A stretch of DNA of 64,000 bases from Natrinema sp. SYSU A 869 (GCF_019879105.1 NZ_CP082249.1:1116001-1180000), one strand, 5' to 3'. Counted from the first letter of the stretch, positions 1-64,000 are shown. A program made the numbers and translations. Notes: generated from the sequence alone by a model not told the origin.

Positions 1-451
1 TCGTATCACGGGTCTCGTGGAACCCCTTCCCCCAGAGGTGGGAGGCGTCTCGAAGTTCGACCTCCCCGTCCTCGACGTAGGCGTAGACGGGTTCGTCGGC
101 CTGCCCTTCGAACAGCAACCCGTCGAAGCCAGCCCACTTGAGCCGGGCACCGGACCACCCGCCGTGGTGGCTGTCGGTGACAGTGCCAGTCAGTGGCGAC
201 TTCGTACAGATAGCAATTCGGCCGCTCATCGTGACCTGCGTCCCCGACAACGGGCCGTTCATGAACGCTAGCAGGTTGTCGGGTCCGAGCGGATCGACGT
301 CCGGCCCCTGATCGAAGACGTACTTCACCCCGAGTCCCCGCGCGCCGATATACTTCTTCGCGTCTTCGTCTGGGATCGACTCGTACGCGACCTCCCCATC
401 CGAGAGATCGATTCGTGCGACGCGGTCCTGGAAACCGCCAAGTTCAGTCAT
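1..451 (-). CDS. aor: Aldehyde ferredoxin oxidoreductase, N-terminal part (cut by window edge)
   Basis: Reading leftward from the ATG at 449-451, an open frame runs off the window edge and gives about 150 residues starting MTELGGFQDRVARIDLSDG. It contains the N-terminal AOR-domain hallmarks YIGARGLGVKYVFD, GPDNLLAFMNGPLSGT, SGRIAICTKSPLTG and KWAGFDGLLFEGQA. The family oxidises aldehydes to acids with a tungsten- or molybdenum-bispterin cofactor and a 4Fe-4S cluster, passing electrons to ferredoxin. Metal and cluster ligands lie in the missing part, so W versus Mo and the substrate cannot be judged. It is divergent from the gene at 749 and near other Mo-enzyme genes. Confidence 0.9.
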   Translation of the reverse strand, partial: MTELGGFQDRVARIDLSDGEVAYESIPDEDAKKYIGARGLGVKYVFDQGPDVDPLGPDNLLAFMNGPLSGTQVTMSGRIAICTKSPLTGTVTDSHHGGWSGARLKWAGFDGLLFEGQADEPVYAYVEDGEVELRDASHLWGKGFHETRDT

Positions 452-748
452 GGTTCCTCTAACTCGTTCTCTTTGTGTCGAGTCGTGTTAATTGTTACCA
501 CAAACCAATAACGGACGACCATTTCGTTCACTAACATTACCATTTTTACGATATTCGTTTGACTATACTGGGTCACGAATGAGGAAACGAACCCACCCAG
601 ACGGTCAGCGACGCGAGGACTCGGTTCGGACGGCCGACAATCGGCGCGATCGGCCATCGGTTCGAGGCCGATCGTCACGTGCTCGATGAGCGTGTGCGAG
701 CGAGGGCGTTTTTTCACCGTTCGGAGCGTACTATCACAGCGATCGCCG

Positions 749-1606
749 GTGATCGACATCCCCGATGCACTCGTACGGCTCGAGCAACCAGAATACACCG
801 GTGCGAACCGGTGTCTCCCGTGTACGGCGGTAAACGTCATCATCGCGCTCGCTCTTGCAGCCGGTCTCGGCGTCGCGGTCTCGGCTCTCGCCGGCACGCT
901 GGCGTTTGCAGTCTCGCTGGTGCTCATCGGTCTCCGGGGCTACCTGATCCCAGGTACTCCGACGATCACCCGGCGATACCTTCCCGAGCGCGTGCTCGAG
1001 AGGTTCGGCAAGTCGACGGAGGCGGGCCCGACGATCGAGACGGTATCGCCCGAAGAACTGACAACCGTCCTGATCGCCGCCGGTATCCTGACCGATCAGG
1101 GGGACGAGATCCGACTGGCCGCCGCGTTCGAAACGCGGTGGGACGACCGACTCGCAAACGATGGCGCGGCCGACTCAAGCACGGATGAGATCGAATCGAT
1201 GCTCGGCGCGACCGAGGTCGACCGTCTCGACGAGACTTCGTTCGTCCTCGACGGGCAGAAGCAGGTTCGATGGGAATCGTCCGCGGCACTCATAGCGGAC
1301 GTGGCCGCAGCACCCGGACTCCGAACCCGAATCGACGGCTGGACCGAACTCGAGGTCGACGAACGACGCGACCTCCTGACGGGACTGCGACTGGTACGTG
1401 ACCGCTGTCCGGTCTGTGGCAGCGAGCTGCTGACGACCGCAGAGCGACTCGAGCACTGCTGTCGACGGCCCCGAATCGGGATTCGATCCGTCTGCGAGGG
1501 CTGTGACCGACCGCTGGTTGAACTCGTCGTGTCCGAGTCGAGCGCCGATCCCTGGCTCGAACTGGCCGGAGTGACGGCCGCGAACGGCCAGGTGTCTCGG
1601 CCGTAG
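749..1606 (+). CDS. Conserved haloarchaeal membrane protein with C-terminal zinc-ribbon-like Cys cluster
   Basis: About 285 residues. Near the N-terminus is EYTGANRCLPCTAVN, followed by two adjacent hydrophobic helices (VNVIIALALAAGLGVAV and LAGTLAFAVSLVLIGLRGYLI). A soluble region follows, ending in a cysteine cluster, CPVCGS then HCC and C-x2-C, that looks like a metal-binding ribbon. The GTG at 749 starts the protein just before VIDIPDALVRLEQPEYTG, which I take as the natural N-terminus; an in-frame ATG at 686 would add 21 residues of unlikely composition. No function is known to me. It is convergent with fdhF, with a 10-base gap. Confidence 0.75.
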   Translation: MIDIPDALVRLEQPEYTGANRCLPCTAVNVIIALALAAGLGVAVSALAGTLAFAVSLVLIGLRGYLIPGTPTITRRYLPERVLERFGKSTEAGPTIETVSPEELTTVLIAAGILTDQGDEIRLAAAFETRWDDRLANDGAADSSTDEIESMLGATEVDRLDETSFVLDGQKQVRWESSAALIADVAAAPGLRTRIDGWTELEVDERRDLLTGLRLVRDRCPVCGSELLTTAERLEHCCRRPRIGIRSVCEGCDRPLVELVVSESSADPWLELAGVTAANGQVSRP

Positions 1607-1616
1607 GCACGGCGGC

Positions 1617-3761
1617 TCAGTCGTCGTCGGCCGCCGGATCGGCGGTCTCGCCGAGGGGTTCGATATCGACATCGATCTCCGCAGCGGCGGCCTTGTACTC
1701 GGGGATCTTCGACCGCTCGTCGAGGACGTGATTCGTGAGCTTGTTCGCCGACGCGGCGGCGAAGTGCGGCGTCGTCCAGACGACGCCCTCCTTGGTGTCC
1801 TCGGTCACGTGGGCCTCGAGCGTGATCTCCCCGCGCCGGGAGCGGAGTCGGACGTACTCGTCGTCTTCGATCCCGTAGCGCTCTGCGTCGGCGGGGTGGA
1901 CGTCGACGAAGTTCTCCGGCGTTTGCTTGTTGAGCGTCGGCGATCGCGTGCTCATCGTCCCGGTGTTGTAGTGTTCCTCGAGGCGCGCCGTCGTGAGGAT
2001 CAGCGGGTACTCGTCGTCGGGCGTCTCGGCTGGCGGCTGGTGGGCGACGCCCTCGATGTGGCCCCGTCCGCTCTCGGTGTCGAACTCGTGCTCGTAGAGG
2101 AACGGATCACCTTCGTCGCCGGGTTCGTAGCAGGGCCAGTGCAGTCCTTCCTCACCGAGCAGGTCGTACGTCATTCCGTGGTAGCTCGGACAGACCTGCC
2201 GGAGCTCCTCGAAGATTTCCTCGGGGTCCTCGAAGTCGAAACCACCGGGGCCGAACAGACGCGTTCCGATCTCGCTCAGAATCTCGCGGTCGTGTTTCGT
2301 GTTCTCGTGGACTTTCCCCACGCCGCGCATCCGCTGGACGCGACGGTCGGTGTTGGTGACGGTGCCGCCGCGCTCGGCCCAGGTTGTGGCAGGGAGGATG
2401 ACATCGGCGTACTCCGCGGTTTCGGTCGGGAAGATATCTTGGACGACCGTGAACTCGAGGTCTGCGAGCCGTTCCGCGACCTCGTTGGCGTCGGGCTCGC
2501 TCATCACTGGGTTCTCGCCCATGACGTAGAGGCCCTTGATCGAATCGCCTGCCTCGTAGGAGATTTCGACGTTCGTCAGGCCGGGCTCGTCCGGGATTTC
2601 GAAGCCCCAGACTTCCTCGACGGCTTCACGGGCCTCGTCATCGTCGACGAGCTGGTAGCCCGGCAGGACGTTCGGCATCGCACCGACGTCACAGGTCCCC
2701 TGCACGTTGTTCTGACCGCGCAGCGGATTGACGCCCGTGCCGGGCCGGCCGAGGTTACCCGTGATCAGCGCCAGATTGATCTCGTTTTGTACATTGTCGA
2801 CGCCGCAGGCGTGCTGGCTCATCCCCATCCCGGTGAAGATGGCCGCGTTGTTTGCCATCGCGTACTTCTCCGCCGCCAGTTCGATCTCCTCCAGTGGCAC
2901 GCCGCACTCCTCGGCGGCGGCCTCCTTGTCGAAGTCCTCGAGCGTCTCTTTGAGGTGGTTGAACCCTTCCGTGCGTTCCTCGATGAATTCCTCGTCGATC
3001 CAGCCCTCGTCGGGGTTTTCCTCGTGGTTCTCAAGGACCGTCTTGAGGACGATATTCAACAGCGGGATGTCGGTGCCGGGGTTCAACTGGAGGTGCTGGT
3101 GACGGTCGGTGTCGTCGATCTGGAACGACCGCGATGTCTTGTTGGCGTGTGGATCGACCTGAATGACCGTCGCCCCCTCCAGTACTGCCTGCCGGAAGTA
3201 CTGGCTGTTTGCGATGGGATGTTGCTCGCCAGGGTTCGCCCCCTGAATCCAGAACACGTCGGCCTCCTCGCGGAGGTCGCGCATGCTGTTGGTCATCGCC
3301 CCCGCACCCAGACTTGTCCGCAGCGCCCAGACCGTTGAGGCGTGACACATCCGCGTGCAGTTGTCGACGTTGTTGGTCCCGTAGCGGCGGGCCAGTTTCT
3401 GAAGGAGGTAGTTCTCCTCGTTCATCACCTTCGAGGAGCCGAAAAAGCCCATCGCGTCCGGACCATACTCCTCGTGGATCCGCTCGAGTTCGCTGACGAT
3501 GTACTCGTAGGCCTCCTCCCAGGTGGCCTCGCGGAACTCGCCGTCCTCCTTGATCAGCGGATCGGTGAGTCGGTCCTCGTGGTCGACGACTTCCGTCGCC
3601 GCCCCGCCTTTGATGCAGATGCGGCCCTCGTTGACCGGGGCCTCACCCCACGGCATGAATCGGACGTCGCCGGGTTCCTCGCCTGGCTGTACCTTGATTC
3701 CACAGCCGACACCGCAGTACGGACAGATCGTCTTGACTGGTTCTTGCTGATCACTGGACAT
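1617..3761 (-). CDS. fdhF: Formate dehydrogenase alpha subunit, molybdopterin oxidoreductase
   Basis: A 714-residue bis-MGD enzyme of the FdhF family, expected to oxidise formate to CO2. The N-terminal 4Fe-4S motif CPYCGVGCGIKV gives Cys13, Cys16 and Cys20, with a fourth Cys in GRICIKG (Cys49). NCTRMCHASTV places the metal-ligand cysteine at about residue 139, where E. coli FdhF has selenocysteine 140. Later motifs ANPGEQHPIANS, MGMSQHACGVDNV and the C-terminal cofactor-cap region (YPLILTTARLEEHYNTGTMSTRSP) are intact. There is no adjacent FeS or membrane subunit, so the electron acceptor is unknown. mobA lies 0.8 kb away. Confidence 0.92.
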   Translation of the reverse strand: MSSDQQEPVKTICPYCGVGCGIKVQPGEEPGDVRFMPWGEAPVNEGRICIKGGAATEVVDHEDRLTDPLIKEDGEFREATWEEAYEYIVSELERIHEEYGPDAMGFFGSSKVMNEENYLLQKLARRYGTNNVDNCTRMCHASTVWALRTSLGAGAMTNSMRDLREEADVFWIQGANPGEQHPIANSQYFRQAVLEGATVIQVDPHANKTSRSFQIDDTDRHQHLQLNPGTDIPLLNIVLKTVLENHEENPDEGWIDEEFIEERTEGFNHLKETLEDFDKEAAAEECGVPLEEIELAAEKYAMANNAAIFTGMGMSQHACGVDNVQNEINLALITGNLGRPGTGVNPLRGQNNVQGTCDVGAMPNVLPGYQLVDDDEAREAVEEVWGFEIPDEPGLTNVEISYEAGDSIKGLYVMGENPVMSEPDANEVAERLADLEFTVVQDIFPTETAEYADVILPATTWAERGGTVTNTDRRVQRMRGVGKVHENTKHDREILSEIGTRLFGPGGFDFEDPEEIFEELRQVCPSYHGMTYDLLGEEGLHWPCYEPGDEGDPFLYEHEFDTESGRGHIEGVAHQPPAETPDDEYPLILTTARLEEHYNTGTMSTRSPTLNKQTPENFVDVHPADAERYGIEDDEYVRLRSRRGEITLEAHVTEDTKEGVVWTTPHFAAASANKLTNHVLDERSKIPEYKAAAAEIDVDIEPLGETADPAADDD

Positions 3762-3953
3762 TGGTCTCCTCCAGGTATCGCACCCGTTAGTCGAATCAAA
3801 CTACCTGCATATGCATGATACTTTCTACCACATGAACGGTATGTAGCCGCGAGCGACGGGTTGAGCGACCGGATCGACCAAATACTGGCGGCGTCGGCCG
3901 AGACCAACGCGGTGGGGTAACGCTGACGACCATGCGTGTAAAACCCTCGAACG
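3762..3953. promoter_or_regulatory. Divergent promoter region of fdhF
   Basis: A 192-base spacer between the divergent fdhF and the hypothetical gene at 3954. The part nearest fdhF is AT-rich and contains the palindromic TGCATATGCA, which also provides TATA-like sequence reading toward fdhF. Nothing else is recognised. The promoter call rests on position and composition only. Confidence 0.35.
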
Positions 3954-4520
3954 ATGGTGCTCACGCGTTCGCTCGTGAACTCTCGGGCTCACGAGTATCG
4001 GGAGCAGGAACCCCTGTACGCCGTAGAAGAGGAACAACTCGAGACGCTCCCGTCGGCGTTCACGTCGGGCGAGTACGGCCGGCGGGACGCGGTCTGGGTC
4101 GTCAGATGGTACTACCGACGATTCCTCGGGGACTACCCTGACGACGAGCGACGGGACGCGGAGGAGCGGTTCCGGAACAACGACGTCGAGGCCGTCCGAG
4201 ACGCCATCGCCGACGCCGTCGACGCGAGCGACGCCGCCGCGGGAGTTGACTCGCTGACCACTCTCGAGGCTGTCGACGTGCCCGTCGCCTCGGCGTTCCT
4301 CATGTTTATCGACCCCGAGGAATACGTCGTCGTCGGCCCTCGAGAGTGGTCGGCACTCCGGGAGGCCGGCGAACTCTCCCGGCCATATCCCGATCCGCCG
4401 TCCGTTTCGCAGTACGAGACCTATCTCGAGTGCTGCCGCTCGCTTGCAGCCCGCTTTGATTGCGATCTGTGGACGTTGTACCGGGCGCTCTGGCGGCTAT
4501 CGGAATACGCGACCGAGTAG
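3954..4520 (+). CDS. Conserved haloarchaeal hypothetical protein
   Basis: A 188-residue soluble acidic protein. The middle (VDVPVASAFLMFIDPEEYVVVGPREWSAL) and the end (YETYLECCRSLAARFDCDLWTLYRALWRLS) recall proteins of the helix-hairpin-helix DNA-glycosylase fold, which share the pattern 'special-pair small residues, F-x-D/P-x-x-Y, then a C-terminal ALW'. I see no catalytic Lys/Asp motif, so no enzymatic role is assigned. It ends 58 bases before mobA on the same strand and could be co-transcribed with it. Confidence 0.8.
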   Translation: MVLTRSLVNSRAHEYREQEPLYAVEEEQLETLPSAFTSGEYGRRDAVWVVRWYYRRFLGDYPDDERRDAEERFRNNDVEAVRDAIADAVDASDAAAGVDSLTTLEAVDVPVASAFLMFIDPEEYVVVGPREWSALREAGELSRPYPDPPSVSQYETYLECCRSLAARFDCDLWTLYRALWRLSEYATE

Positions 4521-4578
4521 GACTATGACCCGGGTGTTCGACCAGAAGTTTTTGGTATCGCTGGACGAACGGTCGACC

Positions 4579-5223
4579 ATGAACCGCGAAACTGGCCGAG
4601 ACGAGCGCACGGGGGTCGTCCTCGCAGGCGGTCACTCGACCCGCTTCGGTGATGACGACAAGGCCGTCGCCGACCTCGCCGGAACACCGATGATCCGCCA
4701 CGTCGCCGACCGGATCGAGCCCGTCGTCGACGACCTGGTCGTCAACTGCCGCGAAGCGCAGGTCCCGGCGATCCGCAGGGCACTCGAGGGCGGACCCAAC
4801 GCCTCGTTCGCAACCGATCCAATCCCCGACCGCGGGCCGATGGCGGGAATCATGACCGGGCTTCGAGCAGCCGCGGGCGAGTACGCTCTCGTCGTCGCCT
4901 GCGACATGCCGTTCGTCGATCCCGCCCTCGTCGACCACCTCTTCGACCGAGCGGCCGGCCACGAGGCCGCGGTTCCGCGGCTCGACGACCAGTGGTTCCA
5001 GACCACCCAAGCCGTCTACCGGGCCGAGCCGATGATCGACGCCTGTGAGCGCGCCCTCGAGCGCGACGAGCGAAAAATCGTCGAACCACTGTTCGACCTC
5101 GACTACGTCGTCGTCGACGAGGACGAGATTCGCGACCACGCAGCGCTCGAGACCTTCGAGAACATCAACACCCGCGAGGAGGTCGAGGACGCGACTGAGC
5201 GGCTTCAAGAGGACCGAACGTAA
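4579..5223 (+). CDS. mobA: Molybdenum cofactor guanylyltransferase
   Basis: A 214-residue nucleotidyltransferase-fold protein that joins GMP to molybdopterin, producing the MGD cofactor used by enzymes such as FdhF. The start is MNRETGRDERTGVVLAGGHSTRFG, with the nucleotide-binding GVVLAGGHSTRFGDDDK loop. DRGPMAGIMTGLRA and VVACDMPFVDP, carrying the metal-binding Asp, follow. An upstream in-frame ATG at 4444 lies inside the preceding gene, so the ATG at 4579 is preferred. The neighbouring formate dehydrogenase is a plausible client. Confidence 0.9.
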   Translation: MNRETGRDERTGVVLAGGHSTRFGDDDKAVADLAGTPMIRHVADRIEPVVDDLVVNCREAQVPAIRRALEGGPNASFATDPIPDRGPMAGIMTGLRAAAGEYALVVACDMPFVDPALVDHLFDRAAGHEAAVPRLDDQWFQTTQAVYRAEPMIDACERALERDERKIVEPLFDLDYVVVDEDEIRDHAALETFENINTREEVEDATERLQEDRT

Positions 5224-5409
5224 CGCCGATTACGTCCGGCTGTCACCGCTCGAGGACGTCCACACTGCCGGTACAATCGGGGTGTCCCCATCGGTTCGGT
5301 GCACTACGACTCCACCGGGGCAGCCGTAAGTCCACTGCCGCCGCTGCGACGAAGCACAGCGCGTTGCTCTCGTCGATTCTGCCTCTCCGTGCCTGACGCG
5401 TGTCCAGAG

Positions 5410-5832
5410 CTACTCGACCTGAACCGTCCCGACCATCCCGGAACTCTCGTGGGGAATACAGTAGTATTCGTACGTTCCGGGTACCTCGAATGTCCGCTCG
5501 TACTCGGAATTCGGCGAGAAGAGGCCCGCTGTCACGTTATTTCTCGCGGCACGCTCGGACTCGAAGCCCCCGCTTGCGAAGTACGCGGCATCGTCCGGGA
5601 GCTCGGCTTCGGAAGCGGTGACCGTGTGATCGACGTTGCTCGTGTTCTCCCAGATCACGGTCCGGTCGGTTCCGATCGTCATCACCGCCGGATCGAACCC
5701 GAAATCACCGGTCATCGTGACGGTCCGATCGGTCGACGACCGCCTGTTCAGACACCCGGCGGTACCGATCGTCGCAAGCGCGGCACCGCTGAGACGTAAG
5801 ATCGTCCGCCGATCACAGCAGTCGGATGGCAT
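5410..5832 (-). CDS. Halocyanin-like blue copper protein (lipoprotein)
   Basis: 140 residues. The N-terminus CCDRRTILRLSGAALATIGTAGC combines a twin-arginine motif with a lipobox ending at Cys, so the protein is probably Tat-exported and lipid-anchored. The cupredoxin domain holds the type-1 copper ligands: His in NVDHTVTAS, then Cys, His and Met in EYYCIPHESSGMVGTV. Such proteins carry single electrons outside the membrane. It lies 29 bases downstream of the ZIP permease and appears to be the last gene of the multicopper oxidase-ZIP-halocyanin operon, which suggests it serves as electron acceptor or copper partner of the oxidase. Confidence 0.9.
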   Translation of the reverse strand: MPSDCCDRRTILRLSGAALATIGTAGCLNRRSSTDRTVTMTGDFGFDPAVMTIGTDRTVIWENTSNVDHTVTASEAELPDDAAYFASGGFESERAARNNVTAGLFSPNSEYERTFEVPGTYEYYCIPHESSGMVGTVQVE

Positions 5833-5861
5833 TGGATACGATGGATGAAACGTGGGTCGTG

Positions 5862-7112
5862 TTAGATCGCGACGAAGAGATCGGTCGCGTACATCACGCC
5901 GAAGCCGATCAGGAAGGCCAGCAGATTTGTGGCGCTTCCGACGCGTCCACCCGCGTCACGAACCATCCGTGCGATCTCCCAGTCGACCTGGAGGATCGCA
6001 CCGACACCGATCGCGAGGAAGAACGCACCGACCGTCGGCGAGTAGGCGAGGCTCCCGATCCATCCGCCGAGGATGACGGGTGCGCCGGCGAGGAGACCGA
6101 GTGCCACGAAGTGCCACCAGGCCGGGCGCTCGTCGCGCGCGACCGGCGCAACGACGGCCGGCCCTTCGGTCACGTTGTGGAGCATGAACCCGATGACGAG
6201 GAACGCACCGAGCGAGACGCGACCGAGCGCGAACGAACTCCCGATGGCGAGTCCCTCCGCGAGGTTGTGTAAGCCAATTCCAAGCGCCACCAGATACGCG
6301 ACCCAGAGACCGCTGCTCGCTCGACTGTCACCGGCGGCGGCGCGTCCCTCCCGCCACGAACTGATCGACTGGACGAGTAACAGGGCACCAAGAATGCCGG
6401 AGACGACCAGGAGGTTGCCTTCGTAGGCACCCGGGATTCGCTCGGCGAGTTCGAACGCCTCGAACCCGGCGTCGAACGCAAGGAAGCCGAGCACGCCGGT
6501 GGCAAACAAGAGAACGGCGTGCAAAGTGCGGTCACTCATCGTCCGGATGTACGGGAACCAGAGCATTCCGAGCGCGACCGGAATCACCCCGACGAACAGT
6601 CCGATGAGCGCCAGCGTCCACAGGACGTCAGCGCTGAATCCGGGCGTCTGCTGGGGTGCTTCGATATCGTGACCGATCGTCGTGCCGTCCGAGAGCACGA
6701 GATCGACTTCGAGATCCCAGCCCGGGTTCCAGTGATACGGAACAGTGACGCGTGCGCTTTCTCGCGGCTCGAGCGTCCGGTCACCACCAGCGCCCTCGAC
6801 GCGGAAGTCCCAGTAGGCCTCGTCGACGAGGACCTGAGAGATCGTCACTTCCTCCGGGCCGTTGTTCGTGACGTGCAGGACGACGGTGTCATCACTCGGC
6901 AGCGTGGTGTGAGTGACCGTCACGTCGGGGAGCGGTTCACCGCTCTGTACCCCTGCGAGGGGAGAGGTGAACACGAACGCGCCCAAGACGAGTACGAGCA
7001 ACACGATCGGGAGCAACGCGGTGACCCATCGTGGGACGCCGAATGGCTGCCCGAGCTCGTTCTCGGCCGTTACGCCTCCGTCCGTCGTCGTCTCTCGTCG
7101 GTTATCCGCCAT
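5862..7112 (-). CDS. ZIP-family metal permease with extra N-terminal exocytoplasmic domain
   Basis: 416 residues. A first membrane helix (about residues 29-48) is followed by a roughly 110-residue beta-rich exocytoplasmic segment (VTVTHTTLPSDDTVVLHVTNN onward). About eight helices then form a ZIP transporter. Metal-site motifs are GLHNLAEGLAIGSS and the following helix's FMLHNVTEGPAVV. ZIP proteins import divalent metals such as Zn, Fe or Mn. The start codon directly abuts the stop of the multicopper oxidase, implying translational coupling, and halocyanin follows. The extra exocytoplasmic domain could receive metal from, or dock with, the oxidase (inference). The substrate is unknown. Confidence 0.85.
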   Translation of the reverse strand: MADNRRETTTDGGVTAENELGQPFGVPRWVTALLPIVLLVLVLGAFVFTSPLAGVQSGEPLPDVTVTHTTLPSDDTVVLHVTNNGPEEVTISQVLVDEAYWDFRVEGAGGDRTLEPRESARVTVPYHWNPGWDLEVDLVLSDGTTIGHDIEAPQQTPGFSADVLWTLALIGLFVGVIPVALGMLWFPYIRTMSDRTLHAVLLFATGVLGFLAFDAGFEAFELAERIPGAYEGNLLVVSGILGALLLVQSISSWREGRAAAGDSRASSGLWVAYLVALGIGLHNLAEGLAIGSSFALGRVSLGAFLVIGFMLHNVTEGPAVVAPVARDERPAWWHFVALGLLAGAPVILGGWIGSLAYSPTVGAFFLAIGVGAILQVDWEIARMVRDAGGRVGSATNLLAFLIGFGVMYATDLFVAI

Positions 7113-8374
7113 TTAAACCACCTCGAAGAAGCTCATCCAGCCGAGTTCGGCGAACTCCGACTGGTGAGCGTGGAACATGTACAGCCCCGGTTCGTGATCG
7201 GAGTAGTCGAGTTCGATGATACCCCGCTGCGCCTGCGTCTGCATGATAGTGTCGACGGTCTGTCGCGTCGGCAACAATGTCGTTCCGTGGTCGTAGTACT
7301 CGAAGAACTGCGAGTGGGTGTGGAAGGAATTGATGGGGTCGAACTCCGTCGTGTTCACGAGATACACCCGCTGACGTTCGTTCTTGTCGATCTGGATGGG
7401 GTGTTTCGTCTCGCCAGCCTTCCAGTCGCCGTTCCCGTCGGTCTCGCCGACACCGTAGGCGAAGGCCCGCGTGTTCGCGGCGTACACCTCGTTTTCGCCG
7501 TCGAAGTCGGTGTCGAACGAGTTCATCACGATCACCAGCTCGTTGACGGCGTCGTTCTCGGCGTACTCGTGGTTGCGCGTCCTGGCTTCGGTGACCAGGT
7601 CATCGACCATCGTGTCGGTGATCTGGCTCGGATGATCGGTCACGTAGTCGGCCGGGGTATTCCTGACTCGTTCGGGATCCGGGTCGACGATGATCGTGCC
7701 GTAAAGGCCTCGATGGATGTGCTCTTTTAACGGCAGCGAGTGGCAGTGATAGAAGTGCACGCCGGCGGGCTGTGCAATCCACTCGTAGGTGTACGACTCG
7801 CCGGTCTCGAGCACGCCGGGTCCGTTCTGGGGGATCCCGTCCATTTCGGGGTTGAGATTCTTCAGGTGAGGATGAATCGTGTGGGCGTGCCGCCCGAGGT
7901 TTCGAACGTGACTCGAATGAGATCACCCTCGACGGCGCGGATCGTCGGCCCCGGCACCTGCCCGTTGAACGCCCAGGCTTCGAACTCGATGCCGGGTGCG
8001 ATCGTGATCGTCGTGTCGACTGCGGTGAACTCGAACTCTCGAACGGTTCGACCGTCCTCCTCGTAAACCCGCTGTGGGACGGTGTCCTGACCGCCGTCCC
8101 CGGTGTTGAACGTAGTCAGGAACTCGTGGGGATCGAAATTCGCATCGCGATATTCGTCGACGGCACCGAATGTACCGTGTTCGTCCTCGTCATCGTGACC
8201 GGAATTGGCACCCGCCTGTGTGCTCCCGATCCCGATAGCTGCACTCCCGGCGATCCCCAGCCCGCCGAGCACCGTTCGTCGGCTGACGTCCGGCTTCTCA
8301 CCGACTGCCTCGACGAGTCGCTCCTCGAGCTGTTCTGTCAGTTCAGCTGCGCTGTTATAATCTATCGATGGCAT
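7113..8374 (-). pseudogene. Two-domain multicopper oxidase, frameshifted (one base missing near 7903)
   Basis: The N-terminal part starts at 8374 with the Tat signal DVSRRTVLGGLGIAGSAAIG and runs to a premature TGA at 7862. The other part reads in another frame from about 7900 to 7113. Inserting one base near 7903 restores ...VTF(R)NLGRHAHTIHPHLKNLNPEMDGIPQ and a 420-residue protein. Copper ligands are HAHTIH, HFYHCHS, FHTHSQ and MFHAHQSEF. It is an exported laccase/nitrite-reductase-like oxidase leading the operon with the ZIP permease and halocyanin. The break is probably a sequencing undercall, since five other genes here show the same defect and both halves are well conserved. Confidence 0.85.
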
Positions 8375-8430
8375 TTTCTCGTTTCCAACCTGGGAACTCG
8401 ACTGTTCACGTTCGGGTGTTAGACAACCTT

Positions 8431-8462
8431 CTATATTAATTTGACGCGTCTAAACCTAGGTT
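8431..8462 (-). promoter_or_regulatory. Promoter and operator-like box of the multicopper oxidase operon (copy 1)
   Basis: On the minus strand a TATA-like AATTAATATAG lies about 60 bases upstream of the oxidase start. Directly upstream of it is a 26-base element (8437-8462) containing the palindromes AACCTAGGTT and GACGCGTC. The same element, 22 of 26 identical, recurs at 8677-8702. Its position next to the TATA box fits a regulator or recruiter site, possibly metal-responsive given the genes it precedes (inference). Confidence 0.5.
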
Positions 8463-8676
8463 GAGTCTAATCGAAAGTAGGGGCTGGTAAAATTCCAGAT
8501 GGGAAGTAGCGGATGACGTCCTCGACGGGACAGCTCCTTCGTTACTACTGGTCACTGACGATGTATCAGTGCGTATGCATTCGGCGGTAGCAGAGGTTTT
8601 CACCCGCTCGGCTGATTCTTCGCGGAAGGAATCGGTCGCTTTGAGCGACTCATCGTGGTGTCACTTGAACCCACTA

Positions 8677-8702
8677 TAATTAGACGGGGCTAAACCTATG
8701 TT
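8677..8702 (-). repeat. Second copy of the 26-base promoter box
   Basis: This copy matches 8437-8462 at 22 of 26 positions, including the unbroken core CTAAACCTA, and like it is flanked by a CTATA sequence on the same side. It could be an upstream second promoter of the oxidase operon. I found no credible small gene between the two copies. Confidence 0.5.
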
Positions 8703-8913
8703 TCGGTCCTGATCCCCCGCTTGACGCAGGCGGGGAATTCGAACCCGGATCAGCCTCGCTGAAAGACCGGCCCATCCGTGTCTCGTGAGAGATTCCGGCC
8801 GACAACCCCGTTTTCGAACGATGAAATGCGATTGCACTCGCGATCGAGGCGGAGCGGATCGGCTCGAGGAAACAATCCGACTCCGGTCCTCGAACCGTGA
8901 CACGAGTCGGAGA

Positions 8914-9663
8914 CTAGTTCTCGAGGACGTCGACCACCGGTTCCTCCGCGACCATCCGCGTCAAAACGACTCGCCTCACGGCCGGCGCTCGCTCGAGTAC
9001 CTCCGTCCCAATCTCTGCGGCGACGTCCCGCAGATCGTCGTCGTCGACCTTGTTGAGCAGCGGGACGACCGTCGCCCCCGCCGGCACGCTCTTCAGTCCG
9101 CCGCGCTCGCTCGCGAGCACGCGGGCCACGTCGACAGGGCGGATCGTGTCACCGCGATCGAGTCCGGTGATCGCCGTCACTCGCTCCGGTCGGTGAACGT
9201 GCTCGGCTGAGAGCGGCTTGCCGACGGCCTGAACGCTCGCGATCGGGACCACGGTGTCGACGCGCCGGGGGAGTTGTGGTTCGCGCTCGTTGGGAGCCTT
9301 GAACTCCCGCGTCCGCGCACCGTCGGCCTTGACGAGGACGAGATCGGCGACGTCGGCCGCCGCGAGGTCGTCGACGACCGCGGGGTCGTATCCCACGTAC
9401 CGGTCTTCCCCCTCCCGTTCCGGGACGACGCCGACCGGCCATTCGTCCGCTTGCTCGAGCGCCGCGACCGGGTCGTCTGTCACGGTGACCGCCTCGACGT
9501 GCCGGTCGAAGATGGGGATTCGAACCGTCGCCGTCACGACCGCTCGCAGGGAGTGGCTGCGAGCGGCCCGCGTGGCCAGCGTATAGAGCGTCGTCTTCTT
9601 GCCGCCCGCACCGACGACCGCGACGACGCCGGACTCGGCTCGAAGCGCTTCGAGGACGTTCAT
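8914..9663 (-). CDS. yqeC: YqeC-like NTPase (selenium-dependent hydroxylase accessory family)
   Basis: 249 residues. The N-terminal P-loop-like VVAVVGAGGKKTTLYTLA, TATVRIP, LVLVKADGARTREFKAPNEREPQLP and LLNKVDD are hallmarks of the YqeC family (TIGR03172). Its members occur with molybdenum hydroxylase maturation genes, where they are thought to act in cofactor processing or insertion; the exact reaction is unknown to me. No xanthine-dehydrogenase-type hydroxylase is seen in this window. It fits the Mo theme of the first 10 kb. Confidence 0.85.
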   Translation of the reverse strand: MNVLEALRAESGVVAVVGAGGKKTTLYTLATRAARSHSLRAVVTATVRIPIFDRHVEAVTVTDDPVAALEQADEWPVGVVPEREGEDRYVGYDPAVVDDLAAADVADLVLVKADGARTREFKAPNEREPQLPRRVDTVVPIASVQAVGKPLSAEHVHRPERVTAITGLDRGDTIRPVDVARVLASERGGLKSVPAGATVVPLLNKVDDDDLRDVAAEIGTEVLERAPAVRRVVLTRMVAEEPVVDVLEN

Positions 9664-9984
9664 AACGGTACTACCACGGATTCACGCTAATCATTTGGGT
9701 CGATCCGGTGATGCGGGCCGGTCGATGCTCGAGGGGACGCGGTCACAGCCTGAGGATCTCCCGCGCTCGCGCCGGCGTCGCGACCTCTCAGCCCAGTTCC
9801 TCGGCGACGCGACGTCCTGTTACGCCCGTGGGGTGTTAACAGTCGTTTCCATCGAGCGGTGAGTTGCGTCTCGAGTCGCGGATATGTGAAGTCGACCGCG
9901 GCTGATTTGAGGCGGTAACCTTCGTGTCCCCGGGTGACGCGGACGCGAGCAAACGATTCAAGCAGTGGATCCCTAGCGACAGTA
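9664..9984. other. 321-base intergenic region with possible gene scar
   Basis: It separates yqeC from the divergent dioxygenase gene. The only coding-like signal is a short minus-strand stretch described separately at 9743-9826. The rest shows no repeats or open frames worth naming. Confidence 0.5.
9743..9826 (-). pseudogene. Possible 3' scar of a BKACE-type (3-keto-5-aminohexanoate cleavage) gene
   Basis: On the minus strand, RRVAEELG, then a disrupted codon, then EVATPARAREILRL and a stop can be read. This resembles the usual C-terminus of haloarchaeal BKACE-family enzymes (...AEELGLEVATPAEAREIL). The stretch is about 27 residues, needs a small indel to read through, and has nothing recognisable upstream. 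If real it is the leftover end of a deleted gene. The match is from memory of the family only. Confidence 0.3.
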
Positions 9985-10947
9985 ATGTCACCGAACACGC
10001 CCGGACTCCACCACGTGACCGCAATCGCCGGCGACCCCCAGAAAAACGCCGACTTCTACGTTGGGACTCTTGGACTGCGATTCGTTAAGCAGACCGTCAA
10101 TCACGACGATACGGGTACCGATCACTTCTACTTCGGCGACGGCGAGGGGTCGCCCGGCACGAACATCACCTTCTTCCCGTGGGCAGATCAGGGTCGGCAG
10201 GGCCGATTCGGTGCCGGCCAGACGCAGACGACCGCCTACGGGATTCCCACGGATTCGGTTGACTACTGGCGCGACCGCCTCGAGTCGAACGGCATCGAAT
10301 TCGAGGACGAAGAACGGTTCGACGAGACTGTCCTCCGGATTTCGGACCCAGACGGGATCGAACTCGAACTGGTAGCGGCTACAGACGCCGCGTTCGACGC
10401 GACGCCGTGGGAGGACGGCCCCGTTCCGACCGAGTACCAGCTACGGGGTTTCTACAACGTCACGCTGGCCGTCGACGACTACGGCCCCACCGAGACGATC
10501 CTGACCGACGTCCTCGGCTATGAACTCGAGGTCAACGTCGACGGCCGTCATCGCTACCGGAGCGCGACCGGCGGCCCCGGTTCGATCGTCGACCTCGTCG
10601 AGACCGACGCCGGCCGCGGGCAGATGGGCGTCGGAACCGTCCACCACATCGCGTTCAAAGCCGAGAGCGTCGAAGAGCAAGAGCAGTGGCGCAAGGCCTT
10701 CGCCGATGCGGGACTCGCTCCGTCGGCGGTTATCGACCGGAAGTACTTCCAGTCGATCTACACGCGCGGCCCCGGCGGCATCCTCTTCGAGATGGCGACG
10801 ACCGGCCCCGGCTTCACGGAAGACGAGGCCCTCGAGGAACTCGGCTCGCGGCTCACACTCCCGGAGCGACTCGAGGACGAGCGCGAGCAAATCGAGGCGC
10901 AGTTGCCAGAGTTCGACGGCCCGAACGTCGCATCCGGCGAGGACTGA
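9985..10947 (+). CDS. Ring-cleaving dioxygenase, VOC/glyoxalase superfamily
   Basis: 320 residues with two VOC modules. The first begins GLHHVTAIAGDPQKNADFYVGTLGLRFVKQTVN and includes TDHFYFGDGEGSPGTNITFFPW and ISDPDGIELELV. The second has GFYNVTLAVDDY, GTVHHIAFKA and GPGGILFEMATTGPGF. Metal ligands in this fold are His/Glu (HH at the start of strand 1, HHIAF, FEMA). The family resembles MhqO/MhqA-type enzymes annotated as ring-cleaving dioxygenases acting on hydroquinones; the substrate here is not determinable. The ATG at 9985 is chosen because the first VOC strand follows directly. Confidence 0.85.
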   Translation: MSPNTPGLHHVTAIAGDPQKNADFYVGTLGLRFVKQTVNHDDTGTDHFYFGDGEGSPGTNITFFPWADQGRQGRFGAGQTQTTAYGIPTDSVDYWRDRLESNGIEFEDEERFDETVLRISDPDGIELELVAATDAAFDATPWEDGPVPTEYQLRGFYNVTLAVDDYGPTETILTDVLGYELEVNVDGRHRYRSATGGPGSIVDLVETDAGRGQMGVGTVHHIAFKAESVEEQEQWRKAFADAGLAPSAVIDRKYFQSIYTRGPGGILFEMATTGPGFTEDEALEELGSRLTLPERLEDEREQIEAQLPEFDGPNVASGED

Positions 10948-11009
10948 GTCGAGTCATCGGGCCGCTTGCCCGCCACAACTCCTTTGATCGATCTGTCCGT
11001 ACTGCGGGT

Positions 11010-11933
11010 ATGAAATTCGCTGTCTTCGGTGCCGGCGGCGTCGGCGGCTACCTCGGAGCCCGACTCGCGGATGCGGGCCACGAGGTCCATCTCATCGCGA
11101 GGGGCGACCACCTCGCCGCCCTCGAGTCCGACAGCCTGCGCGTCGAGAGCATCCGCGGCGATACGTCTGTCGAGCTACCGGCGACCGACGACCCGGCGGA
11201 TATCGGGGCCTGTGATTACGTCCTGTTCTGCGTGAAGGCCCACGACACGCGAGATGCGGCGACTGATCTCGAGCCACTGCTCGGTGCCGACACGGCCGTG
11301 GTCACCTTCCAGAACGGCGTCGACAACGAACAGTGGCTTGCCGAGGAAATCGGCGAGGACCACGTCGTCGGCGGGGTGGCCTACATCTTCTCGACTATCG
11401 GCGCACCCGGCGTCGTCGAGCACACCGGCGGCCCGGCCCGGTTCATCTACGGTGAACTCGACGACGAGCGAACTGACCGAATCGAGCGACTCGATGGCGC
11501 ACTCTCGGAGAGCGAGGGCGTTGACGCCGTACTCGCCGAGGACATCACCGTCGAACGCTGGCGGAAATTCGCGTTCATCTGTGCACATGCCGGGATGACC
11601 GCAACGACTCGGCTCCCGGTCGGCGAACTCCGTGAGACCGACGCCTCCTGGACGATGTACCGTCGACTCATCGAGGAGGTCTGTACCGTCGGGAATGCGG
11701 AAGGCGTTGACATCCCTGAAGATACCGTCGACGGGTGGCTCGAGTTCGCTCGCGACCTCGATCCGGGGATGTACTCGTCGCTGCACTACGACCTGACACA
11801 CGACAAGCAACTGGAACTCGAGGCACTCCACGGCTCCGTCGTTCGACACGCGGACGAGGTCGGCGTCGAGACGCCGATGAACGAGGCGGTCCACGCGATC
11901 CTGCGTCCCTGGGCCGACCGAAACGAGCGGTAA
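11010..11933 (+). CDS. 2-dehydropantoate 2-reductase family protein
   Basis: 307 residues. The N-terminal NAD(P)-binding Rossmann motif is MKFAVFGAGGVGGYLGARLADAGHEVHLIARG. It is followed by DYVLFCVKAHDTRDA, VTFQNGVDNEQWL and a C-terminal helical ApbA/PanE domain (ERWRKFAFICAHAGMTATTRLPVGEL). PanE reduces ketopantoate to pantoate for CoA synthesis. Archaea often have several paralogs, so this could be another 2-oxo-acid reductase. The catalytic Lys of ERWRKF is present. It starts 62 bases after the dioxygenase, on the same strand. Confidence 0.82.
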   Translation: MKFAVFGAGGVGGYLGARLADAGHEVHLIARGDHLAALESDSLRVESIRGDTSVELPATDDPADIGACDYVLFCVKAHDTRDAATDLEPLLGADTAVVTFQNGVDNEQWLAEEIGEDHVVGGVAYIFSTIGAPGVVEHTGGPARFIYGELDDERTDRIERLDGALSESEGVDAVLAEDITVERWRKFAFICAHAGMTATTRLPVGELRETDASWTMYRRLIEEVCTVGNAEGVDIPEDTVDGWLEFARDLDPGMYSSLHYDLTHDKQLELEALHGSVVRHADEVGVETPMNEAVHAILRPWADRNER

Positions 11934-12038
11934 TCCGGCGTCGGGACTCGACGCTCGAGAGATTTCGATATCGACTGCGGCCACGAACGGGTGGCCGCTG
12001 CTCTCGCTTTTAACACCGATCGCCCCGTATAGGAGTCC

Positions 12039-13265
12039 ATGACGAGAGCCGACTCGAGCGACCGTGATCCGGCCTTCCGATTCGAGTACGACCCCGCGAC
12101 GATCAGGTTCGGTTCCGGCTGCGTCGACGACCTCGCGACCGAACTCGAGGCACAGGGTCTCGAGCGCGCCCTGGTCGTCTGTGGCTCGACCGTCGGGAGC
12201 ACGCCCGAAGTCATCGACCCGGTCAGGACGGGCCTCGGCGATCGGCTGGCCGGCGTTTTCGACGAGACGACGCCGAAGAAACGGCTCGCGACGGCGGTCG
12301 ACGGCCGCGAGCAACTGCGGATAGACGACGCCGACGTCCTCGTCAGCCTCGGCGGCGGCAGCAGTCTCGACGTCGCAACGGTCATCAGTGTTCTCGCGGC
12401 GACCGACCGACCGGCGGCGGACGTGGCCGAGGAGTTCGCCGAGACGGGGGCGATCAGCGTCCCCGAGGACGGACTGGTCCCGATCGTCGCGATCCCTACT
12501 ACGCTGGCCGGTGCCGACCTCTCGATGGTTGCCGGCGTCACCGCCGCGCCCGAGTCGGGGCTGGTCGATGAGGAGATCGGTGGCGGGGTTTCCGATCCCG
12601 GACTGATGCCCGTGGCCGCGTTCTACGATCCGGAACTGGTCGCGACCACGCCCGACTCCGTGCTCGCGGGCTCGGCGATGAACGGCTTCGACAAGGGAAT
12701 CGAGACGCTCTACGCGAGTAACGCGACGCCGGTGACCGACGCGATGGCGAGACATGGCCTCGAGAAACTCGAGGACGGCCTCGGCGCGTTCGGCGACGGC
12801 GACCGCGATATCGGGACGTTCGAGACGATCCTCGAGGGGATCGTGCTCGTCCAGTACGGTATCTCGCGGCCCGGCGAGACGACGGCCTCGATCGTCCACG
12901 CCTTCGGCCACGGACTTACGCGGACATACGATGTCCAGCAGGGAGCCGCACACGGCATCGTCGTCCCCCGCGTCCTCGAGTATTGCTTCGGGCAGGAGGG
13001 CGTGGACGCCCGATCGGGAATGCTCGCGAACGCGCTCGGCGTCGGGGAGGCCGCGGATCAGCGCGCTGCGGTCGTCGAGGCAGTCACCGAGGTTCGGGAC
13101 GCGCTCGGCCTGCCCTCGCGGCTTCGGGATGTCGATGGCCCCGAACCGGACGAGTTCACCGCGGTTGCCGAAGCGATTCTCGAGGACCCGTTCATGGCCA
13201 ACGCGCCGCCGGGATTGGACCCGACTGTCGAAGAGATCGAAGGCGTGCTCGAGCGGGCGTGGTAA
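12039..13265 (+). CDS. Iron-containing alcohol dehydrogenase family, maleylacetate-reductase-like
   Basis: 408 residues with the family's GSGCVDDLATELEAQG, LVSLGGGSSLDVATV, PTTLAGADLSMVAGVT and HAFGHGLTRTYDVQQGAAHG. The region SAMNGFDKGIETLYASNATPV aligns with the maleylacetate-reductase signature (MNA-x-AH-x-VEALYA). Lys stands where that signature has the usual metal-ligand His, which raises doubt about normal iron binding. The two later His positions are retained. The substrate is unknown. A shared role with the upstream ring-cleaving dioxygenase in aromatic breakdown is plausible but unproven. Confidence 0.82.
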   Translation: MTRADSSDRDPAFRFEYDPATIRFGSGCVDDLATELEAQGLERALVVCGSTVGSTPEVIDPVRTGLGDRLAGVFDETTPKKRLATAVDGREQLRIDDADVLVSLGGGSSLDVATVISVLAATDRPAADVAEEFAETGAISVPEDGLVPIVAIPTTLAGADLSMVAGVTAAPESGLVDEEIGGGVSDPGLMPVAAFYDPELVATTPDSVLAGSAMNGFDKGIETLYASNATPVTDAMARHGLEKLEDGLGAFGDGDRDIGTFETILEGIVLVQYGISRPGETTASIVHAFGHGLTRTYDVQQGAAHGIVVPRVLEYCFGQEGVDARSGMLANALGVGEAADQRAAVVEAVTEVRDALGLPSRLRDVDGPEPDEFTAVAEAILEDPFMANAPPGLDPTVEEIEGVLERAW

Positions 13266-13405
13266 GTACCTGAAAAACAGCAGCACCCACTTACACTGCC
13301 ACGTATTTCCGCTGTAGCAACCGTTCTCACTCCCGTGTTTCCCAGATGGGACGGTGTTATCGAACCGATAAGTAACAGTACTCGATACCGCCGTCCGAAT
13401 AGAGT

Positions 13406-15031
13406 ATGAGCGAGTACGCAAGACGGAACGTGCTACGGTACGCCGGACTCACGCTTGCTGTCGGAACAGGTGCAACGACGGGTACGGTAGCAGCCCAAGA
13501 AACCGACGCCGGCGGAGCCGGGGACAACGAAACCGCGGGCGGAGAATCGACGGCCGACGAATCGACGACCACGAACGGCGCGAGCGGCTGGTCGTCGATC
13601 CGCGGCGATGCGGGAAACACGGGTTTCGTTCCGGGGGCGGCCGGGCCGAAATCGCCGGTCGCTGTCGACTGGGAGTACGACCACGGCGGAACGTTCGCCG
13701 TCGTCGACGGGACGGTCTACCTCGTCGCTGACGACGGCCAAGTGCGTGCGATCGACGCGGCCGACGGGTCGCTCCACTGGGAAACCGAAATCACGACGGC
13801 GAGTCGGGAGGAACCGGTGGTCGCCATGGGGCCACCGGCGGTCGCACACGACACGGTTTACGTCACCAGCAAGAGGGGAGAGCCGAATCTGACCGCGCTC
13901 GACGTCGCGACCGGAGAGCCCCGCTGGCAGAAGAGCGACCTCGGGTCCGAGACGAATCTATCACCTACGGTCGCGGACGGACTGGTATTTCTCGTCGCCG
14001 ACAAGGTCCTGTACGCGCTCGACGCACACAGCGGCGAGCAGCAGTGGCAGTTCGAGCCGGGCACGGTGACGACTGACGACGGGAAGGAACGGGGCGATTA
14101 CCTTCAGCGAGACTCCGTCGCCGTCGCTAACGGGACGGTGTTCGCCCTGGGCATCAATCAGCTGTTCGCCCTGGACATCGAAACCGGGGACGAGCGGTGG
14201 ACGGACCGCGTCGAAGACTGGGCCTCGAGCACGTTTTCCGGCCGTCCGGTAGCCGCCAACGGTGTCGTCGCCGCCGTCAAAAACGACGTCGTAACGGTCT
14301 ACGACGCCGAAACCGGGACGAAACGATCGACGGCTCCTACCCACTCGCTGGACGTACTCGCCGGCGATCGCGTCTACGCCGTGACCGACGACGAAGACGG
14401 CGAACGGAAGACCGTCACCGGCTACGATTCGGAGACGGGGGATCGCGTCTGGCAACCGTCGGACGGCGACAGGTCGTTCGCTTCGGCGGTCGTTGACTCC
14501 GAATCCGTCTACGTAGGGCTCGAGGAATCAGGCGTGGCCGCGTTCGACCGAACGAACGGAAGCGGCGACTGGCACGTCGACACCGGTACGAAGCCGCGAC
14601 AGGTGGCGGTCGTCGGCGAAACCGTCTACGTCAGCGGTGATGCCCTGTTCGCGATCCGAACCGACGGCGAAGATCGAGTCGACGAGGGCGACGACGGCGA
14701 CGAGAACACCTCCGACGACGGGAACGAATCGACCGATGCCGGGAACGAATCGGCCGATGCCGGGAACGAATCGGCCGATGCCGGGAACGAATCGACCGAT
14801 GCCGGGAACGAATCGGCCGATGCCGGAAACGAACCAGCTGATGCCGGAAACGAATCAGCCGGTGCCGGAAACGAGTCGATCGGTGGCTCCGAGAACGAAG
14901 CGGCCGACAACACCGATACCGAATCGTCCAACGATTCCGATGAAACTCCCGGGTTCACCGCCGGTACGAGCATCGGTGGCGGGGCACTCGCCCTCGAGTG
15001 GCTGCGCCGACGGACCGACATCGACGAGTGA
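13406..15031 (+). CDS. Exported PQQ-type beta-propeller protein with repetitive C-terminal stalk
   Basis: 541 residues. The N-terminus ARRNVLRYAGLTLAVGTGATTG looks like a Tat signal. Residues about 60-420 form a BamB/PQQ-like propeller with repeated blades (AVVDGTVYLVADDGQVRAID, LTALDVATGEPRWQ, LYALDAHSGEQQWQF, LFALDIETGDERW). An acidic stalk of seven-residue repeats (GNESADA type) follows. The end ETPGFTAGTSIGGGALALEWLRRR resembles a PGF-CTERM-like anchor. It is probably a cell-surface protein; its ligand or partner is unknown. Divergent codon use was not noted. Confidence 0.85.
   Translation: MSEYARRNVLRYAGLTLAVGTGATTGTVAAQETDAGGAGDNETAGGESTADESTTTNGASGWSSIRGDAGNTGFVPGAAGPKSPVAVDWEYDHGGTFAVVDGTVYLVADDGQVRAIDAADGSLHWETEITTASREEPVVAMGPPAVAHDTVYVTSKRGEPNLTALDVATGEPRWQKSDLGSETNLSPTVADGLVFLVADKVLYALDAHSGEQQWQFEPGTVTTDDGKERGDYLQRDSVAVANGTVFALGINQLFALDIETGDERWTDRVEDWASSTFSGRPVAANGVVAAVKNDVVTVYDAETGTKRSTAPTHSLDVLAGDRVYAVTDDEDGERKTVTGYDSETGDRVWQPSDGDRSFASAVVDSESVYVGLEESGVAAFDRTNGSGDWHVDTGTKPRQVAVVGETVYVSGDALFAIRTDGEDRVDEGDDGDENTSDDGNESTDAGNESADAGNESADAGNESTDAGNESADAGNEPADAGNESAGAGNESIGGSENEAADNTDTESSNDSDETPGFTAGTSIGGGALALEWLRRRTDIDE
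14719..14882 (+). repeat. 21-base in-frame tandem repeat in the propeller protein's stalk
   Basis: About seven to eight near-identical 21-base units based on GGGAACGAATCGGCCGATGC encode GNES(A/T)DA. Early units are nearly identical and later ones degenerate (GNEPADA, GNESAGA). This fits slippage-driven length variation of a surface stalk. Confidence 0.85.
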
Positions 15032-15069
15032 AACGCAGACTCGCGGCGGCGTGGTAGCGACGATCGCCG

Positions 15070-15567
15070 TCAGCGGTTACGACTCGCAGTTGCCTCCATC
15101 CCCCTCTTCGAACCCGATTCGACCGCCGGTGGTGATTTGACACCGCGTCGCGGCGGCTCGAGGCCGGGATGGAGCGGCGAGCAGGCCCTGACGACGTAGA
15201 TTGCCAAGATGGTCCCGCCGGTAGCGAGGACGAACAGGACCGTCAGGTCGGCGACGTGGACGATCTTGAGGACAGTGAGACCGAACCCGCCGGCCAGGAG
15301 GGAAATTACCTGTCCGACGGAGACCCAGTCGGGGACGCGCTCGACGACTGCCGTCCGATAATAGGTCGCGTACAGGAACCCACACCACGTACTGAGGAGC
15401 ATTGTCGGCCAGTACTCGATGGGCCGGGGAAGCCCCATCTCACTGTGAACGAACCCGGCAAGGAACGGGAGGCCGAGGGCTAGCGTCACGAGTTCGCCGC
15501 GACGCCCCTCGGGGAACTGCCAACCCCCGTCGTCGTCTCGGAACCATCGAAACACGGAGTGCGTCAC
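15070..15567 (-). CDS. Conserved haloarchaeal membrane protein
   Basis: 165 residues with about four hydrophobic helices (LVTLALGLPFLAGFVH, MLLSTWCGFLYATYY, VGQVISLLAGGFGLTVLKIV, TVLFVLATGGTILAIYVV) and charged tails. The N-terminus FRWFRDDDGGWQFPEG and the pattern of helices suggest a small integral membrane protein. I do not recognise a domain. It is convergent with the propeller gene and followed by the archaeosine operon on the same strand. Confidence 0.75.
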   Translation of the reverse strand: MTHSVFRWFRDDDGGWQFPEGRRGELVTLALGLPFLAGFVHSEMGLPRPIEYWPTMLLSTWCGFLYATYYRTAVVERVPDWVSVGQVISLLAGGFGLTVLKIVHVADLTVLFVLATGGTILAIYVVRACSPLHPGLEPPRRGVKSPPAVESGSKRGMEATASRNR

Positions 15568-15680
15568 GAGCGACCAGTTCGACGTGTCGGCTGTTGAAGG
15601 TTTTTATCGTGTTCCGGAATCCGGACGGGTTTTAACGAATTTTGAGGCATTCCGACGGATCGTGACAGATCGCGAGCGGA

Positions 15681-16424
15681 CTACAGACCAGTAGTTTCGT
15701 CAGCGTACGATGGTCGCTCGGCGTACTCGATCGGGTCGCGAACGCCGATGTTCTGGAACGCCTGCAACCGGAACGCGCATGCATCGCAGGTGCCACAGGC
15801 CGGTTCGTTCTCGCGATAGCAACTCCAGGTGTGTTCGTAGGGCACCTCGAGGTCGACGCCGCGCTCGGCGATGTCGGTCTTCGACCACTCCACGAAGGGG
15901 GCGTCGATCGAAATCTCGGTCTCGGGTTTCGTCCCAACGTCGACGACCTGCTCGAAGGCCTCGAAGAATGCGGGCCGGCAGTCAGGATACCCCGAGAAGT
16001 CCTCGCTGTGGGCACCGATGAAGACCGCCTCGCAGTCGTTGGCCTCGGCGTAGGAGACCGCTATCGCGAGCAGGTTCGCGTTCCGGAAGGGGACGTACGA
16101 GGTGGGAATCTCGTCACTCTCCATATCGGCGTCCGCGACGTCCATCTCCTCGTCGGTCAGACTCGAGTCCCCGATCGCCGAGAGGTGGCCCGTCTCGATC
16201 TGCAGGAAGTCCGCCGCGTCGAACTCCTCGGCGAGTCGGCATGCACACTCGAGTTCGCGGTCCGCCGTGCGCTGGCCGTACGTAGTGTGTAGGGCGTAGA
16301 TCTCGTAGCCCTGCTCGCGGGCCTCAGCGGCAGCGGTGGCGCTGTCCATGCCGCCCGAAAGGAGGACGACGGCGCGTTCGGACATCGATTCGTCGGTCGT
16401 GGCGTCAGTGGTCGCGTCGGTCAT
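15681..16424 (-). CDS. queC: 7-cyano-7-deazaguanine (preQ0) synthase
   Basis: 247 residues. The PP-loop ATP motif is VVLLSGGMDSATAAAEA. The C-terminal zinc site is CYRENEPACGTCDAC with Cys ligands. QueC converts 7-carboxy-7-deazaguanine to preQ0 with ammonia and ATP. In archaea preQ0 is inserted at G15 of tRNA and converted to archaeosine. It is the last gene of the queD-queE-queC operon, 21 bases after queE. An upstream Met is used (MTDATTDATTDESMSERAVVLLSGG); MSERAVV is a possible shorter start. Confidence 0.95.
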   Translation of the reverse strand: MTDATTDATTDESMSERAVVLLSGGMDSATAAAEAREQGYEIYALHTTYGQRTADRELECACRLAEEFDAADFLQIETGHLSAIGDSSLTDEEMDVADADMESDEIPTSYVPFRNANLLAIAVSYAEANDCEAVFIGAHSEDFSGYPDCRPAFFEAFEQVVDVGTKPETEISIDAPFVEWSKTDIAERGVDLEVPYEHTWSCYRENEPACGTCDACAFRLQAFQNIGVRDPIEYAERPSYADETTGL

Positions 16425-16445
16425 AGTGATCTCGAGTTGCTGTGA

Positions 16446-17246
16446 TTACGTCTCAGGCGCGTCGTTCCAGAGGTCGACGTGCAGTCGCGGCGTGTAGCGG
16501 AAACCGTACTCCATCGCGAGGTCTGCGACTTTGGTGCGGGTCTCTGCGAGTCGTTCTCGGGTCGCCCCTTCGGGCATCAAAAGCACGTCGTCGTCGCTGA
16601 CCGGGACGTCGGCGGCGTCGCGGAGGTCCGCGAGCAGATCGAGGATCTCCGGCATGTCCTCAGCGTCGGTCACGACGAACTTCAACTGAAAGTCGTAGCT
16701 CTTCACGAGTCGGGTGAGCGAGTCCATATCGATCCGGTCGCGCTCGTGGCGCTCTTCCCACTCGCCCTCCCCTTTGGGATCACGGTCGGGCGTCGGTGTA
16801 CTGCTCTCGAGTTTCGGGCTCACGGACGCGAGATCGATCGGCGCGTCCCGGTAGATCGTCCCGTTGGTCTCGACGGTGGTGTGATACCCCCGATCGTCGA
16901 GGGCCTCGAGCAAGGCGGCACTCTCCTCGTGAATCAGCGGTTCCCCGCCGGTGAGGACCACGTGGTCGGCGTCGTGGGACTCGATCTCGGCGAGAATCTC
17001 CTCGAGGTCCAGCCAGGCGTGGGTCGGTTCCCAGGAAGTGTGATAAGAGTCGCAGAACCAACATCGAAGGTTACAGCCGCTCGTGCGGACGAAAACCGAC
17101 GGGACGCCAGCGAGGGTTCCCTCGCCCTGCAGGGAGTAGAATAACTCGTTGATCGGCAGTCCGTCGGGTGATTCCTCGTTCTCGGCTTCGGCAGCAGTAT
17201 CCGAATCGGTTTCGGACTCGAGGTCGACGGAATCGGAAACAGGCAT
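16446..17246 (-). CDS. queE: 7-carboxy-7-deazaguanine synthase (radical SAM)
   Basis: About 266 residues. The radical-SAM cluster motif is SGCNLRCWFCDSYHTSW (C-x3-C-x2-C), preceded by the QueE signature INELFYSLQGEGTLAGVPSVFVR and followed by VVLTGGEPLIH. QueE rearranges 6-carboxytetrahydropterin to 7-carboxy-7-deazaguanine. I chose the ATG at 17246 (MPVSDSVDLE), whose codon lies one base from the queD stop. A start at 17267 would overlap queD by 20 bases. The long acidic N-terminal extension is typical for halophiles. Confidence 0.94.
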   Translation of the reverse strand: MPVSDSVDLESETDSDTAAEAENEESPDGLPINELFYSLQGEGTLAGVPSVFVRTSGCNLRCWFCDSYHTSWEPTHAWLDLEEILAEIESHDADHVVLTGGEPLIHEESAALLEALDDRGYHTTVETNGTIYRDAPIDLASVSPKLESSTPTPDRDPKGEGEWEERHERDRIDMDSLTRLVKSYDFQLKFVVTDAEDMPEILDLLADLRDAADVPVSDDDVLLMPEGATRERLAETRTKVADLAMEYGFRYTPRLHVDLWNDAPET

Positions 17247-17247
17247 C

Positions 17248-17736
17248 TCAGATCTCGCTCCCGCCACAGAGTTCGCTCGTTTCGTTGACCTGTACTGCGA
17301 CGTCGGTGACCGTTTCGGGCAACGCCGCCTCGAGTTTCCGCTCCAGGAGGATGCTCATCACTTCGGCCGTCGGCGGGTGTTCGAGGACGATGACACCGTC
17401 GTCGTCCCCAGCCGCTTCGAAGGCTTCGACAAGGGGATCGTCAGCCTCGAGCAGGAACATGTGGTCCCACTCGGATATTACGTCAGTAATATCTCCTTTG
17501 TCCGCAATCCATCCCGCTTCCGTTAGCTCGCCCGTGACGGTGACGGCAACCTCGTAGTTGTGGCCGTGGGGTCGCGAACACTTGCCATCGTGGTGTTGGA
17601 TCCGGTGACCGGCGCTAATCCGTATCGGCCGGTCGTAGCCGACGTGGAGGACGCGCCGGGTTCCGACAACCGAGTCATCGACGGGACTCCCGTCAACTGC
17701 GTCTTCAGCTGCCTGGCTTCCCATGCGTTCAGTCAT
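17248..17736 (-). CDS. queD: 6-carboxytetrahydropterin synthase
   Basis: 162 residues of the PTPS/QueD family. The zinc and catalytic region GHRIQHHDGKCSRPHGHNYEVAV holds the metal His residues and the catalytic Cys. LLERKLEAALPETVTD and VNETSELCGG fit the C-terminal part. It makes 6-carboxytetrahydropterin from dihydroneopterin triphosphate, the first committed step of the preQ0 pathway. It is first in the queD-queE-queC operon. A TATA-like TTTAAGTA about 25 bases upstream of the ATG suggests a leaderless mRNA. Confidence 0.93.
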   Translation of the reverse strand: MTERMGSQAAEDAVDGSPVDDSVVGTRRVLHVGYDRPIRISAGHRIQHHDGKCSRPHGHNYEVAVTVTGELTEAGWIADKGDITDVISEWDHMFLLEADDPLVEAFEAAGDDDGVIVLEHPPTAEVMSILLERKLEAALPETVTDVAVQVNETSELCGGSEI

Positions 17737-17768
17737 ACCCAGATATTATCTTGGGAATACTTAAACCT
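17737..17768 (-). promoter_or_regulatory. Leaderless promoter of the archaeosine operon with near-palindrome
   Basis: Reading on the minus strand, TTTAAGTA is about 20-27 bases before the queD ATG, so transcription would begin at or next to the start codon. Between them lies CCCAAGATAATATCTGGG (17738-17755), an imperfect inverted repeat that would overlap the transcription start and could be an operator. No riboswitch-like structure fits in this space. Confidence 0.45.
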
Positions 17769-17960
17769 GGAGGATCAGGCGCAGGGCTTCCGGCCCAGTC
17801 GGTCCGTCCTGCCGAGTCGGGTCGATCAGTCGTTTTTGTCGGTGCTAGCACCGAAAACGGTCGTGATCGGGGTGGTGCTTCGGGAGGAAGTGCCTGACGA
17901 GATACTGCAGGATTCCGAGCGGTAACCGATGCTCTTACACGATGAGTTCCAACGGGCCGT

Positions 17961-18860
17961 ATGTGGGAGTTCGAATCGGGAACGGACGATCGACTCACGT
18001 GGACGGCAACCTCGACGCCGATCGAGGGTGCCGTTTACGACGTCACGGACGCGGCGAACGGCCCCTGTGCTGTCGGTGGCGGCGGTACCGTCGTCGGTCG
18101 AGCCGCGGACGGATCCTGGGGTATCGTCGTACCGGATGGCCCCGCAGCACGAGGCGAAACACTCCACGCAGTCGCTGCCACCGACGACGGACGGCGAGTG
18201 TGGTTCTCCGGTTCGGGAGGAGCGGTCGGCTACTACGACCTCCCGAGCGGTACCCGGGTCGATCACTCCAGACCCGATGGAATGGACGTCACGTTTCACG
18301 CGCTCGCTGTCGCCGGCACTCGCGGCTCCGAGAAGCTCCTGCTCGCCGACGGAAACGGCGTTGTCCTCCCCGGAATCGTCGCCGGTGATCAACCGGACTG
18401 GAACCGGCGGACGACTCCCGCTGATGGAACCGCAGTCACGGCGCTTGCAGCCGACGGTGAGGGAGTCGGATACGGTGTCGACGACAATGCGAACGTGTGG
18501 AAGACGGCCCCAGAAGGGTGGGAACGGATCGGCCTCACTGATGTGGAGCACAGCCTCTACGCGGCCGCGACTGGGGCGTCAACTCTCGTCGTCAGTGGCG
18601 GGAACGGCCGACTGTACGAACGCACCGAGGCCGACCAGTGGACTCCACACTCCGTGGGCGACGCCGCCATCAAGTGTCTGGACGTGAACGGACGAGAGCG
18701 ATTGGCGGGTGGTGAGAGCGGCCTCCTCCGCGTTCGGGAACGCGATACATGGCGCGAAACGGACTGGAACGGGACGGAAACGATTCACGGCGTCCTCGTC
18801 GGCTCGCCGAGCATCGCCGTCGGACAAAACGGTCTCATCCTCGAGGGCAGGGCGGAGTAA
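17961..18860 (+). CDS. Beta-propeller protein, paralog of the convergent neighbour
   Basis: 299 residues starting MWEFESGTDDRLTW. Repeated blades of the YCF48/BNR-like type (VWFSGSGGAVGYYD, LLLADGNGVVLP, GYGVDDNANVWKT, LVVSGGNGRLYE, RLAGGESGLLRVRE, AVGQNGLILEG) form a propeller of about six to seven blades. There is no signal peptide, so it is probably cytoplasmic. It is colinear with the product of 18977-20089 along its whole length (for example DDGRRVWFSGSGGAVG versus DDGGRIWFAGSSGAIG). Function unknown. Confidence 0.82.
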   Translation: MWEFESGTDDRLTWTATSTPIEGAVYDVTDAANGPCAVGGGGTVVGRAADGSWGIVVPDGPAARGETLHAVAATDDGRRVWFSGSGGAVGYYDLPSGTRVDHSRPDGMDVTFHALAVAGTRGSEKLLLADGNGVVLPGIVAGDQPDWNRRTTPADGTAVTALAADGEGVGYGVDDNANVWKTAPEGWERIGLTDVEHSLYAAATGASTLVVSGGNGRLYERTEADQWTPHSVGDAAIKCLDVNGRERLAGGESGLLRVRERDTWRETDWNGTETIHGVLVGSPSIAVGQNGLILEGRAE

Positions 18861-18976
18861 GTAAGTCGGATCGTCGATGCTATTGTCGACTCACTCCTGA
18901 ATGTCTGACTGGAGCCGGATCCCGACATTCGGTGCCCGTCGTTCGATGATGGAACGGATGCTAGCTATAACGGCTG

Positions 18977-20089
18977 CTAGTTATCCGTGTCGTCGGTCGA
19001 TTCCTCGTCCGGTTCGGACTCGTCGGCGTGTTCCGACTTGCTCGGTCCCTCCTGCTTGCTGCTACTGTCGTCACCCGATGTCGTCGTCGAACTCTCGTGA
19101 GGGGTTTCGTCGGGTTCGAAATTCTCACCCCGACCGTCGAAGTTGTCGCCGTCAGGACTCGTTCGCGCATCACGGGGTTCGCCACGGAGACGTTTGATAA
19201 TGAGCCCGCTTTTGCCGACCGCGACATCCGGATCGCCGAGTGCGATGTCGTTGAGGTCGCTGTCAGTAGGTGTGTGTTGTTTCTCCCACCGCTCTCCACC
19301 GTCGATGCGCTGGAATAGGGCACCGCCGTCTCCGAGAGCGACCAGCTGGTCGTCGTACTTGTCGAAGGCGTAGAGTGACTTTTCGCCGACCCCGATTGGG
19401 GTCCAGTCCTGATACGAGTCATCGTACCGGTAGAGACGGCCATCACCAGCGGCCACGTACACGCGTTCGTCCTCGCCCGCCCAGATGTCGTAGAACTTTA
19501 CCTGCGCATTGACGATTCCAATGTCCTCCCAGCCGTCGTCTTCGGTGGTTTTGAACGCGTTCCCACTCGTGTCGACGGCGTAGCCGTAGCCGTTCGGCGA
19601 GGCCGCGAGGCCGGCTACTTTTGATCCCTTCTCGTTTGGCTTGCTCGTGACGCCCCAGTTCACATCGAACCCGTGGAGCGTAACTGGAAGGATTTCGCCG
19701 GAGCCGTTTGCAACGAGGAGTTTCTCGTCACCCGTCTCCCCTGAGACAGCGATCCCTTCCCAAGTGCTCGTCATCTCCTTTGGATACGAGTAGTCGAACT
19801 TCCGCCGCGTCTCGATGTCGTAACAGCCGATCGCACCGCTCGAGCCCGCAAACCAGATCCGGCCGCCATCGTCCGTGACATCCAGTCCCCGAAGCCGGTT
19901 GTCCCTGACGTTGGGACCGTCGTCGATGATCACCTCCCAACCGTCGCCGCGGTTGGCGACAATGACACCGTCGTCACCGATTGCGTAAGGACCAGCAACC
20001 GTGTCCACGACCTCGAAGAGATCGATCGAGAACGGCGTTTCGACTGACTGCCACTCCGGTTCGTCCGCATCAGGGCCGAGTTCCCACAT
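18977..20089 (-). CDS. Beta-propeller protein with acidic C-terminal tail
   Basis: 370 residues from the ATG at 20089 (MWELGPDADEPEW), chosen because its paralog starts the same way (MWEFESG). A longer frame from 20164 adds 25 residues of atypical composition across an AT-rich promoter-like stretch. Blades include IWFAGSSGAIGCYD, LLVANGSGEILP, GYAVDTSGNAFKT, VYVAAGDGRLYR, LVALGDGGALFQ and AVGKSGLIIKRL. A disordered Ser/Asp/Glu-rich tail of about 65 residues follows, which the paralog lacks. No export signal. Function unknown. Confidence 0.82.
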   Translation of the reverse strand: MWELGPDADEPEWQSVETPFSIDLFEVVDTVAGPYAIGDDGVIVANRGDGWEVIIDDGPNVRDNRLRGLDVTDDGGRIWFAGSSGAIGCYDIETRRKFDYSYPKEMTSTWEGIAVSGETGDEKLLVANGSGEILPVTLHGFDVNWGVTSKPNEKGSKVAGLAASPNGYGYAVDTSGNAFKTTEDDGWEDIGIVNAQVKFYDIWAGEDERVYVAAGDGRLYRYDDSYQDWTPIGVGEKSLYAFDKYDDQLVALGDGGALFQRIDGGERWEKQHTPTDSDLNDIALGDPDVAVGKSGLIIKRLRGEPRDARTSPDGDNFDGRGENFEPDETPHESSTTTSGDDSSSKQEGPSKSEHADESEPDEESTDDTDN

Positions 20090-20376
20090 GCACCCTATCG
20101 AAGCGACTCGAGGGGAATAAATAGTGTAGACGTTCTTATAATATACGTCGAATCCTCTAGGCATCGACGTAGTTCAGACAGTTGTCGATGAGATGACACT
20201 CGTCGATATCGGAGACGGGCAGATGGAGACCGTGCGGCGAACGTGGCCCCTACCGACGCGGTACTCGAGTGACATCGCTCGCCGAAATCGGCGGGGTGTT
20301 GCAGTTCAGTCGACAGCGATCACGACTGGTAGACGACTGAGAGAAGGGGTAGTTACGTGGAGGCTCGGACCCGGAC

Positions 20377-20733
20377 TCAGTCCTCGAGTTGATCCTGTAA
20401 CCTGTTCTTGGCCTCGGTGCGCCGTTTTCGCGAGAACGTGGGGACATCGTCCGAAAAGTCGATTTCGATCTCGTCGAGCGTTCGTCGATAGATGTTCGTT
20501 CGTCGGCCCTCGTCGGAGAGTTGTCGCCCCTCGCAGGTCAACAACCCGGCGTTGACGAGTTCTTCGATCCGACGATAGCAGGTCGCGATCGGTATCTCAA
20601 TATCTTCGCTCAGTGACTGTGCCGATTTCGGTGTGCCCGCAGCACAGAGAATCTCTGCGCTATATTTACTCCCCAGCGCAGAGAGGACTGCAGCCGAATC
20701 CACTTCGTTGTATTCTGTCCGACTCCGAGACAT
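20377..20733 (-). CDS. Winged-helix transcriptional regulator (ArsR-like HTH)
   Basis: 118 residues. The N-terminal region VLSALGSKYSAEILCAAGTPKSAQSLSEDIEIPIATCYRRIEELVNAGLLTCEGRQLSDEGRRTNIY is a winged helix: recognition helix at about IATCYRRIEELVNAGL and wing at RRTNIYRRT. Haloarchaea have many such small regulators. The C-terminal 25 residues are basic and acidic mixed. No ligand Cys cluster is present, so a metal sensor role is not supported. The nearest genes are the propeller pair and a CinA-like gene; the target is unknown. Confidence 0.85.
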   Translation of the reverse strand: MSRSRTEYNEVDSAAVLSALGSKYSAEILCAAGTPKSAQSLSEDIEIPIATCYRRIEELVNAGLLTCEGRQLSDEGRRTNIYRRTLDEIEIDFSDDVPTFSRKRRTEAKNRLQDQLED

Positions 20734-20900
20734 ACTCTCCCTCTTACCAATAATCTGGATTGAATCTTGTGGTTACTGTGAATGGTGCTATATATTCACT
20801 GAGAGGAACGGTCGCGATTCAATGACCGAAATTTCGTCGACTCGGAACCGACTGCGACGAGGGCGAGACCCATTTGAGGACCGGGCTCGAACGAGTCGGT

Positions 20901-21584
20901 ATGAACGTCGCGGTCGTAACGGTCGGGGACGAACTGCTCGCCGGACGAACGACGAATACGAACGCCACATGGCTCTGTGAACGGCTTGCCGATCGCGGCG
21001 TCACCGTCGAGCGGGTGACCACGGTCCCGGACCGGATCGGCGATATCGCCCGCGTCGTCAACGAATACCGCGCGGAATACGACGCTGTCATCGTCACCGG
21101 AGGCCTCGGGCCGACCCACGACGACATCACCATGGACGGCGTCGCCGCTGCGCTCGGCCGCTCGGTCGAGGAACACGACGCCGCCCTCGCCTGGCTCGAG
21201 GAAGACGGCTACACCCGCGACGATCTCGCGTCGGGAACGGCGGACCTGCCGGCGGGCGCACGAGCGCTCCACAACGAGACCGGCGTTGCCCCCGGCGCGG
21301 TCCTCGAGGGCGTCTACGTGCTTCCAGGCGTCCCCTCGGAGATGAAAGCGATATTCGAGTCCATCGCCGAGGAGTTCACGGGCACACCGACGTATCGAGA
21401 CGCAGTCGTCGCCGACGAACCCGAAAGCGCATTACTCGACCGGATCGCCGAACTCCGCGAGCAATTCGATGTCTCCGTGGGAAGCTATCCGGGCGACTCG
21501 GTCCGGATCGAACTCAAGGGGACCGACGAGGCGACCGTCGCAGACGCGGCCGCGTGGCTCCGCGAACGGGTCGACTCACCGTAA
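20901..21584 (+). CDS. CinA-like / MoCF-biosynthesis-domain protein
   Basis: 227 residues beginning MNVAVVTVGDELLAGRTTNTNATWL. The MoCF_biosynth domain (MoaB/MogA/CinA fold) is shown by VIVTGGLGPTHDDITMDGVAAALG and LPGVPSEMKAIFESI. It corresponds to the N-terminal domain of CinA without the C-terminal NMN deamidase domain, and proteins of this type are annotated competence/damage-inducible protein A homologs. In bacteria the domain hydrolyses ADP-ribose-type pyrophosphates; the archaeal role is unclear. The ATG at 20901 is favoured by the domain start. Confidence 0.82.
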   Translation: MNVAVVTVGDELLAGRTTNTNATWLCERLADRGVTVERVTTVPDRIGDIARVVNEYRAEYDAVIVTGGLGPTHDDITMDGVAAALGRSVEEHDAALAWLEEDGYTRDDLASGTADLPAGARALHNETGVAPGAVLEGVYVLPGVPSEMKAIFESIAEEFTGTPTYRDAVVADEPESALLDRIAELREQFDVSVGSYPGDSVRIELKGTDEATVADAAAWLRERVDSP

Positions 21585-21600
21585 GGTCGGGCCGGGCAGG

Positions 21601-21735
21601 TTAGCGGTAGAAAGAGAGCAACCAAGCGATCGTCACCAGCAGGCCCAGGGCGAGCGCGCCCCAGCCGACGAACTGCATCGGCAGCTCCGGTTCGGTTTCC
21701 GTCGCGAGAACGGCGGCCTCGATCAGTGCAGTCAT
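21601..21735 (-). CDS. Small single-helix membrane protein (44 residues)
   Basis: A minus-strand frame, ATG 21733-21735 to TAA at 21601-21603, encodes MTALIEAAVLATETEPELPM followed by QFVGWGALALGLLVTIAWLL and SFYR. It has one clear transmembrane helix and haloarchaeal codon use, and neatly fills the gap between the CinA-like gene and the NAD-kinase-like gene. No function is known; small proteins of this kind are commonly missed by gene callers. Confidence 0.65.
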   Translation of the reverse strand: MTALIEAAVLATETEPELPMQFVGWGALALGLLVTIAWLLSFYR

Positions 21736-21896
21736 GATCGGCGATCGGTTCGCATCCCTCTTAACCTTTCAGAAAGCGAGCCGGTCTCCCGAAGCGATCT
21801 CGAGGCGCGGGCACAGTCGTCGAACTCCTCCTCAAGACGCGGACCCGGTGATCCCCCTGCGATACGGCTTTGCCACTGGCGTCCCCATGCCTCGCT

Positions 21897-23080
21897 ATGG
21901 AGTCCATCGGCGTCGTCGTCAACCCGATCGCGGGGATGGGCGGTCGGGTCGGACTGAAGGGGACTGACGGGAACGTCGCGGAAGCGCGTCGCCGCGGTGC
22001 CGAGCCACGGGCGCCGGACCGTGCACGCGAGGCGCTGCGATCATTGCACCGGCGTGCGCCCGAGGTTTCTGTCTTCACGGCCGCGGGTGTGCTGGGCGAA
22101 CGCGCGGCGAGAGACGTCGGCTACGAGCCCGAAGTCGTCTACGAGCCGGCGGATAGGAACCACAGAGCCGAGTCGGCCGATTCGCCAAGCGCTACTGAAC
22201 CAGCAACCGCGGAGACAACGGCGGCCGACACGCGGGCGGCCGTTCGAGCGCTCCTCGAGCGCGACGTCGATCTCATCTTCTTCGTCGGCGGCGATGGGAC
22301 CGCCGTCGACGTCGCCGAAGTACTCGAGGCCGATGGGGGCGACACGCCGATGCTCGGCGTGCCGGCCGGCGTCAAGATCTATTCGTCAGTCTTCGGCGTG
22401 ACGCCGGCCGACGCCGGCCGGATCGCCGCCGAGTTCGACCGCGTCGAGCGCCGCGAAGTCAACGACATCGACGAGGACGCGTACCGCGAGGGGGAGGTTC
22501 GGACGGCGCTCAAGGCCATCGTCCCGGTTCCCGTTGCTCCGGCCGTCCAGTCGGGCAAGCAGGTCTCGAGCGGGAGCGTCGACTCGCTGGCCGCGGGGTT
22601 CGCCCGCGAAGTCGAACCGGGGCGAACCTACGTCTTTGGTCCCGGCAGTACCGTCGGCGCGATTGAGGCGGAGTTGGGAATCGACCCCTCACCGCTGGGC
22701 GTCGATGTCTGGCGAGCCGCCGAAACGGGGGGCTCGGGGGGTTCGGACGGCGACGCAGGCGGTCCATCCCCAGAGCATGGGGAACTGCTCGTTCGCGACG
22801 CTGCGGAGTCGGACATCCTCGCGGTCCTCGCGGACCCCGTCACGATCGTCGTCTCACCGATCGGCGGACAGGGCTTTATTTCGGGCGCGGCAATCACCAG
22901 ATCTCACCCGCAGTGATCCGGCGGGCCGACGACATCGAGGTCGTGGCTGCCGGCGAGAAACTCAATGACATTGATTCATTGCGCGTCGACACCGACGACG
23001 CAGAGATCGACGACGAACTTCGTGGCTGGCTCCGAGTACGGACCGGCCGGTTTACCACTCGCCTCGTGAACGTCGTCTAG
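21897..23080 (+). pseudogene. ATP-NAD kinase family protein, frameshifted near 22880
   Basis: The first frame runs from MESIGVVVNPIAGMGGRVGLKGTDG through the kinase motif FFVGGDGTAVDVAEVLE and GVPAGVKIYSSVFGVTPADAG to a premature stop at 22914. The conserved continuation GRGNHQISPAVIRRADDIEVVAAGEKL lies in another frame and ends at 23080. Adding one T to the T run at 22879-22881 gives GFIFGRGNHQISP and a 394-residue protein. The family is related to NAD kinases (PpnK-like) but many archaeal members are uncharacterised. Most likely a sequencing undercall. Confidence 0.82.
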
Positions 23081-23174
23081 GGGATACTGCCATAGAGACT
23101 AAGGTATCCCCTCGAGACCGCGAATGTCTAAGGTGTCGACTGAAACGGTCACTGAAATCAACCATATAACGATT

Positions 23175-23200
23175 CGATCCTATATAATGAGCATATAGTC
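23175..23200 (+). promoter_or_regulatory. Promoter of the PhoU/AbrB gene with inverted repeat
   Basis: A TATA box (TATATAAT, 23181-23188) sits about 50 bases before the ATG at 23234. It is embedded in CTATATAATGAGCATATAG, an inverted repeat with six-base arms spaced by seven. Autoregulation by the AbrB-like N-terminal domain of the encoded protein is conceivable but not shown. Confidence 0.45.
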
Positions 23201-23233
23201 AAGATTAAGGTCGGTTCGGTCCTACGGTGTCGT

Positions 23234-24265
23234 ATGGAAACGCGGAAAGTGCAACGACTTGGTCCGTCGACGCTCGCGATGACGCTCCCCGCGGAGTGGG
23301 CATCCGAACACGGCGTCGAGAAAGGAGACGAAGTCTCGCTTCGGACCAGCGGGAAAGGAACCCTGACCGTGATGCCCGAGTCCGCCAGCTCGGAGGAAAC
23401 CGAATCGATCATTCACACCGACGAACTCGACGCCGACGCTGTCGAGCGCGCAATCGTCGCCCAGTACGTCCTTGGCCGGCGCATCATCCGCATCGAACGC
23501 GAGGACGGTGCCCTCGAGTCCGACCACATCAACGCGGTCTACCAGGCTGAAACGCAACTGATGGGACTGGGCGTCATCGAGGAGACCCCCGAGAGCATCT
23601 CGATTCGCTGTTCGGTCGACCCCGAGGACTTCACGCTCGACAACTTACTCGAGCGCCTCGAGCGAACCGGCCAGACGATGCGTGGCGAGGGGATCAAGGC
23701 GCTGGCCCACGGCAACCCCGATCTGGCCCAGCGCGCCCTGAACCGGGAGCGACAGGCCAACAAGATCTTCGTCCTGTTGTTGCGACTGATCTTTACGGCC
23801 TACCAGAACCCTAACCTCGCGCGAGCGGTCGGCCTCAACACCGGCTTCCCGCTGATCGGCTACCGCTCGATCGCGAAGAACCTCGAGTTGACCGCCGACA
23901 ACGGCGAGGACATCGCCGATATCGTCATCGAGACCGAGGGCCACACCCTGAACGTCGACAGCTCGGTGATGCGCGAGATCCGAGAGCTGAACGATCTGGT
24001 CGACGAGATCACGTCCCGCGCCGTCGAAGCGGCCGTCGAACGTGACTACGACAAGTCCAACGAGGTCCGGGCGCTGTTCCACGACATCTCCGACCTCGAG
24101 CAGGAGATTCTCTCGGGGCTCCCGGAGATGGACAACGAGGATCTGCTGCGGATCCGAGAAGTACTGGTCAGCCTCCAGCAGACCGCCCAATACGCGATGC
24201 GGAACGCCGAAATTGCAGCGAATCTCGCGCTGAACGAGGAGTCCGAACACACCACGATCAAGTGA
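23234..24265 (+). CDS. PhoU-domain protein with N-terminal SpoVT/AbrB-like DNA-binding domain
   Basis: 343 residues. The N-terminus METRKVQRLGPSTLAMTLPAEWASEHGVEKGDEVSLR is an AbrB-type swapped-hairpin domain. The remainder is helical with two PhoU-like bundles (MRGEGIKALAHGNPDLAQRALNRERQANKI and REIRELNDLVDEITSRAVEAAVERDY...). Such archaeal fusions are thought to link phosphate status to transcription. No pst transporter genes are adjacent here, so the regulated process is uncertain. AT-rich promoter upstream. Confidence 0.9.
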   Translation: METRKVQRLGPSTLAMTLPAEWASEHGVEKGDEVSLRTSGKGTLTVMPESASSEETESIIHTDELDADAVERAIVAQYVLGRRIIRIEREDGALESDHINAVYQAETQLMGLGVIEETPESISIRCSVDPEDFTLDNLLERLERTGQTMRGEGIKALAHGNPDLAQRALNRERQANKIFVLLLRLIFTAYQNPNLARAVGLNTGFPLIGYRSIAKNLELTADNGEDIADIVIETEGHTLNVDSSVMREIRELNDLVDEITSRAVEAAVERDYDKSNEVRALFHDISDLEQEILSGLPEMDNEDLLRIREVLVSLQQTAQYAMRNAEIAANLALNEESEHTTIK

Positions 24266-24671
24266 TAGCCACCCCGGCAGTCACGCCGGGATTTCCCGAC
24301 AGGTAGGACAAGATGGTATCACTGATAGTAATCTAATTTCTCAGTTATCTCTCTCGTCAGCCTATCATACTTCACATCAGCGTTACCCCGTTCGATTGTG
24401 TGAGATGCGTTTCAGCGTGATAGTACCGAACGGACTCACCACCACACTGCTGCTGGAAGCGAGTGAAACGCACTTTCAAACCGTTTGAGGAGAGGTATTG
24501 CAGGCTGTTTCTCTTTCAGATTACTTATGAAAATGAAAGATGGTGGAATCTTATTGCTCTATGACTGGCTCTACGAGCTTACTGAAAGTTCAGGTCTCCA
24601 GTGTGTTGCTTTTGGATCTCAGGCGCTCAGGAATGAGTGAAGTTAAGAGACCCCACACACAACGCCCGAGC
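24266..24671. other. 406-base low-GC intergenic region
   Basis: It starts with a hairpin just after the PhoU gene (CCCGGC-AGTCAC-GCCGGG, 24273-24290) that could act as a transcript end. The rest is clearly lower in GC than its surroundings and contains only short frames (for example a 37-codon one from 24528) without recognisable similarity. It could be remnant mobile DNA, but no terminal repeats or transposase pieces were identified. Confidence 0.45.
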
Positions 24672-24857
24672 ATGGCTACGGAAACCGAGACGACGGACAA
24701 GGGCGTTGGACTGGCGCTCGCACTGGGCGCGCTCGCGGTGATCGGCGCACTATTGATGTATACCGGCGCACCGGACCTGACGGCGGCGTGGGGCTTCGCT
24801 GCGGCCGTTCTCTTTAGCTCGCTGGCGGTCGTCGGTATCCACCTCTACTGGCACTAA
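24672..24857 (+). CDS. Small two-helix membrane protein (DUF7525-like)
   Basis: 61 residues: MATETETTDKGVGLALALGA, then two hydrophobic helices (LALALGALAVIGALLMYTG and AAWGFAAAVLFSSLAVVGIHL) and a short end. The ATG at 24672 is preferred over an upstream frame beginning at 24540, which lies in the low-GC spacer. Small proteins of this architecture are widespread in haloarchaea; function unknown. The DUF assignment is from memory. Confidence 0.75.
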   Translation: MATETETTDKGVGLALALGALAVIGALLMYTGAPDLTAAWGFAAAVLFSSLAVVGIHLYWH

Positions 24858-24969
24858 CCCGACACTGATGACGATCGAAGCCGCTGCCCAAGTGGTGATC
24901 CGCGTCGACCGGGGCCGTACCGGCCGTTAAGAGTTAAGACCAACGACTCCCTACAGAGACATACGGACG

Positions 24970-25194
24970 ATGACCGATTACTCCGACGAAGAGCAGCGAA
25001 TCATCTCGTACCTCCGCGATAGCGCCGCACGCGGCGAGCAGTACTTCCGGGCGAAAAACATCGCGGACGCGATCGGACTCTCGTCGAAACAGGTCGGCGC
25101 TCGCCTCCCCCATCTCGCGGAGAAGACGGACGAAGTCGACATCGAAAAATGGGGCCGTGCTCGGTCGACGACCTGGCGCGTCACGATCAGTTGA
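24970..25194 (+). CDS. Small winged-helix-like conserved protein (DUF7123-like)
   Basis: 74 residues: MTDYSDEEQRIISYLRDSAA, a helical segment with YFRAKNIADAIGLSSKQVGARLPHLAEK typical of a winged-helix recognition core, then VDIEKWGRARSTTWRVTIS as the wing. Probably DNA-binding and highly conserved in haloarchaea, but the target is unknown to me. Confidence 0.82.
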   Translation: MTDYSDEEQRIISYLRDSAARGEQYFRAKNIADAIGLSSKQVGARLPHLAEKTDEVDIEKWGRARSTTWRVTIS

Positions 25195-25322
25195 CCAGCG
25201 GCGGGGATCGGACGTCATCACAGTTGGACCCTGACCGAGACCCGATCAGTACCGCTCGAATCGGCAGCGGTGACCGCACGCGGTCCACGGTCTTTTTATC
25301 CGACAATCGCACACGTACGGGC

Positions 25323-25757
25323 ATGACTGTACAGGTCGACCGATCATTCGACGTGGCGGCGTCACCCGAGCGGGTCTGGGAGTTCATCGCCGATCCGGCA
25401 AACCGCGCTCGGGCGATTAGCGTCGTCCAAGAGTACTCCGTCGACGATTCGAACGGACGGCGAGTAACCTGGCAGGTGAAACTTCCCATCCCACTCGTGC
25501 GGAAAACCGTGACCGTAAACACCGAGGACGTCACGCGCAAACCGCCCGAGTACGTCAAGTTCGTCGGCAAATCCAAAGTAATGGAGGTCACCGGCGAACA
25601 CGAAATCGTCGACACCGAGGACGGCACTCGCCTCGAGAACCACTTCGTCGTCGACGGCAAACTGCCGGGCGTCGAGAAGTTCTTCAAACGCAATCTCGAC
25701 TCGGAACTCCAGAATCTCCAGCGCGACCTCGAGCGAGACCTGCAGACGACACAGTAA
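25323..25757 (+). CDS. SRPBCC (START-like) family protein
   Basis: 144 residues with the classic start VDRSFDVAASPERVWEFIADP, central beta strands (WQVKLPIPLVRKTVTVNTEDV, VKFVGKSKVMEVTGEHEIV) and a long C-terminal helix (NLDSELQNLQRDLERDLQ). The fold binds hydrophobic ligands or acts as a CoxG-like accessory. No partner gene is obvious. It is 28 bases upstream of the nitrilase gene on the same strand. Confidence 0.85.
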   Translation: MTVQVDRSFDVAASPERVWEFIADPANRARAISVVQEYSVDDSNGRRVTWQVKLPIPLVRKTVTVNTEDVTRKPPEYVKFVGKSKVMEVTGEHEIVDTEDGTRLENHFVVDGKLPGVEKFFKRNLDSELQNLQRDLERDLQTTQ

Positions 25758-25784
25758 CGATCGTGGGGCGGCCACAGTGGAACC

Positions 25785-26639
25785 ATGACTGCCGAGACGG
25801 ACGCCAACGCTTCCGACGCCGATAGCGGGGACTCCCTCACACTCGCGCTCGCACAGATTCACGTCGAGGCCGGCGAGGTCGAAGCGAACGTCGACCGAGC
25901 GCTCGAGGCGGTGTCGCGGGCCGCCGACCGCGGCGCAGACCTGGTTGCATTGCCGGAGCTGTTCAACGTAGGCTACTTCGCGTTCGACCTCTACGCGCGC
26001 AATGCGGAACCGTTCGCAGGCGAGACGTTCGGCCGACTCCGAGCGGCGGCGGCCGACCACGGGATCGCTGTCCTCGCGGGCAGTATCGTCGAGGACCTGT
26101 CGGCGACCGAGAGCATCGAAACTCCCGCCGACGAGGGGCTCGCGAACACGTCCGCGCTGTTCGACGCCGCCGGCGAACTGCAACTAGTCTACCGGAAACA
26201 CCACCTCTTCGGCTACGAGTCCGCGGAATCCGATCTGCTCGTCCCCGGCGAGCATGTCGAGACGGCGACGGTCGGCGAGTTCACCGTCGGCGTGACGACC
26301 TGTTACGACCTGCGATTCCCCGAACTCTATCGCCGACTGGTCGACGACGGCGTCGAACTGGTACTCGTTCCCAGCGCGTGGCCCTACCCGCGCATCGAAC
26401 ACTGGGAGACCCTCTCGCGGGCCCGCGCGATCGAGAATCAGGCCTACGTGGCGACGATCAACGGCTCCGGCGAGTTCGACGACGCCACGCTGCTGGGTCG
26501 CTCGAGCGTCTACGACCCCTGGGGCGTCCCGCTGGCCTCGAGCGGCGACGAGCCGGCGCTTGTCACGACCGAGATCGACACGGAGGCGGTCGCGGACGTC
26601 CGGGAGGAGTTCCCGGCGCTGCGGGACCGACGGCTGTAA
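25785..26639 (+). CDS. Carbon-nitrogen hydrolase (nitrilase superfamily)
   Basis: 284 residues. The catalytic triad is visible: Glu in LVALPELFNVGYF, Lys in LVYRKHHLFGYE, Cys in VGVTTCYDLRFPELYRRL. The rest (ALVLVPSAWPYPRIEHWETLSRARAIENQAYVA) is typical of the amidase/omega-amidase branch. It cleaves a C-N bond in an amide, probably a small omega-amide or deaminated glutathione-type substrate; the exact substrate is unknown. Confidence 0.9.
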   Translation: MTAETDANASDADSGDSLTLALAQIHVEAGEVEANVDRALEAVSRAADRGADLVALPELFNVGYFAFDLYARNAEPFAGETFGRLRAAAADHGIAVLAGSIVEDLSATESIETPADEGLANTSALFDAAGELQLVYRKHHLFGYESAESDLLVPGEHVETATVGEFTVGVTTCYDLRFPELYRRLVDDGVELVLVPSAWPYPRIEHWETLSRARAIENQAYVATINGSGEFDDATLLGRSSVYDPWGVPLASSGDEPALVTTEIDTEAVADVREEFPALRDRRL

Positions 26640-27080
26640 CCGACGTGGGACCGCGATCCTCGCCGACCGCTGACTTTTTACTTCGGCATACCATTGGTAC
26701 GGATGCCGGGACAGGCGCTTTTCACGTCCAACCGGCATTGCGCGTCGCTCCGGCCCGTCGCGCGCTCGGTTCCCGGGAACCGAGCAACCACGCCCGCGCC
26801 CGTCTCCTCGTCCCACCTTTCCGTTTTCAGTCCACCTCGAGAGATCCGTCTCGGAAGCGGGTTCAACCGACTGAATTCTGCTAGTAGCGCCCGCTAAGGA
26901 GAGAGTTCCGCTCGTGCTCCGCGGCCGACTCCGTACGGGCACCGGTGAGCGCGAGGAACACGTCGTCGAGTGTCTCCGATTCTCGTCCGAGCGGCCTGCA
27001 CTGCGGTCCCCGGTCGTGACTGTCGTGATTTCATACGCGGACCCGGTGATTCGAGGACGAGTCCGCTAAGCCTGAGGCGG
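26640..27080. other. 441-base intergenic region holding an ABC-transporter gene scar
   Basis: The right part contains the end of a vanished ABC ATPase gene (see 26881-27010). The left part, 26640-26880, shows no convincing open frame or repeat. Confidence 0.5.
26881..27010 (-). pseudogene. 3' remnant of an ABC transporter ATP-binding protein gene
   Basis: The minus strand reads GRESETLDDVFLALTG, then ARTESAAEHERNSLLSGRY and a stop at 26881-26883. The LDDVFLALTG ending is characteristic of DrrA/CcmA-type ABC-2 exporter ATPases. A few more residues (EITTVTTGDRS) in another frame precede it, then stops. No Walker motifs remain, so only about the last 40 codons persist. The neighbouring genes are unrelated, suggesting deletion of an exporter operon. 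Confidence 0.55.
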
Positions 27081-28271
27081 TTACCGATCCCGTTCGACGG
27101 TTTCACCGGACATCGTGGTCGCACCAGTCTCGAGTTTCAGCCCGGGCGTGAGACTCGTGTTAATGCCGGTCTTGACCCCGTCGCCGGCGACGACGCCGAA
27201 CTTCCGCCGCCCCGTCGAGACGCGGTCACCCTTGACGGTGAACTCGATATCCGCGTCGTCATGTCGGAGGTTCGCTACGTTCGTCCCTGCCCCGACGTTC
27301 ACGTCCCGGCCGAGGACGCTGTCGCCGACGTAGGAGAGATGGCTGACCGACGTCCCGCGCGAGACGACGCTGTTTTTGATTTCGACTGCGTGACCGATCT
27401 CCGCGTCCGGGCCGATCAGCGTCGCGCCGCGGACGTAGGCGTTTGGCCCGATTTCTGCTCCCTTGCGGATCAGAGCCGGTCCTCCGATCACCACGCCGGG
27501 TTCGACCGTCGCACCTGCCTCGACGACGACATCGCCCTCGAGGTGGGCGTCCTCGCTCACGTTGCCGTCGATCCGGCCCTCGAGTTCAGCGAGTTTCCAC
27601 TCGTTTGCCGCGAGCAATTCCCAGGGTCGGCCGACATCCAGCCATCGCTCGAGGGTGACCGGCGTCATGTCGTACTCGTCGATCACCCGCGCGACGACGT
27701 CGGTAATTTCGTGTTCTCCGCGCTCGCTTGCGGGCACCGCGAGCCACTCGCGGGCCTCGGCCGGGAAGGCGTAGGCCCCAGCGTTGGCAAGGTTCGTCGG
27801 CGGTTCGTCGGGCTTCTCAACGATTTCGGTGACGCGGCCGTCGCTGCCGCGTTCGGTACTGAGAACGCCGTAGTTGCGCGGGTCGTCAACCTCGATCGCG
27901 CAGACGGCCGGACAGGAATCGAACAGCCGGTCGATCGCCGCCTGATCGTAGAGGTTGTCGCCATTCAGGACGGCGAAGGGGCCCTCGAGGTGGGCCCGGG
28001 CAGCGTCGACGGCGTCGGCGGTCCCGGCCTGTTTTTCCTGAACGGCATAGGAGACCGGGACGCCCCGATACTCGGGGCCGAAGTAGTCTCGGACCGTCTC
28101 GCCTTCGTAGCCGATTACGAGAATTATTTCGTCGGCTCCAGCGTCGATTGCCGCGTCGACAGTGTGGGCCGCGAGCGGTCGATCGGCGACCGGAAGCATT
28201 GGTTTCGGCACTGATTCCGACAGCGGTCGCATCCGCGTTCCCTGACCCGCCACGAGAACGACTGCTTTCAT
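27081..28271 (-). CDS. Bifunctional sugar-phosphate nucleotidyltransferase (GlmU-like)
   Basis: 396 residues from MKAVVLVAGQGTRMRPLSES, whose G-x-G-T-R-M-x-P motif marks the nucleotidyltransferase domain. EKPDEPPTNLANAGAYAF and the C-terminal left-handed beta helix of hexapeptide repeats (AHLEGDVVVEAGATVEPGVVIGG onward) add an acyltransferase-type domain. This architecture belongs to archaeal UDP-GlcNAc or dTDP-glucose pathway enzymes. An ATG at 28289 would add six residues (MEPSAH) not typical of the family, so 28271 is used. Confidence 0.88.
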   Translation of the reverse strand: MKAVVLVAGQGTRMRPLSESVPKPMLPVADRPLAAHTVDAAIDAGADEIILVIGYEGETVRDYFGPEYRGVPVSYAVQEKQAGTADAVDAARAHLEGPFAVLNGDNLYDQAAIDRLFDSCPAVCAIEVDDPRNYGVLSTERGSDGRVTEIVEKPDEPPTNLANAGAYAFPAEAREWLAVPASERGEHEITDVVARVIDEYDMTPVTLERWLDVGRPWELLAANEWKLAELEGRIDGNVSEDAHLEGDVVVEAGATVEPGVVIGGPALIRKGAEIGPNAYVRGATLIGPDAEIGHAVEIKNSVVSRGTSVSHLSYVGDSVLGRDVNVGAGTNVANLRHDDADIEFTVKGDRVSTGRRKFGVVAGDGVKTGINTSLTPGLKLETGATTMSGETVERDR

Positions 28272-28523
28272 GTGTGCGGACGGTTCCATGACCTCTCGGA
28301 TAAGCGATTCGCTACCTCGCAGGCAGATCCAGTACCGTCATTGATACGACGGCGTCGCCTCCCTCGGTAATACGTCAACCAGATACCGAGACAGTCGACC
28401 GGGAGTAGACACCGCTACCGGCAGCCGGACGGACTCGAGGGCCCCACGCATCGCCCGCTCGAGTCGTCGATTTCCGTCGCTGACCGCCGTCACTCCTCGA
28501 AGGCCGTCAGTCCTCAGAGGCTA

Positions 28524-30104
28524 TCAATCCTCGGAGGTTTTGATATCGGCCGAGAGACCCTGTGCCATTTCGATATCCGTTGAGTTGTTCATCGTCCAGG
28601 CGGTGCGCTCGGTGACGGCTTCGATGGCTTCACGTGCGCTGGGATACCCGTTTCCGGACTTCTTGACGCCGCCGAAGGGCAACTGGACCTCCGCGCCGAT
28701 ACACGGCAGGTTCGCATACGCGAGGCCGATATCTGCGCGGTCACGGAAGTAGTTGAGCTGGCGGTAGTCCTCCGAAATGATCGCCCCCGCCAGCCCGTAG
28801 GGCGTGTCGTTGTGGATCTCGACCGCGTCCTCAACGTCACCCGAGTACTCGATCAGGGCGACGTGCGGGCCGAAACACTCCTCGTTCAGGCACCGCAGGT
28901 CGGGCTCGTAATCGATCTCGTAGACGAACGGCCCGACCCAGTGGCCCTCGGCGTGGCCGTCTGGAATCTCACTGTCCTCGAGTTCGAACCGATCGACCAA
29001 CACGTTCGCACCCTCCTCGCGGGCGAGATCATTGTACTGGCGGATCTTTTCGACGTGGTCGGCCTCGATCGCGGGCCCCATGAACGTGTCTTCCTCGAGC
29101 GGGTCCCCGACGGCGATGTCTTCCACGATGTCGACGAACTGGGCTTTGAACTCGTCGTAGACGTCCTCGTGGACGATCAGGCGCTCGCTCGAGACGCAGC
29201 GCTGGCCCGTGGTCTTGAAGCTCGACATGACTGCCGAGTGGACGGCGATGTCCATGTCGGCCTCCTCGGTAACGACGATCCCATTCTTGCCGCCCATCTC
29301 ACAGGCCGCGAGTTTGCCGGGCTCGCTGCCGACCTTGCCGGCAATCTCGTGGCCAACCTCAGCGGAGCCGGTAAAGAGGACGGTATCGACGCGGTCGTCG
29401 TCGGTGATGGCCGCACCGGCATCGCCGAAACCCTGGATCATATTGAAGACGCCATCGGGAATCCCGGCGTCGTCCATCATCTCGGCGATAATCTGGCCAC
29501 ACCATGGCGTCTGCTCGGCAGGCTTCCAGACGACGGTGTTGCCCTCGACGAGGGCGATGGCCATATGCCAGAACGGAATCGCGACCGGGAAGTTCCACGG
29601 CGTAATACAGCCGATGACGCCCCGCGGTTTCCGGCGCATGAACGAGTCCTTGCCCGCGACTTCGGAGGGGACAATATCGCCGTGGGGATGACGCGCGTTG
29701 CCCGCCGCCCACTCGACCATATGCCAGGCCTCGGTGACGTCGGCCTTCCCCTCCGAGATTTCCTTACCACACTCCTTTGAGACGATCTCCCCGAGTTCCT
29801 CGTGGCGGTCCCGTAGCTCGTGGTAGATGTCCCAGAGGTACTCCGCACGGTCGATATAGGACAGGTCGCGCCAGTCCTCGAAGGCATCGTTGGCGGCCTC
29901 GAGGGCCGCGTCGACATCGGTCGTAGTCCCGCGCTGGAACGTCGCCAGCGTCTCGCCGGTAGCGGGGTTTTCGCTCTCGAACGTCCGCTCGCTCCCATCG
30001 TCGTCGGACTGCGTCCGACTGCTCGCGGGACCCCGTCCTGTGCTGTCGATCCACTCGCCGCCGATGTAGTGGCCGTGTCCCTGTTCGGTGAGTTGCTGGC
30101 TCAT
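28524..30104 (-). CDS. NAD(P)-dependent aldehyde dehydrogenase
   Basis: 526 residues of the ALDH superfamily. Motifs are GVIGCITPWNFPVAIPFWHMAIAL, FTGSAEVGHEIA, the catalytic Glu in ACEMGGKNGIVV, and the catalytic Cys in TTGQRCVSSERLIVHEDVYDEF. The Cys context resembles ALDH7/antiquitin-type enzymes, and the N-terminal insertion (residues 24-40) is acidic and unusual. The aldehyde substrate is unknown. It stands alone on the minus strand with an untranslated spacer on both sides. Confidence 0.9.
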   Translation of the reverse strand: MSQQLTEQGHGHYIGGEWIDSTGRGPASSRTQSDDDGSERTFESENPATGETLATFQRGTTTDVDAALEAANDAFEDWRDLSYIDRAEYLWDIYHELRDRHEELGEIVSKECGKEISEGKADVTEAWHMVEWAAGNARHPHGDIVPSEVAGKDSFMRRKPRGVIGCITPWNFPVAIPFWHMAIALVEGNTVVWKPAEQTPWCGQIIAEMMDDAGIPDGVFNMIQGFGDAGAAITDDDRVDTVLFTGSAEVGHEIAGKVGSEPGKLAACEMGGKNGIVVTEEADMDIAVHSAVMSSFKTTGQRCVSSERLIVHEDVYDEFKAQFVDIVEDIAVGDPLEEDTFMGPAIEADHVEKIRQYNDLAREEGANVLVDRFELEDSEIPDGHAEGHWVGPFVYEIDYEPDLRCLNEECFGPHVALIEYSGDVEDAVEIHNDTPYGLAGAIISEDYRQLNYFRDRADIGLAYANLPCIGAEVQLPFGGVKKSGNGYPSAREAIEAVTERTAWTMNNSTDIEMAQGLSADIKTSED

Positions 30105-30350
30105 ACGAGAAGAAACGACGGGCGCAGTGAAAATCCTGATGGTGGTTCACATAGCACGGATCGACGACGGAACTCGAGATTCGAACCGCTCCCGTCGGCC
30201 GATCGGCGGTGCGATCGGTACCGGCTGATCACAGGGGGCGGGAACGCTGATGGACCGCGGGGACGGGAACGCCGACGAACGGGTCTGCCGGGCTCCGTCG
30301 CCCCGCTCCGAAATCGCGTTCGTTATCCGCTGGCGTCCCTGAAGACGTGT

Positions 30351-30524
30351 GTGACTCCCCCTGAACCTCGCTCCGACGAGGGTCGAACGCTGACGAGTCG
30401 CGGGTACCGGATCACCGTCGACGACGGCCGCGACTCGTTTTTTGCGATCTGTCTCGAAGAGCCGGACAGCGAGACAGCCTGGATCATGTCGGACACCGTC
30501 CGAACGCTGGACGACATGCGATAG
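30351..30524 (+). CDS. Small conserved haloarchaeal protein
   Basis: 57 residues from GTG at 30351: TPPEPRSDEGRTLTSRGYRI, then TVDDGRDSFFAICLEEPDSE and a C-terminal TAWIMSDTVRTLDDMR. The pattern of a short beta hairpin followed by ...AWIQSD...L is seen in small haloarchaeal DUF7331-like proteins. A longer same-frame reading upstream overlaps the aldehyde dehydrogenase antisense and is rejected. Function unknown. Confidence 0.55.
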   Translation: MTPPEPRSDEGRTLTSRGYRITVDDGRDSFFAICLEEPDSETAWIMSDTVRTLDDMR

Positions 30525-31100
30525 GCCGTCAGCCCAGGTTTGATTCCCCGACCCGGAGGTCGGAGAGCCGTCTGCCGAGTATACGTTACTGCCGTTACTC
30601 GTCGAACCGATCCGAACACTGCCGGCAGCGTCGACTGGTCCGCTCCGTCCCGACGCCGATCATCGATCCTCCTCCTCGCCGCGCTCCTCGGTGACGGTCC
30701 GCTCTCCCTCCGGTGGGGCATCCTCCATATCGGGATGGCGCTCGTCGCCCGCTTCCGTCATCCCCTCAGTCGAGGGCTCGAGGCCCTCGCCCGTCCGCCC
30801 CTCCTCGCTCGACGCCGGTTCGTCGGGCGACCCCGGCTGTGGCCCCATAGTCCGCTGCTCGTCGCTGTCGTCTCGCTGCTCGGTGCTCTCGTCGCGCTGA
30901 ATAACGGGATCAGTCCCCGCATCGGCTTGCTCGTTCGGCGACGATCGATCATCCTCGAGCCGGATCGCGGTCCCGGTGACCTCGCTCACGGCGCTCGCGT
31001 CCATCGGGACGATATTCTCCTCGCTCTCCCACTCGAGGATCGCCCGGATCGTGCTCCTCGCGTCGTCGTTCACGTCAACGTACGCCGTCTCCGTCTCAGT

Positions 31101-32040
31101 GGCTCTGTTGAATCGCTGTAAGGCGGTGGATTTCACTGTTTGACGGCACGTTTGATGTTGTAGACGACACACATCAGAGAAATTTCACGGAATTCTCGAT
31201 ACCAGCTACGCGCTCGCACGGCGTAGCCGAGCGAGCGCTTGACGGCTGAGTTGACGGTTTCGGCCATTGACCGCTGAGCGTACCGATCTTCATCAATGCG
31301 GGCGTTGTGTGCGTGATCGTACGGAGCGAAGATCCGGTGTTTGATCAGCGGGCGAATGTCGAGCTCACGGAGTCGTTCGCGGAGTTGTTGCTTGTCATAG
31401 CCCTTATCAGCGGCTAGAGACCGCAGATCGCCCGCGTTTCGGCGGGCGATCTGCTTACAGAGATCTGCATCGCTGCCTTCTAACGTCGTCGAGCAGTGAA
31501 GATCAAGCACAGCTTGCGTTGCTGTATCGACGAGTTTGGTTACTTTGAGCGTCTGAACGCAATAATTCGTTCGTTGACAGTAGTGACGGCTTGCACGATC
31601 TCGTTCATAGAACGTAGCGTCGATCGCAGCGTGCTCAGAGAGGTCGTGTAGCTGCGCCGACTGGCACAGCAACACTCGACAAACGCTCATCTCGATCCGA
31701 TCAAACGCCTTACACAGCGTAGATGGTGCGGGGAGATCGGCCGTATCAAGGCCGATCTCCCCTGTTATTTGCGGCATCTCCTTCAGCAGATCAATCGTCA
31801 TTCGATAGGACGTATCGAGGTAAATCCGCAGACAATGCAGGGAAACGAGGGCATAGTCGGCGAATCCGCCGCCACCTTTCGGGGCGGCGGATTCGTCTCC
31901 ATCGCCAGTAACGTTTTGAGCAATCGGCACAACTACCCCAATGAAGCGGGAGATTTGGGTCATGGACAACTGAAATCTCCCGCTTCAAGACCTTCGGTTT
32001 AGCGAACCATTCCGACGCCGTCTAGTGATTCAACACAGCC
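31101..32040 (-). mobile_element. Complete IS5-family insertion sequence, 940 bp, 8-bp target duplication
   Basis: The ends are 17-base inverted repeats matching at 15 positions: GGCTCTGTTGAATCGCT (31101-31117) and, reversed, GGCTGTGTTGAATCACT (32024-32040). The direct repeat GTCTCAGT flanks the element at 31093-31100 and 32041-32048. Length, one transposase gene, GGC ends and 8-base duplication fit the ISH1 group of the IS5 family. No other copy is in the window. Confidence 0.92.
31133..31969 (-). CDS. IS5-family DDE transposase
   Basis: 278 residues, intact. Catalytic residues are Asp in AAIDATFYERD, Asp in SLAADKGYDKQQLRERL and Glu in RSMAETVNSAVKRSLG, the DDE signature with the Y-(2)-R-(3)-E-(6)-K-like context of IS5 enzymes. 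The N-terminal GGFADYALVSLHCLRIYLDTSYRMTIDLLKEM is the DUF4096/helical DNA-binding part. It fills almost the whole element, with about 30-70 bases left at the ends. No frameshift, so the element may still be active. Confidence 0.93.
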   Translation of the reverse strand: MSMTQISRFIGVVVPIAQNVTGDGDESAAPKGGGGFADYALVSLHCLRIYLDTSYRMTIDLLKEMPQITGEIGLDTADLPAPSTLCKAFDRIEMSVCRVLLCQSAQLHDLSEHAAIDATFYERDRASRHYCQRTNYCVQTLKVTKLVDTATQAVLDLHCSTTLEGSDADLCKQIARRNAGDLRSLAADKGYDKQQLRERLRELDIRPLIKHRIFAPYDHAHNARIDEDRYAQRSMAETVNSAVKRSLGYAVRARSWYREFREISLMCVVYNIKRAVKQ

Positions 32041-32215
32041 GTCTCAGTTATTTTGACGGTGCCCAAGACGTCGCCGCCCGCGGTTTCGACCCGCTTGCCG
32101 ACGTCGTCGTCGGTGAACGTTGCGCACATACGTCGGCATAGCGTCACTCCGGGAAAACCCGTGGTGCCTGCACTGGCCGGTCAGTCGACGACTGTCCACC
32201 GCCGTCGATGCCGGG

Positions 32216-33025
32216 TTACTCCCCGCCCAGATCGGCCGCCTTCTCGAGTTCGCTGCGTAAGGTCGTCGAGTCGAACTCGTGGTCGGGTCGGAGCCGGACG
32301 AAGTCGAGGAACTCCCGCGCGGCGAGCAGATGCGAGGGTTCGTAGGCGGTCGCGGCCGCGTCGACGGCCTTACGCGGCCCGATGCGGGGCTCGAGGACGG
32401 CCAGCGCACAGGCCAGATCGTAGGCCGTCGTCTCGTCGACGCGGTCGTCGTGGACGCTGGTCGCGTCGATGAAGTAGAACTCGCCGTCACAAAGTAGGAT
32501 GTTCTCGGCCCGCAGGTCGCCGTGGGCGAGACCGTGTTCGTGCAGCGTCGCGAGCATCGCGAACAGTTCCGGTGCACGCTGAGCGACCATATCATCGGAG
32601 ACATCGTCAAGCGACCGGAAATCTGGAAGGTACTCGAGGACGAGGACGCCGAGTCCGTTCACTTCGAAGGCGTCGATCGGTTGGGGCGCGTTGATGCCAA
32701 TCTCCTGCATCCGTTCGGTCGCCGCGTACTCGTGTTCGACCATTTCGCGGGGCGTGTCGAACCGATCGAAAAAACCCTCACTGCCCGAGGAGAACGCGCC
32801 GACATTTCGACCGGTCGTCAACACCGCATGAACCAGCGCGTTCTGTCGGGAGACGATCTTGACGAACCACTCGTCGTCGATCACACACGGCGTCGAGAGC
32901 CAGTTGTCGGCCTCGAGGAACTCGACGCGGACCTCCTCGCGATCGTAGCGATCCGCCAGCGTGCGGACGACACGCTCGATGCGGCTCCACTCGATCGATC
33001 CTCGTGCGAGCCGGCGGATGTCCAT
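32216..33025 (-). CDS. RIO-type / small serine-threonine kinase-like protein
   Basis: 269 residues. The kinase core is recognisable: VIDDEWFVKIVSRQNALVHAVLT (Lys of the VAIK-like strand), LVLEYLPDFRSLDD as hinge, catalytic loop HEHGLAHGDLRAENILL with Asp and Asn, and metal-binding Asp in FYFIDATSVHDDRVDET. The N-terminal 40 residues form a helical extension. It belongs to the RIO1-like regulatory kinase/ATPase group of haloarchaea; substrate unknown. Confidence 0.85.
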   Translation of the reverse strand: MDIRRLARGSIEWSRIERVVRTLADRYDREEVRVEFLEADNWLSTPCVIDDEWFVKIVSRQNALVHAVLTTGRNVGAFSSGSEGFFDRFDTPREMVEHEYAATERMQEIGINAPQPIDAFEVNGLGVLVLEYLPDFRSLDDVSDDMVAQRAPELFAMLATLHEHGLAHGDLRAENILLCDGEFYFIDATSVHDDRVDETTAYDLACALAVLEPRIGPRKAVDAAATAYEPSHLLAAREFLDFVRLRPDHEFDSTTLRSELEKAADLGGE

Positions 33026-33179
33026 ACAGAACCTGTCGACGGTTAGGGTTAAATGCCCCTCGAAGTGTTACCAGGAGAACGTATTCGTTGCTGGTCAGTC
33101 CGGTCCGCAACCGTATCGTACCGGATCAGTTCGTCAGAACAGCATTATTATCACTGATACGATGCTATCATCGAATAAT

Positions 33180-34420
33180 ATGGACGCAATCGACGATCTC
33201 GGAGATGCGATCGATGTCACCCGGAACCGGCTGACACCGGTTCGGACGGGGACTTGGCTCAGGCTCGCGCTCATCGTCTTCTTCGTGAGTTCCCTCGGAC
33301 TGAGCGGGCCGATGATTCCGAGCGGGGACACCGGCATGGTCACCGACGATCCGACGGTCGAGGAGCAACGGCCACAAGAACTCGAGGGGATAGCTACCGA
33401 TGAGCTGGTGTTCTGGGCGCTCGTCGTCGTCGCGATCGTCTTAGTACTCTGGCTGCTCTATGAGTTTATCGCCGCGGTCATGGAGTTCGTCTTCCTCGAG
33501 TCGCTTCGGTCGTCCGAGGTCCATGTGAGACGGTACTTCGCTGGGAACTTCGGGAAGGGCTGTGGTTGTTCCTGTTTCGACTCGGTCTCCGAGTGCTGTT
33601 TGCGGTTCTCGGGATCGTCCCGGCTGCGGCCCTCCTGCTCTCGATGGAGTCGGGCATCAACGGGATCTTGGCGGGCCTGTTCTTGCTCTACCTCCTCTAT
33701 GCGCTCGTCCTGGTGGTGTTCTATTCCGTCGTGATGCGATTTACCACCGAGTTCGTTACGCCGACCATGCTACTGACGGATCGCGGCGTCCTCGACGGCT
33801 GGAGCCGGTTCTGGCCGACGATGAAAGCGAACTGGAGCGACTACGGCGTCTATCTCCTGTTGGTCTGGATCCTCCAGTTCGTCGTCGGCATCGCCGCCTC
33901 GTTCGTTATCGGCTTCGCTGGTGTGCTACTGGCGATCCCGTTCGGTATCGTCATCTTCCTGCTGGTGGTCGCGTTTGATACGGTAGGACTCCTTCTGGCG
34001 GTTCTGCTTGCCATCGTCGGATTCGTTCTCTTTCTGGTCCTGGCGTCGCTGCTCTATGTCCCGATTGCGACCTACTTCCGCTACTACGCGTTGTTGCTCC
34101 TCGGCGACACCGACGCCGATCTCGATCTCATCCCCGATCGACGCGGAGCGGTCCGCGGCGGCGGACCGGTCGACGGTAGCGATCACGGTGACGGACCGGT
34201 CAACGGCGGCGATCGTGGCGACGGAGACGGCCCCTCTGGATTCGGGGCCGCCGAGTCCGATTCGGATCGCTCGAGCAACCGGAACGACACGGGTGGCTGG
34301 AACGATACGAGCGACTGGGGCGATACGGGTAGGCAGGACGATGAGGCGGATGACACCGAGTATCGAGACGAGCGAGATCGACCGGGCGACCGCGACGAAG
34401 ACGACGATTACGGCTGGTGA
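33180..34420 (+). pseudogene. Multi-spanning membrane protein (DUF7544-like), frameshifted near 33559
   Basis: The first frame MDAIDDLGDAIDVTRNRLTP carries two early helices and ends ...HVRRYFAGNFGKG. The second frame continues LWLFLFRLGLRVLFAVLGIV with five or more helices and a long Asp/Gly-rich C-terminal tail. One G added to the G run at 33557-33559 joins them into 413 residues with the expected GKGLWLFLFRLG. The family is a conserved haloarchaeal membrane protein without known function. Probably a sequencing undercall. Confidence 0.8.
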
Positions 34421-34543
34421 TAGGGCAGAGACGGTGCCTCGAGTACTTGGAGCCGAGACCTCGAGTACTGTGGAGTCGGTGCCTCCAGTTCGGTTCGTGG
34501 CCCTCGCCGGTGCGCTTATTTCGGACGCTAGCAAGTATCACGT

Positions 34544-35685
34544 ATGGAGTTCGACCTGCCCGACGAACACCGGATGATCCGGGAGACCGTCAGGGACTTC
34601 TGCGAGCGGGAGATCGAGCCGATCGCCCAGGAGATTGAGGACGAGCATCGGTTCCCCGCGGAGATCTTCGAGCAACTCGCCGATCTCGATATGATGGGTG
34701 TGCCTATCGACGACGCATACGGCGGACTCGGCGGCGATACACTCATGTACGCACTGGTTGCCGAGGAACTCGGCCGCGTCTCCGGTGCGATCGGGCTCTC
34801 CTACGTTGCCCACACGTCGCTCGCGTCGAAGCCCATCGAACTGTTCGGCTCCAACGCCCAGAAAGAGCGGTGGCTGCGCCCGCTCGCTGAAGGCGAGTCC
34901 CTCGGCGGCTGGGCGCTGACCGAACCCGGAAGCGGGTCCGACGCGTCCGATATGGACACCACCGCAGTGAAAGACGGTGACATGTGGGAGCTCAATGGCA
35001 CCAAGCAGTTCATCACGAACGCCTCCGAAGCGGGCTCGATCCTCGTGAAAGCGGTTACAGAGCCTGATGCGGGCTACGACGGCATCTCGACGTTCATCGT
35101 CGACCCGCACGAGGATGACGGCTTCGAGGTGACGACCGTCTGGGACAAGATGGGACTCAACGCATCGCCGACCTGCGAGATTTTACTCGAGAACGTGCGC
35201 CTCCCCGAGGATCGCCTGCTCGGCGCGGAAGGCGACGGCTGGAAGCAGACGAAGAAGACCCTCGACGGCGGCCGCATCTCGATCGCTGCGCTCTCGACGG
35301 GGCTCGCACAGGGAGCCTACGAGCACGCCAAGGAGTACAGTACGGAACGCGAGCAGTTCGGACAGCCGATCTCCGAGTTCGACGCGATCCGGGACACGAT
35401 CGTCGATATGCACCGGAAGACCGAGCGAGCGCGACTCCTCACCCGCAAGGCCGCCCGAAAATACGATCAGGGGATCCGGTGACCAAGGCGTCTGCGCTAG
35501 CGAAACTCGACGCCAGCGAGGCCGCCCGCGAGGTCGCCGAGGACGCCGTTCAGGTGCTCGGCGGCTACGGCTACACGACCGATTTCGCTCCGCAACGGTT
35601 CTACCGTGACGCGAAACTCATGGAGATCGGCGAGGGAACCAGCGAAATTCAACACCTGGTCATCGGCCGGGAACTCGGGCTCTGA
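34544..35685 (+). pseudogene. Acyl-CoA dehydrogenase, frameshifted near 35479
   Basis: The frame MEFDLPDEHRMIRETVRDFC to KYDQGIR ends at a TGA (35480-35482). The last 67 residues (TKASALAKLDASEAAREVAE onward, with QVLGGYGYTTDFAPQRFYRDAKL) are in another frame. Adding one G to the GG at 35478-35479 yields 380 residues, matching the length of the intact paralog at 62238 (382). FAD-site motif WALTEPGSGSDAS and the catalytic-base region GEGTSEIQHLVI are present. It dehydrogenates acyl-CoA esters; chain-length preference unknown. Confidence 0.85.
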
Positions 35686-35798
35686 GCGGACCGCGAGCGA
35701 TTGCTCGAGCCACGAATTGTGACGTGATCCGAATCCGCTCCACTACAATCGACATCAGCCGAGAATATCATCGATATCAGCCAGGAATGCCGTCGATA

Positions 35799-36593
35799 TT
35801 ACCCGAGAATGCCGTCGTCGCTCTCATTACCGTCGGTTTCGTTGTCGCCGCCACTCCCGTCGTCACTTTGGGTGTCGTTGCTTCCGTCCGTGTTCTCGGA
35901 GTCGTCGGTGCCCTCGTTCCCGTCGTCGGACCCGCCGTCTCCGCTCGAGGCCCCCTCGTCTACATCGGTGGTCACCGCTTCGGTGAGCGCTGAGACGTTC
36001 GGTTTCTCCTGGCGCTCGACGTACTCGGGATAGACGCCGATAGTCACGAGCAGGTCCTCGTCGGCCTCGACAGCCTCGGTGATGGAGATGTTGACGGGGA
36101 CGTCCTCGCCGTCGAACTCTGCGTCAGCGGTGAACTGCGATTGGGTCGTCGACTGCTCGAGGATCGTGATATCGGAATCCTCGTCGTGGGAAATGTTGTC
36201 AATCCCGTCATAGTTGCTCCTGACGAGATCCATGAGTTCCTGCGTCGACATCTCCTCGACGGGGTTGAGTTCCTTGCCGAAGATGCTCACCTGCGGCGTT
36301 GTCAACACATTGAAGATGGCACCGCGGCGGCTACCGAGCAGCCCCATGTCGACCGACTTCTCGTGTTTGGTCATGTGATTGGTGACCGTGACGGTCTCGT
36401 TCGTCGGCCCGACGTCCCGCTCGACAGGGAGCGATTCGATGACGGTCTGTTCGTAGCCCGTTTCCTCGCGAACGCCGGTCTCAACGCCGGCGGGTGACGA
36501 TTCGTGTTCGGCCATCCCAATCAATCCCAGACAGCCCGACAGACCGGCGAGGCCGGTGGCCCCGAGTCCAGCGATGACGGTTCGTCGATTCAT
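35799..36593 (-). CDS. DUF6517-like lipoprotein
   Basis: 264 residues. The N-terminus MNRRTVIAGLGATGLAGLSG followed by Cys is a Tat-type signal with a lipobox. The body has YEQTVIESLPVERDVGPTNETVTVTNHMTKHEKSV, typical of haloarchaeal DUF6517 lipoproteins. A C-terminal Asp/Gly/Ser-rich low-complexity tail of about 55 residues follows. Anchored to the outer face of the membrane; function unknown. It stands alone between the acyl-CoA dehydrogenase and glutamate dehydrogenase genes. Confidence 0.8.
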   Translation of the reverse strand: MNRRTVIAGLGATGLAGLSGCLGLIGMAEHESSPAGVETGVREETGYEQTVIESLPVERDVGPTNETVTVTNHMTKHEKSVDMGLLGSRRGAIFNVLTTPQVSIFGKELNPVEEMSTQELMDLVRSNYDGIDNISHDEDSDITILEQSTTQSQFTADAEFDGEDVPVNISITEAVEADEDLLVTIGVYPEYVERQEKPNVSALTEAVTTDVDEGASSGDGGSDDGNEGTDDSENTDGSNDTQSDDGSGGDNETDGNESDDGILG

Positions 36594-36712
36594 TTCCTAT
36601 AAATGGCGATTCAGTTGGTAAGTGTTTGTTGAAACGGAGACTGTCTGTCAACCCGAAAAGAGGTCAAAATACGGCCGATTCCAGACGTTCGAGACGGCGA
36701 CGCGCTTCGGGG

Positions 36713-37969
36713 TCAGGGCCAACTGCCGGCTTCCTCGAAGGCGTTGGCGACGCGCTGAATTGCGACGACATAAGCGGCTGTTCGTGGATTCTCGAGGTCG
36801 TGTTCCTCGTAGGTCTCGACCAGCGCATCGAACGCGTCGACGATGATCGTCTCGAGTTCCTTGTTGACGCGCTCCTCGGACCAGTAGAAGCGCTGACGGT
36901 TCTGGACCCACTCGAAGTAGGAGACGGTGACGCCGCCCGCGTTCGCGAGGATGTCCGGGATGACGAAGACGTCCTTCTCCTCGAGTACCTCGTCGGCTGC
37001 AGGGGTCAGCGGCCCGTTCGCGGCTTCCGAGATGACGTCGGCCGTAACGTCCTCGGCGAGGTCGGCGTCGATCGCGTTCTCGAGTGCCGCGGGAATCAGC
37101 AGGTCGACGTCGAGGGTGAGGACGTCGTCGTTGGTGATCTCCTCCTCGCTTTCCTCGTAGCCGACGACGCTGCCGGTTTCGTTCTTGTGGTCTTTCGCTG
37201 CGACCGGATCGAACCCGTCGGAGTTGTAGATGCCCCCTGAGGAGTCGCTGGCGGCGACGACGGTTGCGCCCATCTCGTCGATCAGTTTCGCGGCGATCCA
37301 GCCGGCGTTTCCGTAGCCCTGTACGGCGACGGTCGCGCCCTCGAGATCCTTGTCGAGGTAGTCGAAGGCCTCGCGGGCGGCGAGGACGGTCGAGCGGCCA
37401 GTCGCCTCGACGCGGCCCTCACTGCCGCCGGAGTCGAGTGCTTTGCCCGTGATGACGCCCGGCTCGGTCGTGTTCTCGAGGCTCTCGTAGGTGTCTTTGA
37501 TCCAATTCATCTCCCGCTGGCCCGTGTTCACGTCGGGCGCGGGAACGTCCCGGTCCTCGCCGATCAGGGGTCGCAGCTCTTTCGCGAACGAGCGAGTGAG
37601 TCGCTCGAGTTCCGCTTCGGAGTAGTCGTCCGGATCGAGCGCGATGCCGCCCTTGCCACCGCCGAGGGGGATGTCGACGATCGCGGTCTTGTAGGTCATC
37701 CAGCCGGACAGTGCCTTGACCTCGTCGCGGGAGACCTGCGGGTGGTAGCGAATGCCGCCCTTGTAGGGGCCGCGGTCGCCGTTGAACTGCGAGCGGAAGG
37801 CCGTAAAGCGCTCGAGGTCCCCGTCGTCGCGTTCGATCGTGAGATTGGTCTCGAGGACTCGCTCCGGGTGTTTGAGCCGCTCGATCACGTCGCCGTCAAC
37901 GTCGAGGTAGTTTGCAGCCTCATCGATCTGCGATTGGAGGCTTTCGAACGGGTTGGCTTCGTCGGACAT
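36713..37969 (-). CDS. gdh: Glutamate dehydrogenase (Glu/Leu/Phe/Val dehydrogenase family)
   Basis: 418 residues starting [20 protein letters not shown]; an ATG at 37993 would add eight basic residues of promoter-region sequence. The substrate-binding Lys region is [11 protein letters not shown] and [20 protein letters not shown]. The Rossmann motif [22 protein letters not shown] binds NAD(P), and [16 protein letters not shown] is typical of the family. It interconverts glutamate and 2-oxoglutarate plus ammonia. Coenzyme specificity is not assigned. Confidence 0.93.
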
Positions 37970-38008
37970 TGAGCGTAAGTTCCGAGGAAACAAAATAAAC
38001 GTGGCGAA

Positions 38009-38070
38009 TGCCCCTCATAGGGCATAAGTTACAATATAAGGTATTCGGATATATTTATATATTGTATAGT
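38009..38070 (-). promoter_or_regulatory. Glutamate dehydrogenase promoter with inverted repeat
   Basis: Upstream of the start lies an AT-rich stretch with several TATA-like sequences (38030-38070). Between it and the gene is ATGCCC-CTCATA-GGGCAT (38009-38026), a perfect six-base inverted repeat about 40 bases from the start codon. It could be an operator near the transcription start. Function is inferred from position. Confidence 0.4.
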
Positions 38071-38187
38071 TGTCACGTCTTCCGGTGGGTTGACGATCGC
38101 GGCTGCCGGCAGGTTAACGATCGCTACTGACACAGTCATCCACGCGACCGATCGACAAAACGGAACGTATCTGGTCGGTGTGCCGCG

Positions 38188-39048
38188 TTAGGACCACGCG
38201 TCAACGGCCACGGCACGTAAACGGATTCGCTCGGCACGAGCGACCAGGGGCGCGTCAATCATCTCGCCGTCAACCGCGAAGACGCCTCGGCCCTCGGCAT
38301 CGGCCTCGTCTCTGGCGTCGAGCACACGTCTAGCCCACTCAATCTGCTCGTCCGACGGGGAGAACGCCTCATTGATCGGGCCGACCTGCGCAGGGTGGAT
38401 CGCTAACTTCCCGTCATAGCCGAGTTGAATCGCGAACCCGACGTCTTCGCGAAGGGCGTCTTCGTCCTCGAAATCAGACACGATGGTATCGATCGCCGTG
38501 CAGTCGTTGGCCGCGGCCGCGAGCACGACGCGTTCCCGGGCATAGAGCACTTCAGTTCCCGCTGCCGTCCGCGTCGCACCGATGTCCGCCGAGAGATCTT
38601 CCGCGCCGAAGACCAGCGCATCGGTCGCGGACACGGCCGCGATTTCGGCTGCCGCGAGGATTCCGGCGGCGCTCTCGAGCAGCGCAAAGACGGGCACCAC
38701 CGTCTCATACGTTTCGAGTTCGTCGACGAGCGCGTGAATATCGTCGGCCGAGCTGACCTTCGGAAGCATGACACTATCAAGCCGGAGTTCCGTACCGTCT
38801 CTCAGCAGGGCCTCGAGGTCGTCCCCGAGCGTCGATTCCGACGCATTGACCCGAACGCAGACCTCGCAGTCGGGACCGAAATCGGGGTCGGACAGCACGT
38901 CGCGAACGGCGTCGCGGGCTTCGGTTTTGCGCTGGGGAGCGACGGCGTCCTCGAGGTCGAAGACGATTACGTCCGCTCCCGAACCGGGCGCTTTCCGGCA
39001 CATCTCGGGGCGGTCACCGGGAGTGAACAGCACGCTTCTACGGACCAT
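38188..39048 (-). CDS. CoA ester lyase of the CitE/HpcH-HpaI family
   Basis: 286 residues. Signature segments are RRSVLFTPGDRPEMCRKAPG, VIVFDLEDAVAPQRKTEARD (metal/substrate Glu and Asp), VFGAEDLSADIGATRT and GYDGKLAIHPAQVGPINEAFSPS. The family cleaves or hydrolyses malyl-CoA, citramalyl-CoA or similar esters. Without neighbours from a known pathway the exact substrate cannot be assigned. It is bounded on its upstream side by the replication origin. Confidence 0.88.
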   Translation of the reverse strand: MVRRSVLFTPGDRPEMCRKAPGSGADVIVFDLEDAVAPQRKTEARDAVRDVLSDPDFGPDCEVCVRVNASESTLGDDLEALLRDGTELRLDSVMLPKVSSADDIHALVDELETYETVVPVFALLESAAGILAAAEIAAVSATDALVFGAEDLSADIGATRTAAGTEVLYARERVVLAAAANDCTAIDTIVSDFEDEDALREDVGFAIQLGYDGKLAIHPAQVGPINEAFSPSDEQIEWARRVLDARDEADAEGRGVFAVDGEMIDAPLVARAERIRLRAVAVDAWS

Positions 39049-39215
39049 GCTGTTCTCTCGAACAGCCAGGGGGAAAGTCGTCAGTGTGGCGGCGAGTCGT
39101 CACCGGGCGGCGAGCCGTCACCGGTCGCTCGGACGGTATGTCTCCGCTCGGCGGTACTACAACATCGGCGGATCAACCGGATCGTCCTCGAGAGGTGCGG
39201 TGGCTTGACAACAGA

Positions 39216-39523
39216 CACCCCTTGTTCAGAGTGAAAATCCGGCCGATACATCGGGGTGTTCGGATCCGTCTCGGTGATCGGGCGGCCAGGGTCCGTGAGG
39301 TCGTCCCACCCCTCATTCAGAGTGAAAGTGGTCCGAGATGTCGAAACTATAGTCACTACTGAAAGTCAATGCGCGCCTGATCGAACGATGGCTGTACGAT
39401 CGGTGTGTCAATCGTTCCAGTTATTACTATCTGTTTCAGTCTGAACGAGGGGCGGCCCGACGAAATTCGGTTTCACGAAGTGGGAAGAGGGGGACCCACA
39501 CCCCCTGTTCAGAGTGAAAATCG
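39216..39523 (-). repeat. Left cluster of origin recognition boxes
   Basis: Three minus-strand boxes (core, as read on plus, TTCAGAGTGAAA preceded by a C-run) lie at 39216-39240, 39304-39330 and 39495-39523. One plus-strand box with core TTTCAGTCTGAAC and G-run is at 39433-39458. The core matches among boxes at nearly all positions; flanks vary. Confidence 0.85.
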
Positions 39524-39744
39524 ATTGAACGGAGCTGGGGTCGGTGGACTCGGACAAGAACGATTTCGAATCGATTCGTCCGGAAGGTGTTGGCGTATAC
39601 CGTTCGTTGCGGGCCGATACACCGGTCTCTCGCCAACATATCTGTCGATTGGTCTCCGATAAATCAGTGCTGTCAATCTCTGGAAGTCGATACCTAGTCC
39701 TGTCTCCAAGATGAGTTTCCGCGATCGATGCTGAATCGATGGTA

Positions 39745-39790
39745 TGTTCCTGCAATTTAAGCTCCTATCAAAACATATAAACCTAACAGG
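39745..39790. other. Probable duplex unwinding element
   Basis: This AT-rich stretch (containing CAATTTAAG and AAAACATATAAACC) is the only low-GC segment between the inward-facing left and right origin boxes. In haloarchaeal origins the unwinding element has exactly this placement. The boundary is approximate. Confidence 0.6.
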
Positions 39791-39843
39791 GAATCGGTAG
39801 CGTTCGATCGACAGTTCAGCAAACGAATTCGTGTCTGTCGGGA

Positions 39844-39949
39844 CCAGGATTCGCAGGGGTCGGGGCCGGAACTCGCGGGGGTCAGGACCGGTGTGTCGAT
39901 TGGGATCCGAACTCGCGAGGGTCGGAACCGGAACTCATGGGGTTTCGTC
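39844..39949 (+). repeat. Degenerate 22-base tandem repeats in the origin
   Basis: Four to five units resembling CCGGAACTCGCGGGGGTC(A/G)G follow one another (39844, 39866, a diverged unit near 39888, 39907, 39928). They lie between the unwinding element and the right origin box. They do not match the origin box core, and I do not know a binding protein. Confidence 0.65.
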
Positions 39950-40022
39950 GATCCCGCTTGCAGAATCGTCCCAAGGATCCTTCATGACCCGTTTCAGTCT
40001 GAACGGGGGGAGGACGTTCCGG

Positions 40023-40157
40023 TGAGCGAAGGTTCAGTTTGCACCTAGCAGGCAATGAGCGGAAATAGAGTCTGCATGTCCGGCAGCAATGAGCGGAAAT
40101 GTAGTCTCCATCTCTGACAGTGATGAGCGGAAGTTCAGTCTGCATCCGGCAGAGAGT
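40023..40157 (+). repeat. 34-base tandem repeats (four units) between origin box and orc1 gene
   Basis: Units start at 40023, 40056, 40090 and 40124, each beginning TGAGCGGAA and continuing to AGTCTGCAT and a GGCAG-like end. Length is 33-34 bases, with no unique spacers. AGTCTG within each unit partly recalls the origin box core, so weak initiator binding is possible. They look like iterons. Confidence 0.75.
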
Positions 40158-40210
40158 CCAACTACTGCGTATCTCGATGAAACGGCCCATATGAGACCTC
40201 TATTCTGACC

Positions 40211-40243
40211 TTATCAGTCTGAACTACCTTCCATAGTTTTATA
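40211..40243 (+). promoter_or_regulatory. orc1/cdc6 promoter overlapped by a degenerate origin box
   Basis: TATCAGTCTGAAC (40213-40225) matches the origin box core but lacks the G-run. Immediately downstream is the TATA element TTTTATAA (about 40235-40242), 26-33 bases before the ATG at 40268, implying a leaderless transcript. A box this close to the TATA element would allow the initiator to repress its own gene. Confidence 0.6.
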
Positions 40244-40267
40244 ATGGACGTCTTCCAGAACAGAACT

Positions 40268-41554
40268 ATGGCTGAGCAGACGGGTGGGGACCCGCTCTTC
40301 GAATCTCACGATCCCATCTTCAATCGGAAGGAACTCCTCCATGTCGGTCACGTTCCCGATGAGGACCGCATCGTCGGGCGTGACGACGAGATCCAATCCG
40401 TCGCCGCCGAAGTCGGTGCGATCACGCGAGGCGACCCCCCGAACAATGTGATGATCTACGGCAAAACCGGGACCGGAAAGAGTCTGATCTCTCGACACGT
40501 CGCGACGCGGGCCCAGGACGCCGCACGAGACAACGATATCGACTGTGGCGTTCTCTACGTCGACTGCTCCGAGGCAAACACGGAAACCCGCACGACGCGA
40601 CAGTTAGCACTCAGTTTGAAAAAACAAACCGACTATCAGCAGAATATCCCGCTTCGGGGGGTCGGGACGATGGAATACTACCAGCACATCTGGGGGATTC
40701 TAGAGGACTGCTTCGATGCGGTCATCGTCATCTTGGACGAGATCGACAAACTGGACAACAGCAATATCTTGATGCAACTCTCGCGCGCTCGCGAGGCACG
40801 GAAGACGGACGCCTACATCGGTGTCATCGGGATTAGCAACAAGGTCCAGTATCGAGAGACGCTCGACGAACGTATCGACAGCAGCTTCGGCCATCGAGAG
40901 CTATTCTTCCATCCCTACGACGCCTCGCAACTTCGCGAGATCATGCGCAATCGTGAGGACGCCTTTCAGCCCGACGTCCTCGAGGGTGGAACGATCGAAC
41001 TCTGTGCTGCTCTCGCGGCCAAGAAACACGGCGACGCGCGGAAAGCGATCGAGATCCTCAAGGAAGCCGGCGAACTCGCCCGGCGTACCGGCAGCGAGAC
41101 GGTCTCGGAGGATCACATCCAGCAGGCACAGGAAGTCGCCGAAATCAATCGTATCGAAGAACTCACCAGCGGTGCGACCGTCCACGCGAAACTCGCACTG
41201 TATGCGCTCGCGAGTTGCATCATCACGGGTGATCGGGAAACGTACAAGACTCGGGAGGTCTACGAGCGCTACGTCGGTATCTGTGAACTGGTCGCCACCG
41301 ATCCGATTACTGAAAACGGACTGTATCGACAGTTAAAGGAGCAGGCGTTTCTGGGCGTTATCGAGTCCGAAAAGACCGGCGGCGGTCGCTCACAGGGGAG
41401 TTACCTCCTGCATCGTCTCGTCACTGATCCGAAACACATCGTCAAGGCGGTCCGTCGGGACTCCTCGCTTGATGACCTTCCGACGTATGATCGGCTCTGC
41501 GAGACCAGTCCATCGACGGGGAGCCATGACGTCGATCTCACCTCTTTTTCGTGA
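40268..41554 (+). CDS. cdc6: Orc1/Cdc6 replication initiator
   Basis: 428 residues. AAA+ motifs are Walker A (MIYGKTGTGKSLIS), Walker B (VIVILDEIDKLDN), sensor 1 (IGVIGISNKVQYRETLDERIDSSFG) and sensor 2 (KKHGDARKAIEILKEAGELA). A C-terminal winged-helix DNA-binding domain follows (LYALASCIITGDRETYKTREVYERY..., ITENGLYRQLKEQAFLGVIES). It binds the origin boxes and recruits MCM. The ATG at 40268 (MAEQTGGDPLFE) is used, because a start at 40244 would overlap the TATA-to-start spacing. Confidence 0.95.
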   Translation: MAEQTGGDPLFESHDPIFNRKELLHVGHVPDEDRIVGRDDEIQSVAAEVGAITRGDPPNNVMIYGKTGTGKSLISRHVATRAQDAARDNDIDCGVLYVDCSEANTETRTTRQLALSLKKQTDYQQNIPLRGVGTMEYYQHIWGILEDCFDAVIVILDEIDKLDNSNILMQLSRAREARKTDAYIGVIGISNKVQYRETLDERIDSSFGHRELFFHPYDASQLREIMRNREDAFQPDVLEGGTIELCAALAAKKHGDARKAIEILKEAGELARRTGSETVSEDHIQQAQEVAEINRIEELTSGATVHAKLALYALASCIITGDRETYKTREVYERYVGICELVATDPITENGLYRQLKEQAFLGVIESEKTGGGRSQGSYLLHRLVTDPKHIVKAVRRDSSLDDLPTYDRLCETSPSTGSHDVDLTSFS

Positions 41555-41680
41555 GACAGTCGTGTCTCGATTTCGGAATCGGCGAGTGTCACGAAACAGC
41601 CGTCTCCTAACCACGGAATCGGCGAGGTCCGGTCCCAAATAGCGAAATCAGCGAGAGACCCCTCCACCTCGTAACTGCGC

Positions 41681-41709
41681 TTTCACTCTGAATCAGGGGT
41701 GGGGGTCCC
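41681..41709 (+). repeat. Origin recognition box downstream of cdc6
   Basis: TTTCACTCTGAATCAGGGG followed by TGGGGGTCCC matches the origin boxes, with the G-run on its right. It lies 127 bases past the initiator gene, so initiator-binding sites occur on both sides of cdc6. The 263-base spacer 41555-41817 otherwise contains nothing recognisable. Confidence 0.75.
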
Positions 41710-41817
41710 GTGAAACAACGAGTCCCTGAGTAACAAGCCCCTGAATAACGAGTCCCCGAACGAGAGGCGCGGTCTTGACTCGGGCACGTCGGCTGGTAGG
41801 AGACCGCAGTTCCCCGG

Positions 41818-42030
41818 TTACGCGACTTCGGCGAGTTCGGATCGACGCCGAGTTCGGCGGTCGACAACCGATCCGCAGTCGGTACAGACGAGCAATCGCT
41901 CGTCGCCGACCGTCGTGGTCTCCCAGTCACCGGTGATCGGACTCTCGTGACCACACTCTGGACAGAAGAGGACAGTCTTTCGCTGCGCTGGCGGCGGGTG
42001 CGAATCGTCGTGATACGTGTATGTCGACAT
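41818..42030 (-). CDS. Small zinc-ribbon protein (DUF8106-like)
   Basis: 70 residues: MSTYTYHDDSHPPPAQRKTV, then two Cys knuckles, LFCPECGHESPITGDW and LVCTDCGSVVDRRTRR, separated by about 20 residues (C-x2-C...C-x2-C). It should bind one zinc. Small proteins of this kind are common in haloarchaea and may be DNA- or RNA-binding; no function is established. It lies between the origin and the aldehyde dehydrogenase gene. Confidence 0.82.
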   Translation of the reverse strand: MSTYTYHDDSHPPPAQRKTVLFCPECGHESPITGDWETTTVGDERLLVCTDCGSVVDRRTRRRSELAEVA

Positions 42031-42149
42031 GGTCGTTCCTAGGAATTCGACGGGTATAGGGGTTGTGTGGGACGAACTATCGTGACGAACCGGCCCTCCT
42101 TTAGTTGGCAGCCCTGCGTACTAAGCGGTTCGTCGTAGTCAGTTCTCAC

Positions 42150-43550
42150 ATGTCTATCGAAAGTACGAATCCGGCGACGGGAGATGTCGTCGATAGCTTC
42201 GAGGAAACGTCCGACGAAGAGCGAGACGAGCGCCTTGAGCGAGCGACCGAGACCTTCGAGGAGTGGAGCGAGACGCCGATCGAAACGCGCCAGCGGCTCT
42301 TAGCGAAGGCGGCCGACGTGCTTCGGGAGAACGAGGACGAGTACGCCGAACTGATGACCGAGGAGATGGGAAAGCCGATCGGCCAGGCTCACGATGAAGT
42401 CGAGAAGTGCGCGTGGGTCTGTGACTACTACGCCGAAACCGCCGCCGAACACCTCCAAGACGAGGTCGTCGCGAGCGACGAGAGCGCTCGCACGGTCGTC
42501 GCCTACCAGCCGCTCGGCCCGGTGTTGGCGATCATGCCCTGGAACTTCCCGTTTTGGCAAGTGTTCCGCTTCGCCGCGCCCAATCTCGCGGCGGGTAACG
42601 TCGGACTGTTGAAACACGCCTCGAATGTCCCGGGCTGTGCGCGGGCCATCGAGGATGTCTTCGAGCAGGCGGGGTTCCCGGAGGGCGCGTTCACCTCCCT
42701 CCTGATCAGTTCCAGCGAGATCGACGAGGTGATCGAGGACGATCGCATTCGGGCAGTCACCATCACCGGTAGCGACGGCGCGGGCCGATCCGTCGCCGAG
42801 ACCGCGGGCAGCCACCTCAAGAAGAACGTCCTCGAGTTAGGCGGGAGCGACCCCTTCGTCGTGCTCGAGGACGCACCGATGGACGAGACGGTCGAGACGG
42901 CAGTGCAGGCCAGACTCATCAACAACGGTCAGTCCTGTATCGCGGCCAAGCGGTTCGTCGTAGTCGAGGATGTCTATGACGAGTTCGTCGATCGGTTCAC
43001 CGACGAGATGGCGGACCAGACCGTCGGCGATCCGATGGACGAAGATACTGACCTCGGACCACAAGCCCGCGAGGACCTCATGGCGGAACTCCACGATCAG
43101 GTCGAGGAAACGGTCGATCAGGGCGGCGAGATCGAACTGGGCGGCGAGCCAATAGACCGCAACGGTGCGTTCTATCCACCGACGGTACTGACGGACGTTC
43201 CCGAAAACGCCCCCGCGGACCAGGAAGAGCTATTCGGTCCCGTTGCGACGGTCTTCCGGGTCCCCGATGAGGAAGCCGCGATCGAGAAAGCCAACGACAC
43301 CCGCTTCGGGCTCGGCGCGAGCGTCTGGACGGAAGACCTCGAGCGCGGGGAACGAGTCGCTCGCCAGTTCGAGTCCGGACTGGCGTTCGTCAACGAACTC
43401 GTCAAGTCCGATCCCCGACTCCCCTTCGGCGGCGTGAAGGACTCGGGCTACGGACGCGAACTCGCACGTCACGGGATTCGGGAATTCGTCAACACGAAGA
43501 CCATCTGGGTCCAGCAGGACGCCGGTGAGGAGACCGACATGGTCGAATAA
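42150..43550 (+). CDS. NAD(P)-dependent succinate-semialdehyde dehydrogenase-like ALDH
   Basis: 466 residues starting MSIESTNPATGDVVDSFEET. Motifs include PLGPVLAIMPWNFPFWQVFR, ITGSDGAGRSVAETAG, Glu in VLELGGSDPFVV, and catalytic Cys in INNGQSCIAAKRF. Its compact length and the QSCIAAKRF context are those of the GabD/SSADH branch. An upstream ATG at 42105 would add 15 hydrophobic/basic residues and is rejected. Neighbouring genes do not indicate the substrate. Confidence 0.9.
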   Translation: MSIESTNPATGDVVDSFEETSDEERDERLERATETFEEWSETPIETRQRLLAKAADVLRENEDEYAELMTEEMGKPIGQAHDEVEKCAWVCDYYAETAAEHLQDEVVASDESARTVVAYQPLGPVLAIMPWNFPFWQVFRFAAPNLAAGNVGLLKHASNVPGCARAIEDVFEQAGFPEGAFTSLLISSSEIDEVIEDDRIRAVTITGSDGAGRSVAETAGSHLKKNVLELGGSDPFVVLEDAPMDETVETAVQARLINNGQSCIAAKRFVVVEDVYDEFVDRFTDEMADQTVGDPMDEDTDLGPQAREDLMAELHDQVEETVDQGGEIELGGEPIDRNGAFYPPTVLTDVPENAPADQEELFGPVATVFRVPDEEAAIEKANDTRFGLGASVWTEDLERGERVARQFESGLAFVNELVKSDPRLPFGGVKDSGYGRELARHGIREFVNTKTIWVQQDAGEETDMVE

Positions 43551-43611
43551 TCGGGCCCTCGGACCGAGTGAAGTTCGCATTTCAATCCGTCAGAGTCCGG
43601 CCGAGCGGTAG

Positions 43612-44328
43612 CTATTTGATTTCGACCGACCACTCCCCGTCGGATTTAATTTCTATGTAGCCGACGTCCTCGTACGTGAACTCGGGCGGATTGTCGATGC
43701 TGCCCTCGTGGAACACGAACTGGCGAGACGCTCCCGTAGACGAGAGGATGTTGACGCTGATGCTCTCCCCGTCGTATTCACCGGACGACTGATAGGAACC
43801 GTCGAATTCGAACGGGCCGTGAACTTCGTTTCCGGTGCCGCTGATGGAGAGCGGAGGGCTTTCGCCGCTCGTATCACGCGGCTGCCGGACGGTCACCGCC
43901 CAGTCGCCGCTGGCGACGACGCTGAGCTGGTACGTCCCTTCGTCCACGCTTTGGGCCGTCTGTCCCTCGGACGCACCCGACGAGTAGGCGAACAGCGCAC
44001 CGGCCTCGTCGCCGTCGTCGTCCGGGATGAGGCGGACTTCGAAGTCGCCCTCGCCCTCGTGCGTGGCGTCGACGACGGTGAGGCCGCCCTCAATGGAGAC
44101 GTCCCCGATGGCCGCGTCTCCGGTCCCGGAGAATTCCTGATCGTCAGGTCCGTCCGCGGGTTCCTCTTCCTCTGGCGAATCACCTCCGTCAGTGTCGTTA
44201 TCGTTACCGTCGTTATCGGCAGCACCATCGTTCCCGTCACTGCCCTCGGCCGCCTCGTCCGAGCAGCCGGCGAGTGGGAGTGTGAGACCGCTCAGTGCGA
44301 CCAATCGAACGACTCGTCTCCGTTTCAT
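43612..44328 (-). CDS. Lipoprotein with two similar beta domains
   Basis: 238 residues from MKRRRVVRLVALSGLTLPLA followed by a lipobox GC, so probably lipid-anchored. After an Asp/Asn-rich linker come two tandem domains. Each begins SGTG (SGTGDAAIGDVSIEGG and SGTGNEVHGPFEFDGS) and ends with a W-x-V-x-(V/I) strand (SGDWAVTVRQP and DGEWSVEIK). The internal duplication is clear by eye. No known function. An ATG at 44403 lies 25 codons upstream, before a lipobox-signal that would then be internal. Confidence 0.8.
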   Translation of the reverse strand: MKRRRVVRLVALSGLTLPLAGCSDEAAEGSDGNDGAADNDGNDNDTDGGDSPEEEEPADGPDDQEFSGTGDAAIGDVSIEGGLTVVDATHEGEGDFEVRLIPDDDGDEAGALFAYSSGASEGQTAQSVDEGTYQLSVVASGDWAVTVRQPRDTSGESPPLSISGTGNEVHGPFEFDGSYQSSGEYDGESISVNILSSTGASRQFVFHEGSIDNPPEFTYEDVGYIEIKSDGEWSVEIK

Positions 44329-44639
44329 TGAGGGAGGTCGTACGACGAACCACGGTTTAGGAAGTGGGCGGGTTTGCAGAAATTGAAGGCGACACCGTCG
44401 CACCGACGAGTCGGCTACGGCTAATCGGGGTTACACCGGTAGCGAGTCGAGAGTCCATCCGTTTACGGGTAGGACGAAGCCGACAGCGCCATCGAGGGAA
44501 CTATCACAACATTTCGTCGATCGCGTCTTTCGCCACGGTTGCCGGCTAATACGCACGTGCCGAATCCGTCGCGGCACCGCGATCCGGGTTTCACGTCCGG
44601 CTCGATATCTCGATGCCGAGGGCCTATCGCCGACTACCG
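44329..44639. other. 311-base intergenic region
   Basis: Between the lipoprotein gene and the 3' end of the erythromycin-esterase-like gene. No credible open frame, repeat, tRNA or structured element was seen on either strand. Confidence 0.5.
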
Positions 44640-46085
44640 TTAGACGCCCCACGGGTACGTCTCCGGCGGCGTCTCGCCGCCCTCGATGTCGAACGGGTGG
44701 AGCGCCTCCGTCTCATCGACGTGAACGAACGCGTCGTATCGGTCCGGGAGCACCGTTCGAACGTAGTTGCCGCCCTCGTAGGCAGGATCGTAGACGACGC
44801 CGATCGCGCGGTGGCCGCGCGGGTCGGCGAGTAGCTCGCCGTCGCTGCCGAGGCCGTCGGCGACCCCGTATCCGCGCTCAAACTCGAGGATCCCATCTCC
44901 GAACCCGGCCCGGTGGAAGACGTCCTCGTAGCTGCCCGCCTTCGCTTCCGGAACCTGCATCCGCTCCATCGTTGCACCCCACTCGTCGCCGGCGATGACG
45001 TTGCCGCGGTGGGAGTCGAAGCCGACAATGGCGACGTCCGAATCGTCGTCGCAGACCTCCTCGCGGGCCAGTTGGCCGAGGTTGAGCTTCCCGCGATCCT
45101 GCATGGTCGTGGCGCGGGCGTCGCCGACGTGCGTGTTGTGCGCCCAGACGATCCCCGGTCCCTCGTGAAACTCGAGCAGCCGCTCGAGGGTCTCGCTCAT
45201 GTGTCGGTCCCGAACGTTCCAAGACTCGCTGCCGCCGCGGGCCATCGCGCGGTAGTAGGACTCGGCGTTCTTCGCGACGAGAGCGTTCTGCTCGGCGGCG
45301 AAGTCGGCGAGCGGATCGTCGCCGTCGGCGGACTCACTGCGTTCGTCCGCGCGGTCGGCGTGGCGCTCGGCGACCTCTTCGCGGAGCTCGCGGAGGACCT
45401 CGAGTACTTCCTCCTCGCAATCTTCCGGAACGAGCCTGATCGACTGGGCATACTCGCGGGCATCCTCGCCGTAGGGTTCGAAACAGTGGTAGGCGTCCCT
45501 GGCGCGGTCGGCTAGCTCTGGGTCGAGATCCTGCAGGTAATCGATCACGGCGGCCATCGACTCGTAGAGGCTGTAGACGTCGAGGCCGTAGAATCCCGCT
45601 CGCTCGCCGACTGCGCGGTCCGCGTTGTAGTCGGCCAACCAGTCGAGGAATTCCGCGACCTCCCAGTTGGCCCACATCCATGTCGGCCAGCGCTCGAACG
45701 ACGAGAGCACCTCGCCGGCATCTTCGGCCTCGGCTCGGCCGGTGACGTACTCCGTCACCTCGTAGCAGTCCGTCCAGTCGCCCTCGACCACAACGAATTC
45801 GAACTCGTGCTCCGCGAGCAGTCGGGCCGTCAGCCGCGCTCGCAGTTGATAATACTCCGAGGTGCCGTGAGAGGCTTCGCCAAGCAAGACCACGTCAGCG
45901 TCCGCGATCCCGTCCGCGAGATCGTCGAACCCCTCGTCGACCGCCGTTGCGCGGTCGGCGACGGCCGCTGCCACCCGATCCGGATCGGTGTCGGCCGATT
46001 CGAAGCGTTGTGCGGTCACGTGACTCACCCATACGGCGGTCGCGCTCGAGTCGGGTTTTGAATGACCCTTGCGTGCGTCGGCCAC
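44640..46085 (-). CDS. Erythromycin esterase-like protein
   Basis: 481 residues. Family motifs are DVVLLGEASHGTSEYYQLRARLTARL (catalytic His/Glu region), FEFVVVEGDWTDCYEVTEYV, GFYGLDVYSLYESMAAVIDYL and GIVWAHNTHVGDARATTM. EreA/EreB-type enzymes hydrolyse macrolide lactones, but most archaeal members have unknown natural substrates, so resistance should not be assumed. The start could be the ATG at 46085 (MADARKGHSKPDSS) or a downstream GTG near VSHVTAQRFESAD. Confidence 0.85.
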   Translation of the reverse strand: MADARKGHSKPDSSATAVWVSHVTAQRFESADTDPDRVAAAVADRATAVDEGFDDLADGIADADVVLLGEASHGTSEYYQLRARLTARLLAEHEFEFVVVEGDWTDCYEVTEYVTGRAEAEDAGEVLSSFERWPTWMWANWEVAEFLDWLADYNADRAVGERAGFYGLDVYSLYESMAAVIDYLQDLDPELADRARDAYHCFEPYGEDAREYAQSIRLVPEDCEEEVLEVLRELREEVAERHADRADERSESADGDDPLADFAAEQNALVAKNAESYYRAMARGGSESWNVRDRHMSETLERLLEFHEGPGIVWAHNTHVGDARATTMQDRGKLNLGQLAREEVCDDDSDVAIVGFDSHRGNVIAGDEWGATMERMQVPEAKAGSYEDVFHRAGFGDGILEFERGYGVADGLGSDGELLADPRGHRAIGVVYDPAYEGGNYVRTVLPDRYDAFVHVDETEALHPFDIEGGETPPETYPWGV

Positions 46086-46213
46086 CCTTCGGCGAGCGGA
46101 CGTCCGCCCGCCCGCCGACCGCGCTGCCCTTGAGCACCGAACGGACGCGGGTCATCTCGCATACTTCTCGAGGAAGAGACACGTTTTTGTGGGTACTGCG
46201 TGACTGCGAACGT

Positions 46214-46744
46214 ATGACAGGACTGTACTACGAGGAGTTCGCGGTCGGCGAGACGATCGAACACGAGCGCCGGCGGACGATCTCTGAGAGCGACAACCAG
46301 CGCTTCTGTGAGATGACGATGAACCAGCAGCCGCTGCACCTCGACGCCGAGTTCGCGGCCGACACCGAGTTTGGCGAGCGCTTGGTCAATGGACTCTACA
46401 CGATGTCGCTCGCGGTTGGCGTCTCGATCCCGGAGACGACCGACGGGACGATCGTCGCGAACCTCTCCTACGACGACGTCGAGCACCCGAATCCGGTCTT
46501 CCACGGCGATACGATTCGCGCGCAGTCGACAGTCACCGACAAGCGCGAGACCAGCGACGGCGAGCGTGGGATCGTCACCATGCACGTCGAGGCGTTCAGA
46601 GTCAACGATCGTTCCGAGAGCGAAGCGAACGGGACTTCGTCGGACGAGTCCGACGGCGCGGACGAACCGCTCGTCTGTGAGTTTGACCGGACCGTCCTCT
46701 CGCTGAAACGCGAGCACGCTGACGGTGACGGAGACGAGGAGTGA
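46214..46744 (+). CDS. MaoC-type hotdog-fold dehydratase
   Basis: 176 residues. The N-terminal LYYEEFAVGETIEHERRRTISESDNQRFCEMTMNQQPLHLD and the hydratase-2-like motif EFAADTEFGERLVNGLYTMSLAVGVSI identify a MaoC hotdog domain. An acidic insertion (SESEANGTSSDESDGADEP) is halophilic. The family hydrates or dehydrates enoyl-CoA or mesaconyl-CoA-type esters; substrate unknown. The next gene starts 4 bases after this stop, suggesting one transcript. Confidence 0.85.
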   Translation: MTGLYYEEFAVGETIEHERRRTISESDNQRFCEMTMNQQPLHLDAEFAADTEFGERLVNGLYTMSLAVGVSIPETTDGTIVANLSYDDVEHPNPVFHGDTIRAQSTVTDKRETSDGERGIVTMHVEAFRVNDRSESEANGTSSDESDGADEPLVCEFDRTVLSLKREHADGDGDEE

Positions 46745-46748
46745 CACG

Positions 46749-47372
46749 ATGACCACCGAACCCGCAGCCGGAGACGCCGAGGGGGACCTCGAGTGGCTGT
46801 CGCTGGACGACGACGAGGCAGTGATCTGGGCCGGGGGCCCGGACCGGCGAACGCTTATTCCAGCGTTTGCGATCGGGCTCCCACTTTCGATCGTCCTGAT
46901 CGGGATCGTCATCATCGCCAGCGAGTACCTCCGCGTGACGAACACTCACTACGTCGTGACGAACCGCGCGCTATACAAGAAAACGGGCGTGCTCTCGCGG
47001 GACGTCAAGCGGATCGAACACGGAAAGGTCCAGGATATCTCCTACAGCCAGAGCGCGCTGGGGACCCACTTCGGGTACGGCACCGTCGAGGTCAGTACCG
47101 CCGGCGGCTCCGGCATCGAGATGGCGTTCAAATCGGTTCCCGATCCGAGGGGCGTTCAGCAGCGCATCAGCGACCAGATCAAACGCGAGCGCGGCGAGTC
47201 CGGCGACGATCGGACGAAAGACGACGTCCTCGAGGAGATCCTCACCGAACTCCGGGCGATTCGGGCGGCTGTCGACGGCGACGGTGGCGGTCAGTCCACC
47301 GCCGAGACCGGTTCGACCGTTCGACGGAACGACGACCATCAATACGAGTATGATGGGGACCAGTCCGTCTGA
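46749..47372 (+). CDS. PH-domain membrane protein (bPH2/YdbS-like), first of tandem pair
   Basis: 207 residues. A hydrophobic segment (LIPAFAIGLPLSIVLIGIVIIASEYL) precedes the bacterial PH domain: VTNTHYVVTNRALYKKTGVLSRDVKRIEHGKVQDISYSQSALGTHFGYGTVEVSTAG. A helical coil and low-complexity tail follow. Such proteins are membrane-associated, with unknown function in archaea. The next gene overlaps its end by 23 bases. Confidence 0.85.
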   Translation: MTTEPAAGDAEGDLEWLSLDDDEAVIWAGGPDRRTLIPAFAIGLPLSIVLIGIVIIASEYLRVTNTHYVVTNRALYKKTGVLSRDVKRIEHGKVQDISYSQSALGTHFGYGTVEVSTAGGSGIEMAFKSVPDPRGVQQRISDQIKRERGESGDDRTKDDVLEEILTELRAIRAAVDGDGGGQSTAETGSTVRRNDDHQYEYDGDQSV

Positions 47373-47982
47373 GCCCGACGCGGAATCGGGAGCGAGTGTC
47401 GATAGCACGATGCAACGCGACGATCCGTCCACGTCCGACCCGTCGTGGCTCCCGCTCGAGGAGGGCGACCGCGTCCGCTGGCAGGCGGGGCCGCGGATCC
47501 AGACCGTCCTCCCGTGGGTCGCCGTCGCCATTGTCGGAACGGTGATCCTCCTGGCCGCCATCGCCGTCGAGGTGCTGCCAGTCCTCGCTATCGCCGGCAT
47601 TCCGGCCGTCGTCGCACCGGCACTGTGGCAGTACGCTCGCGTCTCGCGAACGGCGTTCGTCGTCACGAACGAGGTCGCTGCGACACGACGCGGTGTCCTC
47701 GGGCGAACCGTTCGGGTCGTCTCCCTCGAGCGAATCCAGAACACGACCATCGAACAGGATCCGATCGGTCGATTCGTCGGCTACGGTACCGTCACGATCG
47801 AGACCGCGGGCGGCCGAGCACTCCGATTCCGAAATATCGAGGAGCCGGGTAAGATTCGCGATCGACTCGAGACCGAGCGCGAACGACTGACCGGCAGCGA
47901 GATTCCGGGCGGACGCGACCAGTGGGAGGCGGTCCTCGCCGAGGTCCAGGAATGGCGACGGGGTCTCGAGCGGAATCCGTGA
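47350..47982 (+). CDS. PH-domain membrane protein, second of tandem pair
   Basis: 210 residues. The N-terminal disordered segment is followed by two hydrophobic stretches (TVLPWVAVAIVGTVILLAAIAVEVLPVLAIAGIPAVVAPALW) and the PH domain FVVTNEVAATRRGVLGRTVRVVSLERIQNTTIEQDPIGRFVGYGTVTIETAGG. The domain aligns closely with that of the upstream protein, so the two arose by duplication and may form a complex. Two adjacent ATGs (47350 and 47353) are possible starts. Confidence 0.85.
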   Translation: MMGTSPSEPDAESGASVDSTMQRDDPSTSDPSWLPLEEGDRVRWQAGPRIQTVLPWVAVAIVGTVILLAAIAVEVLPVLAIAGIPAVVAPALWQYARVSRTAFVVTNEVAATRRGVLGRTVRVVSLERIQNTTIEQDPIGRFVGYGTVTIETAGGRALRFRNIEEPGKIRDRLETERERLTGSEIPGGRDQWEAVLAEVQEWRRGLERNP

Positions 47983-48074
47983 TCGACTCGAGCTCGCTCC
48001 CTCCCTCCCGCGTCGTCCGTTGTCACCGTTGACCGACGACAGGACTCCGACAGTATCGATCTGACTGAGGCGAG

Positions 48075-49181
48075 TTAGCGAACCACGATCGTTCCCGTCG
48101 CGATTTCCTCGTCCGATTCACACCTGTACGCTACCATCTCCTCGCTTGCAGTGAACTTGAGCCACTTCTCCTCCTCTCGGTCGTAGGTCTGCTCGGTCGC
48201 GAGTTCGTCGACGACCGAATCGTCTGCGTTCACAATTTCGAGGTTGTGAACCCCACCGTTCCCCGCAGTCCATCCGATTTCGTATGGTTCACCGGCCTCA
48301 AGTGCGAGGATCGGGTTATCGAGGTCCGCTATTAACGACAGCTCGATACCGGTCCAGCCGTTGCGCTGCGCGCCCAGTTCGATTCGAGTTCCGGGCTCGA
48401 TCACCTGATAGCCCCCCGGCCCGACTTCTTTGACCCCCGCAGGCTCCTCAACAGTCGTCTCTCCGAACTGGTCGAATTTAAACTCAAGTTCGATTTCCAT
48501 CGTTATTCCATCACTTTCCCCACTCTGTGTGGTCTGATACTGACGGATACGCCCCGTTTCGTCGATGAGAATGTGTCCGTCACCGTCAGTCTCCGCTCCC
48601 GGAAACGCTCTGGGTATCATCTCGGAATCGATCCCTGAGAGACGGTACTCGTGAACGGGACCTGCCTCAGTGGTTTTCGTTCCACGGTAGTCCGCGATTG
48701 GCTCTAGCATCCAGCCGTCGATTCTCTCGAGCGATTCGTCGATGAGATCGCCGGAACTTTCGTGCGTAATAGGGTCGAGATAATTGGTCGCTCTGTCGTC
48801 GCCGTCGATGTAGATCGATCGTTTCTGTCCGGGTTCAGAACCGAATCCGTAACTCGTTCTCGCAGCGCGTTCGTCGACCGGTTCGGCCTGGATATCGAAT
48901 GACTTCTCGATTGATAGTTCCCTTTTGACCTCCTCGATTTCTTCAACCGTCAGGAAAACGCGGTAGTCGTATTCGCCAGTAAAGGATGTCGTTGCCATGC
49001 TCTCTCTGTGTGCCTCGAGAAGCGCGTCGAAATCGTCCACGCCATCGGAACTCAGTCCAGGTGGAAACCCGATATCTGTTGCTGCAGCGAACGGATCAAG
49101 GCAGCCTGCAAGACTAACTACGCCGAGCGTACTACAGCGACGGAGCCAGCGTCGTCGAGTCGACGTTCGATGGCGAACCAT
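48075..49181 (-). CDS. Lipoprotein with cupredoxin-like C-terminus
   Basis: 368 residues from MVRHRTSTRRRWLRRCSTLG, whose VVSLAGC is a lipobox. The middle (DDFDALLEAHRESMATTSFTGEYDYRVFL) resembles haloarchaeal lipoprotein domains that measure about 200 residues (LolA/DUF-type fold guess). The last part (EPYEIGWTAGNGGVHNLEIVNADDSVVDELATEQTY...MVAYRCESDEEIATGTIVV) has the His...Cys layout of a cupredoxin strand pattern, with a Cys but no nearby second His or Met, so copper binding is doubtful. Function unknown. Confidence 0.72.
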   Translation of the reverse strand: MVRHRTSTRRRWLRRCSTLGVVSLAGCLDPFAAATDIGFPPGLSSDGVDDFDALLEAHRESMATTSFTGEYDYRVFLTVEEIEEVKRELSIEKSFDIQAEPVDERAARTSYGFGSEPGQKRSIYIDGDDRATNYLDPITHESSGDLIDESLERIDGWMLEPIADYRGTKTTEAGPVHEYRLSGIDSEMIPRAFPGAETDGDGHILIDETGRIRQYQTTQSGESDGITMEIELEFKFDQFGETTVEEPAGVKEVGPGGYQVIEPGTRIELGAQRNGWTGIELSLIADLDNPILALEAGEPYEIGWTAGNGGVHNLEIVNADDSVVDELATEQTYDREEEKWLKFTASEEMVAYRCESDEEIATGTIVVR

Positions 49182-49355
49182 ACAGTCACTCGCGTCGTAA
49201 TCGTTTATAAACACGGAGAGACGTGGGACGGACGGCTGAGGGAACACCAATTGCAAAGCCGTCGTGCGATCGGGAGTACAGTGGCCATCACAGGCGACGA
49301 TACAGATCAGCCGCTTGTGACCCATCGGCGAGTCCTCGTGACGATTCTCGAGTGA

Positions 49356-49705
49356 TCAGAGAACGCTCGAGATCGTGTAGACGTTGAGAATTGCGGCGGC
49401 CAGCCACGGCACGGCGAGTCCGGCCGGAACGATCGGGCGGTACTCTCGCTCGAGGAGGAGCCGACAGACGAGCCCGACGCCGATCGCGAACGCCTTCAGT
49501 GCGAGCATCCCGGCCAGCCCGTGGCCCTCGATCGCTCCGCGAGCCGCCGGGTTCGACTCGGAGAGTCCGACGTGGAGGCCGACGAACGTCGTGATGACGT
49601 CGGCGGCCAGTGCCAGGAGGACGACCCCCAGAGCAGTCGCTCAAGGTCGACGGGCGTGACGTCGCCTGGGAGACGGTGGCGCAGGAACGCGCCCTCGGAA
49701 CTCAT
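49356..49705 (-). pseudogene. Small DUF5658-like membrane protein, frameshifted near 49627
   Basis: The first frame MSSEGAFLRHRLPGDVTPVD then LERLLWG runs into the C-run 49625-49629. Adding one base gives VVLLALAADVITTFVGLHVG, LAGMLALKAFAIGVGLVCRL and a stop at 49356, total 116 residues with about four helices. The restored protein looks like a DUF5658-type haloarchaeal membrane protein. No function known. Sequencing undercall is the simplest cause. Confidence 0.72.
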
Positions 49706-49967
49706 AGGCTCCCTGCCGGAATCGAACCGGATCGTCGTGCCCCTGGGAGCACGCATCGGTTCGATCAGGCGTGGTATTGTTATGCCAGGCGTAGGACGAA
49801 CCCCGTCGTCGGTAAGCCGTCATAACTGCTCGAGCCACTCGAGGACGACTGGGGAACGGTATAATTTCGAGAGACGGCGCTCGCAATTTCGTGTCACGGA
49901 CCGAAACCTATCGTTCGAACAGAAATTCATCGTTCAAAGCGGGAACGGAGAAGACAGCGACGGGTCG

Positions 49968-50360
49968 TCAGTTCTCGAGTGCGCGCTTGAAGAAGGCGAT
50001 TGCAGCGCCGAGTAGTGCAAGGTTCTGCAGGAAGGACGTAAGTTCTTCACCGCGTGACTCCGAGTCGACCGCCCAGAAGTCGTGCATGACGGGTGTGACG
50101 CCCGCGAAGAACGCGATCACGCTTCCAGCCGACAGCTTCGGAAGCTTCCAGAGCCCGATTCCGACGCTCCCACCGAGGAGGAGCCCGCTCGCTGCTGGGA
50201 CGATCGAATCGGCGGACGGAACGCCTTTCGCGTCCGCATAGGCGATGCGACCCTCGAGGTTCGTGAGATTACGAACCGCGAGGGCGGCGAGCGCGCTCGC
50301 GAAGAGGAAGCGGCCCAATCGAGACGGGACACTATCGACGGTAGATTCTGAGTCCGACAT
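49968..50360 (-). CDS. DoxX-family membrane protein
   Basis: 130 residues from MSDSESTVDSVPSRLGRFLF. About four helices: FASALAALAVRNLTNLEGRI, SIVPAASGLLLGGSVGIGLW, AGSVIAFFAGVTPVMHDFWAV, and FLQNLALLGAAIAFFKRAL. The G-x-x-P-x-x-HDFW and N-L-A-L-L-G segments are characteristic of DoxX/DoxD-like proteins, some of which belong to quinone-linked oxidases. The ATG at 50360 is preferred to 50429. Confidence 0.82.
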   Translation of the reverse strand: MSDSESTVDSVPSRLGRFLFASALAALAVRNLTNLEGRIAYADAKGVPSADSIVPAASGLLLGGSVGIGLWKLPKLSAGSVIAFFAGVTPVMHDFWAVDSESRGEELTSFLQNLALLGAAIAFFKRALEN

Positions 50361-50503
50361 CGTTGAATCATAGGGGAGAATCAGTATAATTGCTGGCATT
50401 CTCGAAGCAGTTGCCGGGATCTCGGTCAATCGACGTGACCGGCAGCGGTGAAACCTGGGTCGTCCCGCTGGACCCGTTCGTTCGAACCGTCGGTCGACGG
50501 CCC

Positions 50504-52306
50504 TCAGAGAATCGTCCCGTGTTTTTTGTCCGGCAGGGACTTCTCGATGTCTTCGTAGAAGTCGAATCGTGCGGCCAGTTCCTTGCGCAGCGTGCTCGGG
50601 GGGACGATTTCGTCGATGATGACCTCGCTGGCCATCCGGTGGATGTCAATGTCCTCGCGGTACTCCTCGCGGAGTTCCCGTTCCAGCCGTTCGCGCTCCT
50701 CGGGGTCGTCGATTTCGGAGAGTTTGCGCGCGTAGACGGCGTTGATCGCCGCCTCGGGGCCCATGATCGCGATCTCGCCCGACGGCAGCCCGATGACGCT
50801 TTCGGGATCGTAGGCGGGGCCGCCCATCGCGTAGATTCCTGCGCCGTAGGCCTTGCGGACGACAACGGTCTGTTTGGGGACTGTTGCCGAGGAGGTCGCG
50901 TAGATCATCTTCTTGCCCTGCTCTAAGATGCCGTCTTTCTCGACCTGCGAGCCGGCCATGAAGCCGGGCGTGTCACAGAGGTAGAGTAAGGGAATATTGA
51001 ACGCGTCCGACTTCCAGATGAACTCCGCGGCCTTCTCGGCTGCATCGGGGAAGATTGCCCCGGCGCGGTGGGCGGGCTGGTTGGCGACGATGCCGACCGG
51101 ACGGCCGTCGATCCGGGCGTAGGCCGTGACGATCTCCGGCCCGTAATCAGCTCGTAACTCGAAGTAGGAGCCGTTGTCGACGATCCGATCGATGACGTCG
51201 GTCATGTCGTACCCCTTGTTCGGTTGCTGGGGAACGATGGCGTCGATCCCATCCGGAGATTTCGCGGGTGCCGTCGGCTCCCGTTTCGGTGGCTTCTCGT
51301 CGGCGTTATCCGGCAGATACGTGATCAGCTGTGCCACGAGCTCGCGGGCGTGGTCCTCGTCGTCGGCGATCAGGTCTGCCGAACCCGACTCGCGCATATG
51401 GACCTGTGGCCCGCCGAGTTCCTGGAGATCGATGTCCTCGCCGGTGACCATTCGGACCATCCGCGGAGAGGCGATCGCCATCGCGGACATCCCCTCGACC
51501 ATGATCGTGAAGTCCGCGAAAACCGGCGTGTAGGCCGCGCCGGCGATGCTCGGGCCGTAGAGCACGCAGATCTGGGGCACCCGCCCGGAGAGCATCGAGT
51601 GGTTGTAGTAGTACTTCCCGATCCCCTCGCGGTTGGCGAAAAAGCCCGTCTGCTGGTCGATCCGGCCGCCCGAGGAGTCCATCAGATAGAACACCGGATT
51701 CCCCGTCTTGAGCGCGCGCTGTTGCATTCGGAGGAACTTCTCGACGCCTTTGGCAGCCATACTGCCGCGCTTGACCGTGTAGTCGTTGGCCATGACGTGA
51801 ACGTCTCGCCCCTCGAAGGTCGCCGCGGCCGTGATGAGCCCGTCCGCTGGCAGCCGGTCGTCAGTGTCCTCGTCCGCCTCGGCCCCGCTCGGATGCCAGT
51901 CGTCGAACGCGGCGAACTTCCCGTCCTCGAAGCGTAACTCGCTGTCCTCGCCAGAAAACCATAGCTCGAGCCGATCGCGGACGAACAGCTTCCCCTCCTC
52001 GGGCAGTTGCTCCTTGTACTTCTCGGGGCCACCCTCGAGAATGTCCGCGATTTCGTCTCGGAGTCGCTGCTCGCGCTCGCTCGGTCCGAGATCGCCATCG
52101 TCTCGCTCGGCGACACCCTCGCCGGAGTCGACGTTCGATCCGCCGTCGGCTGGTATCCCGGTTCCCCGTTCGATTTCGTGCACCGCCGTCGGTTCTGATT
52201 GGTTACCGCGGTACACCTCGACCGTCTCGCCGACGTGTTCCGCGAGAGCGGCCGCGATCGCCGTCGCCTCGTCGTCGTCGGCTCCAGCCGCGATACGAAC
52301 TCGCAT
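50504..52306 (-). CDS. Acyl-CoA carboxylase beta subunit with fused small-subunit-like N-terminus
   Basis: 600 residues. From about residue 80 it is a carboxyltransferase subunit (MMCC/PccB type): FEGRDVHVMANDYTVKRGSMAAKGVEKFLR, MDSSGGRIDQQTGFFANREG, CVLYGPSIAGAAYTP, LYLCDTPGFMAGSQVEKDGI, KAYGAGIYAMGGPAYDPES. The first 50 residues (MRVRIAAGADDDEATAIAAA onward) look like the small PccX/AccE-type subunit that haloarchaeal propionyl-CoA carboxylase needs. The biotin subunit is not in the window. Acyl substrate (acetyl, propionyl or methylcrotonyl) is uncertain. Confidence 0.85.
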   Translation of the reverse strand: MRVRIAAGADDDEATAIAAALAEHVGETVEVYRGNQSEPTAVHEIERGTGIPADGGSNVDSGEGVAERDDGDLGPSEREQRLRDEIADILEGGPEKYKEQLPEEGKLFVRDRLELWFSGEDSELRFEDGKFAAFDDWHPSGAEADEDTDDRLPADGLITAAATFEGRDVHVMANDYTVKRGSMAAKGVEKFLRMQQRALKTGNPVFYLMDSSGGRIDQQTGFFANREGIGKYYYNHSMLSGRVPQICVLYGPSIAGAAYTPVFADFTIMVEGMSAMAIASPRMVRMVTGEDIDLQELGGPQVHMRESGSADLIADDEDHARELVAQLITYLPDNADEKPPKREPTAPAKSPDGIDAIVPQQPNKGYDMTDVIDRIVDNGSYFELRADYGPEIVTAYARIDGRPVGIVANQPAHRAGAIFPDAAEKAAEFIWKSDAFNIPLLYLCDTPGFMAGSQVEKDGILEQGKKMIYATSSATVPKQTVVVRKAYGAGIYAMGGPAYDPESVIGLPSGEIAIMGPEAAINAVYARKLSEIDDPEERERLERELREEYREDIDIHRMASEVIIDEIVPPSTLRKELAARFDFYEDIEKSLPDKKHGTIL

Positions 52307-52823
52307 GCTACGTGCTGTGTTGGGCGATCACATACCGTTTTCCCCGATTCGCGATCGCTCGGGAGTCGGATCCGCCAGCTCGGCGGCGAAGAGGGGAAGA
52401 ACGGAGAGATCGGATCGCGCCGAATTGAGCACCGCTGATCACCGGAACTCGCCGCGAGGGGAGGAGGATTCGCGGCCTCGGCGCGGACCGATCGAGAGTG
52501 CGTGTCTGCCTCCGTGGTCACCAACACAGAGACAACGCATACTGAACGAGGGGATGACACGAACGCTCGGGTGTAGTCGTGCAGCTATTATAATGGGGTA
52601 TTTCCATCGGACGATCGCTCTCTCGAGGGACAGTCATCAATCCACTCGACCGAACAGGGACGCGATGGCTGCCATTTTGTGGGCCCGATACCTTTGGCGG
52701 CACCTGCAGGCAGAACCACTTTTATTGGATTTGCCGTTCCTTTTAACGGTTATCGATCCCGTGTCCGTGAATAGACGCTTTGGCGGAACGGGGCGCAAAG
52801 CGACCGAACACCTGCATCGCGGC
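52307..52823. other. 517-base divergent intergenic region
   Basis: It separates the carboxylase from the divergent protease. TATA-like elements occur near 52719 (TTTTATTGG) and 52739 (CCTTTTAACGG) just upstream of possible GTG starts at 52761/52767 of the protease frame. No other gene, repeat or structured element was recognised. Confidence 0.45.
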
Positions 52824-53996
52824 ATGTCGGAGGCACGCACCGATCGTCTCGTGCAGCGGCTCGCAGCGCTTCGCGACCGAATCGAGACGGGAATGGATCG
52901 GCGAGAGTTCCTACGAACCGTCGTCAGCGGCGGCTTCGCCGTCGGGATGGCCCAGTGGCTCGGCGTCGACGACTTCCTCGCCACCGACGACGGCGAGGTC
53001 CCCGTCGTCACCGCTCTCGTTAGGGACGACCCCGACGATCCGTGGTCGGTCCGAGAACGGACGCGCTCCGTCCCCGCAAAGTGGTACGCCGCCGTCAAGA
53101 AGGCCTTCGAGCTGAACGACCGACTGGCCAGAATGACCTTTACCGGCTATCTCGGCAGTGCGGTCGTTCCGGGCAGCTACGAGAGCGGGACCGCCACCGT
53201 CTCCGTCGGCCTCTCGAGTGATGGCCACTCCCTTGGCGAAATGTTCAGCGAGCTGGCAGAGGGAATCAACATCGATGCCGAGACGATCATCGACGTCGAG
53301 GAGATTCAGGACGGGCCCCAGTCCCGGGAACCTCGGTTCGCCAACACCGCGACTGACGGACGCGTTCCGAGCGGCGTTGTCTGCGAAACCCCCTCGAGCA
53401 TGGCCACGCTCGGGCCGGCGCTATACCATTCAGATAGCCGACAGCGGTTCTTCGTGACGGCAGACCACGCCTTCGGCGAGAATCACGACTCGACCGATGA
53501 CGCCCTCCTGTTGCCGCGCGAGGGCGACGACCCCATCGAACTGGGAAGCGTCGTCCACTACCACCCGGTTGAGGACGTCGCTGCCGTCGAGCCCAACGGC
53601 TGGATCGAGCCCGCGAGCAGGATCGACGCGCCGTCGCGACCCCGTGTGCGCGGCCAGTTCACCAAGTTCGGCTTGGCCGATCTCGTCGCCCGCGACAGGG
53701 AACTCGAGAAGGTCGGTGCCCTGAGCGGCCACACGACGGGGAAGATTCAGGGCATCGACGCGGTCACCTGCTTCACTGACGATTTCTGTCGCCGCGGACA
53801 GATCCGCTGGGGCGGCGAAATGGACCTGACCGACGGCGACAGCGGCTCCGTGAGCTATCACCGTTACCCCGAGGGCGAGGACGACGACGTGCTCGTCGCG
53901 GGGTTCAACAACGCCCGCACTTGGTGGCCCGGACAGAGCTACGTCTGGGGCGTCGGTGCCTATCGACTGACCGAGAAACATGGCTATCACTTCTGA
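52824..53996 (+). CDS. Tat-exported trypsin-like serine protease homolog
   Basis: 390 residues from MSEARTDRLVQRLAALRDRI. A Tat signal is visible in MDRREFLRTVVSGGFAVGMA (about residues 24-43). In this numbering a candidate triad is His215 (VTADHAFGE), Asp251 (VEDVAAVEPNG) and Ser340 (LTDGDSGSVSYH), the chymotrypsin-fold pattern. A long N-terminal propeptide-like region of about 170 residues precedes it. Substrate unknown. The start might instead be ATG at residue 24, or a GTG at 52761/52767 if the TATA at 52739 is used. Confidence 0.75.
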   Translation: MSEARTDRLVQRLAALRDRIETGMDRREFLRTVVSGGFAVGMAQWLGVDDFLATDDGEVPVVTALVRDDPDDPWSVRERTRSVPAKWYAAVKKAFELNDRLARMTFTGYLGSAVVPGSYESGTATVSVGLSSDGHSLGEMFSELAEGINIDAETIIDVEEIQDGPQSREPRFANTATDGRVPSGVVCETPSSMATLGPALYHSDSRQRFFVTADHAFGENHDSTDDALLLPREGDDPIELGSVVHYHPVEDVAAVEPNGWIEPASRIDAPSRPRVRGQFTKFGLADLVARDRELEKVGALSGHTTGKIQGIDAVTCFTDDFCRRGQIRWGGEMDLTDGDSGSVSYHRYPEGEDDDVLVAGFNNARTWWPGQSYVWGVGAYRLTEKHGYHF

Positions 53997-54059
53997 CTAC
54001 CACCGGCCGGCCCGCTCTCACACTCTCACGCGCCCGACCGATTCCCTGAAGGTCCATAG

Positions 54060-54296
54060 ATGAGTAACGATACTTCCCGACACTCCCGTTCCGACCGCGG
54101 TCCCGTCCGAACCGTCGCGAGCGGTGTCCTCAGACTCCTCGGCGACCTGCTCGCCGTTTCGCTGTGGGTACTGTTTCTGACGCTACTTTTCCTCGAGACC
54201 GCCTGGCCCCGCTGGGTGTTCTATGCCATGCTCGTGATCGGCGTCGCAGTCTACGTAACCGTAACGGCGGCCTGGACGAGAGACGGCGATAACTGA
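54060..54296 (+). CDS. Small membrane protein (DUF8119-like)
   Basis: 78 residues with a basic/Ser-rich N-terminus and two helices (LLAVSLWVLFLTLLFLETAW and WVFYAMLVIGVAVYVTVTAAW). It follows the protease by 63 bases on the same strand. Function unknown; the DUF label is from memory of similar haloarchaeal proteins. Confidence 0.75.
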   Translation: MSNDTSRHSRSDRGPVRTVASGVLRLLGDLLAVSLWVLFLTLLFLETAWPRWVFYAMLVIGVAVYVTVTAAWTRDGDN

Positions 54297-54331
54297 TGCG
54301 ACCTGAAACGCTGCGATGACCCGCAGCGTCG

Positions 54332-55200
54332 CTACGCGAGCGTCGCCTCGAGTCGCTCGATCAACTCCTCGTTCCCGATGTGGACCGGCGTCCGGTCGTG
54401 GAGGTCATCGGGCTCGACGGCGAGCAGCGACCGCGTGCCGTTCGAGGAGCGACCGCCGGCCCGCTCGACGACGTAGCCGATCGGGTTCCCCTCGAACTGG
54501 AGCCGGAGCTTGCCTCGGGCCGGGACTCGAGTGCCGGATAGCCGAAGGTGCCGCCGTAGCTGAGCACCTGGTTGACGTCGCCGATCAGCGCGCCGCCGTA
54601 GCGGAGTTTGAGTTCGGATTCGATCTCGCGGGCGTACTCGCGGAAGTCAGCGGGCCAGTCGGGGACGCGACCGCCGAAGCCGTAGACGACCGGCTCCGCG
54701 GGAATGGTGAGATCGTGCTCGACGACCGTCCGCTCGCCGTCGGAGAGTTCGTACTCGGTGACGATGTCGTCGGTCGCGATCACCATCGTCGTGATCGGCC
54801 CGTAGAGGACGAAGCCGGCCGCGACGAGCGTGTCACCGCGGGCCGGAAGGGCGGCGTCGTAGACGCCGAAGATCGTCCCCATCGTATTGTTCGATTTGAG
54901 GTTTGAGGAGCCATCGAGTGGGTCGACCGCGACGGCGTACGCGTCGGTCGACGAGGGATCGTCGCCGCAGTCGACGACCGTGGCGCGTTCCTCGCTGGCG
55001 TACTGGCCGATGCCGTCGATTCCGGCGATGCGATCGCCGAGCAACTCGTCGGCCCAGACGTCGGCCTCGGCCTGGGTCTCGCCGCTGGGGTTCTCCCCGT
55101 CGACCGTCCCGCGGCGGCCGATTAGCCCCTGCCGGATCTCGGTCGCCGAGCGACCGATTGTCGCCACGACGTTCTCGACAACTGGGTCGGACACCGTCAT
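54332..55200 (-). pseudogene. fbp: Fructose-1,6-bisphosphatase class I, frameshifted near 54513
   Basis: The frame from MTVSDPVVENVVATIGRSAT carries the FBPase motifs SEERATVVDCGDDPSSTD, AVAVDPLDGSSNLKSNNTMGTIFGVYD and [30 protein letters not shown]. After this the frame turns to Ser/Arg-rich nonsense. Adding one G at the GG (54513-54514) gives [20 protein letters not shown] and ends properly at 54332, total 289 residues. It hydrolyses FBP to fructose-6-phosphate for gluconeogenesis. The stop of the aldolase gene lies one base upstream, so the two are co-transcribed. Confidence 0.88.
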
Positions 55201-55201
55201 C

Positions 55202-55996
55202 CTATTCGGTGGCCTCGAGTGCAGCATCAGCAGTTGCCTCCTCGTAGATGACTTCCTCGAGCGCGTCGAGAAGTTTAGTCGGGTCCTCTCGCTGCCAGAC
55301 GTTGCGGCCGACTGCGAGCCCGCTCGCGCCGGCGTTGACGGCGGCCTCGACGGTCGAGAGGAAGTCATAGTCGGAGGTCTTCGAGCCGCCGCTCATGACG
55401 ACCTTCATGTCGCCCGCGGCCGTGCAGGCGTGCTCCATGGCGTCGGGGCTGCCGGGGTACTTAACCTTCGCAATGTCGGCACCGACCTCGAGAGCGATGC
55501 GGGTCGCGTAGGAGATGGTGCCCGGCTTGGTGTCGTTCTTGAGTCCCTGGCCACGCGGATAGGACCACATGACGACGGGGAGGTCGTACTCGCGGGCCTT
55601 CTCCTGAACTCGCCGGAACTCCTCGTACATCTCGACCTCGTGGTTCGAGCCGCTGTAGACGGTAAAGCCGACCGCGTCGGCACCAATCTCGGCCGCGTAG
55701 TCGACCGAGCAGTTGATCGCGGAGTCGGGTTCGCCCATCCACATGTTCGACGTCCCGTTGAGCTTCAAGAGGAGATTAACGTCGTCCTCGTAGCTCGGGT
55801 AATACCCCTCCGCAATCCCCTTCTGAACGGCCATCGAGGTGACGGCGTCGTGGGTCGCCGTCTCGAAGACCGTCGACGGATCGAGCTTCTCCGGTACCTC
55901 TTCGAAGTCGACGGGCCCGTGCTCGAGCCCGTGATCCATCGCCAGAATCAGTGACTTACCGTCACGAACGATCGGAGAGTCGTCGATCGGAATCAT
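55202..55996 (-). CDS. fba: Class I fructose-bisphosphate aldolase (archaeal FbaB/DhnA type)
   Basis: 264 residues. The Schiff-base Lys is in AKVKYPGSPDAMEHA. Other motifs: ILAMDHGLEHGPVDFE, VNLLLKLNGTSNMW, VGFTVYSGSNHEVEMYEEFR and VMSGGSKTSDYDFL. It interconverts FBP with the two triose phosphates. It is followed at one base by the FBPase gene, a sensible gluconeogenic pair. The family also includes 2-amino-3,7-dideoxy-hept-6-ulosonate synthases, but the neighbouring FBPase favours aldolase. Confidence 0.9.
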   Translation of the reverse strand: MIPIDDSPIVRDGKSLILAMDHGLEHGPVDFEEVPEKLDPSTVFETATHDAVTSMAVQKGIAEGYYPSYEDDVNLLLKLNGTSNMWMGEPDSAINCSVDYAAEIGADAVGFTVYSGSNHEVEMYEEFRRVQEKAREYDLPVVMWSYPRGQGLKNDTKPGTISYATRIALEVGADIAKVKYPGSPDAMEHACTAAGDMKVVMSGGSKTSDYDFLSTVEAAVNAGASGLAVGRNVWQREDPTKLLDALEEVIYEEATADAALEATE

Positions 55997-56247
55997 CTGT
56001 TAGACGGTCCAACAGGCCGCTATAAATCTCTGATGGTCCAAGTTATCGAAATTGAGTATAAAAGTAGTAATCACACCGATTTTGACCGCAAATCGTGATC
56101 CGTGATTGACTGATTACTGCCTGACACCGATCCGAAAAGCGACACTTCGCGCTCGAGTTGTGATCTCCGCTCCGCTCGAGTTATAATCTCTGCTCGAGTC
56201 GAGGTCAGCCGCTCGAGTCGATGCACCGGATTTCAACATCAAGCGGG

Positions 56248-57012
56248 TCAGTTGCTACGGAGTTCGCGCGCGTTGTGTCGCCACGTCCGGACGTGCAGGA
56301 CGTTCAGTTCGAGGGCATTGGCGACGGTCATCGCGTCGATTGTCGCCAGTCGCTTGACCGATCGGACGCCGGCCTCGGCCAATGCGTCGGCGTCGTTGGG
56401 GCCGACCCCTGCGACCGCCGTGACCGACGTCGGTCTGGGATACGGCCGTTCCGACGGGGGCTCTCGCTCGAGCGCGATGGGTGCCGAGTGGTCGTATTCG
56501 AAGGTCTGCCAGTCCTCGTCGTCGCTGACGGCGATCCACTCGCGTTCGGCATCGCCCAGGCCCCGCACTTCGTTCGAGCGCCGGTCGAGGTCGCCCTCGC
56601 TCTCGAACGACCACGGCAGCGAGTAGCGCCGACGGAGGGTGTCCGCGATCGGTTCGTCGACGCCCTCGTCGAGCAACATCCGGTAGGAATACACCTTGTC
56701 GGCGATGGTGTCCGGGTCGATATCGACCGCCTCAAGGACGTCGCGCTCGCCCGGTTCGATCGCCGCGTTGGTCTCCGAATTGGGTTCCGCGTCGGTCGCG
56801 GCCTCGGCTGCCTCGGACAGCTCCGCCTCGTCAAACTCGAGTTCGACGGCGGTGTCGGTATCGGCGGCTGAGTTACCGTCATCGCTAACGTCGACGGTAA
56901 TTCCGATATCGACGACACGTCCCCCCTCGTCGCTCTCAGTCGTCGTCCCCGTTTCCGTGTCGCTGACGGCGTTTTTGTTGCTCACGCGGGTCACCGGTTG
57001 TCCGTAGCTCAC
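56248..57012 (-). CDS. Helix-hairpin-helix domain protein with acidic N-terminus (DUF7409-like)
   Basis: 254 residues. The first 90 residues are Asp/Glu/Ala/Thr-rich and probably disordered. A central conserved region (DPDTIADKVYSYRMLLDEGVDEPIADTLRRRYSLPWSFESEGDLDRRSNEVRGLGDAEREWIAVS) is followed by a C-terminal HhH-type segment, TAVAGVGPNDADALAEAGVRSVKRLATIDAMTVANALELN. The latter suggests DNA or protein binding. Haloarchaea-specific; function unknown. The start could also be the GTG at VSNKNAVSD. Confidence 0.8.
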   Translation of the reverse strand: MSYGQPVTRVSNKNAVSDTETGTTTESDEGGRVVDIGITVDVSDDGNSAADTDTAVELEFDEAELSEAAEAATDAEPNSETNAAIEPGERDVLEAVDIDPDTIADKVYSYRMLLDEGVDEPIADTLRRRYSLPWSFESEGDLDRRSNEVRGLGDAEREWIAVSDDEDWQTFEYDHSAPIALEREPPSERPYPRPTSVTAVAGVGPNDADALAEAGVRSVKRLATIDAMTVANALELNVLHVRTWRHNARELRSN

Positions 57013-57132
57013 ACTGTCTCATCTTGAAACTTATCCTCGACCGTCAGCTTCCGGACCGAACCGAACTGATGACGTGGTCCCGGCAGTGGGACCGACCAGC
57101 ACGCTTACGGCTCCGACCGAGGAAGCGTTCGT

Positions 57133-57987
57133 ATGGTTCGCGAGCAGATCGACCGGATCGGCGTCGTCGGCGCGGGAACGATGGGTAGCGGCATCGCACA
57201 GGTCGCGGCGACCGGCGGCTACGACGTCGTGATGCGCGACATCGAATCGGAGTTCGTCGAGAACGGCTTCGACACCATCGACGACAGCCTCGAGCGACTC
57301 GATACCCGAGGCGACCTCAAGGAAGAACCGGCGACGATCCGCGACCGAATCGAGGGAACGACGCTCCTCGAGGACCTCGCGGGTTGCGATCTCGTCGTCG
57401 AGGCGGCCCTCGAGGAGTTGAGCGTTAAACAGGAAATCTTCGCGGACCTCGAGCGGATCTGTGACGAAGACGTCCTGCTGGCAACGAACACGAGTACGCT
57501 CTCGATCACCTCGATCGCGAGCGACCTCGAGCACCCCGAGCGCGTGATCGGGCTGCACTTCATGAATCCGGTCCCGATCATGGAGGGCGTCGAGATCGTC
57601 GTCGGTGAGAAGACGACTGACGAGGCGACTGCGCTGGCCAACCGACTCGCCGAGGACCTCGGCAAGACGACCTGGGAGGCCGACGACAAGCCCGGCTTCG
57701 TCACGAACCGCATCCTGATGCCCTGGATCAACGAGGGAATTCGCGCGTACGACGAGGACGTCGCCACGAAGGAGGACATCGATACAGGAATGGAACTGGG
57801 GACGAACGTCCCGATGGGACCGCTCACGCTCGCCGATCATATCGGTCTCGACGTCTGTCTCCACGCGTCCGAAACACTCCACGAGGAACTTGGCGATCGA
57901 TACAAGCCCGCCTACCTCCTCAAACGGAAGGTTGAGGCGGGCGACCTCGGGAAGAAGACGGGCGAGGGGTTCTACGAGTACGAGTAG
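57133..57987 (+). CDS. 3-hydroxyacyl-CoA dehydrogenase
   Basis: 284 residues. Rossmann motif IGVVGAGTMGSGIAQVAATGGYDVVMRDI, the catalytic His/Glu region VIGLHFMNPVPIMEGVEIVVG, and the C-terminal GFVTNRILMPWINEGIRAYDE...KAGDLGKKTGEGFYEYE-type end are all conserved. It oxidises (S)-3-hydroxyacyl-CoA with NAD+ in beta-oxidation. Two acyl-CoA dehydrogenases are also in the window, though not adjacent. Confidence 0.93.
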   Translation: MVREQIDRIGVVGAGTMGSGIAQVAATGGYDVVMRDIESEFVENGFDTIDDSLERLDTRGDLKEEPATIRDRIEGTTLLEDLAGCDLVVEAALEELSVKQEIFADLERICDEDVLLATNTSTLSITSIASDLEHPERVIGLHFMNPVPIMEGVEIVVGEKTTDEATALANRLAEDLGKTTWEADDKPGFVTNRILMPWINEGIRAYDEDVATKEDIDTGMELGTNVPMGPLTLADHIGLDVCLHASETLHEELGDRYKPAYLLKRKVEAGDLGKKTGEGFYEYE

Positions 57988-58083
57988 TCAACCGTTGGTC
58001 ACCGGACCGAACGTACTGCGCTCGACCCAATTCGTTTCAAATAGACGTAATTTATTTTAGGGTGACATCCGTATTCAGAGACG

Positions 58084-59400
58084 ATGCGAATCAGCCGCCC
58101 CGTTGTCATCATCGTCCTCTGTAGCCTCGGCGTGGTCGGTGTCACCGCCGTCGCCGGCGCACCCCCTCCGGAGCAACTCTGTGGCGTCTGTGGTCCCAGC
58201 ACCGCGAACGACGCCGAAATCACCGGTGCGACGGGCCAGGGAACGCTCGATATCTACGTCGACGAGACCGGCAACTCGCGATGGCACACTCGCGTGCCCG
58301 TCAACGAGTCGGCCGCCGAGCGATATCAGGCGAACGCGACCGCGCTCGAGGCCGCGGTCGACGACGCTTGGGCGCGGTCCCACGCCGCCGACGGTGACGT
58401 TCGGGCCGTGGAATCGACGCTCGAGAACCAGACGGTTGTTGTAAACTACACCGTGGCCGACGTGGCCAAACGCGGCGTCGGAGACACCTGGCTCCTCGTC
58501 TACTTCATGACCGGAACCTCGACCACACGCTACGAGGTCGTGGCCGAGCGAGTGACGATCCACACCCCCGACGGGACGGCGATTACAAATCACATCAGCG
58601 CCGCTGCGGTCGACGGGAACACCGCGACGTGGACCGACGACGTATTCGACGATCAGACGTACATCACCTACGGTGACGGCGGCCTCCTCGACACCGCAAG
58701 GGGGTACGCGACGATCGGTCTCGAGGTCGGTCCGACGGCGCTCGTCCACGGGGTAGCCGTCGGGTTCGTCCCCGGCGTGATGATCGGCCTCCTCGGAGTC
58801 GTGATCGGTCGTGGCACCGTCGGACGCGCTGCGTATGACGCAACGGTGGGCCGCCTCGGCTTCGAGCGACCGACGGTCGACGCGGTGACGCTCAATCGAC
58901 TGGTCGTCGCCGTCGGTACCGTCGGTGCGGTCGGACTACTCGTTCTCGGGGCGGTGACGACTAGTCGGACATTTCCGCTGGACGCCGTCGTGTTGTCGTC
59001 GCTGGGATTCGGATACGCGCTGCTCGGAACGCTCACACGCCGTCTCGGCGGTCGGATCGAGACGCGCGGACTTGTCGGCCTCGCGCTACTCGCGACGATC
59101 GCCGCCGCCGGCTACACCCGACTGCTCGCCGGAGTGGTGCTCTATCCGCCGCTTCTGTTCGGATTCGCCACCGCACTCTTCCTGCCGATCGGCTACGCGT
59201 TTGAGCGCGGTCGGCGTCCGATTGCGCTCCTCGTGGCTGTCGGTATCCTTCCCAGCGCCATGCTCGCCCTCGGTGGTCCGATGAGGGTGAACGTCTTGAC
59301 TGGCGTGCTCGCCATCCTCGTGTTTCTCCCGTGGTTCGTCGCCGTCGCGCTGTTTGGCTACCCGCTCGCGCTGCTCGGGCGACAACTGGCGACGACCTGA
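58084..59400 (+). CDS. Haloarchaeal membrane protein with exocytoplasmic N-terminal domain
   Basis: 438 residues. The N-terminus PVVIIVLCSLGVVGVTAVAG is a signal peptide or anchor. An exocytoplasmic domain of about 170 residues with a C-x2-C (LCGVCGPST) and N-glycosylation-type sites follows. About eight membrane helices make up the rest, from TALVHGVAVGFVPGVMIGLLGVVIG to the C-terminus. No known family is recognised. It ends 23 bases before the convergent DCC-family gene. Confidence 0.78.
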   Translation: MRISRPVVIIVLCSLGVVGVTAVAGAPPPEQLCGVCGPSTANDAEITGATGQGTLDIYVDETGNSRWHTRVPVNESAAERYQANATALEAAVDDAWARSHAADGDVRAVESTLENQTVVVNYTVADVAKRGVGDTWLLVYFMTGTSTTRYEVVAERVTIHTPDGTAITNHISAAAVDGNTATWTDDVFDDQTYITYGDGGLLDTARGYATIGLEVGPTALVHGVAVGFVPGVMIGLLGVVIGRGTVGRAAYDATVGRLGFERPTVDAVTLNRLVVAVGTVGAVGLLVLGAVTTSRTFPLDAVVLSSLGFGYALLGTLTRRLGGRIETRGLVGLALLATIAAAGYTRLLAGVVLYPPLLFGFATALFLPIGYAFERGRRPIALLVAVGILPSAMLALGGPMRVNVLTGVLAILVFLPWFVAVALFGYPLALLGRQLATT

Positions 59401-59423
59401 ACGAAGAACCTACACGAGTACCG

Positions 59424-59843
59424 TTACTCGAGGAACCGGGCACCGACATCGACGTCCGCCGGCGGCATGGCACACTGGTCTTTCTTCCCGAACCAGCGAT
59501 AGCGGCGGGCGGCGACAAAGTCGTAGACGCCGTCTCGGAGTCGGCGCGGGAGGAAGCGAAACGGGCCGAGCAGGGCGTAGACACCGCCGAGGTGTCTCGC
59601 AATCCGAATCGCTGCGGCGGATTTGACGTAATGGTCGTCGCCCTCGATCAGGACGATCGACTCGAGTTCGTCGGTTGGGAGACCGTGTTCGGCGAGCAAC
59701 TCGTTGCCGATGTCGGACTGGAGCGAGGCGAAGCGTAGTTTCCCGTCGGTATCCCGGGGCAGAATGAACTGGACGAATCCGTTACAGAGGTTGCAAACGC
59801 CGTCGAAGAGAATAATCGGGTCGTCCGGGATCTCCGAACTCAT
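59424..59843 (-). CDS. Thiol-disulfide oxidoreductase, DCC (DUF393) family
   Basis: 139 residues. The signature DPIILFDGVCNLCNGFVQFIL carries the DGxCxLC motif of DUF393. The rest (RFASLQSDIGNELLAEHGLPTDELESIVLIEGDDHYVKSAAAIRIARHLGG) matches the family's typical order. It likely has a thioredoxin-like redox role, but no partner is known. About 60 bases downstream of the synthase gene on the same strand. Confidence 0.88.
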   Translation of the reverse strand: MSSEIPDDPIILFDGVCNLCNGFVQFILPRDTDGKLRFASLQSDIGNELLAEHGLPTDELESIVLIEGDDHYVKSAAAIRIARHLGGVYALLGPFRFLPRRLRDGVYDFVAARRYRWFGKKDQCAMPPADVDVGARFLE

Positions 59844-59902
59844 TGGATACTGTTGGTTAGTACTGGCAGGAGTTCAACGTACCGATCGGCGAGGTATCGC
59901 CC

Positions 59903-60949
59903 CTACTGGTGAAGCGGCTGTTCCGCCATCTTGCTGCGGAGTTCCTCGAGGCGCGAGCGGGAGACGCCGTCCTCGAACTGCTGGAGGAGCGCGAACACCT
60001 CCGCTCGAGACACCTTGACGTCGCCCTCGCGAACGACATCCTCGGGGCGCTCGCGAAGTTCTCGGAGCGTTCCGACGGCGAGCAGGTAGGGGATCGCCCA
60101 CGCGGAGAGCCGGTTGCCGTTGTGTTCGGGCACGACCTCGAGGTAGCGCTGGGCGTCGTCGAGGTAGTTCTCGGCGCGGCCTGTCACCCGCTGGATGACG
60201 TTCGTGACGCCACCGTGGTGGACCTCGTCGGTAACTGCCTCGACATCGACATCCTCCGCCGCGAGCCACTCAGCGGGAAGGTAGACGTTGTTCTCCTCAT
60301 GATAGTCGTCTCCCACGTCCTTCGCGATGTTGACCAGTTGGAGGAGGAGGGCAAAGGAACGGGCGTTCTCTCGCATCTCCGTCGCTCGCTCCTGAGAGGT
60401 GCCGCGAGCGACCAGACCCGTGATCAGGGTCCCGACGGTGCCGGCGGCGTACCAGCAGTATTCCTCGAGTTCCTCGATGGTCTGGAGTCGAAGGCCACCC
60501 TCGGTGGCATACCGGTCGGTAAACATCGCCATGCCGTCGACGAGTTCGCGGACCGGCTCGCGCATGATCTCGCGGGGCTCCTCGTCGAGCGATTCGAAGG
60601 TTCGGAGGACTCGCGGCGTCTCGGCGACGACCTCCCAGTCGTCGTTTCGGTCCTCGGGAATCCACGGCTCGACATCGTGCATAAAGGTCGCGATCGATTC
60701 CTCGGCGTCCGGATCGAGCAGCCGATCGTACTCGGCGAGCAATTCAGTCTGCCTTTCCGGCGGGATATGCCCCGCGTCCTCTATCGTGTCTGCGATTCGA
60801 CAGAGGAGGTACCCGACACAGATGTGTCTCGCCATCGGCTCCTCGAGCCGATCGATCGTGATCGAAAAGGTCCGCGAAACGCCGTGAACCGCATCATAAC
60901 ACCACTCGAGGTCGGCGTCAGTGGGGGGTTCGGGCTGGCCCGTGGTCAT
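59903..60949 (-). CDS. Phytoene/squalene synthase family protein
   Basis: 348 residues. The two Mg-binding aspartate motifs are GYLLCRIADTIEDAGHIPPE and VNIAKDVGDDYHEENNVYLP. Substrate region VSRTFSITIDRLEEPMARHICV is family-typical. It joins two isoprenyl diphosphates head to head: GGPP to phytoene or FPP to squalene, both used in haloarchaea for carotenoids and membrane lipids. Which it makes cannot be decided by sequence alone. No carotenoid desaturase neighbours. Confidence 0.9.
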   Translation of the reverse strand: MTTGQPEPPTDADLEWCYDAVHGVSRTFSITIDRLEEPMARHICVGYLLCRIADTIEDAGHIPPERQTELLAEYDRLLDPDAEESIATFMHDVEPWIPEDRNDDWEVVAETPRVLRTFESLDEEPREIMREPVRELVDGMAMFTDRYATEGGLRLQTIEELEEYCWYAAGTVGTLITGLVARGTSQERATEMRENARSFALLLQLVNIAKDVGDDYHEENNVYLPAEWLAAEDVDVEAVTDEVHHGGVTNVIQRVTGRAENYLDDAQRYLEVVPEHNGNRLSAWAIPYLLAVGTLRELRERPEDVVREGDVKVSRAEVFALLQQFEDGVSRSRLEELRSKMAEQPLHQ

Positions 60950-61080
60950 CTACTCGAGTTAGTTTCGTGACCATCCGGGAAAAACGCCGCGGTCGCGGCG
61001 TGATCTTCCGCCCAGCGGTGAACGCGGCTATCGGAGGGCGTCGAACTGACCTCGTCCCGGCGTATCACGACACAACTGGT

Positions 61081-61749
61081 ATGCCGGCGAGCGGCGAAGT
61101 CACGATCGTGAGCCAGTCCATACTTATCGCCGGTTCGCACGGCCAAGTCGGACACCATATCACGGAGATACTCGGTGGAGGTAATCGGACCGCTCGAGCG
61201 ATGGTCCGAAAGGAGTCCCAGACCGAGGAGATGGCGGCACTGGGTGGAGAACCGGTCGTGGCGGACCTGACCGCAGACGTCGACCACGCGGTCGAGGGCT
61301 GTGACGCGATCGTCTTCGCGGCTGGCTCCGGCGGCGAGGACGTCTACGGCGTCGACCGCGACGGTGCGATCAATCTGATCGATGCGGCCAGCGAAGCGGG
61401 CGTCGACCGGTTCGTCATGCTCAGTTCGATGGGGGCGGACGATCCAGAGTCGGGACCAGAACCCCTTCGAGACTATCTGATCGCGAAGGCCGAAGCCGAC
61501 GAGTACCTCCGTAACAGCGAGTTGAACTATACGATCGTTCGGCCGGGTGAGCTGACCAACGAGTCCGGCACCGGTGAGATACGAGCGGGCGAGGACCTCG
61601 GGCTAGATTCCGGTGATATTCCCCGTGAAGACGTCGCACAGACGCTCGTGACAGCGATCGACTTCGAACCGGTGTACGGAGAGACGTTCGAAATTCTGTC
61701 GGGAGAGGAGTCGATAGAGGACGCGCTCGAGGCAGTCAGCTCGAGTTGA
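61081..61749 (+). CDS. NAD(P)-binding atypical SDR protein (NmrA/YwnB-like)
   Basis: About 222 residues. The nucleotide-binding motif is SILIAGSHGQVGHHITEILGG, with AMVRKESQTEEMAALGGEPVVADLT and FVMLSSMGADDPESGP (Ser of the atypical active site) and YLRNSELNYTIVRPGELTNESG. Such proteins act as redox sensors or as small reductases. I use the ATG at 61081; the GTG at 61108 (VSQSILIAGS) is at least as plausible because homologs begin just before the Rossmann motif. Confidence 0.85.
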   Translation: MPASGEVTIVSQSILIAGSHGQVGHHITEILGGGNRTARAMVRKESQTEEMAALGGEPVVADLTADVDHAVEGCDAIVFAAGSGGEDVYGVDRDGAINLIDAASEAGVDRFVMLSSMGADDPESGPEPLRDYLIAKAEADEYLRNSELNYTIVRPGELTNESGTGEIRAGEDLGLDSGDIPREDVAQTLVTAIDFEPVYGETFEILSGEESIEDALEAVSSS

Positions 61750-62237
61750 CGGCAGACGGAAACGGTATACGAGATTTGAACCGTGAGACACCGAAAAGCG
61801 AGCATCCTGCACATACTGGAACGGGAGAGTTTCACACCCTCCCTAACCAATCCGCTCGCTACTCACGGTTCCTTCAGGTCACCGTTCGCTGGCGAGGAGA
61901 TCCACACCGTTCACCCTCACAGCGCTCGCCTATCCACCGGAAGACGCATTGCGCCGTCCGAGCAGTCACTCACGAGTTTGCGACAACCTCGCGCAATTTC
62001 GTCGCGCAGTTCGCCGTCGGCTCACGGGTCGCTTCGCTCCCCGTTCGCTAACCGAGGCCGTCACTTCGTTCGGTCTCACACGGCTCGCTGCGCTACAGCG
62101 CGCGCCACCGCAGTCGAACGTCACAGTCCGCTGGAGATCCCCGGATCTGTGGCACGAATCTCGAGGGGTGCCAGCTTCTCGAGACGGTATCGACCGGAGA
62201 GCGAACAATAAAGGGGCGAGGTCGCCCATTCGAACGT
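61750..62237. other. 488-base intergenic region with low-complexity GC-rich sequence
   Basis: It contains repeated short motifs built on CGCTCGC, TTCGCTCC and CGCTGCGCTAC and open frames in several registers, but none with the acidic bias of genuine haloarchaeal genes. It is probably noncoding and may contain an end of transcripts for the SDR gene. No tRNA-like fold was found. Promoter of the acyl-CoA dehydrogenase should lie near its right end (TATA-like AATAAAGGGG, about 62208). Confidence 0.45.
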
Positions 62238-63386
62238 ATGGATTTCGCACTTTCGGCCGAGCAGCAACAGATTCGAGATATGGTCTCGGAGTTCGTCGAC
62301 GAGGAGGTCGTCCCCGTCGCCGAGGAGATCGACCACGAGGATGAGTACCCTGCCGACCTCGTGAGCGAGATGGCCGAACTGGGCCTGATGGGAATGCCCT
62401 TCCCCGAGGAGTATGGCGGTGCCGGGCTGGACTATCACTCCTATGCGATCGGCCTCGAGGAGATCGCTCGGGGCTCGGGCGGCCTGGGAACGATCGTCGC
62501 CGCCCACACCTCACTGGCGGGGAACATGCTCTACGAGTTCGGCGACGAGTCACAGAAAGAGGAGTACCTGACGCCGCTGGCCGAGGGCCGGGATATCGGC
62601 GCGTTCGCGCTTTCGGAGGCCGGTGCGGGCAGCGACGTGCCGGCGATGGAGACCACCGCCCGGAAAGAGGGCGACGAGTACGTCATCAACGGCGGCAAAC
62701 TCTGGATTTCGAACGGCTCCGTGGCGCAGACAGTCACGCTCTTCGCGAAGACCGATCCCGAGGCGGGCAACAAGGGCATCTCCTCCTTTATCGTCCGGCC
62801 CGAGGAGGACGACGGCTTCATCGTCGAGGGCACGGAGGACAAACTCGGCGACAAGGGCTGTCCGACCGCCGAACTGCGGTTCGACGACCTCCGTATCCCG
62901 GAATCGCGACTGCTCGGCGAGGAGGGCGAGGGCTTCGTCCACGCGCTGAAGACGCTCAACGGCGGCCGCATCACGATCGCCGCTCGCGGCGTTGGCATCG
63001 CCCGCGCGGCCTTCGAAGCGGCACGCGACTACGCCAACGAACGCGAGCAGTTCGGCCAGCCGATCGGCGAGTTCCAGTCGATCAAACACAAGCTCGCGGA
63101 CATGGACACGAAGATCCAGGCCGCGAAGATGCTCATGCACAAGGCCGCGGACAAGAAGATCCGTGGCGAGGACTACATCAAGGACGCCTCCCAGGCCAAG
63201 CTCTATGCCTCCGAAGTGAGCCGCGAGGTGGCCAACGAGGGCATCCAGATCCACGGCGGCTACGGCTACACCAAGGACTTCGCCGCCCAGCGGTTCTACC
63301 GCGACGCCAAGCTCAACGAGATCTACGAGGGCACTAGCGAAGTGCTTCGGAACACGATCGGCGATCAACTGCTTGAAGAGTCATAA
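62238..63386 (+). CDS. Acyl-CoA dehydrogenase
   Basis: 382 residues, intact. FAD and substrate motifs: GALALSEAGAGSDVPAM-like FALSEAGAGSDVPAMETTA, LWISNGSVAQTVTLFA, NGGRITIAARGVGIARAA and the catalytic Glu region YEGTSEVLRNTIGDQLL. The C-terminal QIHGGYGYTKDFAAQRFYRDAKLNEIYEG is family-typical. It oxidises acyl-CoA to enoyl-CoA. It is similar in length and layout to the frameshifted paralog at 34544, whose restored length is 380. Confidence 0.94.
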   Translation: MDFALSAEQQQIRDMVSEFVDEEVVPVAEEIDHEDEYPADLVSEMAELGLMGMPFPEEYGGAGLDYHSYAIGLEEIARGSGGLGTIVAAHTSLAGNMLYEFGDESQKEEYLTPLAEGRDIGAFALSEAGAGSDVPAMETTARKEGDEYVINGGKLWISNGSVAQTVTLFAKTDPEAGNKGISSFIVRPEEDDGFIVEGTEDKLGDKGCPTAELRFDDLRIPESRLLGEEGEGFVHALKTLNGGRITIAARGVGIARAAFEAARDYANEREQFGQPIGEFQSIKHKLADMDTKIQAAKMLMHKAADKKIRGEDYIKDASQAKLYASEVSREVANEGIQIHGGYGYTKDFAAQRFYRDAKLNEIYEGTSEVLRNTIGDQLLEES

Positions 63387-63505
63387 TATAACCAACTATC
63401 TGTATGTTGGATAGTATTCAGATTGTGTATAGTTAGTAATTATATCATAGAATAATATTTATCACTTCCAGTAGGGTACAAACCTTCATGCAGTATAGAT
63501 GAGGT

Positions 63506-63970
63506 GTGGTGATAACAGCTATCTGTTTGTTATCTGGATGTGGTAGTAATAATCTCAGAGGAGCAGTAAAAAACGATGATGAAGCGCCCAACGAGGATAC
63601 TAATAAGCATTATTCGACAGATTCAATTGGATCAGAGCACGTGGAATTGGTTGGTTATATATCAAATAACGGTTCTGACGAAATAACCGCCAAAAACCAC
63701 ACTAACGACGTATTCAACGACATCGCACTGTTCAAGAACCTGTTCTCCGAGGTTGAAAGCGGGCAGCGAGGAACTGAAACGATCGGGGGGACAGAATACG
63801 ACGTCGTGCGGTCGAATCGATTCGGTTCGGATTCCGATGCCGCAATCAACGGGACGTCTGTATACGAGCGGCTGCCCGTCAAAAACCCGTCCGAGCATCC
63901 GGAGGGTAGATACGTCGCGTACAAGCATAAAGTGATCCGCGTGGTGCTCCAGCGGGAAACCAACGAGTGA
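63506..63970 (+). CDS. Small lipoprotein-like hypothetical in AT-rich context
   Basis: 154 residues from a GTG at 63506. The N-terminus MVITAICLLSGC is a very short lipobox-type signal. Then comes a low-GC first half (NDDEAPNEDTNKHYSTDS) and a GC-rich second half with strand-like segments. The upstream 120 bases are strongly AT-rich. Start and export are uncertain because the signal is short. No known domain. The composition shift within the gene suggests a hybrid or recently acquired sequence. Confidence 0.5.
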   Translation: MVITAICLLSGCGSNNLRGAVKNDDEAPNEDTNKHYSTDSIGSEHVELVGYISNNGSDEITAKNHTNDVFNDIALFKNLFSEVESGQRGTETIGGTEYDVVRSNRFGSDSDAAINGTSVYERLPVKNPSEHPEGRYVAYKHKVIRVVLQRETNE

Positions 63971-64000
63971 GGCGATTCTCTCGCCGTCACTGCGTCGACG

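Follow-up and report, generated by a model that had tools for sequence, protein, structure and literature searches.

Genes encoding a two-domain multicopper oxidase (MCO), a ZIP permease and a small blue copper protein form one operon in Natrinema sp. SYSU A 869. The operon is, on balance, probably a divalent-metal importer controlled by a regulator of the MntR/SirR type and most likely serving Mn(II), in which the oxidase would act on metal at the outer face of the ZIP. It is placed with divalent-metal uptake systems, best those for Mn, because of its regulation. We infer Mn as the imported ion; a physical coupling of MCO and ZIP, the species oxidised by the MCO and the route of the electrons are putative features.

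The window analyzed is a stretch of 64,000 nucleotides, and its host genome measures 5.67 Mb in 3 contigs. The relevant features, all on the minus strand, are the following.

8679..8694, minus strand: TTTAGCCCCGTCTAAT, the other of two palindromes preceding the operon
8439..8454, minus strand: palindrome TTTAGACGCGTCAAAT, which precedes the MCO and is a candidate SirR/MntR operator
8374..7862, minus strand: 5' part of the MCO gene, 170 aa, Tat-type signal SRRTVLGG, premature stop, PF07732 match (E 5e-5)
7900..7902, minus strand: frameshift site in the MCO, AAA vs AAAA in congeners
7844..7113, minus strand: 3' part of the MCO gene, HCH type-1 Cu site and C-terminal HxH motifs
7112..5862, minus strand: ZIP, 416 aa, GufA/ZupT-like core plus N-terminal exocytoplasmic domain
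6663..6923, minus strand: part of the ZIP gene coding for an Ig-like beta-sandwich (residues about 64–150)
5832..5410, minus strand: small blue copper (plastocyanin-like) protein, 140 aa, Tat/lipoprotein-type (lipobox) N-terminus

The genes follow each other on the minus strand as two-part MCO gene, ZIP and blue copper gene, with gaps of 0 bases between MCO and ZIP, and of 29 bases between ZIP and blue copper gene. The tight unit described in the earlier note was recovered with the same coordinates and spacings. The gene order given there is correct, but the MCO is not one ORF, a frameshift having been overlooked. The first ORF (8374..7862) is closed by a stop codon, and the rest of the gene is read in a different frame (7844..7113). 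Compared with two aligned congeners, one A is missing from the A run at 7900–7902, which results in a -1 frameshift just before the copper motif HAHTIH. All the copper motifs of the MCO are still encoded in the split copy. The MCO is intact, as a single 419-aa ORF, in the congener locus L035, where the ZIP is 93% identical. Codon differences from L035 are 29 synonymous vs 16 non-synonymous in the 5' part, and 39 synonymous vs 17 non-synonymous in the 3' part of the gene. Since the rest of the MCO gene is conserved, and most of the changes relative to the closest congener are synonymous, the break is either a mutation of very recent date or an error in the sequence. Programmed frameshifting was judged unlikely, because congeners keep the frame at the same position. 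In this genome, as sequenced, the oxidase frame is broken, which counts against the Mn reading. Neighbouring mobA-like, formate-dehydrogenase-like and YqeC-like genes were rejected as members of the system, because in a congener (locus L036 of genome G013) the trio sits among other flanks.

The MCO is made by two cupredoxin domains, and is assigned by motifs and model match to type-C two-domain multicopper oxidases. In 37 relatives there is no variation in the type-1 Cys or in any of the four HxH pairs that make up the trinuclear site (H168/H170, H210-C211-H212, H352/H354, H402/H404). Structure prediction was run on the protein of N. ejinorense, a species of the same genus (pLDDT 78). The best Foldseek match of the model is 7rab, an MCO from Marinithermus hydrothermalis (52% identity, TMt 0.92); the Arthrobacter MCO 3gdc also ranks well ahead of any nitrite reductase. 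Weak partial matches to the NirK profile TIGR02376, and the presence of NirK structures among the Foldseek matches, could be taken to mean that the oxidase is a copper nitrite reductase, or another respiratory enzyme lying beside a transporter by chance. This is hardly credible, as the profile scores (35–36 bits) are far under the cut-off of 296.3, the trinuclear HxH set is complete and invariant, the top structural match is a two-domain MCO, and pairing with the ZIP is universal in the loci found. NirK was accordingly rejected; nitrite reduction, given in the earlier note as an example of an activity unrelated to metals, does not fit an oxidase which is a trinuclear MCO by motifs and fold.

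The permease features a transmembrane segment at residues 28–49, a beta-sandwich at about 64–150, and then the ZIP core (model pLDDT 84.5). The extra exocytoplasmic domain claimed previously is found in the predicted model as the N-terminal transmembrane segment plus the beta-sandwich. The core is BbZIP-like, BbZIP being the top fold match. The metal motifs of ZIP cores, HNxxE in TM4 and HxxxE in TM5, are present as HNxxEG (H282-N283-E286) and HNxTEG (H312-N313-E316), both invariant in 43 sequences. The PF02535 score is 29.8 bits, under the gathering score of 35.1, and the permease is a divergent ZIP relative, placed by motifs and fold. In Foldseek, the beta-sandwich resembles the archaellum stator proteins ArlF/ArlG (E 8e-4), with PCuAC domains as weaker matches. 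Conserved residues of the sandwich (N83, Q93, V94, A99, W101, Y126, W128, G143) are mostly structural or aromatic, and not metal ligands, which suggests that this region may be a docking domain.

The 65 haloarchaeal loci fetched for analysis had been picked from prior MCO/ZIP hits. For this reason, an unbiased test of the association is provided by a scan of genome contigs in which the query was the ZIP alone, and the MCO was not used. MCO genes were found directly upstream of the ZIP in 80/80 loci (42 haloarchaeal and 38 bacterial, the latter from 8 phyla), and the pairing is therefore beyond chance. The bacterial loci reside in Chloroflexota, Gemmatimonadota, Planctomycetota, Poribacteria, Bacteroidota, Meiothermus/Calidithermus, Armatimonadota and Methylomirabilis. 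Across 391 genomes of haloarchaea, MCOs and full-length ZIPs bearing the N-domain adjoin almost 1:1; shorter ZIPs lacking the N-domain reside mostly in other genomes, where the MCO is absent. Since the MCO accompanies N-domain ZIPs, and ZIPs without N-domain occur without MCO, the N-domain is the likely contact point with the oxidase. The ZIP was also found in 145 plasmid records, including plasmids of Arthrobacter, Rhodococcus, Sinorhizobium, Sulfitobacter and Chroococcidiopsis, and adjacency to the MCO was seen in the six plasmid regions inspected. The possibility that the trio is unique to the window genome was rejected by the survey. The neighbourhood survey proposed in the earlier note found the trio to be a conserved unit, and its view of a unit of the metal-uptake type is supported.

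BbZIP, the protein closest to the ZIP core, transports Zn/Cd, and CDF and P1B ATPase genes are found nearby on haloarchaeal plasmids. The operon might hence serve the uptake of Zn, or of divalent metals broadly, with the oxidase involved in stress protection (e.g. removal of Cu(I)) rather than import. This is very improbable, as regulation is of the MntR class, and MCO and N-domain ZIP always come together, which argues for a joint function of the two proteins.

A gene of the DtxR/MntR family, with the same orientation as the pair, lies directly upstream of it in about 32 of the 65 haloarchaeal loci, a number which includes near-identical plasmid copies, and in 9/30 loci of a non-redundant set, obtained by removing ZIPs at least 90% identical. 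Many of the sirR genes upstream of the MCO were located by tblastn. In bacteria, a gene of the same family flanks the pair in 13/38 loci. Plasmids of Arthrobacter, Rubrobacter, Pseudosulfitobacter (where it is annotated as mntR) and Halorubrum also carry the regulator next to the pair. Nearly all the linked regulators carry Asp at the position of DtxR Met10; at the position of DtxR Cys102 they carry Asp or Glu, and Cys in none. Asp/Glu at these positions marks regulators of the Mn type, such as MntR, SloR and ScaR, the last two of which are among the closest solved relatives of the linked regulators. According to their domain make-up (DtxR + FeoA), we infer that the haloarchaeal regulators are SirR orthologues. 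In Halobacterium, SirR represses both its own gene and ABC genes for Mn uptake in a Mn(II)-dependent manner (PMC3600143). In the window genome sirR is located away from the operon (contig C3 of G000, about 315476–316153).

The palindrome TTTAGACnnGTCTAAW, allowing for up to 2 mismatches, is found upstream of the MCO in 52/65 haloarchaeal loci (null 0.14%); in most of the remaining loci it lies upstream of a sirR gene leading the operon. In bacteria, an exact WTTAG-N6-CTAAW box is found upstream in 19/37 loci (null 0.11%). The exact palindrome occurs about 29 times in 116 haloarchaeal genomes, vs 0 for the reversed control. Genes located behind it encode SirR-type regulators, binding proteins of ZnuA/TroA-type ABC systems, lone ZIPs, a GDT1-family protein and MCO-ZIP operons; a gene for a 61-aa protein is also found among them. 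The window genome carries five sites within one mismatch. Two precede the MCO operon, one is upstream of a GDT1 gene, and one lies about 11 bases upstream of sirR, the product of which is 65% identical to L183; the fifth is at C3:2429112. Two marks of a Mn-type regulon, a linked regulator with Mn-type ligand residues, and an operator common to the regulator and other metal-transport genes, are present. The idea that the unit handles Fe or Mn, put forward in the earlier note, is narrowed towards Mn because regulators of the MntR/SirR type are linked to the unit and an operator is shared with other metal-transport genes; its other part, the oxidation of the metal, is putative.

Iron is the main rival to Mn. 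According to this alternative, the MCO is a ferroxidase, the ZIP imports iron following the Fet3p-Ftr1 logic, and the DtxR-family regulator senses Fe. Boxes of the DtxR family are common to Fe and Mn regulators, and the fact that such boxes and regulators may also be used for Fe counts against the Mn reading. FeoA/FeoB-like genes (FeoB assigned by eye) are found upstream in loci L238 and L239. About 10 plasmid-type loci have PF10634 (Fe2+ transport)-type and DyP-like genes downstream, and a VIT1/CCC1 gene is found nearby in Arthrobacter. We regard iron uptake as unlikely nonetheless. The linked regulators have Asp/Glu, and not Met/Cys, at the two Fe-type marker positions of DtxR. ZnuA/TroA-type ABC, ZIP and GDT1 genes lie behind the same palindrome, and no siderophore genes were seen among them. 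ZIPs carry M2+, so that Fe(III) produced by the oxidase would not be the transported ion. Halobacterium SirR, moreover, is Mn-dependent (PMC3600143).

Acquisition of copper has been proposed for a similar gene pair in ammonia-oxidising archaea: the MCO would turn Cu(I) to Cu(II), which would enter via the ZIP. In Nitrososphaera viennensis, NVIE_000600 (MCO1) and the adjoining ZIP NVIE_000590 show moderately raised expression when Cu is limiting, and a Fet3p-like coupling was put forward by the authors (PMC7785015). The product of the third gene is a copper protein, and P1B ATPases, which may denote Cu as well as Zn, are found near some loci. For the operon described here copper uptake is quite improbable, as the linked regulators belong to the MntR/SirR class, and are not Cu sensors, and two copper proteins would be a costly means of fetching copper. 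Several of the nearby P1B ATPases carry a CPC motif, judged to denote a ZntA-like rather than a CopA-like setting.

The third protein of the operon, in the window, has the ligands of type-1 blue copper proteins (H69, C125, H128, M133), and its relatives share the pattern HTVTA...C.PH...M. The label halocyanin, used in the earlier note, had to be dropped: the TIGR03102 score is 45.1 bits vs a curated cut-off of 93.8, and plastocyanin-like type-1 Cu protein is a safer description. Blue copper genes follow the ZIP in 49/65 haloarchaeal loci (a redundant count; 2/49 are weak or partial), and adjoin it in 15/30 loci of the non-redundant set. Other small redox proteins are encoded at this position elsewhere: a cupredoxin in Planctomycetota and a mono-haem cytochrome c in two Chloroflexota (both assigned by motif), and a Rieske protein, the gene of which lies directly after the ZIP in Chroococcidiopsis, and two genes on in Rubrobacter. 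Because unrelated small redox proteins replace one another at this position, the gene arrangement supports a probable role in electron transfer, in agreement with the electron carrier previously proposed.

The operon may work as follows. When metal is sufficient, the SirR/MntR-type regulator, a member of the DtxR family, would repress transcription of the operon. When metal is scarce, the Tat-exported MCO, the ZIP and, in the lineage of the window, the membrane-anchored blue copper protein would be co-produced, and the ZIP would carry M2+ inward. The MCO, probably docked onto the beta-sandwich at the outer face of the ZIP, would act as an O2-dependent metallo-oxidase, electrons moving from the type-1 copper to O2 at the trinuclear site. 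Most likely it would oxidise a metal ion close to the importer. This could be Fe(II)/Cu(I) competing with Mn(II), the entry of which would thereby become selective, or Mn itself during capture. The small carrier (blue copper protein, cytochrome c or Rieske protein, depending on the phylum) would be the connection between oxidase and respiratory chain. Counting against the Mn reading, the sequence does not explain what use an oxidase would be to a ZIP that carries M2+. A broader proposal, offered tentatively, is that a MntR/SirR-controlled MCO, a ZIP with a docking domain and an exchangeable carrier make a mode of Mn acquisition common to archaea and bacteria, in which metal oxidation at the cell surface might drive or gate the import of Mn(II).

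Known systems share some of these traits. Fungal Fet3p-Ftr1 also combines a multicopper oxidase and a permease for metal import. Ftr1 belongs to the REXXE family, the oxidase has three domains and is membrane-anchored, an electron carrier is absent and regulation is eukaryotic; the permease described here is a ZIP, and not of the Ftr1-type REXXE family. The Mn oxidases of Pseudomonas putida GB-1 are different from, and larger than, the two-domain MCO. As in the present proposal, oxidase activity is tied in that bacterium to higher intracellular Mn, cell Mn being raised 5–59 fold by Mn oxidation, and a linked ZIP is not mentioned in the available part of the report (PMC3798386). The SirR regulon of Halobacterium (zurM, zurA, ycdH; PMC3600143) is similar to the predicted one, as a DtxR-family, Mn-dependent autorepressor controls Mn uptake; the MCO-ZIP-blue copper operon is not included in the regulon as described there. 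A close parallel to the gene arrangement is the MCO1-ZIP pair (NVIE_000600/NVIE_000590) of ammonia-oxidising archaea (PMC7785015): as in the present operon, a two-domain MCO with a Leu/Met axial ligand lies beside a ZIP, and a Fet3p-like coupling was proposed. The pair is proposed to serve Cu, and neither an adjacent blue copper gene nor a link to MntR/SirR is reported in the available passages. The statement that no such system had been described falls, because both the pairing of oxidase and ZIP and the comparison with Fet3p are already in print for these archaea. A partial literature search found no report of Mn-type regulation, occurrence in two domains of life, the N-domain ZIP or an exchangeable carrier, nor any experiment on transport, oxidase activity or DNA binding in this family; regulation, breadth and interchangeable carrier appear to be new.

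These data offer an alternative to the copper-uptake reading of the pair in ammonia-oxidising archaea, and bear on why microbes use multicopper oxidases in Mn homeostasis. The two-gene unit, found in haloarchaea and in at least eight bacterial phyla, and often behind a Mn-type switch, is a small, testable system. Gene order on a Halorubrum salinarum plasmid is sirR-MCO-ZIP-blue copper-P1B ATPase-CDF-STAS-GDT1-DtxR. The M. hydrothermalis MCO (7rab/7rac) and the Arthrobacter sp. FB24 MCO (3gdc) belong to the same oxidase family, and were solved as isolated enzymes. All 288 residues of 3gdc are the same as in the MCO of plasmid 1 of Arthrobacter FB24, where the gene lies between a metal-dependent regulator and an N-domain ZIP, which supplies a genomic and physiological context for this orphan structure.

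The multicopper oxidase (MCO) gene in the window lacks one base at positions 7900-7902, the rest of the operon being conserved; the deletion could be a sequencing error or mark a fresh pseudogene. The trio of MCO, ZIP permease and small blue copper gene is flanked by:

1617-3761, formate-dehydrogenase-like gene
4444-5223, mobA-like gene
8914-9663, YqeC-like gene

These flanks are common to the window and the congener locus L035, and are absent from those of L036, a further congener locus carrying the trio. Plasmid-type loci (L109, L116, L117, L126, L127 and similar) feature, downstream of the trio, DUF7405, weakly similar to the C-terminal part of DyP peroxidases, and a DUF7350/PF10634 iron-transport-type protein. 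Their copies are near-identical across different families, which indicates recent transfer.

The blue copper gene 3' of ZIP is interrupted by in-frame stop codons in two genomes (L107 in G388, L154 in G177), a hint that some lineages can do without this carrier or are losing it. In Planctomycetota (L263, L273, L251, L261) the genes run MntR-MCO-ZIP-cupredoxin, and next comes one for a 400-aa protein that contains a CxxCH motif (NTSCTSCHS) and may be a further electron carrier.

In five genomes (L172-L176) a nearly invariant 61-aa protein (MAFEEDDSVILHDEHSDYDGEEG...), which found no match in Pfam, is encoded ~210-230 bases downstream of a SirR-type palindrome, the candidate SirR/MntR operator. 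Within the genome of Natrinema sp. SYSU A 869, the fifth near-perfect palindrome of this type is at G000:C3:2429112-2429127.
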